DNA of 64,000 nucleotides. It comes from Rhodohalobacter barkolensis (GTDB lineage Bacteria; Bacteroidota; Rhodothermia; Balneolales; Balneolaceae). The stretch is taken from assembly GCF_002834295.1 (NCBI RefSeq), contig NZ_PISP01000001.1:1674001-1738000 (forward strand), read 5' to 3'. Under the pieces are notes generated by a model. The model was not told the DNA's origin and did no database searches. It was given only the letters and a program-made list of their open reading frames with translations. This document shows positions 1-64,000 of this stretch, one piece after another; within the stretch, counting starts at the first letter, position 1, and every line of letters starts with the position of its first letter. The translations under genes and the position numbers were made by a program.

Positions 1-209
1 CCCGAATACATCACCAGTGGCTGCCCGATCAACTGTATGTAGAAGGGCTCTACTTCTCTGAAGATACCATACATAATTTGACTGAATATGGACATCAGGT
101 GCAAAAGATTGGGAACATTGCCCTTACCCATTTAATCCTGATCGACCCCGAAGGCCTGATGCAAGGTGCAGCAGACAGCCGGAGCTACGGAAGTGTAGCA
201 GGTTATTAA
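1..209 (+). CDS. ggt: gamma-glutamyltransferase, C-terminal end (partial)
   Basis: Only the last 68 codons are in the window, in the frame starting at base 3. The translation begins RIHHQWLPDQLY and ends GAADSRSYGSVAGY. This matches the end of the small subunit of gamma-glutamyltransferases, where an R-x-HHQWLPD segment and a G-A-A-D-x-R tail are typical. These periplasmic Ntn hydrolases cleave glutathione and other gamma-glutamyl compounds. The catalytic Thr lies upstream of the window and cannot be seen. The gene converges on the sensor kinase gene with only 9 bases between stop codons. The family call rests on a short stretch, but the motif is distinctive. Confidence 0.8.
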   Translation, partial: RIHHQWLPDQLYVEGLYFSEDTIHNLTEYGHQVQKIGNIALTHLILIDPEGLMQGAADSRSYGSVAGY

Positions 210-218
210 CCCGGAGAT

Positions 219-1877
219 TTATGATGTCTCAGTTTCTACTTTCTGCTTCTTCAGTTCCGGACTTGCAGCATTAGTAGCTTCCAAAGGGTGAATTGGAAAC
301 AGGATCGCTATGGAGTTTTTCTGATCATCCAGAATCATTTCTCCCTTGATCTGCTTGGTTAAAGAACGAACCAGTTTCATGCTCAATTCCGTTTTGTTCT
401 CCCAATCAAAAAGATAAGGTGGAAGCTGTCCATTTTCGCGTACCACAATATAGAACTGCTCATCATCAGCATAGAGATCAATACTGATAACGCCTTCTAC
501 ATCTGATACATGAACGTGTTCGTACACCTGGCTTAGTATTTCATTGATTACCATACAGACCGGTACTGCACGCTCCAGATCCATCAGCAGGTCACCGGCA
601 TAGAGTGAGATATCCGCTCCTGTACTTTCATGTCTGTAATCCTGCTCTAACCTGTTCGACAGTTTGATGACGTATGACTTAAGATTCAAAGAGTTATGAT
701 TTCCAGACTGAGAGAGTAGTTCGTGCAGAAGTGAAATAGCCCGAATCCTGGATTTTGACCCTCTCAGGGTTTCAACCATAGATTCATCACCGGTCCGTTT
801 CAGCTGCAGTTCAAAAAGTGCAAGTATAATCCCAAGATTGTTCTGAACCCGTCCGTGAATTTCGTTTAGCAGCAGGTCTCTTTCAGAGAGAGCTTTTTTA
901 AGATCTTTCTCCCGTTTCTTTAATGCTGATGTCTGTTTATCAACTTCATCACTGAGGCTGTTATTCCAGGACGAGACGAGATAAATTCCGGTTAGTCCAA
1001 CTGTCAGAATTATTCCAATAGATATCCAGAATATCAGCTGATAGGATTCCGTTGCCAGGAATATTTTTTCCACGGCTATGGTTTCAGAATTCACTACGGC
1101 TTCAGCTATACCCCGGTTTCCTAAAATTCTTCCTCCCACTACAAACATCAAAACTACCACTACCACAGAAGAAATTGCACCATAAATCCAACCGAGCGTT
1201 ACCTGCTCTTTGGGTGCTGCTTTCATCAGTTTGTTGCGGTGTCGCAGTACGAATGGTGAGAAAAGAAATAGTAAGGGACCCACTATCAGAATTGATTGAA
1301 AAAATGCGCCGGTCCACCACCCGTTCCAAATTTTTACAGTCAAAACTGCATTCAATCCCTGATCCAAACTCCACACAAATGAACCCAGCGAACTGGCCAT
1401 TGCAGCAACAAGTGACACAACTGTAAAAAAGGCAACGCTCTTTATACTTCTTAAATCAATTGAAACCGGTACACAATGGTAAGCAAGGGCGTAAATACCG
1501 AGCCCCAGTACAAATGAAAAAGCAAACAGCAGAGACCACTGGATAGGCATTTGAGTAGAAAAAGCGATCACAAAGGAAGAAAGAAATACTGGGATAAATC
1601 CCCATTCAAAACCCATCCAAAAAAGTAAAAGGGACCCAATAATTAACGGAGGATAGATTAGAAAGAATTTGATGATGTTGACTTGATCAACATTGGCAGA
1701 AACCCAGCTTTCCGGAACCATAGCCAATACAGAATAGATGGAGAGTCCGATTAATACGACCCACCCTAAAATGGAAATGATTACTTTTAATTTGTTCTCC
1801 TGGAGCTTGCCCAGTAACTGATCCAATGCAAGCGGACTCCAATAACGGTTCTCATTTTCCGGTCTCTGTACATCCAT
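219..1877 (-). CDS. membrane sensor histidine kinase, MASE1-like plus HisKA_2, degenerate ATPase
   Basis: This 552-residue protein has about eight hydrophobic segments between residues 30 and 300, resembling a MASE1 sensory domain, then a short coiled coil (310-335). A HisKA_2-type dimerisation helix follows, with a candidate phospho-accepting His341 in the NEIHGRVQNNL motif. The C-terminal region (435-530) has the layout of a HATPase but weak motifs. The N-box reads NEILSQVYEHV, so the Mg-binding Asn is replaced by Gln450, and the usual DNG is ENG (481-483). ATP binding may be weak or lost. No response regulator lies next to it, so it is an orphan. A perfect palindrome about 27 bases upstream of the start may be an operator. 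Confidence 0.75.
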   Translation of the reverse strand: MDVQRPENENRYWSPLALDQLLGKLQENKLKVIISILGWVVLIGLSIYSVLAMVPESWVSANVDQVNIIKFFLIYPPLIIGSLLLFWMGFEWGFIPVFLSSFVIAFSTQMPIQWSLLFAFSFVLGLGIYALAYHCVPVSIDLRSIKSVAFFTVVSLVAAMASSLGSFVWSLDQGLNAVLTVKIWNGWWTGAFFQSILIVGPLLFLFSPFVLRHRNKLMKAAPKEQVTLGWIYGAISSVVVVVLMFVVGGRILGNRGIAEAVVNSETIAVEKIFLATESYQLIFWISIGIILTVGLTGIYLVSSWNNSLSDEVDKQTSALKKREKDLKKALSERDLLLNEIHGRVQNNLGIILALFELQLKRTGDESMVETLRGSKSRIRAISLLHELLSQSGNHNSLNLKSYVIKLSNRLEQDYRHESTGADISLYAGDLLMDLERAVPVCMVINEILSQVYEHVHVSDVEGVISIDLYADDEQFYIVVRENGQLPPYLFDWENKTELSMKLVRSLTKQIKGEMILDDQKNSIAILFPIHPLEATNAASPELKKQKVETETS

Positions 1878-1903
1878 GTGGTCCCTTAATCTTAATTACG
1901 TAA

Positions 1904-1921
1904 TATTAGAATGTTCTAATA
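1904..1921. promoter_or_regulatory. perfect palindrome, operator candidate
   Basis: TATTAGAA, a TG spacer, then TTCTAATA form an 18-base perfect dyad, 26 bases upstream of the sensor kinase start codon. The size and AT-rich arms fit a site for a dimeric winged-helix repressor such as a MarR-type protein, but the regulator is unknown. Confidence 0.45.
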
Positions 1922-2059
1922 TAGAGATTAATTCTCTTTCCCTAATGAGGGTCTCGAAAATTCTAATTTTACAGCCCAACTAAAAATCTGGCTTGAAGGA
2001 GGTAACGTAAAAGCTTGCTGTACAGACCTATATGAGATGGGTCGGCAAAAAAAGGGCTA

Positions 2060-2863
2060 TCAAATAAGCTTAGCAATCATAGATATGGCGATGGCAATGA
2101 CCAGAATTGAAAAACCCAACTGTACCCTGTCGGCCGAGGCTTTTTTATTTAGCTTCACTCCAAAAAATCCGCCTACGAATGCTCCCATCACAAGTGGCAA
2201 GCTTGTCCCAAAATCTACATAACCCAGGGTAAATGATGTGATTCCTTCAGGAGCATTTGAGGCCAATGCATATTGTAACCATCCGGAAAGTGAAATCAAT
2301 ACAATGGCCAGCGAGGAGATACTCACCGCTTTCGCAATGGATAAACGGTACCACAGGTTCATAATGGGAACAAGTACAATGCCTCCACCCACACCTGCAA
2401 GGGCAGCTATCAATCCTCCCAAACCCCCGGCTCCCAACTGCTTTAACCACCCTGTTTTTTTTGCTTTCAGCTGAAGAGTTACATTAGACTTACTTCTTCT
2501 GTAAAACAGAATGGATACAAAGACCAACAGAATTACAAAAAATGAAACAAAGACATCTTCTGTGTAATAACTGCTCGTAACGATTTCTTTACCAAAATAG
2601 ACGCCCAGAGAACCGAACAACCCGATAATAATTCCCTCTCTCCAATAGGAATTTTTATTGTTCTTCTGCTGAATACTACTGCTTACCGCAGCCGTAAACG
2701 TACAGAAAAGTGAGCTACCTACTGTCCAGGATACAGGAGAACTTACTCCCAATGATGTAAATAGAAAGAATAGAATTGGAGAGAATAGCAATCCGCCGCC
2801 TACTCCAAAAAAACCGGCCATCACACCGGCAACCAAACCCAGTAGCAGTAGTAGAATAAACAT
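2060..2863 (-). CDS. TSUP (TauE/SafE) family anion exporter
   Basis: A 267-residue integral membrane protein with about eight hydrophobic segments. It has the two-repeat pattern of the TauE/SafE (TSUP) family: glycine-rich GFFGVGGGLLFSP near the N-terminus and its counterpart ALAGVGGGIVLVP around residue 157. Family members move sulfite, sulfonates or other organic anions across the inner membrane; the substrate here cannot be told from sequence. Its ATG directly abuts the stop codon of the upstream PhzF gene (zero spacing), so the two are almost certainly co-transcribed and translationally coupled. Confidence 0.85.
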   Translation of the reverse strand: MFILLLLLGLVAGVMAGFFGVGGGLLFSPILFFLFTSLGVSSPVSWTVGSSLFCTFTAAVSSSIQQKNNKNSYWREGIIIGLFGSLGVYFGKEIVTSSYYTEDVFVSFFVILLVFVSILFYRRSKSNVTLQLKAKKTGWLKQLGAGGLGGLIAALAGVGGGIVLVPIMNLWYRLSIAKAVSISSLAIVLISLSGWLQYALASNAPEGITSFTLGYVDFGTSLPLVMGAFVGGFFGVKLNKKASADRVQLGFSILVIAIAISMIAKLI

Positions 2864-3640
2864 TTACAGCTCTATTTTACCAGTCATATAGGTCACAGCT
2901 GAACCCCCAATTTCAACTCTGTCACCTAACATTTTACACTGAATTGCACCGCCTCGTTTAGACAGTTGCCGGGCTTTCAAATTGTTCTTAGATAAACGTT
3001 TTGCCCAAAATGGAGTGAGTACGGTATGTGCGGAGCCTGTCACCGGGTCTTCGGGCACTCCAACGGCAGGTGCAAAAAACCGGCTTACAAAATCTTCGTT
3101 TTCTCCGGGTGCAGTTACAATAATCCCCCTCGCTTCCATCCTTTCCAGAATCAGCAGGTCCGGCTTCATTTTGGCTACCGTCTCCTCATCGTTCACCAAA
3201 ATCAGGAGATCCACATTCATACCGGTATAGATCGGAATGGTACCGAGGGCATCCGGTATAAGTTTAGGAACCGGAATTGGTTTAGGAGGCTGAGAAGGGA
3301 AATTCATCCAATAGAGTCCCTCTCTTTTTTCTACAGTTAGTAAACCACTTTTTGACGCAAACCGAATTGTTTTCTCTTTAAACCCCTGATGATTAAACAG
3401 AACGTGAGCTGTTGCGAGTGTAGCATGTCCGCACAGGTCCACTTCGGTAGTGGGTGTAAACCAACGTATTTTAAAAGACCCATCACTCTCAGGAGTATAA
3501 AATGCTGTTTCTGATAAGTTATTTTCTGACGCTATGGCCTGCATTGTATCAACACCCGGCCATTTTTCAAGCGGAACAACGGCTGCAGGGTTACCGGAAA
3601 ATACTTGATCTGTAAAGGCGTCAATCTGAAAAATTTTCAT
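2864..3640 (-). CDS. PhzF family isomerase
   Basis: This 258-residue protein begins MKIFQIDAFTDQVFSGNPAAVV, the standard opening of PhzF-like proteins. The conserved catalytic Glu44 is in NLSETAF, and the second-half motif DPVTGSAH lies around residues 197-204. The fold is a double hotdog related to diaminopimelate epimerase. PhzF itself isomerises dihydro-3-hydroxyanthranilate in phenazine synthesis. No other phenazine gene is present, so the substrate is unknown and this is probably one of the many uncharacterised housekeeping homologues. It is the first gene of a two-gene unit with the TSUP exporter. Confidence 0.88.
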   Translation of the reverse strand: MKIFQIDAFTDQVFSGNPAAVVPLEKWPGVDTMQAIASENNLSETAFYTPESDGSFKIRWFTPTTEVDLCGHATLATAHVLFNHQGFKEKTIRFASKSGLLTVEKREGLYWMNFPSQPPKPIPVPKLIPDALGTIPIYTGMNVDLLILVNDEETVAKMKPDLLILERMEARGIIVTAPGENEDFVSRFFAPAVGVPEDPVTGSAHTVLTPFWAKRLSKNNLKARQLSKRGGAIQCKMLGDRVEIGGSAVTYMTGKIEL

Positions 3641-3734
3641 CTGTAGACTAATTTTTTAGAAAATGTACAAAATTGATCTGAGTAATCCATTTAACAGATC
3701 CTTTGGAATTTTACATTCAGATTGCCAAAATCCC

Positions 3735-4907
3735 CTACTGAAGTGCCTCTAAACGTTTTTTTGCCCGTTTTTTAGCCTCTTCGCTATTATCATGATTTAA
3801 CACAATTTCATAAAAGTGTTCAGCTTGTGACACATCATTCAGTCTTTCGCTCGTTCTGCCCGCATGATATGCTGAAAGTGCCTGAATGGGGCGCTTATCT
3901 GGATTTGGCAGTTGCTGGCCAATCCGGTAAGATTGAGTAAACGATTCAATGGCATTCTGCATATCACCTGTCTGATATTGAGAAATTCCCTTCCAATAGT
4001 AAATCTCTTCGAGTAAAATCATGTTTTCCGGGAGGGAGTCATCATTCATGTACTCAATCGATTCCGTAGAAAAAACAATGAGCTCCTCATACCGTTTCAA
4101 CTCGTGTAATGTTCGTACATAAAGTCGGCGGAAATAGCTGTTACTCGGATATTGATCCACCAGTTGTCTGAAATAGAGAAGTGCCTTTTCATAATCACCT
4201 TCATAGTTTAACAGTATGTTGCCTAAAAAATAGGTCGCTTCCGGTCTTGCAAAAACTCCCTCTTCAGAGGCAACTTGCAGAAGCTCCAGGCCCTCCTCTC
4301 GATTACCATCCGGCAAGAACCAGGATACAGCCCTGACAGCAGGATAATTCTCGGGTATATAAGCAGCGTAGTATCGCTTCATTCCTTCTGCAAAATCGTT
4401 ATCAGGCAGTGATGGTAAAACTTCCATAAGCCGGGAGTAGGCCTGATAAGCCCTTCTTCCAATATTTGCGGCGGTAAGCCACTCTTCTCGATTTGAGTGG
4501 TGACGCGCAGTGTATCCATTGGCAATTGCCCGGATAATTAGCGCATCGGGATGATCCCGATGGTTTCGAAGAAGTTGAGAAGCTTCATAATCTGCCCGCC
4601 TCATCACATGAAAAAATTCATCATCATACTGCTCATTGTGCAGGTCGTTTAAAACCGACCACCAGAGCTCCATCCCGTTCCACAAAGTCCAGAGCGGATG
4701 GTCGGGGAACTGCTCCATCCATGGATTTAAAATCTCTCTTGCACTATCGGGGTTCCGATTATAAAGGGAATCAATTGCAGTCTGGGCATCCCCTTTAAAT
4801 TCTTCATTTTCAATTAAGATGGGAGTCTGTGCCTCTATTATATGTGGACTTATCCCAACCAGGAGGAAGGTCACGGCTACAAAACAGTGGCGACAATTCA
4901 TACGCAT
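3735..4907 (-). CDS. secreted TPR-repeat protein
   Basis: A 390-residue protein with an N-terminal hydrophobic signal segment ending near IIEAQ, typical of export in this group. Tandem helix-turn-helix segments of TPR type follow. The clearest repeats run from about 225 to 385 (YFLGNILLNYEGDYEKALLYF, YYWKGISQYQTGDMQNAIESF). It probably acts as a periplasmic or outer-membrane-associated scaffold. No enzymatic motif is visible. The gene precedes nothing on its own strand within 90 bases and follows the alpha/beta hydrolase gene by 17 bases, so it may be the last gene of the RluB-hydrolase-TPR unit. Met3 is an alternative start. Confidence 0.75.
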   Translation of the reverse strand: MRMNCRHCFVAVTFLLVGISPHIIEAQTPILIENEEFKGDAQTAIDSLYNRNPDSAREILNPWMEQFPDHPLWTLWNGMELWWSVLNDLHNEQYDDEFFHVMRRADYEASQLLRNHRDHPDALIIRAIANGYTARHHSNREEWLTAANIGRRAYQAYSRLMEVLPSLPDNDFAEGMKRYYAAYIPENYPAVRAVSWFLPDGNREEGLELLQVASEEGVFARPEATYFLGNILLNYEGDYEKALLYFRQLVDQYPSNSYFRRLYVRTLHELKRYEELIVFSTESIEYMNDDSLPENMILLEEIYYWKGISQYQTGDMQNAIESFTQSYRIGQQLPNPDKRPIQALSAYHAGRTSERLNDVSQAEHFYEIVLNHDNSEEAKKRAKKRLEALQ

Positions 4908-4924
4908 AGAGAAGATCGTTACAG

Positions 4925-5800
4925 CTATTTAAGGGTCTCTAAAAACCACCCTTCTGTTAAATCCAGCGCTTCATTAAATGCATCCGGAAAGTTCTCTTCT
5001 TCAAACGGATGCGATACATTAAACGTATGGCCTGCTTTTTCTATTAAGCGTACTTCCTTCTCATCCGATGGACATGCACGATACAACTTCTCGGAGTCGC
5101 TGAAAGGAACAGCTTCATCCTCTTTGCCCGCGATAAATAGCGCAGGAATGTGAATTTCCTCCACCCTCTTGATAGCCATCAATCTGTCGGCATTTGCCAG
5201 TGCATCTTCGTACACCACCTTACCAATTTTCATGATTTGATTAGTGCGAGAATTTTTAATCTCCGTATATCCACGGCTTTTCCAATCCTCTATCATCTGA
5301 TCACTCCAGCGCGCATTGTAATCGGCAACTGCACTCCAAGTTACAAGACTCATAATTTCGCTGTACTCTGCAGCTGCAGCTATAGCTGTATGCCCGCCGC
5401 GTGAGTGCCCGAAAATCCCCATCCGATCAGAATCGAGCTGTGCTTTATCCGATGCAATCTCTTTACTTTTTACGGCTTCAATAACTCGTCCTATGTCGTC
5501 CAAATCCTGACTCAGAGTCTCTCTTTCAAAGAGATCTAACTGATCGAAATCGAGCATGTTCTCTCCCACTCCGTTCAGGGAAAAATTCATAGCTAGTACA
5601 GCAAACCCGGCTCTCGAAAGTTCCTCGCATGCATCAGGAAATGCGCCCCAGTCCTTAAATCCCTTGAAACCGTGTACAAATATGATAAGCGGCTGCACTG
5701 TAGCCACCGATACTGAGGGCGTGTAAAGATCGTAGTAAATCGGCAGATTTTCACTGGATGGTATAGATCCCGATTCTTTTATCACGCTGTTCGTTTTCAC
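4925..5800 (-). CDS. alpha/beta hydrolase (dienelactone hydrolase-like)
   Basis: A 291-residue cytoplasmic hydrolase with the canonical triad: nucleophile Ser133 in GHSRGG, acid Asp228 in GKEDEAVP and His258 in AGHTFN. The oxyanion-hole region is FVHGFKGFKDW (41-51). It resembles dienelactone hydrolase or peptidase S9-like esterases. The natural substrate is unknown. The start codon overlaps the stop of the pseudouridine synthase gene by four bases (ATGA type), which indicates translational coupling, although no functional link between the two is apparent. Confidence 0.85.
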   Translation of the reverse strand: MKTNSVIKESGSIPSSENLPIYYDLYTPSVSVATVQPLIIFVHGFKGFKDWGAFPDACEELSRAGFAVLAMNFSLNGVGENMLDFDQLDLFERETLSQDLDDIGRVIEAVKSKEIASDKAQLDSDRMGIFGHSRGGHTAIAAAAEYSEIMSLVTWSAVADYNARWSDQMIEDWKSRGYTEIKNSRTNQIMKIGKVVYEDALANADRLMAIKRVEEIHIPALFIAGKEDEAVPFSDSEKLYRACPSDEKEVRLIEKAGHTFNVSHPFEEENFPDAFNEALDLTEGWFLETLK

Positions 5801-6696
5801 GCTCCCTCTCTGTTAAAGTCGAGCGTATCCAGCTTAACCAGTCTTCGAAGGTCATTAATCTCTTTCTGTTTCAAATATCGCCAGCGACCAATTCTCATGT
5901 CTTTATCATTCAAGCCGGCATATCTGATTCGTTTCAGTCTAACTACATCCGCTCCAAAAAATGAAATCATTCTGCGGATCAGGTGATTTCTTCCCTCAAA
6001 TACCGTGATGGTTATAATGTTAGGTTTATAGTTACTTCTTTTGATCTGATGCGGTTTGATAAAACCATCCTCCAGCTCAATTCCATTAACCATCTGCGTC
6101 AACTCATCATCTGTCAGTATCCGGTCGCTTTCTACTTCGTAGGTTTTCTTTACCTGATAGCTTGGATGCATCAGGCGATGAGCCAGATCACCATCATTGG
6201 TCAGTATAATAAGCCCCATGGTATTCCTGTCTAAGCGGCCTACCGGGTACACACGATATCCTGTGGCATCTTCTACTGCATCCAGTACGGTATTTCGATC
6301 TTTCTCATCATCCGTAGTGCTGATGGTATCTTTTCCTTTATTCAGGAGAATGTAAACAAAAGGTTCAAGTGATACTCTCTGGCCTTCTACTTCTATTTTG
6401 TCGTCCGTAGAAACTTTTGTCCCCAGCTCAGTTACCACTTTACCGTTGATCTTCACTTTACCATTTTCGATATATTCATCAGCATCTCTTCTGGAACAGA
6501 ATCCGGCGTGTGCTATGTATTTATTCAGCCGAATCTCATCCCTCAGGTATTTTCCCTGATTGGCGCGATTCGACATTTCCGGGGAAGAATCGGCTTTTTG
6601 GGCCTTGCGTGGTTTTCTAGGCTTTCTGTTACGGTTCGTGTCCCGATTTGAATCTCGGCTTTTTTTATCGGGTCTTGATGGACGTTTCTTCTTCAT
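5797..6696 (-). CDS. rluB: 23S rRNA pseudouridine synthase, RluB/RsuA type
   Basis: This 299-residue protein has a very basic, probably disordered N-terminal tail (residues 1-50, rich in Lys and Arg). It is followed by an S4 RNA-binding domain (about 54-100, starting IRLNKYIAHAGFCSRRDAD) and the RsuA/RluB catalytic domain, with the catalytic Asp156 in GRLDRNTMGL. Enzymes of this family convert a single uridine in 23S or 16S rRNA to pseudouridine. The assignment to RluB over RluE/RluF/RsuA is by general resemblance only. The basic N-terminal extension is common in this phylum. Confidence 0.88.
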   Translation of the reverse strand: MKKKRPSRPDKKSRDSNRDTNRNRKPRKPRKAQKADSSPEMSNRANQGKYLRDEIRLNKYIAHAGFCSRRDADEYIENGKVKINGKVVTELGTKVSTDDKIEVEGQRVSLEPFVYILLNKGKDTISTTDDEKDRNTVLDAVEDATGYRVYPVGRLDRNTMGLIILTNDGDLAHRLMHPSYQVKKTYEVESDRILTDDELTQMVNGIELEDGFIKPHQIKRSNYKPNIITITVFEGRNHLIRRMISFFGADVVRLKRIRYAGLNDKDMRIGRWRYLKQKEINDLRRLVKLDTLDFNREGA

Positions 6697-6788
6697 TTTG
6701 CTCTAATTATAAATTAATCTGCATCTAAAAATCTCTTAGACTTGAATGTATTTTTATGACAATCTAATTGTGTGAAAACGGTTATGTG

Positions 6789-7091
6789 CTAAATATACTT
6801 ATCTCCTCTGACTACTTTCACTGGGTTCGCATATACGATAACTGCATAGTTTTCGAAATAGTGCTCAGCAATTTGATCAATAATTTTATTACCCACTTCT
6901 CTACTTACCACAGTCTCGATTTTAACATTTTTACCCTCAAAGTCACTTACTCGTGTTCCACGTGATCCTTCCCCTTCAACATCGGTAATTGTATATCCTT
7001 TGCCACCATTATCCCTGATCAGATCTACTAAATCATCTCTTAAAATTCTCTCCGTTACAATTGTAACCAGAAACAGTTCTGTTAACTTCAT
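6789..7091 (-). CDS. sbtB: SbtB-like PII protein
   Basis: A 100-residue PII-superfamily protein and the regulatory partner of SbtA. The sequence follows cyanobacterial SbtB closely: KGYTITDVEGEGSRG in the T-loop region with two arginines (Arg44, Arg47), and HYFENYAVIVYANPVKVV at the end. SbtB binds adenine nucleotides (cAMP, AMP, ADP, ATP) and gates bicarbonate uptake. The C-terminal Cys-Gly-Pro-x-Gly-Cys loop of Synechocystis SbtB is absent; the protein stops at RGDKYI. I chose the ATG at 7091 over an in-frame TTG at 7103 because a strong GGAGG sits five bases before the ATG. Confidence 0.88.
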   Translation of the reverse strand: MKLTELFLVTIVTERILRDDLVDLIRDNGGKGYTITDVEGEGSRGTRVSDFEGKNVKIETVVSREVGNKIIDQIAEHYFENYAVIVYANPVKVVRGDKYI

Positions 7092-7101
7092 ATTAACCTC
7101 C
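7092..7101 (-). promoter_or_regulatory. sbtB ribosome binding site
   Basis: On the minus strand GGAGG (7101-7097) is followed by TTAAT and ATG. The GGAGG lies in the last two Gly codons of sbtA and the sbtA stop TAA lies between it and the sbtB start, so sbtB is probably translated by ribosomes finishing sbtA. Strong Shine-Dalgarno sites are rare in this window. Confidence 0.75.
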
Positions 7102-8049
7102 AAACCAAGTTGCGATTAAGTAGTAAAGTGGAATACCCAGGGTAATGTTAAAAGGAAAAGTTATTCCAAGTGATGCTGTAAGGTAAAGCGTAGGACTTGC
7201 TTTTGGTAACGCAATTCTGACAGCAGCCGGCGCAGCAATGTAGCTTCCGCTTGAAACCATTGCAGCAAAAACAGAACTGCCGGCTATGCTTAAGCCCGAC
7301 CAAAGGCCTACAATGATTGCTAAAATTCCAAATAGGATAGGTACCACTATACCAAATCCCAACAAGAATAATCCCGCTTTCTTCAGATCTCCGAGCCTGC
7401 GAGCTGTAATCATTCCCAATTCTAATAGAAACAGTACTAAAGCCCCTTGAAAACCACCCACAAAAAATGGGGCCACCGGCTCAAAACTAACCGGACCGGC
7501 AAGATACCCAATAACCAATCCTCCCAAAAGTAAGATAATACTACTTCCGGTAACCACTTCATGAAGTGCTTTTTTAATAGATCCGGATCCTGAATTGATA
7601 ATTTGAGGTATCATCAAAGCTACAATAATACCCGGAACCTCTAAAAGTGCCACCAAAGCGGGAAGAAAACCTTCCGGTGATTCCCCTAAACTTTCGGCAT
7701 AACTAATGGCGGCAATGAAGGTTACGGCCGATACAGATCCGTAGTGAGCAGCGATTCCGGCCGCATTTGAGATATCGAACTTACCCATATATCTCAAAAC
7801 TGCAAAAGCTATAAGCGGAGTTATAATACCTAAGGCAATTGTTGCTACAACCGGCCAGATAAAATCCGAAAATGCCGTTGTACTAAGTTCTACCCCTCCT
7901 TTTAAACCGATCGCTAGCAGCAAATAAATCGATAATGCCTTGTAAATAGGTTGGGGAAATTCTAAATCACTTTTTACGACTTTTGCAATAATTCCCAAAA
8001 CAAAAGCCATCACAATAGGTGATGTGAAATTTGATAGCAGAGATTCCAT
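7093..8049 (-). CDS. sbtA: SbtA-like Na+-dependent bicarbonate transporter
   Basis: A 318-residue inner-membrane protein with about ten hydrophobic segments in two inverted halves. It matches the sodium-dependent bicarbonate permease family: IGLKGGVELS near residue 47, GSVSAVTFIAA around 104-114 and SSGSYIAAPAAVRIALP near the end. Cyanobacterial SbtA is longer (about 370 residues) because of a cytoplasmic loop between the halves, which is short here. The family imports HCO3- with Na+. The adjacent sbtB, whose start lies just after this stop codon, strongly supports the call. The LysR gene immediately upstream is a likely regulator. Confidence 0.87.
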   Translation of the reverse strand: MESLLSNFTSPIVMAFVLGIIAKVVKSDLEFPQPIYKALSIYLLLAIGLKGGVELSTTAFSDFIWPVVATIALGIITPLIAFAVLRYMGKFDISNAAGIAAHYGSVSAVTFIAAISYAESLGESPEGFLPALVALLEVPGIIVALMIPQIINSGSGSIKKALHEVVTGSSIILLLGGLVIGYLAGPVSFEPVAPFFVGGFQGALVLFLLELGMITARRLGDLKKAGLFLLGFGIVVPILFGILAIIVGLWSGLSIAGSSVFAAMVSSGSYIAAPAAVRIALPKASPTLYLTASLGITFPFNITLGIPLYYLIATWFGG

Positions 8050-8061
8050 TAACAGTCAGTA

Positions 8062-8102
8062 GTTATTTTAATTTCAAAAGAGTCGAATCTAAATAAAATA
8101 AC
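8062..8102. promoter_or_regulatory. inverted repeat upstream of sbtA
   Basis: GTTATTTTA (8062-8070) and TAAAATAAC (8094-8102) form a perfect 9-base inverted repeat with 23 bases between, in the gap between the LysR gene and sbtA, just upstream of the sbtA start. It may be a regulator site for SbtA expression. The arms are AT-rich, so chance is possible. Confidence 0.35.
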
Positions 8103-8155
8103 AGGAAATATTAAGTGATTTGTGATCTCCCGTGTAAAATGAAGATATAACATAT

Positions 8156-9058
8156 CTAACCTATGATTGCGTGGATATCTTTCGTTTTTGAGAATTGTAT
8201 AAAACTTCTGGCCACCGGGCTCAGTTTTTTACCTTTGGGATATACCAATTTCCAGTTATTTACATAGGGCAGTCCTTCGACGTCGAGCACGGAAATTTTG
8301 CCCATCTTTTCTTCGTTTATCAGGCTGTATCGCGAAACTAATGAGATTCCGATTCCTGCCATAATTGCCTGTTTTACAGCTTCGTTAGTACTCAGCTCCA
8401 TCACAATTTCTGGGTTAATATTTTCCTGATTAAACAGGTTTTCCATTACCAACCGTGTTCCGGATCCAGTTTCACGAATCAAAAAATCAAACTCTTCGAG
8501 CTCTTTCCATTGAATATTTTTTTTGTTGGCAATATCATGTTTAGGTGAGGCTGCCAGCACCAAAGGATTTGACAGAAATTCGACATACTCAAGAGACATT
8601 TCATCGGGGAGCTGAGAAAAAACAGCCAGATCGCAACTATTTTCTTTTAGTAGAGATGTAACCTCAATTCTATCTGTTACTTTTAATGAGATTTGAACTT
8701 GCGGAAACTCATTTCTAAACTCTCCAAGAATATACGGCATGAAATATTTTGCCGTCGATACTGCCACAATACTCAATTTACCTTTCATCACCCCTTTCAA
8801 CTCCGTTAGAGCCATATCTAAATTTTTTAGCTCATTTGTGATTTTCTTATGCGAGTTGTAGAGTTCAATGCCTGCCTCGGTCAAATGGAGCTGTTTGCCA
8901 ATAACCTCAACAAGGTCAATTTCGAAATGCTCCTGTAATTTTTTCACCTGTATTGAAACGGCCGGTTGACTCATAAATAACTCTTTTGCCGCTTTGGTGA
9001 AGCTCCGATTTTTTGCCACGGATGCAAAAACGTCCAACTGGTGAAGCGTGTAAGACAT
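8156..9058 (-). CDS. LysR family regulator (CbbR/CysB-like)
   Basis: A 300-residue regulator with the LysR winged-helix domain at 1-60 (YTLHQLDVFASVAKNRSFTKAAKEL, SQPAVSIQVKKLQ) and the periplasmic-binding-protein-like effector domain after residue 90. It resembles the CbbR/CmpR subgroup that controls carbon uptake and fixation in other bacteria; the resemblance was judged by eye and by context. It lies directly upstream of sbtA-sbtB on the same strand and is divergent from the isocitrate dehydrogenase gene, so it could control both. The ATG at 9058 is preferred over an in-frame TTG at 9064. Confidence 0.85.
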   Translation of the reverse strand: MSYTLHQLDVFASVAKNRSFTKAAKELFMSQPAVSIQVKKLQEHFEIDLVEVIGKQLHLTEAGIELYNSHKKITNELKNLDMALTELKGVMKGKLSIVAVSTAKYFMPYILGEFRNEFPQVQISLKVTDRIEVTSLLKENSCDLAVFSQLPDEMSLEYVEFLSNPLVLAASPKHDIANKKNIQWKELEEFDFLIRETGSGTRLVMENLFNQENINPEIVMELSTNEAVKQAIMAGIGISLVSRYSLINEEKMGKISVLDVEGLPYVNNWKLVYPKGKKLSPVARSFIQFSKTKDIHAIIG

Positions 9059-9070
9059 AAACAATAGATT

Positions 9071-9084
9071 ATGATTATTATCAT
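9071..9084. promoter_or_regulatory. dyad in the lysR-icd intergenic region
   Basis: ATGAT-TATT-ATCAT lies 12 bases upstream of the lysR start and is flanked by further A and T. It has the size and A/T pattern of a LysR-type T-N11-A box and could be the autoregulatory site that also controls the divergent icd gene. The evidence is the dyad and position only. Confidence 0.35.
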
Positions 9085-9156
9085 TTATGTTAATTATTAT
9101 TTATGAAAAAAGCACTCTATTTTTTCACCGCAAATCTAACAATCGAACAAAAAATA

Positions 9157-10620
9157 ATGAGCACGACAAAAACAATTACTGTTGCACACGGAGACGGTAT
9201 TGGCCCTGAAATAATGGAGGCTACCTTAAAAATTCTGGATGCTGCTAATGCCAATTTAGATTACGAATCAATTGAGATTGGTGAAAAGGTTTACAGAAAA
9301 GGCATAAAATCGGGCATTGAAGATCAAAACTGGGATATCATCTCAAAGAATAATGTTCTACTCAAAGCCCCCATTACTACTCCCCAGGGAGGCGGTGTGA
9401 AAAGCCTAAATGTTACTTTACGAAAAACACTCGGTCTATTTGCAAATGTGAGGCCTTGCAGGGCATATCATCCATTTGTTAAAACCAAACATCCGGATAT
9501 GGATGTTGTAGTTATTCGTGAAAATGAAGAGGACACCTACGGAGGTATTGAGCACAGGCAAACATATGAAGTGTATCAATGCCTGAAATTAATCACCCTT
9601 CCCGGCACAGAAAGAATTGTCCGTTACGCATTTGAGTATGCGAAATCGAATGGCCGACGCAAAATAACCTGTTTCACAAAAGACAACATTATGAAATTGA
9701 CAGATGGTCTGTTTCACGATGTGTTTAAAACAGTTGCCCAAGAGTATCCCGACATCGAGTCTGAAAATTTAATCATTGATATTGGAACAGCCAGGCTTGC
9801 AGACACTCCCGAAAAGTTTGACGTGGTGGTGATGCCAAACTTATATGGGGATATTGTATCAGACATTACAGCACAGATTTCCGGATCAGTGGGCATGGTA
9901 GGGTCAGCTAACATTGGAACAAAAACAGCTATGTTTGAAGCCATTCACGGGTCAGCGCCGGACATTGCCGGCCAAAATATTGCAAATCCATCAGCGCTTA
10001 TTCAGGCCGCAGTAATGATGCTAAGACATATTGGCCGGTTTTCTCAAGCTGATAATATTCATAATGCCTGGCTTAGAACTCTTGAAGATGGAGTACACAC
10101 ACCGGATATTTATAGTGCTGAGAGTAAAAAGAAAGTAACAACACAGGAATTTACTCAGGCTGTTATTGACAGATTAGACCAAAAACCGGTTACCCTTGCC
10201 AGTGTTTCCACATCAGGGGACGTTAAAGTTAAGATGCCGGAATTAAAAATCAGCAGATCTGAAAACAGGCCTTCGGCAACTCAAAAGAGAACTCTTTCAG
10301 GAGTGGATGTTTTTGTTTATTGGGAACCGGATAATGTCAATTTACTAGCGCAAAGGCTTAAAGGTGTAGTTGGTAACGAATTTGAGCTGACGATGATTAC
10401 AAATCGAGGTACGAAAGTATGGCCTAATGCTAACCCGGAAACATTTTGCACTGACCACTGGCGATGCAGGTTTAAATCTAAAAATGGCAAAACAACTCAG
10501 TTTAAAGTTGTTGATCTCCAAAAAAGATTGACAAAGCATGCCGTTGATATCATCAAAACTGAAAACCTCTATCTATTCGACAATGAACCGGCCTTCTCAT
10601 CCGGACAGGGTGAGTCATAA
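9157..10620 (+). CDS. icd: NADP-type isocitrate dehydrogenase with C-terminal extra domain (Thermus type)
   Basis: A 487-residue protein from the ATG at 9157. It has the isocitrate/isopropylmalate dehydrogenase fold: HGDGIGPEIM at the start, SLNVTLRKTLGLFANVRP for substrate binding, VIRENEEDTYGGIEH, and GDIVSDITAQ with metal-binding aspartates. After residue 350 it carries the additional domain of the Thermus thermophilus enzyme (GVDVFVYWEPDNVN, MITNRGTKVWP, GQGES end). It oxidatively decarboxylates isocitrate to 2-oxoglutarate in the TCA cycle and can run reductively with CO2. A GTG/ATG extension to 9103 would add 18 residues and is less likely. An LCIB-type carbonic anhydrase homologue lies 122 bases downstream on the same strand. 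Confidence 0.88.
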   Translation: MSTTKTITVAHGDGIGPEIMEATLKILDAANANLDYESIEIGEKVYRKGIKSGIEDQNWDIISKNNVLLKAPITTPQGGGVKSLNVTLRKTLGLFANVRPCRAYHPFVKTKHPDMDVVVIRENEEDTYGGIEHRQTYEVYQCLKLITLPGTERIVRYAFEYAKSNGRRKITCFTKDNIMKLTDGLFHDVFKTVAQEYPDIESENLIIDIGTARLADTPEKFDVVVMPNLYGDIVSDITAQISGSVGMVGSANIGTKTAMFEAIHGSAPDIAGQNIANPSALIQAAVMMLRHIGRFSQADNIHNAWLRTLEDGVHTPDIYSAESKKKVTTQEFTQAVIDRLDQKPVTLASVSTSGDVKVKMPELKISRSENRPSATQKRTLSGVDVFVYWEPDNVNLLAQRLKGVVGNEFELTMITNRGTKVWPNANPETFCTDHWRCRFKSKNGKTTQFKVVDLQKRLTKHAVDIIKTENLYLFDNEPAFSSGQGES

Positions 10621-10742
10621 CTGGTAGTTAACAATTAGTCTGCCATCTCTTTTGATACAGGATCGATTTCCACTTTCAGTTCCATGAAACTGACTAAAGA
10701 TTTGATTAAATTTGAAGTCTAGTTATTCATTAATAAGTAAAG

Positions 10743-11420
10743 ATGGCAGACAACTTTTATCCCAACGCAGTATCCATTTCCCACCTCCAGAACATTGTAT
10801 CAGAAAAGCTCTCCGAGAAAAATCTAAACTCAAAAAATACATTATGGGCAACCTCGGTTTGCAGTGATGAAGTTAATCAGAGCCTTCATCGGTTAGACGA
10901 AAATTTTGAAACCTTCGGACCATTTATTCTGGGAGGCATTTCAGGTATTCCTTTTGCCGGTAAAACCGGGTTTAAAGCTTTTTCAAGCCACATTCCTGAT
11001 AGTGGAGGTGCTCTGATCATTTATGGCCCACATGTTGGAATTTCTCAGGAAGGAGAAATTGGCAAGGTACACCGTGCCGGCCAGAGACTGAATACTTCCA
11101 GTTGCGGCTCTATTATCGGGGCGCTTAAAAGCCTAAAAAATGATGATGATGAGCAGCAAACACCACAGTATGATTATCAACAAGAGGAGGTGAAAAATCT
11201 ACTTCGGAAACATTGGGACAAGGTTTCCAGATCCGAGAATCCCGTCATAACCGCTACTGAAATTACTTATGATGAGATTAAACATGAAATCACAGAGATT
11301 ATAACGTCCTGTACTTCCTGTTTGGAAGGAAAACCGCTACTTGCTATTGGCGGGATATTGATCAATACCGACCCATCCGAAGATGATCTTTTCGATATCA
11401 GGGATATCGATTGGTTTTAA
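10743..11420 (+). CDS. LCIB-type (theta-like) carbonic anhydrase domain protein
   Basis: A 225-residue soluble protein that matches the LCIB/LCIC family known from algal CO2-concentrating mechanisms. The recognisable segments are VCSDEVNQSL (39-48), GGISGIPFAGKTGF (64-77), HIPDSGGALIIYGPHVGIS (83-101), GKVHRAGQ (107-114) and SSCGSIIGAL (119-128). Cys40, His97 and Cys121 are the likely zinc ligands, with Asp42 in the beta-CA-like C-x-D motif. The position after EVN is Gln46; algal members as I recall them have Arg there, so activity is uncertain. Its place beside icd, LysR and sbtAB suggests interconversion of CO2 and bicarbonate. Confidence 0.75.
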   Translation: MADNFYPNAVSISHLQNIVSEKLSEKNLNSKNTLWATSVCSDEVNQSLHRLDENFETFGPFILGGISGIPFAGKTGFKAFSSHIPDSGGALIIYGPHVGISQEGEIGKVHRAGQRLNTSSCGSIIGALKSLKNDDDEQQTPQYDYQQEEVKNLLRKHWDKVSRSENPVITATEITYDEIKHEITEIITSCTSCLEGKPLLAIGGILINTDPSEDDLFDIRDIDWF

Positions 11421-11462
11421 CTATTTACGGATCATCGAAAAGTTCAAAAGAAAACCTGCTAA

Positions 11463-11488
11463 AAAGCTAAAAATGAAATTTTAGCTTT
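11463..11488. terminator. bidirectional terminator hairpin
   Basis: AAAGCTAAAA, a six-base loop and TTTTAGCTTT give a 10-base-pair stem. It lies after the LCIB-type gene and overlaps the last two codons and stop of yidD on the other strand. Confidence 0.6.
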
Positions 11489-11741
11489 CTCCCTCTTCGT
11501 TCTTTTTTTTCGGAACCGGATCATATCCGGAAGTTCCCCATGGATGACATCTCGAAATACGTTTCAGTCCCAGCCAAAAACCTTTCAGCGCACCCCACTC
11601 TTCAATCGCTTCAATTGTGTACGATGAACAAGTAGGCATATGCCTGCAGCTGGGCCCAAGAAATGGTGATAAAATAGCCTGATATAGTTTAATTAGACCA
11701 ATCAGAACCCATTTAATCGCTTTTTTAATATTATGAAGCAT
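11481..11741 (-). CDS. yidD: membrane protein insertion efficiency factor YidD
   Basis: An 86-residue protein that starts [21 protein letters not shown] and carries the family signature [18 protein letters not shown] (27-44). It continues through [13 protein letters not shown]. YidD associates with the inner membrane through an amphipathic helix and aids YidC-dependent insertion. I took the ATG at 11741, which gives the usual family length and overlaps the cysS stop by 11 bases; a longer version to 11774 would be unusual. The neighbours yidC, rnpA and rpmH of the classic operon are not here. Confidence 0.9.
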
Positions 11742-13242
11742 CAATTTCGTAGGTGGTATTTCCGCTTTTATCATCTTTTAAGCGGATGCCTATTTCAAGC
11801 AGATCATCACGGATCTTATCTGAAGTTGCAAAATCTTTCTTTTCTCTTGCTTCAGCACGAATTTCAATCAGCAATTGTACCAATTCGTCAGTTCGGCCAC
11901 TATCGGATGATTGAGCAGCCTTTAACCCCATCACTTGATAAACGAACTCATTCATTGTTTTAGAGAGAGTGGTAAAAGCTGTTAGGGATATTTCAGATTT
12001 ATCAATCTGTCCGTTATGCAGGGCGTTCACCTTACTGCTTAAATCAAATAGAGCAGCCAGTGCCAATGCGGTATTAAAATCATCGTCCATGGATGAATGA
12101 CAACGCTTGCAGGCATCTAAAATTTCTTGATCAATTTTACCGTCGGTACCATTCTTTGGCGGCTCCATTTTGTTTAACAGATCCATTGAGTTCATCAACC
12201 TGTGATAGCCTTTTTCGGCTGCAGCAAGTGCCTCATTGGAAAAATCAATTTTACTTCGATAGTGACTCTGCAACATCAAAAAGCGAACTACCATGGGATC
12301 GTACGCTTTCTCCAGCTTTTCGTGCTCTCCATTAAATAGCTGCTCCAGATTGATAAAATTTCCCGCGCTCTTACTCATTTTGGCGCCATCTATTGTCACC
12401 ATATTGTTATGCATCCAGTAGTTCACCGGATCGTGTCCGTGAGCCCCCCGGCACTGCGCAATCTCTGCTTCATGATGTGGAAACTGTAAGTCAAGCCCTC
12501 CTCCATGGATATCAAATTTCTCGCCCAGATACTTAGTACTCATGGTTGTACACTCCAGATGCCACCCAGGGAAACCAACACTCCACGGTGAACGCCATCT
12601 CATGATATGCTCCGGAGTCGCTTTTTTCCAAAGCGCAAAATCGTGCGGACTTTTCTTTTCATCCATCCCTTCCGTATCTCTGCTGCCGGACTGAAGATCC
12701 TCTAATACTTTACCGGAAAGTGTTCCATAGTCATTGCTCTCTCTGTACTTCTCGAGATCAAAATAGACGCTTCCGTTTACCTCATAGGCTAACCCATTAT
12801 CCAGTATTTTCTCGATCAGTTCTATCTGTTCAATGATATGTCCCGATGCAGTCGGTTCGATACTTGGACGAATACAGTTCAAAGCCGTCATCCCTTCGTG
12901 ATAGCGAATGGTATAGGTCTGTACCACCTCCATCGGTTCAATCTCTTCTAACCTAGCCTTTTTGGCAATTTTATCCTCACCCTGTTCAGCCTCTTCATTC
13001 TCCAGGTGTCCCACATCCGTAATATTGCGAACATACCTCACTTTATATCCCAGATACTTGAGGTATCGATAAACTACATCGAACGTAATCGCTGCACGTG
13101 CATGCCCCAAATGCGGGTCGCCGTATACTGTGGGTCCGCAAACGTACAACCCGACAAAAGGAGGATTAATAGGTTCAAACAGCTCCTTTTTTCGGGATAA
13201 ACTGTTGTACAGATGCAGATTTGATTGCTCCTTTTGTGCCAT
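11731..13242 (-). CDS. cysS: cysteinyl-tRNA synthetase
   Basis: A class I synthetase of 503 residues from the ATG at 13242. It carries the HIGH-type motif HLGH (44-47), the KMSKS motif in [10 protein letters not shown], and zinc ligands including the Cys of YVCGPTVYG and the LECTTMS and HHEAEIAQC segments. It charges tRNA-Cys. An upstream in-frame ATG at 13287 would add 15 residues (MFSDKST...) with no match to the family, so the shorter form is preferred. Neither start has a clear Shine-Dalgarno sequence. yidD overlaps its 3' end. Confidence 0.93.
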
Positions 13243-13304
13243 TGTAATATTCTGAATTCCTGAATTTGTTGATTTATCCGAGAACATAAACTGAACCTGA
13301 AAAA

Positions 13305-14009
13305 TCAGGCCAGTTCTGTCTGAGTTTTGATATAATCAATAAATCGCTGCTGGATCATCTCTTTTTTAAACTGACCTCTGTACTCGGTCGTAACTGTACT
13401 GCTCTCTCTGTCCTGAATACCACGTGTAGAAACACAAAAGTGCTTGCTTTCAATAAAAACCGCTACATCTTTTGACTCCAACGCAGTTTCAAGTTCATCT
13501 GCAATTTGCAGAGTCAGCCTTTCCTGTACCTGAGGACGCCGGGCGTAGTAATCTACAATTCGATTAATTTTGGAGAGCCCAATCACTTTACCGGTACTGT
13601 GGTATGCTACATGAGCTTTTCCGATGAAGGGCAAAAAGTGGTGTTCACAAAAAGAGGTTACATTTATATTCTTCACCACAACCATATCACCATACTCATA
13701 CTTATTGCCAAACTTTCTGGCTTCAGGACGATTTTTGGGATTTAAACCCTGAAAAATTTCTTTAACGTACATTTTTGCAACCCGATGTGGTGTACCGCTC
13801 AGGCTTTCATCATTCAGGTCTAAACCCAAAGCGTGCATAATGTGAGCGAAGTGCTTTTCAATCTCTTCAATTTTTTCGCTATCCGTTAAATCAAAAGCGC
13901 CTTCTCTAAGTGGAGTTTTTACAGAAGTTGAAATATGATCATCTCCTATTTCGTCTGCTTCTGCGTGATTCAATTCCAATGAATCAACTACATTTTTTTC
14001 TTTACTCAT
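13305..14009 (-). CDS. folE: GTP cyclohydrolase I
   Basis: A 234-residue enzyme, slightly longer than the 222-residue E. coli FolE because of an acidic N-terminal stretch (1-45). The zinc and active-site motifs are visible: [13 protein letters not shown] and [19 protein letters not shown]. It converts GTP to 7,8-dihydroneopterin triphosphate, the first step of folate and, in many bacteria, queuosine synthesis. It lies 62 bases upstream of cysS on the same strand and may share a transcript with it. Confidence 0.93.
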
Positions 14010-14131
14010 TGATTAAAAATCTGTGTATAAAATATGTTTTTAAGAGCATTAAAGTTACGGGATCCTGCTTCAATATCATAATAGATGAATGGATTGGAAG
14101 CCATAGCCAAAAGCTATCTTACCTATTCAAA

Positions 14132-16090
14132 TCAAGCCTTTTCTTTCTTAAAGGTATTGATAATCGCACCGTCAAGCAGAGATTTTAGTTGTCGCCCGCT
14201 TAACGAGTGATGAACCGTAAATTGGTTACCCTTGGTTTCATTTTGAACCGTTATAGTCTTACCTGACTTCAGCTGATCTCTGAAATTCTCAATTTTAAGT
14301 ATATCCCCCTGATCAATGGAGTCGTAATCTTCATCATTTTCGAACTCCAGGGGTGCAATCCCAAAGTTTGCGAGATTCTGCCAGCCAATACGCGCATAGC
14401 TTTTTGCAATCACTGCGCGCTGACCCAGATATCTAGGTGCAATCGCAGCATGTTCGCGACTGGAACCCTGGGCGTAATTTTCTCCGGCAATAACTACATG
14501 CCCTCCATATTCGTCATTTGCCTCTATCGCCCGATCATAAAACGTCTCATCTACAACCGTAAACGAAAACTTACTGATCTCCGGAATATTGCTTCTATAA
14601 GGCAATACTTCAGCGCCGGCCTTCAGAATTTCATCCGTTGAAATATCATCTTCCATCTTCAGTAGAACAGGCACTACAAAATCAGATAGTTCATCAAAGT
14701 CAGGCATTGTTGAAATATTTGGCCCTTTCTTCAATTCTTTCTTCTCACCATTACCCGAAGGACCCATCAACATTTCTTTGTTTATGATATAATCTTCAGG
14801 ATCACTATATGCAGGCCACTTCATATCATACAGCTTCTCAAGTTTTCTGGGATCGGTAATTTTTCCGGTTAAAGCGGAGGCCGCCGCCGTTTCCGGGCTT
14901 ACCAGAAATACTGAATCCTCTTTGGTACCGGATCGATCCGGAAAGTTACGCGGAACGGTCCTCAAACTGTTTTGTCCGCTTGCAGGAGCCTGTCCCATCC
15001 CGATACAGCCGTTACACCCTGCCTGGTGGATCCTTGCTCCCGACTGAACCAAATGGAGCATCACACCGGTTTTAACCATATTTTCTATAATCTGCCGTGA
15101 TGTGGGATTTACGTCCAGGCTTACATCTTCATGAACACGCTTTCCTTTAACAATTTCAGAAGTGATCCAAAAATCACGAAATCCCGGATTTGCTGAAGAG
15201 CCGATATAGGATTGATAAATCGGTTTGCCTTCCACTTCAGTTACCGGCACAACATTTCCGGGGCTGCTCGGCAGGGCTATCATGGGTTGCAGTTCATCCA
15301 TAATAAGTTCTTCGTACTCATCATAGGTCGCACCTTCATCAGCTTTCAATTCGGTCCATTGATCTTCCCTGTTATTTTGCTTCATAAATCGTCGAACTTC
15401 TTCATCTGATGGAAATACAGACGTTGTAGCTCCCATTTCCGTACCCATATTCGCAATTACATGACGATCCATTGTGCTGAGTTCTTTAAGACCCTCTCCA
15501 AAATATTCAATCACAAATCCACGCGCACCTTTCACATCATATCGTCTCAGCAATTCAAGAACCAGATCTTTAGCACTTACCCAGTTGGGCATCTTCCCTT
15601 TCAATTCTACGCCCAACACTTTCGGCATTTTTAAGTACATCGGTTCACCTGCAATGGCAAAGGCTACATCCAGTCCACCGGCCCCCAGCGCAAACATTCC
15701 CATACACCCCGATGCCGGAGTGTGACTATCTGATCCGGCCAGAGTTTTTCCGGGTGTTGCAAAATGCTCTGTATGCACAGGATGGCTTACCCCGTTTCCC
15801 GGACGGGAGTACCAGATACCGAATCTGTCTGCTGCAGATTTCAGAAAAACATGATCATCAGGATTTTTATTATCTGTCTGAAGTAAATTGTGATCTACAT
15901 ATTGGCACGATAGTTCTGTTTTAGCCTTATCCAATCCCATGGCTTCCAGTTCAAGCATCACCAAAGTACCGGTTGCATCCTGCGTCAGCGTTTGATCAAT
16001 TTTTATTCCAATCTCCGTCCCCGGCGTTAACTCGCCCTCTACCAGGTGAGATTTGATCAGCTTTTGTGTGACATTGAGTGCTTCAGACAT
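14132..16090 (-). CDS. aconitate hydratase, short (about 650-residue) type
   Basis: A 652-residue aconitase of the compact type that fuses LeuC-like and LeuD-like halves. Visible motifs are GSDSHTPASGCMGM (119-132), the cluster pair AGCNGCIGM with Cys359 and Cys362, and the swivel domain with SSREHAAIAPRYLG. It interconverts citrate and isocitrate in the TCA cycle. The position that is the first [4Fe-4S] cysteine in classical aconitases (GSCTN) reads GSSAN here (Ser299). Cys129 in the DSHTP segment is a possible substitute ligand, but I cannot test that. The gene is in the same window as icd but in a separate transcription unit. Confidence 0.85.
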   Translation of the reverse strand: MSEALNVTQKLIKSHLVEGELTPGTEIGIKIDQTLTQDATGTLVMLELEAMGLDKAKTELSCQYVDHNLLQTDNKNPDDHVFLKSAADRFGIWYSRPGNGVSHPVHTEHFATPGKTLAGSDSHTPASGCMGMFALGAGGLDVAFAIAGEPMYLKMPKVLGVELKGKMPNWVSAKDLVLELLRRYDVKGARGFVIEYFGEGLKELSTMDRHVIANMGTEMGATTSVFPSDEEVRRFMKQNNREDQWTELKADEGATYDEYEELIMDELQPMIALPSSPGNVVPVTEVEGKPIYQSYIGSSANPGFRDFWITSEIVKGKRVHEDVSLDVNPTSRQIIENMVKTGVMLHLVQSGARIHQAGCNGCIGMGQAPASGQNSLRTVPRNFPDRSGTKEDSVFLVSPETAAASALTGKITDPRKLEKLYDMKWPAYSDPEDYIINKEMLMGPSGNGEKKELKKGPNISTMPDFDELSDFVVPVLLKMEDDISTDEILKAGAEVLPYRSNIPEISKFSFTVVDETFYDRAIEANDEYGGHVVIAGENYAQGSSREHAAIAPRYLGQRAVIAKSYARIGWQNLANFGIAPLEFENDEDYDSIDQGDILKIENFRDQLKSGKTITVQNETKGNQFTVHHSLSGRQLKSLLDGAIINTFKKEKA

Positions 16091-16277
16091 AAAAAAGTGT
16101 TTTTAATTAACCGTTTGCATACTATAAGGTTATCAGCGAAAATTTCGTTCAAAGAGCTGTTTTCCAAACTCTTAGCAGTCATCTGATCCATAAAAAACTG
16201 TTAACTCTGATTTTATGAGTTTGTTAGGAATTTTCGGCATTTTTTCCGTTTATTGAATAAACTGATCATCTGCAGAT

Positions 16278-16571
16278 ATGACGTATCGTGAACTCATAGA
16301 CCAACTTGCCGAATCTACCGGCCAGTCTAAAGCTCAGACCAAGAAGCTTCTTGAAGATGCTATCTCTGTATTGTCCGACCAATTATCCAAAGACAAAGGT
16401 GTATCAATACCCGAATTAGGAACCTTTAGTACCAAAGTTAAAGAGGTACAGAAGGTGTATAGCCCCCACTACAAAAAGTATATGCTCGTCCCCCCAAAGA
16501 GAGTTGTTGAATTTAGTCCCTCTGCAGGTCTTAAAGATGAACTAAAGTTCTCGGGCCAAGACAATGAGTGA
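16278..16571 (+). CDS. HU-family DNA-binding protein
   Basis: A 97-residue small basic protein of the HU/IHF fold, beginning MTYRELIDQLAESTGQSKAQTKKLL. The beta-arm region (residues 50-85) has KVYSPHYKKYMLVPPKRVVEF, which lacks the classic NPxTG arm tip. The gene overlaps the next HU-domain gene by eight bases, so the two are co-translated and probably form a heterodimeric or hierarchical pair. Paired HU-like genes of this kind occur in Bacteroidetes relatives. Confidence 0.85.
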   Translation: MTYRELIDQLAESTGQSKAQTKKLLEDAISVLSDQLSKDKGVSIPELGTFSTKVKEVQKVYSPHYKKYMLVPPKRVVEFSPSAGLKDELKFSGQDNE

Positions 16572-17826
16572 AAAAATCACCTTTCGGGAGCTGGTAGAAC
16601 TTATCGCGGAGCAGTCTAAGCAGAGTCAAACATCTACCAACAGTTTTATTGGCGAACTGGTTAATATTATTGAATCCGGTCTCAGGCAGAGCGGTTCAGT
16701 CAGTATATCCGGTTTTGGTAAGTTTGAACTGCGTTGGATGAATGAACGGCCGGGAGTTAATCCTCAAACCGGGGAAGAAATTACAATTCCGGGTCAAAAT
16801 AAAGTCGTTTTCAAGCCTTATAAAGCTCTTAGGGAGGACGTGAATCGACCCTATGCCAAGATGGAACCTCAGGTACTGGATGAATCTCCGGAAGATTCTG
16901 AGGAAAAGGATGAGTCCGGCAAAGATAAAACGTCTGATGTTGATTCACCATCTGCCAAAGCGTCGTCAGAAGATGGGGATGATTTTTTGATAGAGCGGCC
17001 CAATCCGTCTAAGAATAAATCTGAAATTGAGCCGGTAGATAAAGAGGAAGAAAAAAAATCTGAACAGGAGAAATTCAACCCTTTTCCTGTCGGAACCGGT
17101 AGCCAAACATCTGAAACGGCGGGTTCTGAAAAAAAAGATACCGTTAAAAGTAAGTTACCGGCCAATCAAAAAACTCCGGCGTTAACGCCCGGTCAAAGAA
17201 CGAATTTATCTAAGAAAGTTCAGGACTCCGGAAATTTCAACTGGACCTATGCAGCCGCAGCCGTAATCGTTGCACTTGCTATTTTTATTATTTTCTTACT
17301 CTCCCGACAAGTAACAACAAACGATTCTCCTGAATTGGCATCTCAACCTGAACAGATCACGGCCCCGGTTACTCCGGAACAGGATCAAAGCGTTGAAGAG
17401 TCGGAGCCACCACCTGTTGAAACTGAATCTGAGTCTGAGTCTGAACCTGATCCGACAACAGAAACGGAACTTTATTCTGTTGATCAGGGAGAGTCGTTAT
17501 GGAGTATAGCCGAAGGTGAGCTGGGCAATCCTTATTTGTGGCCGATGATTTATGGCCTCAACCTCGAAGAAATTGAAAATCCTAATATTATACCCGCATC
17601 GGCAGAACTGACCGTACCGGTTATTTCTGACCCCGACAACCTATCAGAATCACAGCTTGAACAGGTTGCTGAGGGATATTTGTCGGTCTATCAATGGACC
17701 AAAGCCAATAATCCGGATGAAGCAAAATATTTTCTCTGGGCGGTTGGTGTCTTCTCTCCGGATAAGCTCGATCTCGCAGCTTCAAGCGTTGATCAGGCAG
17801 ATCTCAATTTTGCAAAAACGAGATAA
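16564..17826 (+). CDS. HU domain - transmembrane - LysM-like protein
   Basis: A 420-residue protein with an unusual order of parts. Residues 1-98 are a full HU/IHF domain including the arm motif RPGVNPQTGEEI. Residues 100-225 form a charged Ser/Glu/Lys/Pro-rich linker. Residues 229-247 are a single membrane helix. Residues 255-300 form an acidic Pro/Glu/Ser linker and 304-354 a LysM-like domain (YSVDQGESLWSIA, ELTVPVI). The tail 355-420 is helical. The layout would place DNA-binding in the cytoplasm and a peptidoglycan-binding domain in the periplasm, so it could tether the nucleoid to the cell wall. Function is inferred from architecture only. Confidence 0.82.
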   Translation: MSEKITFRELVELIAEQSKQSQTSTNSFIGELVNIIESGLRQSGSVSISGFGKFELRWMNERPGVNPQTGEEITIPGQNKVVFKPYKALREDVNRPYAKMEPQVLDESPEDSEEKDESGKDKTSDVDSPSAKASSEDGDDFLIERPNPSKNKSEIEPVDKEEEKKSEQEKFNPFPVGTGSQTSETAGSEKKDTVKSKLPANQKTPALTPGQRTNLSKKVQDSGNFNWTYAAAAVIVALAIFIIFLLSRQVTTNDSPELASQPEQITAPVTPEQDQSVEESEPPPVETESESESEPDPTTETELYSVDQGESLWSIAEGELGNPYLWPMIYGLNLEEIENPNIIPASAELTVPVISDPDNLSESQLEQVAEGYLSVYQWTKANNPDEAKYFLWAVGVFSPDKLDLAASSVDQADLNFAKTR

Positions 17827-17858
17827 ACCAAATTAACAATCCTAAATTTGAGGAAACT

Positions 17859-18170
17859 ATGATACGTCATATCGTAATGTGGAAACTACAAGATGAAGCA
17901 GCTGGCGCTACTAAAGAAAAGAACGCTGAAAAGATGAAACTCATCCTGGAAGGCCTTCGAACCAATATCGATGAAATTAAAGATGTTGAAGTAGGCATTC
18001 AGATTAACCAGGATGACCCGGATGCACTTGATGTGGTTCTGATCTGTGATTTTGAAACGGATTTAGACTTTCAGATGTACACCAGAAATGCGCACCATAA
18101 AAAAGCTGTGGATTTCATAAAAAAAGTGGCCGAAAGCCGGTATACTGTCGACTATAAGGTGGATCTGTAG
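17859..18170 (+). CDS. Dabb (stress-responsive A/B barrel) domain protein
   Basis: A 103-residue protein starting MIRHIVMWKLQDEAAG, the signature opening of the Dabb dimeric ferredoxin-like barrel family. It also has YTRNAHHKKAVDFI near residue 80, another family hallmark. Members are small dimeric cytoplasmic proteins of mixed or unknown activity. It sits 32 bases after the HU-LysM gene on the same strand. Confidence 0.88.
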   Translation: MIRHIVMWKLQDEAAGATKEKNAEKMKLILEGLRTNIDEIKDVEVGIQINQDDPDALDVVLICDFETDLDFQMYTRNAHHKKAVDFIKKVAESRYTVDYKVDL

Positions 18171-18183
18171 GTTCTACAAAATT

Positions 18184-19047
18184 GTGGACACCAAGCCATT
18201 TGTAATACCCGACATCCCTCTTAAAAAGCATCTTAAAAGAGAACTCTTACATGCAACAGAGTTAATAAGGGCTGAATTACTGTGTTCTGTCCGGAAACAT
18301 CGAACAGATATTGTTGAATCCACTCACCTTACACGAAAACGCCTGAAGCTTTTTCGGGCGTTTTTCAAACTACTGAAAGAGTGTGGTGATCGTAAGGAGT
18401 TAAAAGAACTGAATACGACATTCAGAAAATGGGGTCAATCCTTATCAGAATTACGGGATGTTCATGTTCACAAGCTGTTCATTGAAGAGGTTATTGCAAA
18501 CCCATCAGAAGTAATCTCCACAAATTTACTCCAGGAGATTCGAGAGATAGCTCGCCAACAAGTTGACCAAATGGAGCAGCGGTTAGTGGCAGAGGGAGAT
18601 CTTTTCAAAAATATGGAACGGCAAATTGACAACTATTCATTGATCCATACGTTTATTGAATCCAATCAATTTGATGCTGCGTGTATTTTGAAAGGATTTA
18701 AAGTTTCATTTCAGAAAAGCCATCAAGCATTTATTGAAGCCGAATCATCCAAACTTTCTGAGCCTTTTCACGAATGGAGGAAACGGTTAAAAGATGTACA
18801 ATATCAGCTGGATCTGCTGCGATCTCATCAGAAACATATAAATGTATCCGTTTCAGATGTTGAGCAAATTTGTGAAATTCTTGGGAAGGATCAGGATCTG
18901 AATAATTTTATTCATTGGATGGATAAACTGAACCTGAATACCAAATCAGTAAAAGATTGGGTTCTTTCTCTGAGAAAATCTCAGCATGGTTTAAAGCATC
19001 AGCTTATTGCTGAAGGCAACAGATTTTATAAACACTCATCCATTTAA
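18184..19047 (+). CDS. CHAD domain protein
   Basis: A 287-residue helical protein beginning with GTG. It shows CHAD-type features: VRKHRTDIVESTHLTRKRLK with conserved His and basic residues (residues 36-57), LRDVHVHK (about 96), and a second HEWRKRLKDVQYQ segment (about 196-208). CHAD domains bind inorganic polyphosphate through conserved basic residues and often associate with polyphosphate granules. No CYTH triphosphatase domain or polyphosphate kinase gene is in view. It is 13 bases after the Dabb gene. Confidence 0.8.
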   Translation: MDTKPFVIPDIPLKKHLKRELLHATELIRAELLCSVRKHRTDIVESTHLTRKRLKLFRAFFKLLKECGDRKELKELNTTFRKWGQSLSELRDVHVHKLFIEEVIANPSEVISTNLLQEIREIARQQVDQMEQRLVAEGDLFKNMERQIDNYSLIHTFIESNQFDAACILKGFKVSFQKSHQAFIEAESSKLSEPFHEWRKRLKDVQYQLDLLRSHQKHINVSVSDVEQICEILGKDQDLNNFIHWMDKLNLNTKSVKDWVLSLRKSQHGLKHQLIAEGNRFYKHSSI

Positions 19048-19056
19048 TTCTTTTAC

Positions 19057-19335
19057 ATGATGGATTCTGATGAACCTCATAAAATCCCCATCAATGGCGT
19101 TCTGGATCTGCACTATTTTGCCCCTGAAGATCTATCCACTCTCATTGATGAATATATTCGTGCATGTCTTGAAAAACAGATCTACGAAGTTCGTTTTATT
19201 CACGGAAAAGGAATAGGAAATATCAGACGCAGCGTTCACGCCTTGTTGGAGAGAAATCCTCATGTAACCGATTATCAGCTTGCCAATGAATCCGGTGGCG
19301 GCTGGGGTGCCACAATTGCGAATTTGGAGCCTTGA
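19057..19335 (+). CDS. stand-alone Smr domain protein
   Basis: A 92-residue protein consisting of one Smr domain. Motifs are DLHYFAPEDL (17-26), VRFIHGKGIGNIR (44-56) and the tail SGGGWGATIANLEP. Smr domains are nucleases or nucleic-acid-binding modules usually found at the C-terminus of MutS2. The full MutS2 gene with its own Smr domain is 4.3 kb downstream. This small form lies 9 bases after the CHAD gene, so it closes the HU-HU/LysM-Dabb-CHAD-Smr run. Confidence 0.85.
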   Translation: MMDSDEPHKIPINGVLDLHYFAPEDLSTLIDEYIRACLEKQIYEVRFIHGKGIGNIRRSVHALLERNPHVTDYQLANESGGGWGATIANLEP

Positions 19336-19350
19336 TTTGCGGGAATTCAC

Positions 19351-19612
19351 AAATGAGGTGTCGTCTCTGCGGGACTTGCCAGACTTTTCTGATTCATTTT
19401 TCTACCCATGTTTTGTCCCTGACGGGACAAGGGATTGGTAATTAAATTCACACTCGGTAGTAAATTTCTCGACTTCCAAAGCAGAACTAAGCTGTTATTT
19501 TTAAGGATGGTCATTAGATCAAAACCCAGATTTAACGTCCCTTTGGGGACGTAACATGGGTAGAAAAGAATAACCCCACCCTTTAATCAGTGCCGTAAGG
19601 CACGACACATTG
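19351..19612. repeat. structured palindromic repeat element
   Basis: This 260-base intergenic stretch holds no gene. It contains perfect small hairpins at 19413-19430 (TTGTCCC, loop TGAC, GGGACAA), 19535-19552 (ACGTCCC, loop TTTG, GGGACGT) and 19590-19603 (GTGCC, loop GTAA, GGCAC). It also has outer arms GTGTCGT (19358-19364) and ACGACAC (19602-19608), and a longer imperfect inverted repeat that includes TCTACCCATG (19401-19410) against CATGGGTAGA (19555-19564). This resembles dispersed REP-like elements. No transposase is present nearby. Confidence 0.6.
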
Positions 19613-19649
19613 CACCGGATGTAATTAAGCACAGAAAACACAAAACAAA

Positions 19650-19673
19650 AAAAGAGGCCCGAAGGCCTCTTTT
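19650..19673. terminator. bidirectional terminator downstream of the TonB receptor
   Basis: AAAAGAGGCC, loop CGAA, GGCCTCTTTT forms a perfect 10-base-pair stem with T-runs on both strands. It is placed 27 bases after the stop of the receptor gene on the minus strand. Confidence 0.85.
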
Positions 19674-19699
19674 TGTAAACATAGATTGTCTCTGAACCC

Positions 19700-22654
19700 T
19701 TAGTTTAGGAATTGATCAAAAGTAAGTGAGATGTAGTAGATCGCTCCCAAATTCGGCCCGCCGTAGTTCAGGAAGTGGCGGTTATTGAAGATGTTGGAAC
19801 CGCCGGCTTTTACTACAGTTTTCATGTCCGGAATTCTGTAAGAAACCTGAGCGTCAAATGTGCTTACATCCGGTACATGACCGCTGGCAAATGATGATGT
19901 CCAATCAAATGCTTCCTGCCATCTCCAGGTCAGATTAAATCCTAACTGCTCGGTTAATCTTCGGTTACCAAACGAAACATTTACTTTATGCTCCGGAGTA
20001 TTGTAATCAAAGATAAACTCATCTTCACGGGCCGTAATCAACTCGTTCCAGTTGTAGTTACCGGTAAGCAGGAAACTGTTTGGCAGATTTAAATCAAAAC
20101 CAAAAACTGCACCCTGCGATTTTACAGTCTCATCTACATTTGTATAGAGCTGGAATGTATTTGAAGCATCACCAGATAGCAGTGATGGCGCATAAATCTG
20201 ATTATCAGGGTTTGTTGGATTTTGCAGATCAATTGGGCCCGCAGCTCTTCTTACTCTAAATTGAGCAATAAAATCCTCGTAAATATTGTAGTAGTAAGCT
20301 GCATCAATGAGTAGACGATTTCCAATCAAACCTTTATATCCAATTTCGTAAGACTGAATTTGTTCAGGCTTAACCGGGTCGAAGGTTGTGTATGGCTCCA
20401 GTTCCAACAGTGCTGCCGGATTTCCTGACAACAGACCATCGGTAAATCGCTCCACAGACTCGAGTGTGAAAGCATTGTTTGTAACATCATACTTGTCAGC
20501 CAGATAAGGGAGACCGCCTAATAATCTGGCAGTCAATACATTGAGGTCAATATACTGTCCCTGGGTGGTTGGATTTCTGAAACCTGTCTGAAAAGAAGCA
20601 CGCACATTATGGCCGTCAGCTACTTTAATCACTGAAGAAATTCGAGGGTTGAACTGTCCATCGAAGTTCTCATTTTTGTCGTAACGAAGAGAACCGGTCA
20701 ATCTCAGGCGATCTTCAAACAGAGACTTTGCGGCTTGAACATACCCGCCATATTCACTGATATCTACCCCTCCGTCACCGTCATCAAAAATGGTTCCATT
20801 CGATCGAAGCTGATATTGACGGTAACTGAATCCAATCTGAACATCCGCAAAATCGATCTCGTTTTTGAAGTCGTACTGTCCTTCTGCATGGAGAAATCTT
20901 GATTTGTCATCAAATCGAGCTCCATCCGGAACTGTACCTTCTAAAGCTGCATCTCGGGCCGCTTCAAACTGTTGTGTGCCCGGCATGAATCGGTTTGCGT
21001 CCACGGCATTTCTTGCCGAACTATGCAAGCTTGCTAAAATATTTGGATCTGATAATAAAGCTTGCACTACTGCAGGATCATAACTTGTGTTTTGCTGAGT
21101 TACAGCATACGTTTGTGCTAGGCCTTGTATAAAAGCTCCACCATAGTTAGCATACCAGTCTTGAGTTCCCAGATATGCATCGTTAACAGAAAAACCGACA
21201 AAATCTGCAATATAGGAATCACCTGAGTCTTCAAAGGTTCCGTATGCTCGAACCATAAAATTATCTCCGTCCAGCTGAAGTTTATGCTGCTGAATGCTAA
21301 AGTCCTTCAGGCTGTATCGCTGAGCACCACTATAAATAGAAGTACCGTAACCGTAGTTCATGGCATAGCTCGCTTCTACGTTGTCTGAAATGCGGTAATG
21401 CAGTGAAGTGTTAAATTTCAGGTTCTCCGCATCATGGTCAACCAGGTACTCCTCTCTGTACCCGGTTCTTGCTACAGGTTGTGATGGAAGACTTTGTGCG
21501 AACTGAACTGCATCTTGTTGTGAAAAACCTGCTTGAACTAATCCTTGAGATACTGCCTGAACAAAATCCTGATTAAAACTTAACAGACCAATGTTAAACG
21601 TTCCATCATCTCCATAGAGATGAACTCCATCTAGAGCTGGATTTTGGCCGGGATTACCGGCAAAATTCAAGTCAGAATTTTTATCACTGTAATTAATGCC
21701 TCTCCAATCATCGGCCTGGCTGTACGAGAAGTTCAGTTTGTAGGCAAAACGATCGCCCACAGTATCTGCCCATCGGATGGAAGATTCAAACATATGGCGC
21801 GGATTATTCGGCTCTCCTATGTCTCCATCGCTATCGATATGGTTTATACCATTTCGTACAAATACGCTTAACCCCGGATATCGGAACGGGCTTTTGCTGT
21901 TCACAAGAAGAATTCCGTTAAAAGCATTGGGGCCATAAAGTGCAGAGGACGCACCGGGAATAAATTCCAGGCTTTCCACGTCCAGTTCAGACGGACCGTT
22001 CAGGTTACCGATCGGGAAGTTCAGCGCCGGTGCCTGTGTGTCCATTCCATCGGTCAGCTGTACCATTCGGGTGTTCCCTGTTGAGTTAAACCCGCGAGCA
22101 TTAATAATCTGGAAGTTGATACTGCTGGTTGTAACGTCAACTCCTTTCAGATTTGCAATTCCTTTGTAGTAGTTATCAGAAGCAGTCTGATTGATGGCAA
22201 TAACATCCATTCTTTCAATCGATACGGGCGCTTCCATAATGCTCTCTTCCACTCTGGAAGCAGAGACTACAACATCAGATCCGAGAAACGTCTGCTCTTC
22301 AAGTTCAATTCGTAGATCAGTAACGTTCTCCTGGTTAATTTCTATCTCTTGGGTACGATATCCTACAATGGATACAACGAGTGTGATTGGCGGGTTTTCA
22401 TTAACCCGAAGTGTAAACTCACCATCCGGATCGGTGGCTACTCCCACTACCCGTCCCTTCACTGTAACGTTGACACCGGCAAGAGCTTCACCTGAGCTTG
22501 CGTCAACGACCTGTCCGGAAATTGTAATTTGTTGTTCTGATAGAACTTCACTATTTGAAGTGCCAGATGCATTTGAATGCTCAGCTGTAACCAATCCCGC
22601 GATCAGCATAACAGAGAACAAACGAAATGCACAATTCCGTATCCAATCTTTCAT
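19700..22654 (-). CDS. TonB-dependent outer-membrane receptor with CarboxypepD_reg domain
   Basis: A 984-residue outer-membrane receptor. A signal peptide (1-30) precedes a carboxypeptidase-regulatory-like beta-sandwich (about 45-125, ISGQVVDASSGEALAGVNV). A plug follows (about 130-260, with VVVSASRVEESIMEAPVSIE and SSALYGPNAFNGILLV), then a long beta-barrel ending in a C-terminal Asn. Such receptors import nutrients with TonB energy. No SusD gene is adjacent, so it is not a SusCD pair, and the substrate is unknown. A LacI-type operator candidate lies about 110 bases upstream, which would fit carbohydrate control. Confidence 0.9.
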   Translation of the reverse strand: MKDWIRNCAFRLFSVMLIAGLVTAEHSNASGTSNSEVLSEQQITISGQVVDASSGEALAGVNVTVKGRVVGVATDPDGEFTLRVNENPPITLVVSIVGYRTQEIEINQENVTDLRIELEEQTFLGSDVVVSASRVEESIMEAPVSIERMDVIAINQTASDNYYKGIANLKGVDVTTSSINFQIINARGFNSTGNTRMVQLTDGMDTQAPALNFPIGNLNGPSELDVESLEFIPGASSALYGPNAFNGILLVNSKSPFRYPGLSVFVRNGINHIDSDGDIGEPNNPRHMFESSIRWADTVGDRFAYKLNFSYSQADDWRGINYSDKNSDLNFAGNPGQNPALDGVHLYGDDGTFNIGLLSFNQDFVQAVSQGLVQAGFSQQDAVQFAQSLPSQPVARTGYREEYLVDHDAENLKFNTSLHYRISDNVEASYAMNYGYGTSIYSGAQRYSLKDFSIQQHKLQLDGDNFMVRAYGTFEDSGDSYIADFVGFSVNDAYLGTQDWYANYGGAFIQGLAQTYAVTQQNTSYDPAVVQALLSDPNILASLHSSARNAVDANRFMPGTQQFEAARDAALEGTVPDGARFDDKSRFLHAEGQYDFKNEIDFADVQIGFSYRQYQLRSNGTIFDDGDGGVDISEYGGYVQAAKSLFEDRLRLTGSLRYDKNENFDGQFNPRISSVIKVADGHNVRASFQTGFRNPTTQGQYIDLNVLTARLLGGLPYLADKYDVTNNAFTLESVERFTDGLLSGNPAALLELEPYTTFDPVKPEQIQSYEIGYKGLIGNRLLIDAAYYYNIYEDFIAQFRVRRAAGPIDLQNPTNPDNQIYAPSLLSGDASNTFQLYTNVDETVKSQGAVFGFDLNLPNSFLLTGNYNWNELITAREDEFIFDYNTPEHKVNVSFGNRRLTEQLGFNLTWRWQEAFDWTSSFASGHVPDVSTFDAQVSYRIPDMKTVVKAGGSNIFNNRHFLNYGGPNLGAIYYISLTFDQFLN

Positions 22655-22763
22655 AAAATTCAGATTTAATTAATGATTATGGGGTTTGCGAAAATATACG
22701 CATCGAAGGTAAACCGTTTCCCGATGTTTTGTCAACTATAAATAAAACTCAATTTTTGGCATT

Positions 22764-22777
22764 TGCAAGCGCTTCCA
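22764..22777. promoter_or_regulatory. LacI/cre-like operator candidate
   Basis: TGCAAGCGCTTCCA, with a perfect AAGCGCTT core at 22767-22774 around a central CG, is close to the LacI/GalR-family consensus (TGnAAnCGnTTnCA). It lies between the divergent TonB receptor and SIMPL-protein genes, about 110 bases from the former and 90 from the latter. Confidence 0.5.
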
Positions 22778-22866
22778 AAATAATTTTTACTTATTGTAAT
22801 TCGTATCATCTGTTAGCACAAATAAAAATCATTTTCTTTTTTGTAAAAACAACCAACTGAATCAAA

Positions 22867-23571
22867 ATGCAACAATATATGATACCGAAATATTTAATCT
22901 ATACACTTTTTTCTCTTTTTTTAATCATCACTGGTTGTGGCACATCTCAGCAAATTCCAAACCAGGAATCTGCGAATACGATTACAGTTGATGCTACCGG
23001 AGAAGTCCTTGCCCCTGCCGATGAAATTATTTTCAACATAAATATAACCCGATTTGATGAAGAAGCTTCCGAAGCATTTAACAATCATAAAGAACTTGAA
23101 CAGTTTCTTACAGAGCTGATCATAGATCAAAACATTGATGAAGAGCATATCAATGCCAATCCAATCAGCATTTCATCCCGACGTCACTCTCAAAACCCCG
23201 GTTTTGAAACTCGTCAAAATGTAGCTATTCGATTACAGGATTTATCCCAATTTGAATCAATGCAAATCACACTTGTTGAAAATGGATTCGACAATTTTTC
23301 AGCTAATTTCTCAACCACTTCAATAGAAGAAGCTCATCAGGAGGCACTTACCAAAGCAGTAGATGAGGCAAAGAAAAAGGCTGAATCTCTGGCCAGCTCA
23401 TCCGGAAAAGAGTTGGGCGAGGTTTATAATATCGAATATACTTCCTCCTCCGGAATTGTATATAGAGATATGGCGATGATGAGTGCGGAATCGTATGGAG
23501 GATCTTTGATTGAAATGCAGCGTACCATACCGGTTCGCGAAAATGTTCGTGTGCGGTTTAGAATCCACTGA
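22867..23571 (+). CDS. SIMPL (DUF541) domain lipoprotein
   Basis: A 234-residue exported lipoprotein. The lipobox IITGC places the lipidated cysteine at residue 24. The SIMPL domain follows, starting ITVDATGEVLAPADEIIFNINI (about 38-60) with AVDEAKKKAESLA near 175-187 and VRENVRVRFRI at the end. These proteins occur in the periplasm or at the outer membrane and are linked with oxidative stress in E. coli (YggE), but the mechanism is unclear. Transcribed divergently from the TonB receptor. Confidence 0.82.
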   Translation: MQQYMIPKYLIYTLFSLFLIITGCGTSQQIPNQESANTITVDATGEVLAPADEIIFNINITRFDEEASEAFNNHKELEQFLTELIIDQNIDEEHINANPISISSRRHSQNPGFETRQNVAIRLQDLSQFESMQITLVENGFDNFSANFSTTSIEEAHQEALTKAVDEAKKKAESLASSSGKELGEVYNIEYTSSSGIVYRDMAMMSAESYGGSLIEMQRTIPVRENVRVRFRIH

Positions 23572-23631
23572 AAGTGATATTTACCAATATCAGATTCGAT
23601 TTTAGGCGGAAAGATTGCGAACTTTCCGCTT

Positions 23632-26031
23632 ATGGCTAAACAAATGCAACTTTTTCCTGAAAACAGCTCTCATAAAATTGGTTTTGAGAGTATCCGAAAC
23701 GCCTCTCTTCGCAAAAGCTTTACACCTTACGGACGCGAAGAGATCGAAGCACTATCCCCATCCGCTGACCGTAAAACCGTTGAACGAAGATTATCCGAAT
23801 CTCAAGAGTGGATTAAGATTTTACAGAGTGGTTCCAACCATCCCCTTACGGTGGTTGAAGATGTTCGGGAAATTCTGAAAGACAGCCGTTTAAAAGGCAC
23901 CGTTCTCCCGCTTGATGATTTCCCCGTCATACTGCAGAATGCTCGTTTAGCCCGCCTGATTGTAAGCTTTTTTAAGCGACAGGAATTTGAAACGCCCGCA
24001 CTGCAAAAAATCTCCGATCGCCTGATTAATTTAAAACCGCTGGAAGAAGCGATTCAGCGAGTGATTACAGACCGGGGTGAGTTGCGGGATGACGCAAGCA
24101 GTGAGCTACAGAAAATCCGGGGTAAACTTAACAGGGAGCGCAGCAAACTTCGAAATACGGTTCAACAGGTGATGAAACGTCTTGCCAAGGATGGCATGAC
24201 CTCCGACGAAGGTGCCACCATTCGGAGCGGGCGTATGGTTATACCGGTTCAGGCCGAATATAAACGTAAGGTGGAGGGGTTTGTGCATGATGTCTCCTCT
24301 ACCGGTCAAACCGTTTACATAGAACCTGTTCAAGCTCTGCAAATCAACAACGAAATCAGGCAGCTGGAGTCTGAAGAGAAACGTGAAATTGAACGGATAA
24401 TTCGAAACCTGACGGATGTAGTTCGAAAATACAGCGAAGAGCTGCAACTCAACTGCACCTATATTGGTGAACTGGATGCCATTCACTGTATTGTAAGTCT
24501 TGGCCTGGATCTGGACGGAACAATTCCTGTTTTATCGGATGGAAATCACATTAATCTGATTCGGGCAAAAAATCCAAATTTACTGCTTAAAAACCGCACT
24601 ATTGACGAATCTGAACCCGTCGTCCCCCTCGATCTGAACCTGACTGAAGATGAACTGGGTCTTGTCATAACGGGACCAAATGCCGGTGGTAAATCGGTAG
24701 CGATGAAAACCACAGGTTTACTCTGCATGATGCTGCAGGCCGGTTTTCCTATACCGGTTCAACCCGATTCGGAACTGCCCGTGTTAAGCGGACTCTTTGT
24801 GGATATCGGTGACGATCAATCCATCGAAAATGATTTAAGTACATTTTCATCCCGTCTGAATTGGATGAAGACAACATTAGAGAGAATGGATTCCGGTTCA
24901 CTTGTTTTAATTGATGAGGCGGGTGCCGGTACAGATCCTGAGGAGGGCGGTGCACTGTTTCAGGCTTTTGTTGAAGAAGTGATCAATATGGGATCAAGGG
25001 TTATTGTAACGACTCACCACGGCTCTTTAAAAGTATTTGCTCATGAACATGATCTGGTTGTAAATGGTGCAATGGAGTTCAATCAGGAGAGCCTCTCTCC
25101 CACCTACCGGTTTAAAAAGGGAGTCCCCGGCAGCAGCTATGCGTTTGAAATAGCCGATCGCATGAATCTTCCGGGAATGTTGATGAATCGAGCACGATCA
25201 CTGCTCGGACAACAGCGGGATACCATGGGCGACTTGTTAATCAATCTTGAAAAGCAGGGGCAGGAGGCAGAGGAGCTGCGCCTGGATTATCAGAAAAAAT
25301 TAAGGGAGGCTGAAAAGCAGGAAAGAGTTTTTAGAGAGAAGTCAGAACAGATCGATAATAAACGCAATGGCATCATCGAAAAGGCGTATAAAGATGCCGA
25401 ACAAATCATGAAAGATGCCAATCGGCGTATAGAAGAGGCCGTTGAAAAAGTGGTGAGTGAAGGTCGTGATGATAAAGATAAGATTCGTGAGGCGCGTTCT
25501 GATATAGAGAGCGCTAAAAAAGAGATCCACACATTCCGGGATGAATTTGAAACAGAGAATGAAGAGCCGGTCCGGAGTGAAGAAAAACCTACCTTAGGTG
25601 ATTATGTCATTATTGGAGACGGAAACACATCGGGTGAGCTGGTTGAATTGTCAGGAAAACAGGCCACAGTTTTGGTTAACGGAATGAAAATAAAATCAAA
25701 ACTGAACAAGCTTACTAAAACATCCCCACCGAAAAAGAAAAAAAGTAGCTCAAGATCCTACGGCAGCTCTCAGGATATTGATCTGTCTGTAAAACCAAGG
25801 CTTGATTTGCGTGGCAAACGAGGGGACGAAGCGATCAAAGAACTTACTATTTACCTGGATAAAGCGATTGCACGAAATTTACAGCAGGTTGAAATTGTAC
25901 ACGGAAAAGGTGAGGGAATTTTGCACAAATTAGTCCACGAATATCTCGAAAAACGTGATGGCGTTAAATCCTTCGATATTGCACCGTGGGAAAGCGGAGG
26001 AAGCGGCTGTACGATTGCAAACCTGAGGTAG
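23632..26031 (+). CDS. mutS2: MutS2 ATPase/endonuclease
   Basis: A 799-residue MutS2 protein. The N-terminal core and lever lie at 1-310, then the ATPase with Walker A GPNAGGKS (348-355), Walker B LVLIDEAGAGTDP and the His switch TTHHGS. A long coiled coil runs from about 525 to 645, and a KOW-like and basic linker from 650 to 720. A C-terminal Smr domain (about 722-799) has DLRGKRG, IVHGKGEGIL and SGGSGCTIANLR. MutS2 lacks the mismatch-recognition domain. It suppresses homologous recombination and, in some bacteria, splits stalled ribosomes. It is the only full-length homologue in the window. Confidence 0.93.
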   Translation: MAKQMQLFPENSSHKIGFESIRNASLRKSFTPYGREEIEALSPSADRKTVERRLSESQEWIKILQSGSNHPLTVVEDVREILKDSRLKGTVLPLDDFPVILQNARLARLIVSFFKRQEFETPALQKISDRLINLKPLEEAIQRVITDRGELRDDASSELQKIRGKLNRERSKLRNTVQQVMKRLAKDGMTSDEGATIRSGRMVIPVQAEYKRKVEGFVHDVSSTGQTVYIEPVQALQINNEIRQLESEEKREIERIIRNLTDVVRKYSEELQLNCTYIGELDAIHCIVSLGLDLDGTIPVLSDGNHINLIRAKNPNLLLKNRTIDESEPVVPLDLNLTEDELGLVITGPNAGGKSVAMKTTGLLCMMLQAGFPIPVQPDSELPVLSGLFVDIGDDQSIENDLSTFSSRLNWMKTTLERMDSGSLVLIDEAGAGTDPEEGGALFQAFVEEVINMGSRVIVTTHHGSLKVFAHEHDLVVNGAMEFNQESLSPTYRFKKGVPGSSYAFEIADRMNLPGMLMNRARSLLGQQRDTMGDLLINLEKQGQEAEELRLDYQKKLREAEKQERVFREKSEQIDNKRNGIIEKAYKDAEQIMKDANRRIEEAVEKVVSEGRDDKDKIREARSDIESAKKEIHTFRDEFETENEEPVRSEEKPTLGDYVIIGDGNTSGELVELSGKQATVLVNGMKIKSKLNKLTKTSPPKKKKSSSRSYGSSQDIDLSVKPRLDLRGKRGDEAIKELTIYLDKAIARNLQQVEIVHGKGEGILHKLVHEYLEKRDGVKSFDIAPWESGGSGCTIANLR

Positions 26032-26038
26032 TTAATTT

Positions 26039-26278
26039 TCAGTAAGGACTTGTAAACCGATTCACATCGTCATTTCTCAACTTACGATGTTTTGTATTCC
26101 GGCCGGTTACCCTTTTTCTCCACATCTTAAAACTGGATGGTTTGAGCTCTTTTCTCATTAACTCAATCACCTCTTTTTCCTGTAACCCAAATTGAAATTC
26201 AATGGCATCAAAAGGAGTGCGGTCTTCCCACGCCATTTCAATAATTCTGCTGATTTTATCCTGAGACAGTTCTTCCAT
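26039..26278 (-). CDS. TIGR03643/DUF2805 family small protein
   Basis: A 79-residue protein starting MEELSQDKISRIIEMAWEDRTPF with the family core IEFQFGLQEKEVIELMRKELKPSSFKMWRKRV. It contains a helix-turn-helix-like stretch and a basic C-terminus (TGRNTKHRK), so nucleic-acid binding is possible. The function is unknown. The ATG at 26278 is preferred to an in-frame TTG at 26296. It converges on mutS2 with seven bases between stop codons. Confidence 0.8.
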   Translation of the reverse strand: MEELSQDKISRIIEMAWEDRTPFDAIEFQFGLQEKEVIELMRKELKPSSFKMWRKRVTGRNTKHRKLRNDDVNRFTSPY

Positions 26279-26523
26279 TTTTATAGAAAGAATCAAAAAG
26301 AGAAGTAAATCATTTCACATGAAGAAAAAAATCGACTTCAGGAATAAGTGAAATTTCATTGTTCAAATAAAGAAAATATGCATTTAGAAAGATTTGCAAA
26401 ACCGCTGATACCAACCCTTAAGAAAAATCTATAGATCCTTCACTTGCGTTCGGGATGGCCCTGACGTCATACTTTCAGATGTTTGTTTTTTCAAGCTTTT
26501 TGTATTGATTCTCAAATCACCTT

Positions 26524-27036
26524 CTAATACCGAAGCGGAATAATTTTTCGACTCCCGTCTGGTGCAACTGTAATAATCAACAGATTGCCATAATCCGATT
26601 CATCAAATTTGTCCGGATAATATTCATACCCGAGAAGTGCGTTTGCGAAGAAGGGAGTCGTATTGGAATGGCCGCTAATTAACACGGTTTCGCCGGTATG
26701 TTTATCCAGCCAAAGCCTTGAATTTTCATCGGGCTCTCCGGCGTCGTAATTTTCAATTTCTAATTCGTTTTTCTCTGCAACCATTCTCACGGTTTCCATG
26801 GTTCTGATGCGGGCGGTCGAGTAAACAGCGTCAAAATCAACATTTTGAAGCATCTCGGCCAGTCGTTCAGCTCTGGCATAACCTTCCGGAGATAGATCAG
26901 GATCTGCGCTATCATCCATCTTCTCAGCATGACGTACAAGAATAAATGTTGTGATATCGGCATTTGACTGAGCGTAAACAGTCAGGCTCATGCAGGTGCT
27001 TAAAATTATGAGCAGTAGAATTGATTTTAATTTCAT
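26524..27036 (-). CDS. secreted histidine phosphatase (SixA/phosphoglycerate mutase-like)
   Basis: A 170-residue protein with a signal peptide (1-22, ending VYAQ). The histidine phosphatase motif LVRHAEKMDD has His36 as the phospho-acceptor, Arg and Glu follow in LSPEGYARAERL and STARIRTMET, and the second catalytic His is in ISGHSNTTPF. It would dephosphorylate small molecules or proteins in the periplasm. Substrate unknown. Confidence 0.85.
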   Translation of the reverse strand: MKLKSILLLIILSTCMSLTVYAQSNADITTFILVRHAEKMDDSADPDLSPEGYARAERLAEMLQNVDFDAVYSTARIRTMETVRMVAEKNELEIENYDAGEPDENSRLWLDKHTGETVLISGHSNTTPFFANALLGYEYYPDKFDESDYGNLLIITVAPDGSRKIIPLRY

Positions 27037-27124
27037 TATTTTTTCGTTGTATAGTTAAGGAATCACAATATATTGACAGCAAGTTTACAGCTATTCACGA
27101 TGTACAAGCTAAAATCGAAAAATT

Positions 27125-28006
27125 ATGCGTCATCTTCTCGTTCTTTTTACGGCACTCATTACAATTTCATGCACTATGGAACAGTCTGAAACATTTGACC
27201 TGCAGGGACATCGCGGTGCACGCGGCCTGCTTCCCGAAAACACAATTCCCGGTTTTCTGAAAGCCGTTGAACTTGGCGTTAACACAGTCGAATTTGACGT
27301 GGTTGTTACCGGTGACGGTAAACTTTTGGTATCTCACGAGCCTTGGTTCAATCATCTTTTCAGTACTAAACCGGATGGTACTCCTGTCACGGAAGAAGAA
27401 GCGATGAGTTTCAATATTTTTGAAATGACCTATGATGAAACCCAACAGTTTGATGTGGGTAAACGCGGAAATCCAAACTTTCCGGAACAGCAGCCGATGG
27501 AAGTCACCAAACCTCTTATGACAGACGCCATCCGCGCAGTAGAGGAGTTTGCGAAAGAAAATAATTTACCTCCACTTCATTACAATATCGAAACCAAGAG
27601 CCGGCCTGAATGGTATGGAGAATATGTACCGGGACCGGATCGATTTGCCCGTATGCTTTATGAAGAGCTGAATGATTTAGATGTGCTGGATAGGGTCATC
27701 ATTCAATCTTTTGACCCGTCTACACTTATTGCTTTCAAACAACTTGAACCCAATGTAAGACTGGCCATGCTGGTAAGTCAAAATGAGCCGGTTGATATCT
27801 ACTTAAATATTCTAGGATTTACACCCGATATCTGGAGTCCGGATTACAGGTTGCTCAATGCTGATAATGTTCAGGAGTTTCATTCCAAAGGGATGAAAGT
27901 GATTCCATGGACGGTCAACAGTGTAGATCAAATGAGATCGCTAATGGAAATTGGGGTAGATGGTTTTATAACAGATTACCCGGATAGTGCAGCTGTATTA
28001 TTTTAA
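27125..28006 (+). CDS. glycerophosphodiester phosphodiesterase lipoprotein
   Basis: A 293-residue lipoprotein (lipobox LITISC, Cys16) with the GDPD domain. Catalytic HRGARGLLPENTIPGF and FDVVVTGDGKLLVSHE supply the His, Glu and Asp residues. VIPWTVN and GVDGFITDYPD close the barrel. It hydrolyses glycerophosphodiesters to glycerol-3-phosphate and an alcohol, and could act on phospholipid head groups, including those produced in the envelope. It is divergent from the phosphatase gene and converges on the hemD-like gene. Confidence 0.9.
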   Translation: MRHLLVLFTALITISCTMEQSETFDLQGHRGARGLLPENTIPGFLKAVELGVNTVEFDVVVTGDGKLLVSHEPWFNHLFSTKPDGTPVTEEEAMSFNIFEMTYDETQQFDVGKRGNPNFPEQQPMEVTKPLMTDAIRAVEEFAKENNLPPLHYNIETKSRPEWYGEYVPGPDRFARMLYEELNDLDVLDRVIIQSFDPSTLIAFKQLEPNVRLAMLVSQNEPVDIYLNILGFTPDIWSPDYRLLNADNVQEFHSKGMKVIPWTVNSVDQMRSLMEIGVDGFITDYPDSAAVLF

Positions 28007-28031
28007 ACATTCTGCAATCCGCAGAATGTTT
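28005..28031. terminator. bidirectional terminator between GDPD and hemD-like genes
   Basis: AAACATTCTGC, loop AATCC, GCAGAATGTTT makes an 11-base-pair stem. The GDPD stop codon and the stop codon of the opposite gene both touch the hairpin. Confidence 0.7.
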
Positions 28032-28758
28032 AAATCTCATTTAATACTTTGGCAATGGAATCCCAGGATCCTTTTGCTAAATAATCCGGTTTGAGGCCCT
28101 CTTTTTCCATCAATTCAGTTGTTCCCAGACTTCCTGCAACTACAGTTTTCGATAATAAATCAAGATCTGGAAATGCTGTCTTTACCCGAACGTATGAAGA
28201 ACGATTGTGAAGCAAGATCACCTCTACGGGGCTTTTCCCAACTTCAGCTTTATAATCTTTTAGTGTCTCTTCATCCAACGGCACCTCTTCGCACACCGAA
28301 AATTCTGCCACCGGCATCTGCAGTTCTTTCAGCAAGCCCGGCATCTCCTCAGTTTTATTTTCTGTTGTTGGGTAGAGTGTACTTCCCTCCTTTGAGATTC
28401 GAAGCATAAATTCCAGGATATCAATTGGCTTGGCCGGTTCCCGGGGTTGAATAGCGGGGATATCATGACTTTCCAAAAATTTTGCTGTAGGCTTGTCTAA
28501 TACAATATTAACGCACCCTCGCACTTGCTCTTCAGTAGAATTTTGCTTCATCCATTCTACAAAATATTTTGCGTTCCGAAGATTTCCATGAATGATAAAT
28601 GCAAATTCACCCATGTGATTCCGAATCTCTCCCGACTCCTCCTCATCCACACGGTATTGGAAATTTTCCAGTGGCAGATGGAGAAACTTTTTCTCTTTTA
28701 TTAATTCCAGCTCAAAAAATGGAGCTGATGTATCTTTGTCTGCAGTAAAAAGAATCAT
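28030..28758 (-). CDS. hemD: uroporphyrinogen-III synthase-like protein
   Basis: A 242-residue two-domain protein of the HemD fold. It opens MILFTADKD and contains EVILLHNRSSYVRVKTAFP and VVAGSLGTTELMEKEGLKPDYLAKG, corresponding to the C-terminal segment of HemD (SG-TA-L...GI-P...A). HemD closes hydroxymethylbilane to uroporphyrinogen III in heme synthesis. HemD is poorly conserved, so this is a probable call. Protoporphyrinogen oxidase is in the window at 37 kb, but no other heme gene is next to this one. Confidence 0.7.
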   Translation of the reverse strand: MILFTADKDTSAPFFELELIKEKKFLHLPLENFQYRVDEEESGEIRNHMGEFAFIIHGNLRNAKYFVEWMKQNSTEEQVRGCVNIVLDKPTAKFLESHDIPAIQPREPAKPIDILEFMLRISKEGSTLYPTTENKTEEMPGLLKELQMPVAEFSVCEEVPLDEETLKDYKAEVGKSPVEVILLHNRSSYVRVKTAFPDLDLLSKTVVAGSLGTTELMEKEGLKPDYLAKGSWDSIAKVLNEI

Positions 28759-28775
28759 GAAAAAAACGTACTAAA

Positions 28776-29966
28776 TTAAAAGGTATAGCCTATTCCGATG
28801 TATATCTGGGTTGATTCATCAGAGAATCCAATATCTCCCCGCATGATAAAATCAGGATTATATATTGATATCGCACCTCCAAACCCATAGGTACTCTTCC
28901 AGTTATCGAAAAAACGGTTGCTGTCATTATTAGAAAAAACTCTTCCGCTATCCCAAAAGAGTTGTCCTCCAAGCCGAATCTCATCTTCAAACAGGGAAAA
29001 CAGCCAGGACCGCGCCTCGAGAATATGGAGGATAGAGCTGTCACCTAAAAATCGATCTTTATAGTAGCCGCGAAGTCCGTATTTATCAGCAAGGGATGAG
29101 CGTTTCCAAAATGGAGCATCCCCCATCAAATGGGTACCCTCTATTTTCTGGGCTATTACAATTTTTGGTAAAACTTCTACATAGTTTCGAAGCTGAAGGT
29201 GAACCTTGGCATAATTGAATTCACTGCCAGTGTAAGGCCCGCTAAACTCAATTCCTGCCTCATAACGATATCCCTCTGTGGGATTGAATTCACTGTCGCG
29301 ATCTTCGGCAATCACACCAAACCCAAAACTGTTCAGTAATTGTCTATTATCGCCCACGGGTTGTTCTGTGGCAAAAAGAGATTCCTCTGCCTGGTCTGAA
29401 GCATCCAAATATGAAAAGCCAAATTGGATAAATCCATCAAAATTCCCTTCGAATCCATATTCAGCTACTGTTTTTCTGTAGCGTGCTACCACTTCAATCA
29501 CCCGCTTTTCAAAAAAGTAGTAGTCTTGGTCATACAGTTGACTGGAAAATTCAGTTTCATTTCCAATTCCGAAGTAATTTGCACGTTTATAGCGTTCTGC
29601 AATGACGGAATATTCACTGCGAATATCGCGACCAAAAAGACGTGTTCTTTCGTAATTGAGTTCACTAATTAAATCGGCTTTGGTGGATATTGTAAAGTCA
29701 GCTTTTAGATTGCTCAAAAATGGTGAACGGCCGTCACCATAATTAAAGCGCTGAAGCACAACTCCTCCGATTAATCCGGTATCACTACTGTATCCCAATA
29801 CCGGCACCAGTGAGTAGTGCACACCTCCCTGCCTGTCATCTTCATCGGGAACTGAGAGAATTTGAGCTTCAATAACACTTGCAGAAAAAAAGTAAGCAAG
29901 TAACAGAAGGCAGATAAAACGGGGTACCTTTTTTGTTAAATAAAAATTTATTGAACTACTCTGCAT
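28776..29966 (-). CDS. outer-membrane beta-barrel, surface antigen (BamA/D15) type
   Basis: A 396-residue protein from the ATG at 29966. It has a signal peptide (ending SVIEA), no POTRA domain, and a barrel rich in aromatic alternating strands: LVPVLGYSSDTGLIGGVVLQ, EAGIEFSGPYTG, LRGYYKDRFLGDSS and a C-terminal strand ending TQIYIGIGYTF. The LRGY-type motif and terminal Phe fit the Omp85/surface antigen barrel. It may be an outer-membrane protein or lipid translocation pore. The upstream ATG at 29987 is the alternative; the chosen one has GAGGTT 11 bases before it. Confidence 0.72.
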   Translation of the reverse strand: MQSSSINFYLTKKVPRFICLLLLAYFFSASVIEAQILSVPDEDDRQGGVHYSLVPVLGYSSDTGLIGGVVLQRFNYGDGRSPFLSNLKADFTISTKADLISELNYERTRLFGRDIRSEYSVIAERYKRANYFGIGNETEFSSQLYDQDYYFFEKRVIEVVARYRKTVAEYGFEGNFDGFIQFGFSYLDASDQAEESLFATEQPVGDNRQLLNSFGFGVIAEDRDSEFNPTEGYRYEAGIEFSGPYTGSEFNYAKVHLQLRNYVEVLPKIVIAQKIEGTHLMGDAPFWKRSSLADKYGLRGYYKDRFLGDSSILHILEARSWLFSLFEDEIRLGGQLFWDSGRVFSNNDSNRFFDNWKSTYGFGGAISIYNPDFIMRGDIGFSDESTQIYIGIGYTF

Positions 29967-30972
29967 CTTTAAATATAACCTCGCCATTTATCACATCTAT
30001 CAATTCTATATCATCATCGTTAAATTCATTGAAATCAATAGTATCTTCCGGTGCATATACCACTTTCTCAACTCCATAAATTGTAACCGGGCTGCCCTCA
30101 ACTGCTTGTACAGCTTTTTCAGATATTCTTATTCGGGTCGCAAAGCCGTTAAACACTACACCTTTATGTTTATTATCAATGACGATAGATGTTTCGTCAT
30201 TTAAGCCCAATCCAAAGTATTCATCAACATTATTTTCTTCGGTAATTCTGGCTAAAAAACTAATCAGCCGCCCCAGCCTATCTCTTTCAGAAAAATGGCT
30301 GTCGGTAATGGTGTTCGTTAAAGGATGGAGATCGAACAGTCCTTCTGATAAACTGATATATTCATGAAAAGGATCGGATAGAGCTTCACCTGACTGTACA
30401 CTTCCTGAGCACCCATCGTATATAGTACTTCCTTGTATAGCAAGACCTGCGCTGCCGCCACCCAAACCTCCGCCCCGCTCAATGAGTTGATTTATCGCTT
30501 TATACAGGCTCGATCCTCTCCAGTTTACATACACACACTGATTTCCACCTGCAAAGTAGACAGCCTCACTCTGATTAATTATCTCAACAATGTCGGTACT
30601 GTTAGCTTCTTCATTTGATTGAACCGTGGCAGTTGTACATGAGTTGATCTCTTCGAGTTCCATCAACAGATCGCACTCCGGAGTAGCTGAACTGCCGGAA
30701 GCATAAGACCCGGCGAGTACAACAACATCAACAGGCGAATCAGCCAACGTTTCTAAAAAAAATTTGTATGAAGAAATTGACGGCATACCCTTGCCCATAA
30801 GATATATCGCCGGGCCATTCAAATCTGGATTTACGGGTTGATCATTACCGGATTGAACAATATTTGCAGGTGAATCAGGTGAGGGAGGAGGGGAAATTGT
30901 ATCATCCGAGCACGCCGATATAACCAGAAATAGAATAAACAGACAAGTTGTTATATATTTTTGGCAAATCAT
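29956..30972 (-). CDS. cyanophycinase-like S51 peptidase lipoprotein
   Basis: A 338-residue lipoprotein (lipobox VISAC, Cys21) with the peptidase S51/cyanophycinase domain at about 50-280. It has AGGNQ (141-145), nucleophile Ser174 in GGGSAG and His226 in DSHFSERDRLGRL, which together form the canonical Ser-His motif. Cyanophycinase cleaves the arginine-aspartate polymer cyanophycin; related enzymes are general dipeptidases. No cyanophycin synthetase is present in the window. The gene overlaps the barrel gene by 11 bases, so the two may act together at the envelope. Confidence 0.82.
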   Translation of the reverse strand: MICQKYITTCLFILFLVISACSDDTISPPPSPDSPANIVQSGNDQPVNPDLNGPAIYLMGKGMPSISSYKFFLETLADSPVDVVVLAGSYASGSSATPECDLLMELEEINSCTTATVQSNEEANSTDIVEIINQSEAVYFAGGNQCVYVNWRGSSLYKAINQLIERGGGLGGGSAGLAIQGSTIYDGCSGSVQSGEALSDPFHEYISLSEGLFDLHPLTNTITDSHFSERDRLGRLISFLARITEENNVDEYFGLGLNDETSIVIDNKHKGVVFNGFATRIRISEKAVQAVEGSPVTIYGVEKVVYAPEDTIDFNEFNDDDIELIDVINGEVIFKDAE

Positions 30973-31014
30973 GGATCAAATATAACAATCTGTTGCCACT
31001 GATATGCATAATAA

Positions 31015-31047
31015 AAAACCCCTTCAGAGATACTCCAAAGGGGTTTT
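31015..31047. terminator. terminator after the rhodopsin gene
   Basis: AAAACCCCTT and AAGGGGTTTT form a 10-base-pair stem with a 13-base loop, followed by a T-run on the minus strand. It lies 28 bases past the rhodopsin stop. Confidence 0.8.
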
Positions 31048-31074
31048 GAAAATTCGAAAGTGTCACTTTAAACG

Positions 31075-31938
31075 CTACAGTGCATTTTCCATATGTTCAA
31101 AGTCATATCCTTCCGCTTTACTCATTTCCTGAGCTACTAGAGTAAGCAATATGCCATAAATTACCTTCGAACCTACATCAGCAATTGTATATGTAATGTG
31201 TCGAGCTACAACCAGAGTCTCACTCAATACAGGCTCCAGTCCGCCGAAAGTTAGGTAAGGCATCAGGTACGCGCCAGGATATAGCATCCAGGTAAATAGG
31301 AAAAGCTTCCAGATTGTACCCAAGTATTTTTGTGCTTTTGGAGGTGCACCTTCCTGGCCTTCAGAAATTACTTTTTTCATCAGGTATAGAATATGGAAGA
31401 AGAAAAGCGTTGATATTGTACCCCAGATGAAGAATAGAGTCGGATCTGTAACTTCGTAAAATTGGCCAACATAGCCGGTAAGAATCATAGCAGTACCGGA
31501 GAACCAAAATCCATTTCGAACTGAACTGAAGTCACTTTTGGTCAGAGTAACAACAAACAGAATTTGAAATAGAAGCATTGGAACATCAATCAGCCAGTTC
31601 AAATAACGGTAGCCATTATTAAACAGGTCGGCTCCTTCATCCAACATATAACGAGCAGAATCTGCATCATATGAAAGCATACCTGTCCAGTTTTGCTGTT
31701 GTACAAGCAGCAGCAAGAATGCTGAAATCATTACAACTACAGAGAGAACAGATGAGATTCTGTATTTCGGTTTTACGGTTTTGATGGTCAATACAAAGTA
31801 GAGCAACCCTGCTAACATAATCGCGTAGCCGAGAGTAAGAACGTGGGCCGACATTTGGTAGGCCATTTCTGTAAACCCGGATTCCATCGCGACATAGTTT
31901 TCAAAGGTCGAATTCCCTAAAGAACTAATTAAATCCAT
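31075..31938 (-). CDS. Na+-pumping microbial rhodopsin (NDQ, KR2-type)
   Basis: A 287-residue seven-helix retinal protein. Helix C reads RYLNWLIDVPMLLFQ with Asn114, Asp118 and Gln125, which is the NDQ motif of light-driven sodium pumps. Retinal would bind Lys258 in IADVGSKVIYG, with Asp254 as in helix G of KR2. The N-terminal helix (LGNSTFENY) also matches the KR2 cap. Compared with KR2, the cytoplasmic exit residues differ: the KR2 Asn61 position is Ser63 and the Gly263 position is Thr266. The protein should pump Na+ out of the cell in light. No carotenoid cleavage or carotenoid genes are in the window, so retinal supply lies elsewhere. Confidence 0.93.
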   Translation of the reverse strand: MDLISSLGNSTFENYVAMESGFTEMAYQMSAHVLTLGYAIMLAGLLYFVLTIKTVKPKYRISSVLSVVVMISAFLLLLVQQQNWTGMLSYDADSARYMLDEGADLFNNGYRYLNWLIDVPMLLFQILFVVTLTKSDFSSVRNGFWFSGTAMILTGYVGQFYEVTDPTLFFIWGTISTLFFFHILYLMKKVISEGQEGAPPKAQKYLGTIWKLFLFTWMLYPGAYLMPYLTFGGLEPVLSETLVVARHITYTIADVGSKVIYGILLTLVAQEMSKAEGYDFEHMENAL

Positions 31939-32044
31939 GACGATATAAGGTTAATTAAAGTTTATGTAAGCCCTTTTTTAGACTTACCTCGAATCAACAC
32001 CCCGGAAATAGAGAACGTTCAATTGAAAAATCGATTTGTCCAGA

Positions 32045-32800
32045 TTATTTCCATCGAATAGGATCCAGTCCATAAAAGTTCTGAAGAAGTGTATAGAGTT
32101 TTTTATTCTCCTGAAGTAATTTTTGAGGTTTTTGAAAGAATAGCTCTGTTGCTACCGAAAAAAATTCTGCCGGATTGGTAGCCCCATATTTATCTAAAAA
32201 AGTGTGTCCCCTTCTAAATTTTAACCTTTTGTAAGCTTTTGCGATAATTTGTGTCCACTCATCATCTCTCATAACATCTCCATCATCATCAATACCGGCA
32301 GTAAGGCCATAACGATCATCCAGAAAGTGAGAAAATTCGTGATAAATCAGATTTTGTCCGCTATCTCTTTCTTCACCATAAAGCTGGTTTTCGATATCTT
32401 TCCACGACAGTACGATAATGCCGGCCTGCCAATATTCTCCTGCTCTTGACTCAAATCCCTCTTCCACAATTCCTCCATCGTTATATTGGTGAACAGGAGC
32501 AACATAATCGTCGGGATACACTAATATGGATTGCAAATCTCCATAATAGTCTGCCTTTTCCTCAAGTATCAATATTGCTGCATACGCTGCAATGATCACA
32601 CTCTTTTCCATTGTCATCTCCAGTCCGCCACAACCTTCAAAGTGCTTTTCGTCTAACAGAACAACCACTCTTTTATGCAGCAACGCCCTGTATTTTTCCG
32701 GCAGCAGCTGATAGACAGGAACTTTTCTCTTTAAAATCCTGAGCAGATCTTCAGGTATGGGTCTGCCGGTAATCCATTTTCTTTTCAGGAATCTAAACAC
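32045..32800 (-). CDS. MtfA/M90-type zinc peptidase
   Basis: A 251-residue protein of the MtfA (YeeI) family with the zinc motif HEFSHFLD (154-161) and a later Glu in NPAEFFSVATELFF. MtfA is a cytoplasmic zinc peptidase that binds the regulator Mlc in E. coli. The start codon is GTG at 32800, overlapped by the end of a possible 44-residue upstream reading frame. The rhodopsin gene lies 106 bases downstream on the same strand. Confidence 0.85.
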   Translation of the reverse strand: MFRFLKRKWITGRPIPEDLLRILKRKVPVYQLLPEKYRALLHKRVVVLLDEKHFEGCGGLEMTMEKSVIIAAYAAILILEEKADYYGDLQSILVYPDDYVAPVHQYNDGGIVEEGFESRAGEYWQAGIIVLSWKDIENQLYGEERDSGQNLIYHEFSHFLDDRYGLTAGIDDDGDVMRDDEWTQIIAKAYKRLKFRRGHTFLDKYGATNPAEFFSVATELFFQKPQKLLQENKKLYTLLQNFYGLDPIRWK

Positions 32801-32927
32801 AGTCTGTTTTACTTTTTACAATTTCTAAAAATTCTGCTGATATCTGTACATCCACCATTGGCTGTGATGCAGTAAGATACATTAATCCAATCTTTTCCCG
32901 AATCGATCGCCATTTATTGAAAAACAT
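32793..32927 (-). CDS. possible 44-residue small protein upstream of the MtfA-like gene
   Basis: A short ATG-started frame, MFFNKWRSIREKIGLMYLTAS at the start and IVKSKTDCV at the end. Its TAG overlaps the GTG start of the peptidase gene, the arrangement expected for translational coupling. No similarity is recognised and no Shine-Dalgarno sequence is clear. It could be a leader peptide, or an artefact. Confidence 0.3.
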   Translation of the reverse strand: MFFNKWRSIREKIGLMYLTASQPMVDVQISAEFLEIVKSKTDCV

Positions 32928-34545
<1,618 letters not shown>

Positions 34546-34564
34546 GTCACTAATTCTCTTAAAT

Positions 34565-34599
34565 AAACCCTCCAAGGGTTCTGAACCCTTGGAGGGTTT
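34565..34599 (+). terminator. strong terminator after tyrosine phenol-lyase
   Basis: AAACCCTCCAAGGGTT, loop CTG, AACCCTTGGAGGGTTT forms a 16-base-pair perfect stem, followed by six T. It lies 19 bases after the stop codon. Confidence 0.93.
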
Positions 34600-34624
34600 T
34601 TTAATTCCACACTCAAAATTGCAA

Positions 34625-34925
34625 AACATGTGCCGTGCCTACGGCACTTTCTCATCTCTTATCTTTCAATGTTCCCCACATTGAAATGTGGGGCTAATGT
34701 ATAATTCGTGTCTAACGACACTTGTAATAGCCAAAACAATTTTATTTTATTTACTGGGGTCTTTTCAATAGCTAAAACAATTGTAACAGTAACAATCTGC
34801 TTATCACTAATACGGAGTTAATGTCAAAACCAAATGGCGTAGCCATGACCAAACTCATAGCCACAGGTTTCAACCTGTGGTAAATAAATATCAAATCCAC
34901 ACCAAATACCGTAGGTATGAGGCAC
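34625..34925. repeat. cluster of short hairpins, repeat element
   Basis: The roughly 500-base gap between tpl and the carboxymuconolactone-decarboxylase gene has no protein-coding frame. It contains GTGCCGT/ACGGCAC (34630-34647, loop GCCT), CCCCACATT/AATGTGGGG (34674-34693), GTGTC/GACAC (34708-34721, loop TAAC), ATGGC-GTA-GCCAT (34834-34846), CCACAGGTT/AACCTGTGG (34861-34880) and ATACC-GTA-GGTAT (34906-34918). Two of these share flanks and loop but differ in stems with compensation. This resembles the 19.35 kb element in design. Confidence 0.65.
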
Positions 34926-35028
34926 ATTAACCTCGAGAAGAAATGAATAAAACGAGATCAAACTAAATCTTTACGAAATTCAGCTATTTAAGTAGCCAAA
35001 TTTGAATTTTAAGATATTCAGGATTTTG

Positions 35029-35048
35029 AAAACCTTGGAGGTTTTTTT
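35029..35048 (+). terminator. short terminator-like hairpin, partial copy of the tpl terminator motif
   Basis: AAAACC, loop TTGGA, GGTTTT with a following T-run. The string AACCTTGGAGGTTTTTT resembles the right half of the tpl terminator (AACCCTTGGAGGGTTTTTT), so it may be a degenerate copy. It lies just before the end of the gene on the other strand. Confidence 0.4.
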
Positions 35049-35065
35049 AATAAAGTCAACTCTTC

Positions 35066-35443
35066 TTATTCCTTCTCCACCGTCAATAACCCCTCGACTT
35101 CCAAAAACTCCATGGTTTCCACAGCGTGACGCATATGTGGGATGACAATACTCCCTCCAACAATCATGGCTACATTCATCGCATCGACCAGCTCATCTTT
35201 TGTGAATCCGGCTTTGGCACACTGCTCCAGGTGATAATCGATACAGTCGTTGCAACGCAGAACAGCCGAAGCCACCAAACCCAATAACTCTTTTGTCTCT
35301 CCTGTTAATGCACCATCACGATAGGTATTACTATCCAGATTGAAGAACCTTTTGACTCCCAGATGATCCAGATCCATTATTTTGTCGTTCATCTCTGAAC
35401 GTTTCTCACGAAAATCTTCTAGTCTGTTTGTTTTTTTTGACAT
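35066..35443 (-). CDS. carboxymuconolactone decarboxylase family (AhpD-like) protein
   Basis: A 125-residue helical protein of the CMD/AhpD fold. The redox-type motif RCNDCIDYHLEQCAKAGFTKDEL has the C-x-x-C pair plus His, followed by EAMNVAMIVGGS-type helices. AhpD-like members act in peroxide reduction or as gamma-carboxymuconolactone decarboxylase; the C-x-x-C-x3-H pattern favours a redox role. Divergent from the SGNH hydrolase gene. Confidence 0.85.
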   Translation of the reverse strand: MSKKTNRLEDFREKRSEMNDKIMDLDHLGVKRFFNLDSNTYRDGALTGETKELLGLVASAVLRCNDCIDYHLEQCAKAGFTKDELVDAMNVAMIVGGSIVIPHMRHAVETMEFLEVEGLLTVEKE

Positions 35444-35511
35444 ATTCTAATTGATTAAAGCAAATAGTACATTGAATTATCTAATGACGGCAATTTACAA
35501 ATTTTCAACTC

Positions 35512-37032
35512 GTGTTTTTTAGACAGAAAACTTACAGACATAAACTGGTGGCAATGGGCGATAGTCTCGCCCAGGGATTCAAAAATGGCGGGATCTACCG
35601 AACAGATCTCAGCTTTCCGGCACTATTGAGTCGTGCAATGGGTGATTATTCTCAAATGGATCTGCCATCCTTTTCTGCTCAGGCCGGGATCCCAATCAAC
35701 ATGGAAGTACTTGTTCGGGGTCTTGAAGAAAATATTGGAGATGATATTAATCTGCTCAACTCCGTTCAGGCGGGGCATCATATCTATTCAACCCTGAAAC
35801 GAATAAAATCTTACTGGGAAGGTCAGGTTATCTCCCTCAAAAATGAGGACCAGCAGACACCTTACCACAATCAGGCTATCTGGGGATTTTCAATCAGCGA
35901 CTGCTGGCTGCTGAACGAAAAGTTCTGCCGGGAATATATTCGAAATAATAAAACTCAGTATTCGGTATTCAACGTACTGCCTGATCAGGGGATGTATACT
36001 ACTGCCCGATTAGTACTGAACCCAACGTTTGACAACAAATTTGAGAATCACACTCAGGTTGATAATATCAGAGAACTAAGTGATAATGGAGGAATTGAAA
36101 ACCTTATCGCCTGCTTAGGCCATAACAACGTAGTAGGTGCTGTTACAAAACTGAAAATTGAGTATTCAACAGAGAGCGATATCAATGTACCTTTTAATGA
36201 GAGAAGGTGTACAGTCTTTCGGCCGGAGCATTTTGAGCAGGAGTTGAAAACGTTATACAGCAAACTGAGTGAGATGAATATCAAGCGGGTGTTTGTGCCA
36301 ACAATCCCATATGTCACCATTCCGCCGGCCATTCGCGGGGTTAACAGTGACTTGTACGTGCCTATAGACGGATATTTTGATTACTACGCCAGATTCTGGA
36401 TTTGGGATGAGGATTTTGACCCTGATAAACACCCCCATCTTACCAGGGATGACGCCATTGAACTGGATGAAATTGTAGATCAATATAATCACACTATCAA
36501 AAAGCTGGCGGATGAGCATGGCTTTGTTGTTGTTCCGGTTGCGCGACATGTTCAGTCAGCAGCTCGTCGGCGACATCTTCCCGAAACGATCTCACCGTTT
36601 CCCGACGGGTTTATCAAGGCATTGAAGAATAACCCAAAAACCTCATTCATGGTGAATGAAAATGGAGAACCCAATATCACAACAGACTACCTTCGGATTA
36701 ATGAAAAAACCGGAAAAGTAGAAAAGGGTGGTATCTTTAGTCTCGACGGGCTCCATCCCTCCACCATCGGTTACGGTTTGATTGCCAATATCTACAAAAT
36801 GAGTATGGAAAAGCACGGTGTGAAATTTGAACATGATATTGATTGGGATTTTGTGATCGAAAATGAAACATTGGTCACCGATCCGCCAAAATTACTCCAC
36901 AATCTCAGACTGTTGCTGCGATTCCTTGCCCTTGGCAGACAAGAGAAGCTTATGATGTTTGGAAAAGGACTTCTCCAGGAGATGGTGGAAGTATTTTCAA
37001 GCAGTCCAAAAGTAGAAGAAGAGCATCAATAA
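35512..37032 (+). CDS. SGNH/GDSL hydrolase-like protein
   Basis: A 506-residue protein with the GDSL motif MGDSLAQG near the N-terminus (Ser18 the probable nucleophile) and the DxxH pair Asp412/His415 in LDGLHPS. The large central region may form a lid. Start is GTG at 35512. It resembles secreted esterases in fold, but has no visible signal peptide, so it is probably cytoplasmic. It converges on the protoporphyrinogen oxidase gene with a 7-base overlap. Confidence 0.7.
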   Translation: MFFRQKTYRHKLVAMGDSLAQGFKNGGIYRTDLSFPALLSRAMGDYSQMDLPSFSAQAGIPINMEVLVRGLEENIGDDINLLNSVQAGHHIYSTLKRIKSYWEGQVISLKNEDQQTPYHNQAIWGFSISDCWLLNEKFCREYIRNNKTQYSVFNVLPDQGMYTTARLVLNPTFDNKFENHTQVDNIRELSDNGGIENLIACLGHNNVVGAVTKLKIEYSTESDINVPFNERRCTVFRPEHFEQELKTLYSKLSEMNIKRVFVPTIPYVTIPPAIRGVNSDLYVPIDGYFDYYARFWIWDEDFDPDKHPHLTRDDAIELDEIVDQYNHTIKKLADEHGFVVVPVARHVQSAARRRHLPETISPFPDGFIKALKNNPKTSFMVNENGEPNITTDYLRINEKTGKVEKGGIFSLDGLHPSTIGYGLIANIYKMSMEKHGVKFEHDIDWDFVIENETLVTDPPKLLHNLRLLLRFLALGRQEKLMMFGKGLLQEMVEVFSSSPKVEEEHQ

Positions 37033-38387
37033 TTTACACTGCCTGCAAGTTGATCAGCCAGTTTTAAACCGTTTTTGATACAGTCCGGTACCGAAATACC
37101 GTTTTTGAAATTTCCTGCTAATATTAAACCCTCATTATTCTCTTCAATTTCGCGTATTGTATCCAGAATCTCATCGTATCCCACATGATACCCGGGTATC
37201 GACTGAGGCCAGTAGATGTGATCTTTAAACTCAGGAGTTCCGTTTAAACCGATCAGATCTTTCAACTCTTCAAGAACGGTTTCGAGAAGCTTCTCACTCT
37301 CCTGCACCGCTAACTTGGGCTGACGACCGCCTCCTATGAATATCGTTACCAAGTGAGAGTTTTCGGGAGCGCGACCATCAAACAGGGTTGATGAAAAGAG
37401 TGCTCCCAAAATTTTACGATTCTCCTTTTCAGGCACTAAAAATCCAAAGCCATCCAGCTCATGTTCAATGTCTTCCTTTTTAAAACCTAATAACATGACC
37501 GACAGCGGTGGATACTTTACCTTATTCAAGACGTTTAACTTTTCACCGCTGACAGGTATCAGTTGTTTATTCAACTTGTATAGAGGGGTATTCAATATTA
37601 CATGATCATACGGACCAAATTGCCCCATACTGCTATGAACCGTCCACTGTTCATCCTGTTTTGTAACCGACTGAATTTCATGATTCAGATAGAGATGATG
37701 GATCTGATCTGCAATAGTTCGCGGAAGTTGCTGCATTCCTTTTTCAAATGAGATCAATTCCCGATCTATTCTGCCACTCTCTTTTCTTTTTTTGGCGCCT
37801 GCAAATGTACCCCAGATCAGCGATCCATACTCTTGCTCCAAATCATCCATAAACGGAAATGCGTGGCGAAGGGAGAGATATTCGGGTCTGTTTGCGTATA
37901 TACCGGCTACAAATGGATTAATTGCATAGTCGAGCACATCACTTCCTAAACGCCTTTCTACAAAATCTGCCACTGTTTGATCACGATCGCTGCTTTTTGA
38001 TATAAACGGTTCGGCCAAAATTCTGAATTTTCCCGTCAAACTGAACAGTGGTGTTTTTATTGCAGACTTCAAAGATGACGGCAATGGCTCCAATGCGCCA
38101 TTCTTAACAATAAATCTTTTTTCAGCCTGAGGATTAGCAATCTGCTTCTCCCCATTTAAGCCCAATTCAGTAATGAACTCAGCAATCAATCTGTCTTTCA
38201 GCAGAAGTGTGTTTGGCCCATATTCAACCTGCCACTCATCCTGTTTTACTGTTTTAATGGCACCTCCCGGTTCGGCCTTTCGCTCAAAAAGTTCTACTTC
38301 CACACCAAATTTTTGGAGTTTCCATGCTGCTACAAGTCCTGTAATCCCTGCACCGACAATCGCTACTTTTTTAATGTTTTTAGTCAT
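37026..38387 (-). CDS. hemY: protoporphyrinogen oxidase (HemY-type)
   Basis: A 453-residue flavoprotein. The FAD-binding GAGITGLVAAWKLQ and ELFERKAEPGGAI are at the N-terminus (12-45), and the C-terminal FAD segment is LILAGNFKNGISVPDCIKNG. It oxidises protoporphyrinogen IX to protoporphyrin IX in aerobic heme synthesis. No other heme gene is adjacent; a hemD-like gene is 9 kb away. The N-terminal hydrophobic stretch is the Rossmann motif, not a signal. Confidence 0.87.
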   Translation of the reverse strand: MTKNIKKVAIVGAGITGLVAAWKLQKFGVEVELFERKAEPGGAIKTVKQDEWQVEYGPNTLLLKDRLIAEFITELGLNGEKQIANPQAEKRFIVKNGALEPLPSSLKSAIKTPLFSLTGKFRILAEPFISKSSDRDQTVADFVERRLGSDVLDYAINPFVAGIYANRPEYLSLRHAFPFMDDLEQEYGSLIWGTFAGAKKRKESGRIDRELISFEKGMQQLPRTIADQIHHLYLNHEIQSVTKQDEQWTVHSSMGQFGPYDHVILNTPLYKLNKQLIPVSGEKLNVLNKVKYPPLSVMLLGFKKEDIEHELDGFGFLVPEKENRKILGALFSSTLFDGRAPENSHLVTIFIGGGRQPKLAVQESEKLLETVLEELKDLIGLNGTPEFKDHIYWPQSIPGYHVGYDEILDTIREIEENNEGLILAGNFKNGISVPDCIKNGLKLADQLAGSVNY

Positions 38388-38389
38388 AA

Positions 38390-38967
38390 AAATCTGAGGG
38401 CAAAATCCTCACTATTTATTTTTCTTCTATTCTGCTTACCTAGTAATGCACAGACGAGTAATACAGTTCAAAAATATACTACAGAAACCAATGATTAAGT
38501 AATCTTAGACCGGATTACAATTTTTGGTTGCTCCGTCTCAAATCAGCAATATTTCACGCTTTACAAACTAAGTAAGTGCCGAACAACTTCAGATACAAAG
38601 TTACACAGATATTAACAGAATTCTGAGAACTGACTGTTGTGTAATTGGAAGAGGAAGGATTTGGCTGGCCCGACTCCATCTTCAGCACCTGTAGATTATT
38701 ACTTCCATAATATGGGTCGAGTGAGTTCGGCTAAAGCGCGCAAAGATTATTCGCAAATAAAGTATGGTCCATACAGAACCGGTGGGGCTATAAATGTTAT
38801 TACAAATTCATATTCTACGAAACATAAAATGTGATATAAATACAGACCTCTTTGTAAACACAAGAAATGTTTTCAACGAAACCTACATTGTATCGGATTG
38901 TCCTGCCGCTGTTAGCCCCGGATTACCCGGAACTTTCATGTGCAGACTGCGGGTTAACCATAGTTAA
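38390..38967 (+). pseudogene. decayed FecA-like TonB-dependent receptor
   Basis: Fragments of one receptor appear in order on the plus strand, in shifting frames. A signal-peptide piece ends NAQTSN (about 38400-38470). DINRILRT (38608-38631) is the start of the plug. APVDYYFHNMGRV and SQIKYGPYRTGGAINVITNS follow (38690-38810). A C-terminal barrel end with DLFVNTRNVFNETYIV runs from 38833 to a TAA at 38967. There is no good start codon and most of the barrel is deleted. The pieces match ferric-citrate-type siderophore receptors. A terminator follows 21 bases after the final stop. Confidence 0.75.
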
Positions 38968-38987
38968 ATTTTCAATTCTTAAGTCTA

Positions 38988-39019
38988 AAAAAGCAGACCT
39001 TTTATGGGGTCTGCTTTTT
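38988..39019. terminator. terminator of the decayed receptor gene
   Basis: AAAAAGCAGACC and GGTCTGCTTTTT form a 12-base-pair stem with an 8-base loop and a T-run. With no intact gene upstream it would be unexplained, but it follows directly on the receptor pseudogene. Confidence 0.85.
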
Positions 39020-39089
39020 TCGTTTAATCACCTTTTCAATTCTGCCTTGGAGTGATTACATTCACATCCCATTTAAATTAATGTGAAAC

Positions 39090-39911
39090 ATGACTATTTC
39101 AGTATTAGGTTGTGGATGGCTTGGATTTCCTCTCGCTCAAAAATTAATGAGTGAAGGATTTAACCTGAAAGGCTCCACTACATCAGAGAAGAAGTTTAAA
39201 GAGATTAAAAATTCAGGAATTGAACCTTATCTATTATCCTTGCCGGATCAAATTGAAGATTCGAGCTCAAAAAGTTTTTGGGATGCAGACATCCTGTTTC
39301 TAAATATCCCGCCTCAACGCGGGAGTGATTCCGTGGAAAAGGATTATCCGGATTTGATAAAAATTATTACCCAAAAAGCTAAATCTGAAGATATAAAGTG
39401 GATCATATTTGCCAGTTCCACTTCTGTCTATAGTTCTGAAGGTGGTGTAACACATGAAAATGAAGCAAAAATGGGTAACGCTTCGCGCCCATCCGGAGAA
39501 GCAGTACTTGCAGCCGAGGAAGTACTAAAAAATTCCGGGATGGACTCAACAATTATTCGATTTGGCGGACTCTATGGATATGGCAGGCATCCCGTAAAAT
39601 ACCTGGCAGGAAAAAAAGATCTTTCTGGAGCTTCAAAACCTGTAAACCTCATCCATCAAACAGATTGTTTAAATATTATCCATGAAGTGATTAAACAGGA
39701 TAAGAAAAACGAAGTTTATAATGCTGTTTCGGATGGGCACCCTCCACGAAAAGAGTTTTATAAGTCAGCAGCTCAGCATTTTAATTTAACTGAACCTGGT
39801 TTTTCGAGTGAAAATGGAGATAAGCAGTATCGGGTGATTTCGAATAATAAGTTAAAGCATGAACTGGGATATACATTTTCGTACCCAAACCCGATGGATC
39901 ACACGCCGTAG
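39090..39911 (+). CDS. NAD(P)-binding epimerase/dehydratase-like protein (YeeZ-type)
   Basis: A 273-residue short-chain-type Rossmann protein with VLGCGWLGFPLAQKL (4-18), a cofactor site. SSTSVYSSEGG is at the active-site position, but the Y-x-x-x-K pair is not obvious. FGGLYGYGRHPVKYLAG and LIHQTDCLNII follow. Such YeeZ-like proteins have uncertain roles in nucleotide-sugar or small-molecule metabolism. Converges on the DtxR gene with five bases between. Confidence 0.8.
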   Translation: MTISVLGCGWLGFPLAQKLMSEGFNLKGSTTSEKKFKEIKNSGIEPYLLSLPDQIEDSSSKSFWDADILFLNIPPQRGSDSVEKDYPDLIKIITQKAKSEDIKWIIFASSTSVYSSEGGVTHENEAKMGNASRPSGEAVLAAEEVLKNSGMDSTIIRFGGLYGYGRHPVKYLAGKKDLSGASKPVNLIHQTDCLNIIHEVIKQDKKNEVYNAVSDGHPPRKEFYKSAAQHFNLTEPGFSSENGDKQYRVISNNKLKHELGYTFSYPNPMDHTP

Positions 39912-39916
39912 AAATA

Positions 39917-40579
39917 CTACTTATATACGACAAAAATATCTGATGCAACGTTTGCGCCGATAGCAACTTCAATCTCTCCTTCAACTGAGATGTGTACCGG
40001 CCCGTCAAACGGTTCTCTCTTCAGGATTTCAATCATAACTCCCGGAATCAGATTACGTTCTTCGAGATACCGAAGCAGATCAGGACTTTGATTTTTCACT
40101 CTTCGAATAACGCACGGAGTATTCTCTTTAATCTCCATCAAAGAGAACAGATGAACCTTTGGCATTTTACCATCTTTACCCGGAATGGGATCCCCATGAG
40201 GATCAAATTGAGGATTGTTAAGCAGTTCAGCAATCCGGTCCTCAAACTGTTCCGATATATGGTGCTCCAGCTTTTCAGCCTCATCATGCACCTCATCCCA
40301 TGAGTACCCCATCATTTCTGTCAAATAAAGCTCCAATAATCGATGGTGCCGAATTATTTCAAGCGCTATTTTTTCTCCCGCCTCTGTTAATCTGGAGCCG
40401 TAATACGACTCATATTTCACAAGTCCCATTTTCGACAACCGTTTCACCATATTTGTAACCGAAGCTCCGGCTACATTCATCTCTTCGGAGAGACGGGAAT
40501 TGGATACACCGCTCTCGTCCTCATTTTCGAGTTTATAAATGGCTTTTAAATAATCTTCAACAGATTGACTACGGGACAT
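39917..40579 (-). CDS. DtxR/MntR family metal-dependent regulator
   Basis: A 220-residue iron- or manganese-dependent repressor. The winged helix is at 1-65 (EDYLKAIYKLENED, SRLSEEMNVAGASVTNMVKRLS). The metal-binding and dimerisation helix has HHRLLELYLTEMMG and EAEKLEHHISEQFEDRI. A C-terminal FeoA/SH3-like domain starts near 145. It may control metal uptake; a decayed siderophore receptor lies 1 kb away. The thioredoxin-like gene is just upstream on the same strand. Confidence 0.88.
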   Translation of the reverse strand: MSRSQSVEDYLKAIYKLENEDESGVSNSRLSEEMNVAGASVTNMVKRLSKMGLVKYESYYGSRLTEAGEKIALEIIRHHRLLELYLTEMMGYSWDEVHDEAEKLEHHISEQFEDRIAELLNNPQFDPHGDPIPGKDGKMPKVHLFSLMEIKENTPCVIRRVKNQSPDLLRYLEERNLIPGVMIEILKREPFDGPVHISVEGEIEVAIGANVASDIFVVYK

Positions 40580-40606
40580 AACTGCAAGTGGGTTTCAACT
40601 AAATAA

Positions 40607-41107
40607 TTAGTTTTGATACTCTTGAAAGGTCTGTACCCGGTACTGATCACTTCCAACAAAATTCAGTAAACTTGAAAACATTGGTGATTCGATAAATCCG
40701 GGTTGTGATCCAAGAATACTCCCCTCCTCATTTAAAAAGTATGTGGTTGGAACACTTTGATTTTCAAGAGCTCGGGCAAACTGTGCTTCTGTCATTTCCG
40801 TACCGTGATAATTCACCTTTTCGTCTGACTCTACATTGATTTTGACCCAAATAAAGTAGTCCGAAATAGCTTCAAGCACACTATCATCTTTATAAACTTC
40901 TGAATGCATCCTCTGACAATACGGACACCACTCAGCGTAGACATCAACTAATATTTTCTTGCCCGACTCCGAAGCCATTTTCAATGCTTCTTCAAGAGAT
41001 ATCGGCTTTGGCCCGTTTTCTGTATCCTGAGCCTGAGACAGTACAGGCAAGCTCATCAAACCAACCAACAGAAACGCAATGAAAAGTGTGGATTTGAAAT
41101 AATTCAT
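40607..41107 (-). CDS. periplasmic thioredoxin-like protein
   Basis: A 166-residue exported protein. The signal peptide (1-26, ending SQAQ) is followed by a thioredoxin fold with the active site WCPYC (Cys61, Cys64) and the cis-Pro loop SVPTTYF. The active site resembles DUF255/thioredoxin-fold proteins rather than DsbA. It could reduce or isomerise disulfides in the periplasm. It starts just before the DtxR gene and follows the SpoIIE phosphatase gene by 17 bases; a common operon is possible. Confidence 0.85.
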   Translation of the reverse strand: MNYFKSTLFIAFLLVGLMSLPVLSQAQDTENGPKPISLEEALKMASESGKKILVDVYAEWCPYCQRMHSEVYKDDSVLEAISDYFIWVKINVESDEKVNYHGTEMTEAQFARALENQSVPTTYFLNEEGSILGSQPGFIESPMFSSLLNFVGSDQYRVQTFQEYQN

Positions 41108-41124
41108 TCTAAAAACTTATGGGT

Positions 41125-43692
41125 TTACTTCTTTTTGATAATTACTACCGTCATGTCATCGTGCTGATTGGCACCATCGCCAAACGTATTCAGGTCTTCA
41201 ACTATTTTACTCAATATCATTTCTGCATTCGCCTCATGGTAGGTTTCAATCAACTTCTTCAATCTGTTATCACCGTAATATTTATTCAGATTATTCGTAG
41301 CCTCAACTACTCCATCTGTATAGAGAATCAGAATATCATTTTGATTAAAATCGATTGATAGTTCAGAGATATTCTTTTTGAAAATCTCATCTCCGGTGAT
41401 TCCTAATCCAATTCCCTGGGGCGTAAATGTATGCAATTTTTTATCCCTGTGATTAAAATAAAGCAGAGGATTATGCCCGGCTCTGGAGAAAGTAAAAAGG
41501 TTCTTTTTAACATCTACCACTCCAAATATAAGTGAAATAAAAGTTCCTTTTCGTGCATTCTTCTTAAACAGTTTATTGGCACGTCGTAACACTTCTACCG
41601 TAGATTCAAAGTTCTCACATACAGCATGAATCACACCTTTAATAAATGTCATAAAAAAGGCAGCCTGAATACCCTTCCCACTAACGTCTCCAATAGTAAC
41701 GGCCAGTTGATCATCCTTCAACGGAATGAAGTCGTAGTAGTCTCCCCCTGTTTCGTATGCGGGCTTACAGACCGCTGCAATGTCCAGGTCATCAAAGTCA
41801 GGGGTACTGACCGGCAAAAATGATTGCTGCACTTTACGGGCAATTTGAAGCTCCTGCTTAATCCGTTCACTTTGAGCTAGTTCATCTACATACTCCGGAA
41901 CAAAATTGGGCAACTCTTTTTCAGTTTTACCCGTGTTCAGTGAATATCCCCCATATGCAAGACCAACAACTGCAAGCAAGATATTTGTATAAAAAAGAAT
42001 TGCATCTGGCGATTGATCCATCACCCACCCGGATGCTGTACTGAGATGATTAGCGAAGAAGAAAAGAGTAATGAAAACGGTTAAAAAATCGTCTCGTATG
42101 TAAATCCAACCGATAATAATTCCGGCTATGGCTAAAAGAGTAAACTCTGTATAAACCGGCCCTACTCCGGCAGCAAGAGGATTCATGACTCCAAATATGA
42201 GTCCAACAATTAAAATAAGAATTACCGATGAATCCGTTATGCTTTTTATCTTGCTCAAAAGAACCAAAAAGATTATCTGAGCAACTAAAAAGAATATAGC
42301 CAGGTTCGACAGCATCAATACAATATTTGCCAAATATCTATCATCAGAGTAGAAAGATGATTCAATGGACAGATATCCTGTTGGCATCAGAAAATATGCC
42401 AGTGCCCATACACCCGCCAAAATAAATGAATAGATAATCCCCCTTATAAAAGAGAGTCCGACAGGTTTGTTGAAAAAATGGCCGATCCGTAATAGATCAA
42501 TTGTTTGAAGTTTTTCAACCCAGTTTTGACGAGTTATGGAATCCGATATAGCGGTAATGAGAAAATAGATCAATGATGTAAAAGCAGCCGTAACACCCGC
42601 CATAATCATTATCATTGAGATGAAGCTGAAATCTATACTACCCGAATTGTTAAAATGCTCAAAAGTAATTTGTGACAGGGCAACCAGCGGGAAAATAAAC
42701 CCGGCTAAAACGGCAACCAATATTGCAGCTTTTGTATCAATCAATCTCATTCTGAAGCGGATTATAAACAGAATAAGAATCCAGAATACCAGCAAAAGTA
42801 GAACCCCTCCCCTGATACCCGATGTTATCGTATCCCAGGAAAATCCTGTTGTTTCAACAGACTGTACGTTAGGATTCAGCGAGAGAAGTGCTCCCGTTGG
42901 CAAAACGGTAACACTCAAGTCAATTTTTTGCCTGATGATATTATCTTCGATTGAATACACTACTCTTGCCGCGTCTGTCATCTCCAGCGAAGCCTTTTCA
43001 ATCTGTTTCAACTGAAGATCAGTTTCTGACCATCCGGAGTTCATTAGGTGATAGAGAGCCATTTTCTCAGCCACATCCGTACCCATCTGAGTGAGATTAC
43101 CGTGCTCTTCCTCCGGATCAATTACGGTTTCTGCTGACGAAAACTGAAATTGTATTCTGTTAAACAACGTGCTGTCAATCGATTCAGGAGATATTTGAGG
43201 GTGATCGATATCTAAAGCATAGGAGAGTACTTCTGCGTTAAAAAAGTTTTCAGGTATGATGTTATCCGAATTGATAAGTGATCTCAATTCCCCCTGTTCA
43301 TTGAGTGTCAATTCTATACTTTTGAATTGCCCCGGCCCCATGGCAAAGGCATCCGAATCTACCTTTTCTATCAAAAATTCAGAACTCCAGAAAAAAACCG
43401 GAAATTTTTGCCTGTTTTGCTCATCTGAATAGAAATCCTGAAAATTGGTCTGATTCTGTATTGAATCCAATAGCGACGATTGAACACGAAAAGATGAAAT
43501 TGGTTCTACACCCACTTGATATCCTAATGATTGGAGAGTCTCCTGAGCGAGGACAGAAGCCCTTTCCTCCCCCAAACTGTTATCCGCTACACTTAACGGA
43601 TGCTGATTGCCATACAACCAGAAAAAAGTAAGCGCAGCCAGAATACCCGCTGCCAGAAGTAAAAGATCTTTTTTTGTTGTATCGGGATACAA
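41125..43692 (-). CDS. membrane SpoIIE/RsbU-type protein phosphatase
   Basis: An 855-residue protein. The N-terminal periplasmic region (about 35-280) follows one membrane helix, then about ten membrane helices occupy 285-590. A short coil with QSERIKQELQIARKVQQSFLP leads into a C-terminal PP2C/SpoIIE domain (about 620-855). Metal motifs are GGDYYDF (about 648), IGDVSGKG and the terminal DDMTVVI. It resembles RsbU-type phosphatases that act on anti-sigma antagonists. No anti-sigma factor gene is adjacent. The periplasmic region suggests an envelope or external signal. Confidence 0.85.
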   Translation of the reverse strand: MYPDTTKKDLLLLAAGILAALTFFWLYGNQHPLSVADNSLGEERASVLAQETLQSLGYQVGVEPISSFRVQSSLLDSIQNQTNFQDFYSDEQNRQKFPVFFWSSEFLIEKVDSDAFAMGPGQFKSIELTLNEQGELRSLINSDNIIPENFFNAEVLSYALDIDHPQISPESIDSTLFNRIQFQFSSAETVIDPEEEHGNLTQMGTDVAEKMALYHLMNSGWSETDLQLKQIEKASLEMTDAARVVYSIEDNIIRQKIDLSVTVLPTGALLSLNPNVQSVETTGFSWDTITSGIRGGVLLLLVFWILILFIIRFRMRLIDTKAAILVAVLAGFIFPLVALSQITFEHFNNSGSIDFSFISMIMIMAGVTAAFTSLIYFLITAISDSITRQNWVEKLQTIDLLRIGHFFNKPVGLSFIRGIIYSFILAGVWALAYFLMPTGYLSIESSFYSDDRYLANIVLMLSNLAIFFLVAQIIFLVLLSKIKSITDSSVILILIVGLIFGVMNPLAAGVGPVYTEFTLLAIAGIIIGWIYIRDDFLTVFITLFFFANHLSTASGWVMDQSPDAILFYTNILLAVVGLAYGGYSLNTGKTEKELPNFVPEYVDELAQSERIKQELQIARKVQQSFLPVSTPDFDDLDIAAVCKPAYETGGDYYDFIPLKDDQLAVTIGDVSGKGIQAAFFMTFIKGVIHAVCENFESTVEVLRRANKLFKKNARKGTFISLIFGVVDVKKNLFTFSRAGHNPLLYFNHRDKKLHTFTPQGIGLGITGDEIFKKNISELSIDFNQNDILILYTDGVVEATNNLNKYYGDNRLKKLIETYHEANAEMILSKIVEDLNTFGDGANQHDDMTVVIIKKK

Positions 43693-43811
43693 ATTTAAAG
43701 CAGGTTAAGTAGTTATTGATTAAGAGTTCAGATCCGTTAATTTACATCGCAATTTATGAAACAAAGTTTCAAAATATTTTGTGTTTATAAAAAACTTAAA
43801 TAAATCATTTT

Positions 43812-44570
43812 ATGTGCCTTACAGTATTCGCCTATAAAACCGATGCACCCTATCCATTTATATTGGCGACTAACCGTGATGAATTTTTTGAACGCCCCAC
43901 ACGTCCGGCTCAATTTTGGGAAACTCATCCAAAACTGCTGGCCGGCAAAGATCTGAAAGCCGGCGGAACATGGATGGGAATAACCTTAGATAACAAATTT
44001 GCAGCATTAACAAACTACCGGGATATCAACAACATCAAGGAAAATGCACCCAGCAGAGGACACATTGTTTCCGATTATTTGACAAGTGACGCAACTCCGC
44101 GGGAGTACTTTGAACTCTTGAAACCGAAAGCATCATCCTATAACGGCTTCAATTTACTGTTTGGAACCACGGATGATTTATATTATTTCAACAATCAGCA
44201 TATCAAACTTAAAAAGGTTGAACCCGGATATCACACCCTCAGTAACGCCTTTATAGACAGTGGATGGCCAAAATCGAAGAAGGCTCTCAGCGATTTCAAA
44301 TCAACGATAAAAAATTCCCCGGAAAAAACTGATCGCTATTTTGAATTTCTCCAGAACACTGAACTATTTCCGGACCACCTGCTCCCATCAACCGGCTTAC
44401 CCTTGGAAAAAGAACGGATGGTCTCATCTGTCTTCATTCTATCAAAAGACTATGGAACCCGATCTTCCACACTGCTATTTTCTGATCCGGACAGCGAAAC
44501 TACATTTATCGAAAAGAGCTATAAACCCGGTAGTATAGACGTTGAAAAGGCTGTGAAATTTTCCATTTAA
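43812..44570 (+). CDS. NRDE (TANGO2-like) family protein
   Basis: A 252-residue protein of the NRDE/TANGO2 family, named after the ATNRDE motif (residues 18-23). It begins MCLTVFAYK with a Cys2 as in Ntn-type nucleophiles. Further family motifs are LLAGKDLKAGGTWMG and YHTLSNAF. It may bind heme or lipid, but the bacterial function is unknown. It precedes the glycosyltransferase cluster. Confidence 0.87.
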   Translation: MCLTVFAYKTDAPYPFILATNRDEFFERPTRPAQFWETHPKLLAGKDLKAGGTWMGITLDNKFAALTNYRDINNIKENAPSRGHIVSDYLTSDATPREYFELLKPKASSYNGFNLLFGTTDDLYYFNNQHIKLKKVEPGYHTLSNAFIDSGWPKSKKALSDFKSTIKNSPEKTDRYFEFLQNTELFPDHLLPSTGLPLEKERMVSSVFILSKDYGTRSSTLLFSDPDSETTFIEKSYKPGSIDVEKAVKFSI

Positions 44571-44648
44571 CCCTGTAATCGCAACCTGATAGTCCGTAAT
44601 AAATAGTTATATTCATCTATTATTTAAACAGAACCTCCACACTCTGAT

Positions 44649-45431
44649 ATGATACAATCTGCCACCGGAGACAAAGTAAGTTGCTTGGTTGTAACTGCCA
44701 ATCGAAAAGACCTTTTGAGAAGGTCTCTCCTCTCGCTAAAAAATCAGACTCATAAAAATATTGAGTTAGTTGTAATAGATAACGGTGAGGAGACCGTTGA
44801 TGAGTTGATGGAGATGTTTCCTGAGGAGCAGGTCAATTACACCTTTATTCAGCCCTCACCTGACAACATCCTGGGGGATCTTCGGAATATTTCTTTGGAA
44901 AAAGCCACCGGCGACTACATGATCTGCTGGGATGATGATGATTGGTTTCATCCAAAAAGAATTGAAACTCAACTGAATGTATTAAAGAGTGGCTTTGATG
45001 CCTGCTGTCTGGAAGGAAATATTTTTCATATCGACACACCCGACCTGATCAACCATCCCTACATTGGGCGATTATCTGATGGTTCACCCAGTTCAATTAT
45101 GCATCGCAGAGATGATGAAATCCGGTACCCTTCTCTTCGGCGTGGAGAGGATACAGTGTATCTTAATCAATGGATTGAAAAGCATCGATACAAAATGCTT
45201 GATCTCTCTTATGCCTATCTCTTTGTGAGGGTATTCCACGGCTCAAACGTATCGGGGAAAAAACATTTTCTAAGAAGACTCAAAAACTCTCCAAAAAACT
45301 GGGTTCAGTTTATGTGGCACGCCAAAGTGAAAGGCAACTTATTGGGTCATCCAAAATTTGACCTGACCGAGAAAGAAAAGGAAGCCTTTGAAATGTTCAT
45401 TCAGGATTCAAAAAAACTGGGTCTCCTTTGA
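44649..45431 (+). CDS. family 2 glycosyltransferase
   Basis: A 260-residue GT-A fold enzyme. The motif VSCLVVTANRKDLLRRSLLSL gives the nucleotide-binding start, and ICWDDDDWFHPKRIETQL supplies the metal-binding Asp run (95-98). The SDGSPSSIMHRRD segment is likely acceptor-binding. It is the first gene of the envelope polymer cluster. The sugar is unknown. Confidence 0.85.
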   Translation: MIQSATGDKVSCLVVTANRKDLLRRSLLSLKNQTHKNIELVVIDNGEETVDELMEMFPEEQVNYTFIQPSPDNILGDLRNISLEKATGDYMICWDDDDWFHPKRIETQLNVLKSGFDACCLEGNIFHIDTPDLINHPYIGRLSDGSPSSIMHRRDDEIRYPSLRRGEDTVYLNQWIEKHRYKMLDLSYAYLFVRVFHGSNVSGKKHFLRRLKNSPKNWVQFMWHAKVKGNLLGHPKFDLTEKEKEAFEMFIQDSKKLGLL

Positions 45432-45449
45432 TTTACCGGTTCTATTTAA

Positions 45450-46427
45450 ATGATTAACTCCATCAAAAATATTTCAAAATCATTTAATGACCGATTTAAA
45501 GCTTTTCGGAAATCTCCGAATGGAAAAAGGTTCATTAAATATCTGACCTATTTCGCTCAGTTTGCCATTGTAGCCATTATTGCGCTGCAGCTTACAGATA
45601 TTGGCTGGGGCAATATTTATAACTCTCTGCCCACAACTCCCTGGTTCTACGTTCTATTTCTGTTTATCTATTTTCTATTGCCCTTTTCCGAGGTCTTGGC
45701 TTATAAGCTGACATGGGGAATTCCGTATTGGAGGAGTCTTTCAATATTTATTAAAAAGCGAATATTCAACAAGGATGTGATGGGCTATTCCGGAGAGATT
45801 GTTTTAATGCAGTGGGCCATTCAATACACTGAAAAATCAAAAAAACAGATTTTTAAGGATGTAAGGGATATGAACATCATATCCTCAGCGGCATCCACCA
45901 TTGTTGCTTTTGGTTTGTTGGGCATTCTGTTCTTTACCGGAAAAATTAAAGCGCTTGATCAGCTTATTCAGCGAGATCTGTTTTCTGAAACATCATCATT
46001 GGATTACTTGATTGGTGGTGTAATCTTACTGATCCTGATTGGGGTTATCATGCGGTTCCGAAAATACATTTTCAGTATGCCTGCCGGTTTATCCTTTAAA
46101 GTATTTTCTATTCACTCCGTACGAATGATTGTACTTTATGCCGCTCAAATACTGCAGTGGCACCTTGTATTACCGGATATCAGCCTTGAAATCTGGTTTA
46201 CGTTTTTGAGTGTAAATATCATTATTAGCAGAATCCCAATCATTCCGAGTCAGGATCTTGTGGCTACCGGAACCAATATCGAGATCGCCAAAATTTTGCA
46301 GGTTCCTGTGGCACCGGTCACGGGTATATTTCTGGTGCATGATGTGCTCGGAAAAGTAATGAACTTCGTTCTCTATCTCCTGCTCACTATTACGGGTAAG
46401 AAAGGGAAATCTGAAATTACGTTGTAA
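45450..46427 (+). CDS. polytopic membrane protein, MprF/AglD-like flippase domain
   Basis: A 325-residue membrane protein with about seven hydrophobic segments, beginning with a basic cytosolic stretch. The layout, with YFAQFAIVAIIALQL and SRIPIIPSQDLVATGTNIEIAK, resembles the lysylphosphatidylglycerol synthase/UPF0104 transmembrane family. Such proteins may flip lipid-linked intermediates. It follows the glycosyltransferase gene by 18 bases. Confidence 0.55.
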   Translation: MINSIKNISKSFNDRFKAFRKSPNGKRFIKYLTYFAQFAIVAIIALQLTDIGWGNIYNSLPTTPWFYVLFLFIYFLLPFSEVLAYKLTWGIPYWRSLSIFIKKRIFNKDVMGYSGEIVLMQWAIQYTEKSKKQIFKDVRDMNIISSAASTIVAFGLLGILFFTGKIKALDQLIQRDLFSETSSLDYLIGGVILLILIGVIMRFRKYIFSMPAGLSFKVFSIHSVRMIVLYAAQILQWHLVLPDISLEIWFTFLSVNIIISRIPIIPSQDLVATGTNIEIAKILQVPVAPVTGIFLVHDVLGKVMNFVLYLLLTITGKKGKSEITL

Positions 46428-46438
46428 ATTTCAGCGAT

Positions 46439-47398
46439 CTACTTTGATAACTTACTCCAAACATGATCTGCAAAATCATAAAATGGCTGCTTTTGATGAT
46501 ACCAGCCGAAATGCAGGCAATATGGTGTTACTTTCATGTAGTCTCCTTTTCCGGGTACCAGCGAAAATATTGAGATCAGAAGATTACGAAACCATTTGGA
46601 GCGGATCGCTTTAAAATCATACACAAATCGGTCGTTATAAAGTGTACACTCTACCGTTTCAAACTCTTCATCATGGTTGGTATAATCATCAATAAAGTCC
46701 AGCTGCGGACTCTCGTATCCATTCAGCCACGGTAAAATTGGAATATTGAGCTTCGACAGCGCCATTCCCAAACTCCACTCACACGTCTCCTGAGTTCTCC
46801 CCGTTTCACTCTTACGGCTTCTGAAATGAGTCTCTTCACGCTTTGAGAGAAAGTGTGAAGCTGTATCACATACCTGTTTGGCAATATCTTTCTCAGCTGC
46901 ATACATCAATCCGGTCTGAACTCGGTTGAGGTAGGTTAATCCAAACTTATCCAATGTTTTCTTTCGTCGTTGAAAAATGACATCTGCCACAATTCCAATT
47001 CCCTTGGGCCCGCCAAAAAAACCATCCGCTATGTGGTTGCCAGTAATTGTAAATCTGTATGTACTGAGTTTATCCCACAGTGGATTTGGATCTTTACACC
47101 AGATGATATCACTATCCATATATAGGTTTTTTTCATATGGCATGAATTGGTAAACATTGTGTTTAAAACCTGTAATAGACCGATTCTCATCCGGCAAGAA
47201 ATGAATCTGATCAAACATCTCCTCCAATCCGCTCTTCTCTAAAGTCTGAATATGTTGATTGGAACAGTAAATCGTAACAGGTCTCTCTTGATCGTACCGT
47301 CTTAGTGTGTGTACACTCGCAACAACATGCTGAAGATATTTTTCATCTCCATAGGAAGAATACACATAACCTTCTTTCTTACTTTTTGATCCAGTCAT
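46439..47398 (-). CDS. glycosyltransferase, GT-8-like
   Basis: A 319-residue GT-A glycosyltransferase with DxD motif Asp95-Ser-Asp97 in NLYMDSDIIW. Its start, YVYSSYGDEKYLQHVVASV, is typical of nucleotide-sugar transferases of the GT8/rhamnosan type. It is on the minus strand, against its neighbours. The HFGWY segment near the end could bind metal. Confidence 0.75.
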   Translation of the reverse strand: MTGSKSKKEGYVYSSYGDEKYLQHVVASVHTLRRYDQERPVTIYCSNQHIQTLEKSGLEEMFDQIHFLPDENRSITGFKHNVYQFMPYEKNLYMDSDIIWCKDPNPLWDKLSTYRFTITGNHIADGFFGGPKGIGIVADVIFQRRKKTLDKFGLTYLNRVQTGLMYAAEKDIAKQVCDTASHFLSKREETHFRSRKSETGRTQETCEWSLGMALSKLNIPILPWLNGYESPQLDFIDDYTNHDEEFETVECTLYNDRFVYDFKAIRSKWFRNLLISIFSLVPGKGDYMKVTPYCLHFGWYHQKQPFYDFADHVWSKLSK

Positions 47399-47598
47399 TT
47401 GATGTTTTACTAATTATCCCAATCTGAAATTCTTCTTCTATTCTCTGGGATATTACTTGATTCAAATCATTCTTATCGCTTTACAAGCGAATAATTTATA
47501 AAGGTCCTCATCAAAATTGTCTTATGAAAGATCTTTATATTATGAAATTATTAATACTGAAATTTACAATTTCTAAGTAACGTGCAGTAATAGTACAG

Positions 47599-48627
47599 AT
47601 GGGCTCTAAAAATCATTCATCAGATGAGGTAGACGCTGTTATTACATGGGTTGATGGAAGTGATCCGGCTCATGCCGCCAAGCGTGCAAACACCTTAAAA
47701 AAATCCGGGAAAGGTTCACCAAACAAATTACCTACAGGCCATTATAGTACTCGATTTCTTGACAACGGTGAACTTTTCTACTGTGTGGCCTCATTGCGAA
47801 AAAATGCTCCTTGGATTCGAAATATCTTCATCGTTACCGATAACCAGGTTCCCGATTTTATAAATCCACAGATTCAGCAACAAAGTGGTATCCGTATTGT
47901 AGATCACAAAGAAATTTTCAAATCCTATGAATGGGCACTTCCTACTTTTAACAGTCTGACAATAGAAACGGCAGTTTGGAGAATTCCGGATCTTTCAGAG
48001 AACTTTATCTATCTAAATGATGATTTTATTCTCTGCTCACCTGTATCCAAAGATGATTTCTTCCAAGACGGGAACGTAATTCTTCGCGGAAAATGGAAAA
48101 CGATGACCCACTATGGGCCTACGAGGTTGAAATTAAATAATCTGTTCAGCCGGTTTGTTAAAAAGTTTTTGGGGATTACACGATCGCTAAATCTATTGAC
48201 ACAGATCAGATCCGCCAGACTGGCCGATTTTAAAGAAAAGTATTTCTACACGCCGCATGTACCCCACCCGATTCGTAAGCAAACAGTAAAGGGTTATTAC
48301 CAGAACCATCCAAAAATATTTGAAGAAAATATTAAATACTCTTTCAGAGATACCAATCAACACACTATTCAATATCTTGCCAATCACTTGGAAATAAAAA
48401 ATGGCTCGGCAATTCTAAAACCAAATAATAATGCTGTTTTGATAAATGGTGAGATGGACCTCAAATACTCAATACATAGAAAAATCAAACAGATAAGTAA
48501 TGAAGAAGTAAAATTTTTATGTATTCAGGGATTTGAAGCAATGGATTGGGAAATCCAAAACAGACTTCAACAACTGTTTGAAAAAATGTTTCCATCAATC
48601 AAAAAGTGCAAATCAACCAAAGTCTAA
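47599..48627 (+). CDS. Stealth-family phosphotransferase (copy 1)
   Basis: A 342-residue Stealth protein with the conserved regions CR1 VDAVITWVDGSDP (10-22), RFLDNGELFYCVASLRKNAPWI, and CR2 with SLTIETAVWRIPDLSENFIYLNDDFI (about 121-146). CR3-type PHPIRKQ and the RDTNQH segment follow. Stealth enzymes transfer hexose-1-phosphate to polysaccharide acceptors, as in capsule synthesis and the GNPTAB enzyme. A very similar second copy is at 52670, and two remnants of a further copy flank the cassette between them. Confidence 0.88.
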   Translation: MGSKNHSSDEVDAVITWVDGSDPAHAAKRANTLKKSGKGSPNKLPTGHYSTRFLDNGELFYCVASLRKNAPWIRNIFIVTDNQVPDFINPQIQQQSGIRIVDHKEIFKSYEWALPTFNSLTIETAVWRIPDLSENFIYLNDDFILCSPVSKDDFFQDGNVILRGKWKTMTHYGPTRLKLNNLFSRFVKKFLGITRSLNLLTQIRSARLADFKEKYFYTPHVPHPIRKQTVKGYYQNHPKIFEENIKYSFRDTNQHTIQYLANHLEIKNGSAILKPNNNAVLINGEMDLKYSIHRKIKQISNEEVKFLCIQGFEAMDWEIQNRLQQLFEKMFPSIKKCKSTKV

Positions 48628-48651
48628 AAAAAATTCTCAGGTATCCTGCCA

Positions 48652-48729
48652 CATGATCAATCTGAAAATATTCAACCTATTGTAACTTGGGTTAATGGTT
48701 TTGATTCTTACATGCATTTAACGTTATAA
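48652..48729 (+). pseudogene. N-terminal remnant of a Stealth gene
   Basis: A frame 26 codons long reads HDQSENIQPIVTWVNGFDS, then MHLTL and a stop. IVTWVNGFD matches the CR1 motif (VTWVDG-DP) at the start of the two intact Stealth proteins. It has no start codon of its own in frame beyond this and ends early, so it is a gene fragment. Confidence 0.6.
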
Positions 48730-49009
48730 ATTTCTTCAGAGAGAATAATCCGGTTCCGGCCTTTCCTTACAAAATATTACTGCATAACTGTTATTTAAAC
48801 GTGGTCAGATTTAATCATGGATAATGCTATGGGAATTTAAAAGAGTTTTTGTTGGAAAATATCTGCGCCCCCTCGACAATGAAAATTAAATTGACTATTG
48901 TATTATAGATAATAATAGACAGGGAAAGCACAAATAGAAATTAATACTTAAAATTCGGGGCTACTTTTTTCATCAACGCCAGAAAAGAAAATTTAAACTA
49001 GCGTTTAAA
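48730..49009 (+). other. intergenic, no gene recognised
   Basis: This 280-base AT-rich stretch follows the Stealth remnant and leads to the TagF-like gene. It contains no recognisable gene or repeat. It probably carries the promoter of the inositol cassette and could also hold decayed Stealth sequence. Confidence 0.4.
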
Positions 49010-50179
49010 ATGAACATACTATTCTATGCATCTACGTTTGGGGCAGATTTATGGAGTTTTGCTCATTATCTGAATGAGAAACCGAATGTAAAAACGAAAG
49101 TTTTGCTAGATGACCCCGATCTATTTCGGAAGCAAGGGATTGCAAAACTTTTTCCAGTAGATGCTATCCTGGAAAAAAAGTCTTTAAAAAACTCTTTTTT
49201 CAAATCCAATGGCTTTAAACCGGATGTTACCATAATGGATAACACATTACCTTTGAGAGCTCCTTCCCCATACGGATTCATGTTGTGGCACGGCTTTGGA
49301 TGGAAAGGCCCGAATGATGTTCAGGAGTTTAAATGGCTCCATCGCTCAATAAAATCTACATGGGGCAGCGCTAAAGTCCCAAACAAAAATTTCAGGTGGC
49401 AATGTTTTGGGCCGTGGGATTTTAAGCATAGAACAGAAATAAGCGGTTTCCATCCGGATAATTGTCGAATATTGGGATCAGCATCGCATGATATTCTTCG
49501 ATCTCCTCAACCAAAAGAAATAATGCAGCCTTTCTATCCATTTGATGTAGTTGGGAGAAAAACTGTACTCATTGCTCCAACATGGCATTACGGGGAAGTT
49601 TTTGCGCATTGGGGAAGTGACAAAGATCTGTTTGAAAAATTATTCAACAGATTGCAGGATTATAATGCTAATGTAATACTTCGACTACACGATTCCTTTC
49701 GGTACGATAGTAGCTATGTTCAATTTTTAGATCAATTATCTGAAAATCATCCTAACGTATATCTTAAATTCAAGGATAAAAATCCAGACAACCTCCTCGA
49801 CATGATGGTATCAGACACACTGATCACAAATTATAGCAGTATAGCTAATTTGTATTATGCCACAGGTCGGCCAACGATTCATATTTATCCGGTTAAAAGT
49901 GAGGATGAAGAATTTTTATGGCGAAAACGCACGATCATAGGGATGCGAAAGAAAACTGTCAACTCAGTAAAATATATATGGAAACTCCCTCCGGAAGAAC
50001 ACGGAGGACTCATGGCATCAAATTTCGAAATGTTACTTGAACAGATTGATCAAGCGTTGACGAATCCAGAATGTTGCAAAGAGAAATCAAAAGATTTTTT
50101 AGATAAGTATATGCTTGGAGCTGATGGGAAAAACAGAGACCGGATTTGGAAGTCAATTCAAGAAGTGGTGATTTCCTGA
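49010..50179 (+). CDS. TagF-like CDP-alcohol polymer transferase
   Basis: A 389-residue protein resembling CDP-glycerol glycerophosphotransferases of teichoic acid synthesis. Motifs are LWHGFGWKG (92-100), IAPTWHYG (186-193), ILRLHDSFRYD, and DTLITNYSSIANLYYATGRP. It ends DKYMLGADGKNRDRIW. TagF-type enzymes link alcohol-phosphate units from CDP-activated donors into a polymer. With MIPS and an IPCT-like gene directly downstream, the donor here might be CDP-inositol. The protein is shorter than Bacillus TagF because it lacks the N-terminal extra domain. Confidence 0.7.
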   Translation: MNILFYASTFGADLWSFAHYLNEKPNVKTKVLLDDPDLFRKQGIAKLFPVDAILEKKSLKNSFFKSNGFKPDVTIMDNTLPLRAPSPYGFMLWHGFGWKGPNDVQEFKWLHRSIKSTWGSAKVPNKNFRWQCFGPWDFKHRTEISGFHPDNCRILGSASHDILRSPQPKEIMQPFYPFDVVGRKTVLIAPTWHYGEVFAHWGSDKDLFEKLFNRLQDYNANVILRLHDSFRYDSSYVQFLDQLSENHPNVYLKFKDKNPDNLLDMMVSDTLITNYSSIANLYYATGRPTIHIYPVKSEDEEFLWRKRTIIGMRKKTVNSVKYIWKLPPEEHGGLMASNFEMLLEQIDQALTNPECCKEKSKDFLDKYMLGADGKNRDRIWKSIQEVVIS

Positions 50180-50252
50180 AACACTATGTTTTTGTGTGAC
50201 GGTACTCTCGATAAAGTGTCTATTAAACAATTAAACCGTATGGGATTACATT

Positions 50253-51557
50253 ATGCCTAATCATTTTATTGAACCGCACAAAGGTAAACTATTAGTTTTA
50301 ACCCCCGGAATGGGAGCAGTAGCCACAACATTTATGGCCGGTGTTATTTCAGCTCGTAAAAATTTATCCAAACCATTTGGATCATTGACACAGCTCCAGA
50401 CAATACGGCTTGGAGCTCGTTCAAATCAAAGAAATCCACTTATCAAAGACTTTATTGATCTTGCAGGGCTTGATGATATTGTATTTGGAGGATGGGATGT
50501 TATTTCTGATAACGCCTATGAGGCAGCTAAAAGAGCTGATGTCCTGAAGCCACAGGATCTGGAGCCTTTGAAAGATGAGCTTGGAAGTGTTCAACCCATG
50601 AAAGCAGCATTCAATCAGAAATATGTAAAGCTGCTAAAAGGCGAAAATATAAAACCCCTAACAAATAAATGGGAATTAGCGGAAGCTCTCCGAGAAGATA
50701 TCAGAAATAAGATTTCAGAAACCGGTGCTTCTCGTGCAGTTATGATATGGTGTGGATCTACTGAAGTTCATCTGCATCCATCGGCTTGTCATCAAAGCAT
50801 CGAGGCTTTTGAAAAAGGGCTGAAAAATAGTGATGAAGCCATAGCCCCCTCACAGCTGTATGCTTATGCAGCTATAAAAGAAGGTGTTCCTTATGCAAAT
50901 GGGGCTCCCAACTTATCAGCAGATTTCCCCGCTCTGGAGCAATTAGCTGAACAAGAAAAAGTACCTATCGCAGGTAAAGATTTTAAAACGGGCCAAACTC
51001 TCATGAAAACTATACTTGCTCCGGGATTTAAAACTAGGATGCTTGGTATTCGCGGTTGGTTTTCAACGAATATTTTAGGAAACAGAGATGGCGAAGTATT
51101 AGATGATCCTGATAGTTTTAAATCCAAAGAAGTCTCTAAAACCGGTGTACTTGATTCAATTCTTCAACCCGATGAATATCCGGATCTATATAAGGATCTT
51201 TATCATAAAGTGAGGATCAATTACTATCCGCCACGGGGTGATGCCAAAGAGGGCTGGGATAATATCGATATATTTGGATGGATGGGTTACGATATGCAGA
51301 TCAAAGTAGATTTCTTATGTAGAGATTCAATTCTAGCTGCACCTATTGTTCTTGATCTGGCCTTATTTTTGGATTTTGCCAAACGAGCCGGAAAATCAGG
51401 AATACAGGAATGGTTATCCTTCTATTTCAAGAGTCCGCAGGTTAATACCGGCCATATTCCCGAACATGATATTTTTATTCAACACTTAAGGCTAAAAAAC
51501 TCACTCCGTGTACTTGGAGGTGAAGAACCAATTACTCACCTTTCTGAGAATTTTTAA
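50253..51557 (+). CDS. ino1: inositol-3-phosphate synthase
   Basis: A 434-residue MIPS-family protein that converts glucose-6-phosphate to 1D-myo-inositol-3-phosphate with NAD. Visible signals are LTPGMGAVATTFMAGV for NAD binding at the N-terminus, MIWCGSTEV, and PIAGKDFKTGQTLMKT (about 244-259). The catalytic Lys region is in MLGIRGWFSTNILGN and the DSILAAPIVLDLALFLDFA stretch. The combination is characteristic. It is the middle gene of the TagF-like/MIPS/IPCT cassette; 73 bases separate it from the TagF-like gene, 7 bases from the next gene. Confidence 0.87.
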   Translation: MPNHFIEPHKGKLLVLTPGMGAVATTFMAGVISARKNLSKPFGSLTQLQTIRLGARSNQRNPLIKDFIDLAGLDDIVFGGWDVISDNAYEAAKRADVLKPQDLEPLKDELGSVQPMKAAFNQKYVKLLKGENIKPLTNKWELAEALREDIRNKISETGASRAVMIWCGSTEVHLHPSACHQSIEAFEKGLKNSDEAIAPSQLYAYAAIKEGVPYANGAPNLSADFPALEQLAEQEKVPIAGKDFKTGQTLMKTILAPGFKTRMLGIRGWFSTNILGNRDGEVLDDPDSFKSKEVSKTGVLDSILQPDEYPDLYKDLYHKVRINYYPPRGDAKEGWDNIDIFGWMGYDMQIKVDFLCRDSILAAPIVLDLALFLDFAKRAGKSGIQEWLSFYFKSPQVNTGHIPEHDIFIQHLRLKNSLRVLGGEEPITHLSENF

Positions 51558-51564
51558 GTAGAAG

Positions 51565-52314
51565 TTGCAGGTTGATCTGATGCCAAAAGTTAAAACAAAT
51601 ACAACAGGACTTATCCTGGCAGCAGGATATGGCTCTCGGTTAGCGGGTGTCAGCCCTGTCACTTCTTTCAAACCCCTAACGCCCGTAAATGGTAAAGCTC
51701 TCATTCTCCGTACTATTGAAAATCTGGAATTAGCCGGTTGTACAGAGATCGTAATTGTACTTGGATACGGGTACAAAAAAATAAAAAAAGCAATTCAGGA
51801 TAAATACCTAGGGCAGATTCCACTTTTCTTTGTATTTAATGAGAAGTACGATTTGAGCAATGGTGTTTCCATACTTTCTGCACGAGATTATTTAAGCAAC
51901 CGTTTTATAATGACGATGGCCGATCATATTTTTGAGGATTCGCTGATGAAAATTGCAAGCGATTTAGAAATTGAGGAAGGTGAAGCAGCGCTCTTAGTGG
52001 ATTATAAAATCGATTCAATCTTTGACATGGATGATGCGACAAAGGTATTGTCTAAAGATGGAAAAGTTGAATCCATTGGTAAGCAGATCAAAGAATTCAA
52101 TTGTGTGGATACCGGTCTTTTTGTTTGTACTTCGGGATTACTTGACGCACTTCAAAAACGTTATCAAGAATATGGTGACACTTCAATTTCTGATGGAGTG
52201 CAGGATCTGGCACGTTCCGGTAAAATGTTCGCTGTTGATATAGAAGAAGGTATCTGGCAAGATGTGGATACCCCGGAAATGCTTGCACAAGCAGAAAAAC
52301 TCCTGATTAATTAA
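51565..52314 (+). CDS. probable CTP:inositol-1-phosphate cytidylyltransferase
   Basis: A 249-residue nucleotidyltransferase beginning TGLILAAGYGSRLAG with KPLTPVNGKALI. The substrate segment has MADHIFEDSLM, close to the DH motif of IPCT-type enzymes of archaea, and ALLVDYKIDSIFDMDDATKV follows. It lies seven bases after MIPS, which supports inositol-1-phosphate as substrate over another sugar-1-phosphate. No fused DIPP synthase domain is present. The start codon is TTG or ATG (51581) near 51565; I keep 51565 with the in-frame ATG MPKVK (51580) as an alternative. Confidence 0.68.
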   Translation: MQVDLMPKVKTNTTGLILAAGYGSRLAGVSPVTSFKPLTPVNGKALILRTIENLELAGCTEIVIVLGYGYKKIKKAIQDKYLGQIPLFFVFNEKYDLSNGVSILSARDYLSNRFIMTMADHIFEDSLMKIASDLEIEEGEAALLVDYKIDSIFDMDDATKVLSKDGKVESIGKQIKEFNCVDTGLFVCTSGLLDALQKRYQEYGDTSISDGVQDLARSGKMFAVDIEEGIWQDVDTPEMLAQAEKLLIN

Positions 52315-52339
52315 TCAAACCAAAAAGTATTTACAAAGA

Positions 52340-52620
52340 ATTTCAAATACGCATTACGAGGTAGAATTCATCTTTCTGTTCAATATATTGCCAGTCACTG
52401 GAAATGCAATATGGATCTGCAATTCTTAGACTATCCGCTACTTATGTTTTGATAATTGGTACCATAATCTTCACATTCTCAATTCATAAAAAGAATCAAA
52501 CAGATTAGTAATGATGAAGTAAATTTTTTATCTATTCATGGCTTTGAAGTAGTGGGTTGGAAAATCCAAAATAGACTTCAAAAATTGCTTGAGAATATGT
52601 TTCCTTCTATCAAACCGTGA
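52340..52620 (+). pseudogene. C-terminal remnant of a Stealth gene
   Basis: A stretch of about 280 bases matches the 3' end of the first Stealth gene (48330-48620) with many substitutions. The best-preserved part translates as IKQISNDEVNFLSIHGFEVV then IQNRLQKLLENMFPSIKP and a TGA at 52618-52620. The intact copy has IKQISNEEVKFLCIQGFEA and IQNRLQQLFEKMFPSIKK. No complete reading frame remains upstream. Confidence 0.8.
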
Positions 52621-52669
52621 CAACGATATAGTAACTAAATAAGAGCCTGAATAATCTTTTTCCAAAATC

Positions 52670-53668
52670 ATGTCTCATAATCAAACAGATACTATAGACG
52701 CTGTGGTAACATGGGTAGATGGCAATGATCCTATACATCAAAAGAAGCGCATTAATGCACTTCGAGAATCCAAACTGATTTCAACAGATCATTTAACAAC
52801 CGGGGAGCAAAAAACCCGCTTTATAGATAATGGTGAACTTAAGTTCTGTATCACCTCCATTCGAAAATTTGCTCCATGGGTTAGATATATCTACCTCGTT
52901 ACCGACAACCAAACCCCCGACTTTTTAGAAGAAGAGTTCATAGATAAGTACAAGGTTAACGTCGTGGATCATAAAGAGATTTTTCAATCTTACGAGAGTG
53001 CTCTTCCCACGTTTAACAGTAGAACTATCGAGACTGCAATTTGGCGCATTCCCGGTTTAGCGGAAAAATTCATCTATTTTAATGATGATTTTGTTCTGAC
53101 TTCTCCTTTACAAAAAGATCATTTTTTCAATAACGGTAACGTTGTTATCCGGGGCAGATTGCGCAGAATGGGGAGTTACGGAAAATGGAGAATGCATTTA
53201 AATCATATCTATAGCAAGACCATAAAAAAGTTTCTGGGCATCACTTATTCAATGCATCTGTTGTATCAGATTCGATCTGCCCAGTTGGCAGGTTTCGACA
53301 ATAAATACTACTATGTTCCACACGTACCGCACCCGGTGCGAAAGTCAACAATAGCTACGTTTTTTGAGGAAAATCCAGACTTATTTGAAAAAAATATTCA
53401 GTACAAATTCAGAGATACAGATCAATTTTCTGCGATGTACCTCGCTTATCACCTTGAAATTGCAAACAAAAATGCTGAGTTAGTTTCCCCGGATAAAGCA
53501 CTCATGATTAATGGAGAGATGGATTTCTCCGGAATGCTTAACCGCAAAATCAAAGCTATTAAGGATGAGAAAAATGCTTTTCTATGTATTCAAGGAATGG
53601 AAAAAGTTAATTCCAAACAAAAAAAGCACTTAATGAGAACATTAAGTGCTTTAACGGAAATGGATTAA
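52670..53668 (+). CDS. Stealth-family phosphotransferase (copy 2)
   Basis: A 332-residue Stealth protein, very similar to copy 1 throughout: IDAVVTWVDGNDPIHQ (9-24), RFIDNGELKFCITSIRKFAPWV, and SRTIETAIWRIPGLAEKFIYFNDDFV. It ends with LNRKIKAIKDEKNAFLCIQG. It probably transfers a hexose-1-phosphate onto a glycan. The two copies could have different acceptors. Its 3' end carries a hairpin that serves as terminator for the opposite strand. Confidence 0.88.
   Translation: MSHNQTDTIDAVVTWVDGNDPIHQKKRINALRESKLISTDHLTTGEQKTRFIDNGELKFCITSIRKFAPWVRYIYLVTDNQTPDFLEEEFIDKYKVNVVDHKEIFQSYESALPTFNSRTIETAIWRIPGLAEKFIYFNDDFVLTSPLQKDHFFNNGNVVIRGRLRRMGSYGKWRMHLNHIYSKTIKKFLGITYSMHLLYQIRSAQLAGFDNKYYYVPHVPHPVRKSTIATFFEENPDLFEKNIQYKFRDTDQFSAMYLAYHLEIANKNAELVSPDKALMINGEMDFSGMLNRKIKAIKDEKNAFLCIQGMEKVNSKQKKHLMRTLSALTEMD
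53623..53652 (-). terminator. terminator embedded in the Stealth 2 coding sequence
   Basis: AAAGCACTTAATG, loop AGAA, CATTAAGTGCTTT is a perfect 13-base-pair stem. On the minus strand it is followed by a T-run. It lies 26 bases past the MlaC stop and inside the last codons of the Stealth gene. Confidence 0.75.
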
Positions 53669-53677
53669 ATAACCTGT

Positions 53678-54262
53678 TTACGCCCGGGCCGCTCTGCGTC
53701 TTAAACTTTCAAGAAGGGCATCAAAACCCCGCTGCCGGATGATACTTTGAAATTGGCGATTGTATGATTCAGCAGTAGATACATCATCAATACTCATATC
53801 TATAATTTGCCACGTTCCATCCTGGAGCTCCATATCATAATCTACTGAGGTTCGTACGTTCTCCAACTGAGCTGTTGTTTTCACCTCAGCATTTCCATTA
53901 TCCACTGTGATATCGTTATATGTAACTTCCGCCCGATAGATATCCAGTCTGTTTAAAGAGTTATCTCTTATGATGGTGGAAAATAGTGAGACGAATTCTT
54001 CCCTTTCTTCTTCAGAAACTTCATTGTAAGTATCACCCAATGCTGTTTCAGACATCGTCCTGAAATCAATGACATCATTAATGATGTCTTTCAGTCTGTC
54101 CCGCTGTTCCTGGGTGTATTCGCTTCCCTTTGGACCCAATAACTCTTTAATCTCTTCATCTCTTTCGTCGAGCATGGCTCGAATTTCGTCTGCTCCATTC
54201 TGGGCTAAACCTACGTTCAGAAACAGAACCATAGAGATGAATATTGTGATGATATATTTCAT
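53678..54262 (-). CDS. mlaC: MlaC/Ttg2D-type phospholipid-binding protein
   Basis: A 194-residue exported protein. The signal peptide (ending GLAQ) precedes the MlaC fold with DIINDVIDFRTMSETALGDTYNEVSEEEREEF and YDMELQDGTWQIIDMSIDDVS near the end. MlaC ferries phospholipids between outer and inner membranes. No MlaD, MlaE or MlaF gene is adjacent in this window, so partners are elsewhere. It is 14 bases after the TolC-type gene. Confidence 0.85.
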   Translation of the reverse strand: MKYIITIFISMVLFLNVGLAQNGADEIRAMLDERDEEIKELLGPKGSEYTQEQRDRLKDIINDVIDFRTMSETALGDTYNEVSEEEREEFVSLFSTIIRDNSLNRLDIYRAEVTYNDITVDNGNAEVKTTAQLENVRTSVDYDMELQDGTWQIIDMSIDDVSTAESYNRQFQSIIRQRGFDALLESLRRRAARA

Positions 54263-54276
54263 TTTTTTACCCTGTG

Positions 54277-55659
54277 TTAATTTACGCTCAATTGTTGTAC
54301 TGAAATTCCTGACACTCTGTAGAGAGCTGCAACCTTCTTATTCAAATCGAACACATTTTGTTTCAACTCAACCCTTAATTCTAACTCTTTCTGCATAGCG
54401 TTCAGAAGTTCTTCCACATCTCCGAACCCGATATCATAATTTAGCTGTTCGTGACGCACCCAATTTCGTGCCGTAGAAAGTGCCTCTTCTATCTGATTTA
54501 CTTTCACATCAGCAACGGAGGCTTCTCTATACTTTTCGTTCAAATCTAAATAGATCCCATCCATCAGAGCACTTTTTAAATCTTGTACTCGATTATATTC
54601 TATATCTGCACGTTCCAGCTGATTTCTAATCGATCTGAAATTTAAATTCTGCCGAATACCGAATCCAACGGCTGCTGAAGAGTAATTCGTATTATTGATA
54701 ATAAATGGATTTGTTTGTCTAGGCCTGTTTGGAGTATTCGCATAGCTTCCTGAAATCCCCAAAAACAATGCAGGATATTGTTGAGCCTTTACAGCGTCTT
54801 TACTTTTATCCATGGCTTCAATCCCTGCATCTACTCCTTTTAATTCAGGACGGTTAGACACAGCCATCTGCTGGTAGTAATCATATGATTGTAAATCATG
54901 AGCTACCGGATCCAAAAAACTCTCTTCCGGTTCGTATACTATTCCCTGTTCATCCCCCATTACATAGTCCCAAATACGGGTAATGGATGAAACACTCTGT
55001 TTTACCTCTTCTCTCTGTACCTCAAATTCTGTCTTGAAAATTTCAAATTTAAAAACATCAGCCTCTTTTAAATCCGGATCTCCCTCTTCCTGCATATTTT
55101 CAATCTGTCTCTCAATCTGAGCAACCTGATCTTCTGCATCAACTAAAATTCGTTCTACTTCCTGAGCTAAAAGATAGCTGTAATAAAGTTCAAAAAGTTG
55201 AACCTCTGCTTCTGCAGTAACGGCACTAAACTGAAACTCCGCTGCACGCGCACCTGCTTCAGCTGCGGCAATTGCGTTGTTAATAGCTCCCCAACTGTAC
55301 ACCGGCTGAATGGCACTAATCTCTGCCCGGGTAAAAATACCCCAGTCTTCCCAGTCATTCTCTAAATTGGGATCCAGGTAATACTCTCCCTTTGACAGAC
55401 CTTCTACTTCACTTTTAACTCCGGGTACTACACCGTGCTGAGAGTTAAACTCAATTCTTGGTAATATTCTCTGGTTTTTAACCTGCTGAACGCGATTTTC
55501 TGACATATCAACTGAATTCCTCTCATAAGCAACCTGACCGGATCTCTCCAAACCACGATCTATAAATTTCTGTAGATTTACTTTTAATGTATCCTGTGCC
55601 TGGACAGTAGTAAAATTTAGAAGAGGTACCAGTAAGCTTAAAAATAAAATTCGTTGCAC
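54277..55659 (-). CDS. TolC-family outer-membrane factor
   Basis: A 460-residue outer-membrane efflux channel. The signal peptide (ending TTVQAQ) is followed by two repeats of coiled-coil helices with NRPELKGVDAGIEAMDKSKDAVKAQQYP. Trimeric TolC-type channels pair with periplasmic adaptors for export. It is upstream of mlaC on the same strand; that pairing and the absence of an adaptor suggest it could serve lipid or envelope export, but this is speculative. Confidence 0.87.
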   Translation of the reverse strand: MQRILFLSLLVPLLNFTTVQAQDTLKVNLQKFIDRGLERSGQVAYERNSVDMSENRVQQVKNQRILPRIEFNSQHGVVPGVKSEVEGLSKGEYYLDPNLENDWEDWGIFTRAEISAIQPVYSWGAINNAIAAAEAGARAAEFQFSAVTAEAEVQLFELYYSYLLAQEVERILVDAEDQVAQIERQIENMQEEGDPDLKEADVFKFEIFKTEFEVQREEVKQSVSSITRIWDYVMGDEQGIVYEPEESFLDPVAHDLQSYDYYQQMAVSNRPELKGVDAGIEAMDKSKDAVKAQQYPALFLGISGSYANTPNRPRQTNPFIINNTNYSSAAVGFGIRQNLNFRSIRNQLERADIEYNRVQDLKSALMDGIYLDLNEKYREASVADVKVNQIEEALSTARNWVRHEQLNYDIGFGDVEELLNAMQKELELRVELKQNVFDLNKKVAALYRVSGISVQQLSVN

Positions 55660-55773
55660 GTTATCTAATTACGTTTCTGTTTTTCAGCTTTGTCATCAAC
55701 GAACGACTATAAGATTTATTTACCTGTTCGCAGATATTAACAACACTTTACGGTTAATCGGTTCAATATAAAA

Positions 55774-55804
55774 AAAGCCTCTTTAATTCAATTAAAGAGG
55801 CTTT
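55774..55804. terminator. bidirectional terminator after tRNA-Ser
   Basis: AAAGCCTCTTTAAT, loop TCA, ATTAAAGAGGCTTT forms a 14-base-pair perfect stem with a T-run on the minus strand. It ends the tRNA-Ser transcript. Confidence 0.88.
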
Positions 55805-55814
55805 AAATTTAAAG

Positions 55815-55899
55815 CGGAGGGAGAGGGATTCGAACCCCCGGAGACTTGCGCCTCAACGGTTTTCAAGACCGCCGCATTCGACCACTCTGCCATCCCTCC
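55815..55899 (-). tRNA. tRNA-Ser (anticodon TGA)
   Basis: An 85-base tRNA on the minus strand. Acceptor GGAGGGA pairs with TCCCTCC plus discriminator G; the D-arm, anticodon loop CTTGAAA, long variable arm and GGTTCGAATCC T-arm are all visible. The long variable arm and UGA anticodon define tRNA-Ser. CCA is not encoded. It lies between atpG and the TolC-type gene and follows atpG by three bases, so it may be processed from the atp transcript. Confidence 0.95.
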
Positions 55900-55902
55900 G
55901 TT

Positions 55903-56793
55903 TTATGCATCTTCAAGTGCCGCAGCACCCGATACAATTTCGGAAATTTCAGTCGTAATTGCACTTTGTCGAGCCTGATTATACTTAAGTTTAAGCTCGT
56001 CTTTAAGCTCTTTAGCATTTTCAGTGGCGTTATCCATAGCTGTCATTCGAGCACCTTGCTCAGATGCGTTGGATTCCAACACGGCTCGCCATAGTTGCAT
56101 ATTCAGGTGCACGGGTAATAATTGATTCAAAATCGCTTGCCCGTCAGGCTCGTAAATATAGTCAATTTCATTTAGATTTGAAGAATTTTCTTCTTCAAAT
56201 TGATCCGTTTTTAGAGGTAAAATTTCATCCACTAAACGGTTTTGAGTAATGACAGATTTGAATTCATTAAAGGCAACCAGAACTTTATCATACTTACCTT
56301 TGATAAACTTTTCCGTCACTTCACTCATAATGGACGAAGTCGTTTCGTAATTCAAATCATCAAAAAAACCAATGTAGGAATCGACTACTTTAAACTTTCT
56401 TTTTTTGAAATAACCATCAGCCTTTCGCCCAATTGTAATCAGATCTAACCGGTCGTTTTTCTGATATTCAGAGTAGTTATCTGCAATATCCTTTTCAGCA
56501 AGTTTAAACAAATTATTGTTGAATCCACCGCAAAGTCCTCGGTCTGATCCAACTACAATCATCAGTATCGATTCAACTTCTTCAGGATCCCTGAGAATTG
56601 GGTTTTCACTTCCAGCACCTGCAATCAGTCTTGAAACCACACTACGCATTTTTTGAGCATAGGGTCGAGTTGCAATAATACGCTGTTGAGCTTTTCTCAA
56701 CTTAGCCGCAGCCACCATTTTCATGGCTTTGGTAATCTGTTGAGTATTCTCAATAGATGATATCCGGGTTCGTATATCGCGCAGGTTTGCCAT
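55903..56793 (-). CDS. atpG: F1 ATP synthase gamma subunit
   Basis: A 296-residue rotor subunit. It opens [35 protein letters not shown] and closes [20 protein letters not shown] and [15 protein letters not shown], the two coiled-coil helices of the central stalk. It starts three bases after atpA ends. The last gene of the atp run here; the tRNA-Ser gene follows it closely. Confidence 0.95.
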
Positions 56794-56796
56794 GAA

Positions 56797-58413
56797 TTAT
56801 TCCTCAGATACTGCTATAAGTTGATCAATCGTACTTTCAGCTGTTTTTAGTATTTCACCACCAAATGTATCGTCCAGAACACCTGATTTTGCAAGTGTTT
56901 TCATTTGAGTTGAATACTTGGCCCCAACTGTTTCGAGGAACATATTTTCAAATTTTCGAATCAGATCAACCGAAAGTTTATCAAGAAGTCCTTCATTGTT
57001 CACCTTCAAGAGTACAATCTGCTGCTCAACCGGAAGTGGTTTATATTCACCCTGCTTCATAAGTTCAACTGTCCGCTCACCGCGTTTCAGCTGTTTCTGT
57101 GTTGCAGCATCGAGGTCAGATCCAAACTTCGCAAAGGCTTCAAGCTCACGGTACTGAGCTAAGTCAAGCTTCAGTGTACCTGAAAGTTTCTTCATTGATT
57201 TAACCTGAGCAGATCCACCTACACGAGAAACTGAAATACCTACGTCAATCGCTGGGCGAACACCTGAGTTAAAGAGGTCTGTATCCAGGAATATCTGACC
57301 GTCTGTAATTGAAATTACGTTTGTTGGGATATATGCTGATACGTCACCGGCCTGAGTTTCAATAACCGGGAGTGCTGTCAACGATCCACCACCTTTTAAT
57401 TTTGGCTTCAACTCTTCCGGCACATTGTTCATCAGCTGAGCTACATCGTCATTATTAATAATCTTAGCGGCACGTTCCAAAAGACGACTATGCAGATAGA
57501 ATACATCACCTGGGTATGCTTCACGTCCTGGAGGTCTTCTCAACAGAAGTGAGAGCTCACGATATGCAACGGCTTGTTTAGAAAGATCATCGTAGATCAC
57601 CAGTGCATGCCGACCTGTATCGCGGAAGTATTCACCAATAGCAGCACCCGCAAAAGGCGCAATATAACGCATTGGTGCAGACGAACTCGCCGGAGCAGAA
57701 ACAACAACTGTGTAGTCAAGCGCTCCGTACTCTTTCAGTGTATTTACAATAGAGGCAACAGTTGAACCTTTCTGACCAACAGCTACATAGATACAAAAAA
57801 CAGGGCTATCAGTATCCTGTGTATGCTTTTGGTTAATTATGGTGTCAAGTGCAACAGCAGTTTTTCCCGTTTGACGGTCACCAATAATCAATTCACGTTG
57901 TCCACGACCAATCGGGATTAGGGAGTCAATTGCCTTTAGACCCGTTTGGAGAGGTTCTGTTACAGGTTCACGATAAATAACACCGGGTGCCTTTCTCTCC
58001 AACGGCAAGTTAATGGTATCACCGCTAATCGCTCCTTTACCATCCAGTGGGCGACCCAGCGGATCAATAACGCGTCCCAGCACACCATCACCTACAGAAA
58101 GGGATGCAATATTCTTTGTTCTTTTTACAGTATGGCCTTCTTCTACAGAAGTGGAAGAACCAAAAAGTACAATACCAACATTGTCTTCTTCAAGGTTCAA
58201 TACCATACCTCGAACGGCATTACCGTCATTATCTACAGACTCCGGCAATTCCACCAATTCACCGGCCTGTACCTTCGACAGACCATAAACACGAGCAATA
58301 CCATCACCCACTTCGAGTACAGTACCTACATCGTATGTATCAGTGTCGTTACTGAAACCTGTAAGTTGTTTTTTTAAAATAGCCGAAACTTCGTCAGGTC
58401 TGACTTGACTCAT
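56797..58413 (-). CDS. atpA: F1 ATP synthase alpha subunit
   Basis: A 538-residue subunit with Walker A GDRQTGKT (178-185) and the family [17 protein letters not shown]. It forms the non-catalytic sites of F1. The beta subunit gene (atpD) and epsilon gene (atpC) do not follow, as is common in the Bacteroidetes branch, where they form a separate operon. Confidence 0.96.
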
Positions 58414-58431
58414 TTTTATTCCTAAATATTT

Positions 58432-58977
58432 TTATTCAACTGTTGCAGCCTTGAAATCCTCTTTCAGCTGACTCAATTTATGCTTCACTGAACCGTCAAT
58501 GACTGTATCTTCAATTCGCACTTTCAATCCACCTATTAACTCATCGTTAACAGAAAGATGTAAATCGACGGTTTTACCGGTAGACTTTTCCAACTTGGAT
58601 TTCAGATTCTTTATCTGATCTTTATCCAGTTCAAATGCTGATTCTACATCAATATCGATGATACCGTGATGAGCTTTATGAAGAAGCACAAAAGCCCGGG
58701 TAAGATCATGCAGTAATTTTTCACGGCTTTTTTCAGAAAGTAAATGGATCAGATTTCTGGTCAGATCCTGAATTTTACCTTTAAAAATTTCATCCAATGC
58801 ACTTATTTTTACAGCTTTTTTTATCAACGGACTTTTAAGAAACAATTGCAGATCTCTTGAATCATCAATTGTTTTCTGAAGTAAGATCATATCCTCGTAA
58901 ACTTCATCGAGAATATCCTTGTCTATTGCTGTATCCAATAATGCGCTGGCGTACCGCCCGGCTGCTTTGGGTATCAT
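58432..58977 (-). CDS. atpH: F1 ATP synthase delta subunit
   Basis: A 181-residue OSCP-type subunit with AAGRYASALLDTAIDKD at the N-terminus and LIGGLKVRIEDTVIDGSVKHKL at the C-terminus. It links F1 to the peripheral stalk. It lies three bases after atpF. Confidence 0.9.
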   Translation of the reverse strand: MIPKAAGRYASALLDTAIDKDILDEVYEDMILLQKTIDDSRDLQLFLKSPLIKKAVKISALDEIFKGKIQDLTRNLIHLLSEKSREKLLHDLTRAFVLLHKAHHGIIDIDVESAFELDKDQIKNLKSKLEKSTGKTVDLHLSVNDELIGGLKVRIEDTVIDGSVKHKLSQLKEDFKAATVE

Positions 58978-58980
58978 CCT

Positions 58981-59499
58981 TTAGTTCTTATTGTTAAGAT
59001 CGTTGATGAATGTATCAACAAGCTTTTTATTCTTGCTATGATCAAGCTCTGCATCAATAATTATTGATGCCGCTTCAATTGCTAAATCTGAAACTTCTTT
59101 TCTCAATTCTGTCATTGCACGCAGCTTCTCTTGTTCAATAGAAGCTTTTGCATCCTCCAGAATTTTGGCTGCATCCTCTTTAGCCCTTTCAATTTTTTCA
59201 GATCGCAATACTTCTGCATCTTCGAGTGCTTCTTTACGAATTCTCTGAGCCGCAATTTCAGCTTCTTTCAAAGCTTTGTCGTTGTCTTTAGAAATTTGCT
59301 CAGCTTTCGCAATAGCCTTCTCAGCCGATTCCAGAGAATCCTTTATACGATTCTCCCGCTCATCTAATGCTTTCATGATGGGGGGAACCAAAAACTTTTG
59401 CATTGCAATTAGAAATACCACTGTTGAGATTAACACCCAAATGGCAAATCCTGTATTGAATGAAAGGAGTCCTCCCCCACCCGCTAAGAAATAATGCAT
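58981..59499 (-). CDS. atpF: Fo ATP synthase b subunit
   Basis: A 172-residue subunit with one N-terminal membrane helix (about 16-35) and a long charged coiled-coil helix (40-165, ENRIKDSLESAEKAIAKAEQ). It forms the peripheral stalk. Length is normal. Confidence 0.93.
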   Translation of the reverse strand: MHYFLAGGGGLLSFNTGFAIWVLISTVVFLIAMQKFLVPPIMKALDERENRIKDSLESAEKAIAKAEQISKDNDKALKEAEIAAQRIRKEALEDAEVLRSEKIERAKEDAAKILEDAKASIEQEKLRAMTELRKEVSDLAIEAASIIIDAELDHSKNKKLVDTFINDLNNKN

Positions 59500-59518
59500 A
59501 GTGCTGGTTATTTATTAA

Positions 59519-59746
<228 letters not shown>

Positions 59747-59761
59747 TTATATGTTTTGTTA

Positions 59762-60838
59762 TTAGTGATTAGTTTCGACTTCAACAGCTTGTGCATGTGC
59801 AACAGCAGTTTCTTCGTCGTGATGATGATGCTCTTCCGCAGCCATTCCGATAAAAACAGCTGACAGAAGTGTAAATACATAAGCTTGAATAAGGGCAACA
59901 AGTGCCTTAAGGAAATAGAGCGCTGCTGTTAACAATACCCAGAAAACGCTCGACCCGACACCCACATATGTGCCAAACAGATCCGTAAAAATAAAAATCA
60001 ATCCAAGAATACTGACAATCATAATCTTACCGGACAGCATATTTGCAAAAAGACGTATAGCAAGTGCAAATGGTTTTGTAAAGAGCCCCAGGATTTCAAC
60101 CGGTGTCAGAATTATTCGAGACCAACCCGGAACTCCCGGAAAAGCAAAAACATGCCGCCAGTGATCTTTTGTTCCGCTAAACTGTGTAATGAAAAACGTG
60201 ATTCCGGCCAATGTTGCTGTAACCGTCAGATCGGCCGTAGCGGAAGCAGCCCATGGCAACAAACCAAAAAGGTTCATAAACATTATTGCCATAAAAATTG
60301 AAAACAGATACGGGACGTACCTTCTGTATTTTTCAGGTGAAATAAACTCTTTGGCAATTTCGTCCCGTATAAAAACAAAAATGACTTCAAAAATATTCTG
60401 CATTATACCTTTTGGCTCACTTTCCGCACCAATACCTCGCCGGTAACGAGCTGCGGCCCACATTGTAATTAGCAACGTGATGATTATACCAAGCCAAACA
60501 TAAATAAGGTGAGAGGTAATAGACATATCAAGTGATATTTGAGCGCCATCAGAGCGAACTAAGCCCGACTCTTCAGTCTCCATAAATTCACCGGACTCCA
60601 ATGCAGATTTTGTATTTGCATAGAAATACCACTCTCCATCCACTAACAATATTCGCGGCAAATAGACCTTAACACCAACAACCTCTACATAGTCGTGATC
60701 AAGAACTTTCCCCATCACATCAAACGTCCCTTCACTGCTTTCTTCTGTATCAGCAGCCAAAAGACCAGGGTTAATAGCAAGTAGTAATAGAATGGTAACG
60801 GATAATCGGCGCAAGTATCGGCTCATCTTAAATTTCAA
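59762..60838 (-). CDS. atpB: Fo ATP synthase a subunit
   Basis: A 358-residue a subunit with an N-terminal signal-like segment and an extra periplasmic part (25-105) common in this branch. The essential Arg262 is in KPFALAIRLFANMLSGK. The C-terminal tail is His-rich (EEHHHHDEE). It forms the ion path with the c-ring. Confidence 0.94.
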   Translation of the reverse strand: MKFKMSRYLRRLSVTILLLLAINPGLLAADTEESSEGTFDVMGKVLDHDYVEVVGVKVYLPRILLVDGEWYFYANTKSALESGEFMETEESGLVRSDGAQISLDMSITSHLIYVWLGIIITLLITMWAAARYRRGIGAESEPKGIMQNIFEVIFVFIRDEIAKEFISPEKYRRYVPYLFSIFMAIMFMNLFGLLPWAASATADLTVTATLAGITFFITQFSGTKDHWRHVFAFPGVPGWSRIILTPVEILGLFTKPFALAIRLFANMLSGKIMIVSILGLIFIFTDLFGTYVGVGSSVFWVLLTAALYFLKALVALIQAYVFTLLSAVFIGMAAEEHHHHDEETAVAHAQAVEVETNH

Positions 60839-60847
60839 TTTACCCGA

Positions 60848-61213
60848 CTAATCTGAGAGTTTTTGGTTAAGGAATATCACTTCGTTTACAGAATGCAAAA
60901 TATACGAAATTATAAAACTAACAGTAAAGCTCAATTCATCAATTTTTGTGAGAATTAATATTAAAACGAATAGAGCCAATACAAGGATAAATCTTATGAA
61001 TAGCCCAAAATAATAGCTAACGATAAAGTCTCTCAGCACGGTTTTCTTAGAGAAGAAAGAGGCCCCCAAGTGCAAAGACACAGTCAGCAATCCAATCAGG
61101 TATCCGGCAAACCAGCCAAAAGTATTTTCATTTGGAAGCAGTATTCCCAGAGAGAGGAAAAACAACCCGATAATAAAAGTAGATATAACTAATTTCCGGT
61201 CAGCCAAAGACAT
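60848..61213 (-). CDS. AtpI-like membrane protein
   Basis: A 121-residue protein with four hydrophobic segments, placed between the AtpZ-like gene and atpB. It looks like the AtpI/UncI assembly factor in size and place, but has little motif conservation. It may help c-ring assembly. Confidence 0.65.
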   Translation of the reverse strand: MSLADRKLVISTFIIGLFFLSLGILLPNENTFGWFAGYLIGLLTVSLHLGASFFSKKTVLRDFIVSYYFGLFIRFILVLALFVLILILTKIDELSFTVSFIISYILHSVNEVIFLNQKLSD

Positions 61214-61232
61214 GCCACTCTTGATTCAATAT

Positions 61233-61445
61233 CTAATTTTTACTGACGTTTTTTATTAGCCGCACAAAGATGCCTATCATTAATAAAATCCCGAGCAGTA
61301 CACCCGACAATACTCCCCACGGCGATGTTTCGAATTTCACATCGAAAAAATAGCCCACTAAAATCGGTGTACTAAAAGCGACAGCTATTTCCCCGCCTAG
61401 AGACAGGTACTCGAGATATTTTTTAAATTTCGGATCTTCAAACAA
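61233..61445 (-). CDS. AtpZ-like small membrane protein
   Basis: A 70-residue protein with two hydrophobic segments: LSLGGEIAVAFSTPILVGYFFD and WGVLSGVLLGILLMIGIFVRLI. This matches the AtpZ (DUF2892-type, F1Fo gene 1) proteins at the head of atp operons. It follows bactofilin by zero bases. Confidence 0.75.
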   Translation of the reverse strand: MFEDPKFKKYLEYLSLGGEIAVAFSTPILVGYFFDVKFETSPWGVLSGVLLGILLMIGIFVRLIKNVSKN

Positions 61446-61889
61446 TTATTTCTCTTTCTCTTTTTTAACAGCTGTCTCTTTTGCAAAATCGGCATCTTTT
61501 GATGTCTCCAGCTTGGTCGAATCGCTCCCCATTCTGCAAGCTCCGTTAATTTGAGCACCTTCTTCTACCAATAACGCTTTGGTATAGATATCTCCATCAA
61601 TAACAGCAGATTCGCGCAGGTTCAATTTATTCGTTACCCGAATTGTACCTTCAATTTTACCGGCGATATCGGCTTCAGCAACTTTTACATCACCCTGCAC
61701 TACTCCTGAGGATGTGACAATAAGTTTACCTTTTGTGATCCCCTCGCCTTTCAGCTTACCGGCTATCCGGATATCGTTTTGAGAGTTAAGCGTTCCTTCA
61801 AGAGTGGTACCTTCACTGATCATATTCAGTGTTGGAGATTGTGTGTTTGTTGTCTTACTCACGGTATTGTTGTTTTTGTTGTTGAACAT
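61446..61889 (-). CDS. bactofilin
   Basis: A 147-residue protein with the right-handed beta-helix core (about 24-115) of repeated hydrophobic and Gly/Asn positions, such as IRIAGKLKGEGITKGKLIVTSSGVVQGDVKVAEADIAG. It polymerises into non-polar filaments at the membrane. Its place beside an M23 peptidase is typical: bactofilins often localise peptidoglycan hydrolases. It sits at the head of the atp run. Confidence 0.93.
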   Translation of the reverse strand: MFNNKNNNTVSKTTNTQSPTLNMISEGTTLEGTLNSQNDIRIAGKLKGEGITKGKLIVTSSGVVQGDVKVAEADIAGKIEGTIRVTNKLNLRESAVIDGDIYTKALLVEEGAQINGACRMGSDSTKLETSKDADFAKETAVKKEKEK

Positions 61890-61901
61890 AATAATTCTGG
61901 T

Positions 61902-62747
61902 TCAGTTTAAATACATTAATGGATCCTGTGGAACACCATTTTTCCAGATCTCGAGATGCAGATGCGAACCGGTGCTTAATACGCCACGATCACCTATCTG
62001 CCCCAAAATATCTCCTTTCAGTACAAAATCTCCTTTTGCTCTTGTCAATTTTGATCCATGCTTATAGACGCTCACCACGCCATTGCCATGTTGTAAATAG
62101 ACCACATACCCATAGTTGATAGTCCAACCGGCATTCATCACTGTTCCATCAGCCAAAGCTACAAAGTCAGTTTCCGGCCTGGCTGCAATGTCAATACCAA
62201 AATGACCATCCTCGGCATTATAGCCCTGTGTAAATCGGCCTTCAATAGGATAATCTGAAGGGAAATCCGGAGTTTCATTTAGCGATCCTGAAAAAATGAT
62301 TTCGTTCTGAGAAAGCATTTCGAGCGTTCGTACGTTTGGAACTGATCCCCCCGCAGGAAAATATTCCTCCGACATGAGAACCTCGGCAGTCTGATCAACG
62401 GCTAACATCGTATCCGCAGCCGATCTTAAAACATCTTTCATGTCATTAAGTTGTGTATCCCTGGCAACCAGAGAATCCTGTAATGACATTACACGTTCAG
62501 AAATTTCAATTACATTCTGGCGCAGAGCATAGTCTTCTTTATACTGATAGAGCGATCCCAACGGTGTTGCAAAAAAAATAATGGTTGTGAAAAGCACCGA
62601 TAGTAAAATGACAACCACCACCATTTTAACAATATCGCGTGCTCTCAATTTAAATGAGCTGGACCCATCCGGATCATGCTCGTCCAATACTACTACTGTA
62701 ACATCGCCCTCACGTTCCGAAAAAATTCGTTTTATAAATTCCCACAT
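61902..62747 (-). CDS. M23 family metallopeptidase (LytM-like)
   Basis: A 281-residue protein. A single membrane helix at 39-60 is followed by a coiled coil (72-125) and the peptidase domain (165-281) with His182, Asp186 and the HLH motif (His262, His264). All zinc ligands are present, so it should cleave peptidoglycan peptides. It is 12 bases upstream of bactofilin and probably works with it in cell shape. Confidence 0.92.
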   Translation of the reverse strand: MWEFIKRIFSEREGDVTVVVLDEHDPDGSSSFKLRARDIVKMVVVVILLSVLFTTIIFFATPLGSLYQYKEDYALRQNVIEISERVMSLQDSLVARDTQLNDMKDVLRSAADTMLAVDQTAEVLMSEEYFPAGGSVPNVRTLEMLSQNEIIFSGSLNETPDFPSDYPIEGRFTQGYNAEDGHFGIDIAARPETDFVALADGTVMNAGWTINYGYVVYLQHGNGVVSVYKHGSKLTRAKGDFVLKGDILGQIGDRGVLSTGSHLHLEIWKNGVPQDPLMYLN

Positions 62748-62787
62748 GGAGTTATTACAGCTTTCAATTTATTTTTTACGGTCCTGA

Positions 62788-64000
<1,213 letters not shown>

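Follow-up and report, generated by a model that had tools for sequence, protein, structure and literature searches.

Apart from ParABS and transertion, what holds a bacterial chromosome in place relative to the cell envelope is an open question, on which the phyla considered here have been little studied. One related group comprises the CCDC81-type proteins of Bacteroidota (PF18174 + PF18175 + PF05036), for which a role in chromosome partition was reportedly predicted by Burroughs, Aravind and colleagues in Cell Cycle in 2017. These proteins combine two HU domains, one membrane helix and a C-terminal domain of a peptidoglycan-binding type, in this case SPOR; both HU domains are divergent, lie in one chain and lack the NPxTG arm. 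Of 148 sampled Bacteroidales genomes, 128 contain PF18174; at the loci that we read it is accompanied by a membrane helix and mostly by a SPOR-like end, one of them (L171) showing the order PF18174-PF18175-membrane-SPOR. HU and IHF themselves (PF00216) have the full HU fold with DNA arms and are soluble. A further point of comparison is Rv3852 of M. tuberculosis, which is described as a nucleoid-associated protein with a one-helix membrane anchor that affects cell-wall synthesis and acts through Wag31; it is annotated as H-NS and reported to be unlike other nucleoid proteins (PMC8233713).

Here we describe a pair of overlapping genes from Rhodohalobacter barkolensis, located in a stretch of 64,000 nucleotides that we refer to as the window. 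The larger of the two proteins has the HU fold and DNA arms of HU and IHF, but unlike these proteins it also carries linkers, a membrane helix and a LysM-type domain. With Rv3852 it would share the character of a membrane-anchored nucleoid protein; the helix of Rv3852 is described as C-terminal, and the abstract mentions no wall-binding domain, in contrast to the LysM end found here (PMC8233713). The nearest parallel is the CCDC81 type, from which the pair differs in dividing its two HU domains between two chains, in keeping the arm and in ending with LysM instead of SPOR. PF18174 was not listed for the large protein, scored 16.1 bits in the small protein against a cut-off of 26, and had no match in the window's genome; PF18175 scored 17.6 and 20.1 bits in the pair against a cut-off of 35; and Pfam found no SPOR match in the large protein, whose C-terminus is of LysM type. 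On the basis of these profile results, we regard the pair as lying outside the CCDC81 type and as another version of this kind of device. No description of the LysM form was found in the literature searched, which did not cover the 2017 CCDC81 study, and an earlier description is possible.

The reading that we favor, with a probability of roughly one half, is that the two genes encode the two subunits of a tether that spans the membrane and links nucleoid to cell wall. The interest of such a pair lies in its joining of a DNA-binding fold to a wall-binding fold across a membrane, in several genera and three phyla, which allows a direct and cheap test.

Architecture and predicted topology

Both genes lie on the forward strand. 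The small subunit gene (16278..16571) encodes 97 amino acids with a PF00216 match at 2.3e-19 and is placed directly 5′ of the large subunit gene (16564..17826), whose 420-amino-acid product is laid out, according to Pfam, NCBIfam, a full-length model and a model of the C-terminal part, as HU domain, linker, membrane helix, linker, LysM domain and tail. The junction, ATGAGTGA (16564..16571), contains the ATG of the large ORF at 16564 and the TGA of the small ORF at 16569-16571; the coordinates and the eight-base overlap with a small HU-like gene given in the original prediction, which was made from the sequence alone, are therefore exact.

That prediction had proposed a complete HU/IHF domain followed by a charged linker and one membrane helix, and the same order emerged from our analysis. 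Residues 1-97 (16564..16854) form the HU domain: PF00216 covers residues 8-94 at 2.3e-23 and 82.7 bits, and the small protein reaches 69.9 bits, both against a gathering score of 22.4. The HU part of the full-length model aligns with Anabaena HU-DNA co-crystals over 92-93 residues (Z 9.9, rmsd 3.8-3.9, 29% identity) and also matches IHF-DNA structures. The cytoplasmic linker (residues 98-226; 16855..17241) is acidic, with a net charge of −9, and disordered; its pLDDT is mostly below 50 in the full-length model, and residues 106-204 fall almost entirely below that value. Among 58 homologues this inner linker ranges from 47 to 264 residues and has no conserved length. The membrane helix (residues 227-251; 17242..17316) is a lone hydrophobic segment with a mean hydropathy of 2.75 from residue 228, and it is helical in the model; a single-segment call was obtained for 53 of the 58 homologues, and the remaining five have closely spaced or overlapping segments, all in one region. 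Beyond the helix, a second disordered and acidic linker, predicted to be periplasmic (residues 252-299; 17317..17460; low pLDDT, net charge −14), leads to the LysM-fold domain (residues 300-353; 17461..17622). The chain ends in a tail (residues 354-420; 17623..17823) in which the models predict helices, the helical stretch being residues 362-419, and which was absent from the earlier description.

Orientation in the membrane was assessed by counting K+R in the 15 residues before and after the helix, which gave means of 3.2 vs 1.0 across the 58 homologues. The positive-inside bias, which corresponds to an N-in/C-out arrangement and is shared by the window protein, is found in 53 of these proteins and is reversed in two. 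Because K+R is higher before the helix than after it in those 53, the HU domain is predicted to lie inside and the LysM domain outside; the proposal that the two domains stand on opposite sides of the membrane agrees with this bias, and the sequence gave no support for same-side placement. When members of the genus are compared with the window protein, identity averages 84% in the HU domain, 44% in the helix, 57% in the LysM domain and 62% in the tail, but only 19% in the inner and 24% in the outer linker, as would be expected of two functional, conserved ends joined by a flexible leash.

Distribution, partner gene and neighborhood

The architecture of the large protein and its overlapping partner recur together in dozens of genomes, far beyond chance. 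Full or near-full homologues occur in most members of the genus, with R. halophilus and R. sulfatireducens among the closest copies in named relatives, and in several other genera of Balneolaceae. Beyond Rhodohalobacter, a scan of named genomes recovered the two-gene unit from Fodinibius, Aliifodinibius, Balneola and Gracilimonas and, contrary to expectation, from part of the Bacteroidales and from two Gammaproteobacteria MAGs; in the latter class it occurs in some members from sediment. At a strict cut-off, the HU-membrane-LysM protein was present in 23 of 148 sampled Bacteroidales genomes, and in the order of one gammaproteobacterial MAG a match was found in 9 of 54 genomes, some of these matches being partial. 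Other families of the order yielded only ordinary HU or short LysM matches to the large protein; a phylum-wide search with a mixed profile brought up mostly ordinary HU proteins and added little outside Balneolaceae. The HU pair of the Gammaproteobacteria MAGs (L078, L084, L181-L186) may derive from transfer out of Bacteroidota or from an older origin. One contig titled as a Chitinophagaceae bacterium (LKNA01000026.1, L037) encodes a copy 69-75% identical to that of the window, and its name looks wrong.

Where the sequence ahead of a homologue is long enough, a small HU gene lies, in essentially every case, directly upstream, overlapping the large gene or separated from it by a few bases. Among the Bacteroidales entries listed this applies to 22 of 23, the exception (L168) being an apparently fused chain with an HU match below the Pfam cut-off; at this locus (L168:1042-2418) a single polypeptide seems to combine the small HU with the large HU-membrane-LysM protein, and its second HU is armless. 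We then considered a tree of 54 HU sequences, including 20 large-protein domains and 20 small proteins. The large HU domains form one group and the small HU proteins another, each spanning Balneolota, Bacteroidota and Gammaproteobacteria; supports are 82/92 and 92/99, respectively, and bootstrapping recovers each as a single group, in 100% and 92% of replicates, in a phylogeny that has long branches and only moderate support. As the large and small HU domains fall into separate groups, the pair is ancient and co-inherited as a unit. HU proteins act as dimers, and given this property, a dedicated heterodimer is the natural reading. The small gene had been mentioned originally as a side note to the large one; the overlap is real, and the evidence now makes the small HU half of the system.

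Upstream of the pair in the window are cysS, folE and an aconitase gene (named by eye), and downstream, at 17859-19335, are genes with Dabb, CHAD and Smr domains. Of the Rhodohalobacter-type loci read, most have a Dabb gene after the pair, as does Fodinibius, and in several of these loci CHAD and Smr genes are present too; no Dabb gene follows in Balneola or Gracilimonas, where HemN-like and carbonic-anhydrase-like genes are found. The Bacteroidales neighbors are ftsY-, rimO- and MoxR-like genes (names in all three groups assigned by eye from sequence). In four of these loci (L081, L082, L090 and L102) the pair is located between a rimO-like gene, accompanied in some by an ftsY-like gene, and a MoxR-like ATPase gene, which in the Bacteroidales loci starts an apparent Bat aerotolerance operon, also named by eye. 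Because neighbors vary between groups, a shared operon was dropped as a clue to function. A phage or mobile origin was likewise rejected, since no relative was found in viral contigs and the neighboring genes are of housekeeping type.

The changing neighborhood bears on an alternative explanation, in which the pair is a one-component regulator resembling ToxR or CadC: the periplasmic LysM domain would sense the wall, and the membrane-held HU pair would act at a few promoters in the manner of IHF. Membrane one-component regulators consist of a DNA-binding domain, one helix and a periplasmic domain, which is the layout seen here, and IHF-alpha gives the best NCBIfam score for the HU part (6.5e-18, below the cut-off). 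HU-type DNA binding is usually only weakly specific, however; the differences in neighbors between Balneolaceae genera and Bacteroidales leave no constant nearby target, and a mostly acidic linker that varies between 47 and 264 residues would be poorly suited to conformational signaling. We consider a regulator of this kind unlikely.

Conservation of the DNA arm

The beta arm with a proline at its tip, characteristic of HU and IHF, is retained in the large protein, where the tip comprises residues 62-71 (RPGVNPQTGE; 16747..16776). All 28 orthologues examined have R62, G64, P67, T69, I75 and P76, and the NPQTGE motif and flanking arm residues are near-invariant throughout the window protein's family. 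The small subunit also keeps the arm-tip proline, in the form SPHY in the window and NPHY in relatives. Because these arm residues are kept, DNA binding is likely in the window protein's family; elsewhere it is less sure. The large HU of Bacteroidales carries V or I in place of the intercalating proline and their small HU keeps NP, and the arm is lost in the large HU of two Bacteroidales copies (L168 and L169) and in one gammaproteobacterial small HU (L084). Net charge is 0 for the large HU domain and +1 for its small partner, with no big positive excess; an arm-bearing stand-alone HU from the same genome (L001) also has a net charge of 0.

One may postulate instead that the HU fold is a protein-binding adaptor that joins a cytoskeletal or division partner, and not DNA, to the wall. 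The HTH of RodZ serves as an adaptor for MreB, and an adaptor role for an HU-fold protein has been proposed in the case of CCDC81. The neutrality of the HU domain is consistent with such a role, as is the loss of the arm in some Bacteroidales copies and in the large subunit of the SPOR-ended cassette described below. The near-invariance of NPQTGE and its flanking residues in the window's family argues against it, as does the arm-tip proline of the small partner, which would be needless in a pure protein adaptor, and we regard this explanation as improbable.

The LysM fold and SPOR-ended relatives

The C-terminal part of the large protein was modeled by AlphaFold2 with a mean pLDDT of 95.7, and both its leading Foldseek hits and the chains that VIA aligns best are domains of LysM type, which bears out the LysM-like domain of the original prediction; the placement of this domain outside the cytoplasm follows from the charge bias. 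The beta-alpha-alpha-beta arrangement of the LysM fold is recovered in a comparison with 7r1l (Z 4.8, rmsd 1.5, 46/46 residues). Profile matches are fainter: Pfam found no LysM match in the window protein at the PF01476 gathering score and found one in 7 of 28 orthologues, the best at 8.4e-4 and none above 0.01, and residues 293-352 match the NCBIfam LysM protein model NF008399 at 5.7e-5, which falls short of the cut-off set for this model. The LysM assignment is accordingly one of modeled fold and of orthologues. The highest-ranking VIA matches (Z 6.7-7.3) are to the potassium-binding protein Kbp in native or engineered form, and the PG that usually forms the turn of LysM reads PA in the window protein. 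Wall binding by this part is thus not certain, given that the LysM match is below the Pfam cut-off and that the nearest solved structures include Kbp. It nevertheless seems very improbable that the domain is an ion-binding or oligomerizing module in a protein that merely places HU at the membrane, as glycan-binding LysM domains (CtCBM50, T. thermophilus NlpC/P60 and P. aeruginosa MltD) also align compactly (rmsd 1.4-1.7, Z 4.8-5.0), and SPOR cassettes place another peptidoglycan-binding domain at the same position, suggesting that what the two types have in common is wall binding.

In the two-subunit tether that we favor, the small HU protein and the large protein's HU domain, produced from overlapping genes, would pair as a heterodimer that binds and bends DNA at the inner membrane through the kept arm residues. 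The long, flexible acidic linker and the single membrane helix are predicted to take the chain to the periplasm, where the LysM domain and helical tail may hold peptidoglycan or a partner associated with the wall. Numerous anchors of this sort, each weak and largely sequence-nonspecific, could keep the chromosome near the envelope and aid its positioning or segregation. The original suggestion that the protein ties chromosome to wall gains from the architecture, the predicted opposite-side topology, the kept arm and the conservation of both ends; the binding of DNA and of peptidoglycan we infer. A more specific version, in which a dedicated HU heterodimer with working arms and one subunit gripping peptidoglycan would be a direct and general tether beside the SPOR cassette, is offered only tentatively.

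This SPOR cassette is encoded in the same genome outside the window (C3:558984-560372) and consists of a 463-amino-acid protein in which HU, an acidic linker and a membrane helix precede SPOR (PF05036, 6.8e-10), and whose ORF is overlapped by a small HU-like ORF upstream. It therefore shares with the LysM pair the overlap of a small HU-like ORF with a large HU-linker-membrane-wall-domain ORF, as well as acidic linkers; it differs in its SPOR end and in its large HU, in which the arm is deleted and the net charge is −7. Because the HU arm is intact in the LysM version, we regard the latter as the better candidate for a real DNA tether. SPOR domains bind denuded glycan, and the SPOR-ended cassette may do a related job at denuded-glycan sites such as the septum. 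This type was found in the majority of the Balneolaceae sampled and also in further families of the same order, so that it extends to more families than the LysM version does.

The possibility that the LysM and SPOR types replace each other was rejected, as both are found in 19 of 23 LysM-bearing Bacteroidales genomes, a co-occurrence no different from background (Fisher p 0.52). Since the two kinds co-occur, they are separate systems that follow a common plan. Downstream of the SPOR cassette and on the same strand lies a MotA/TolQ/ExbB-like ORF (named by eye).
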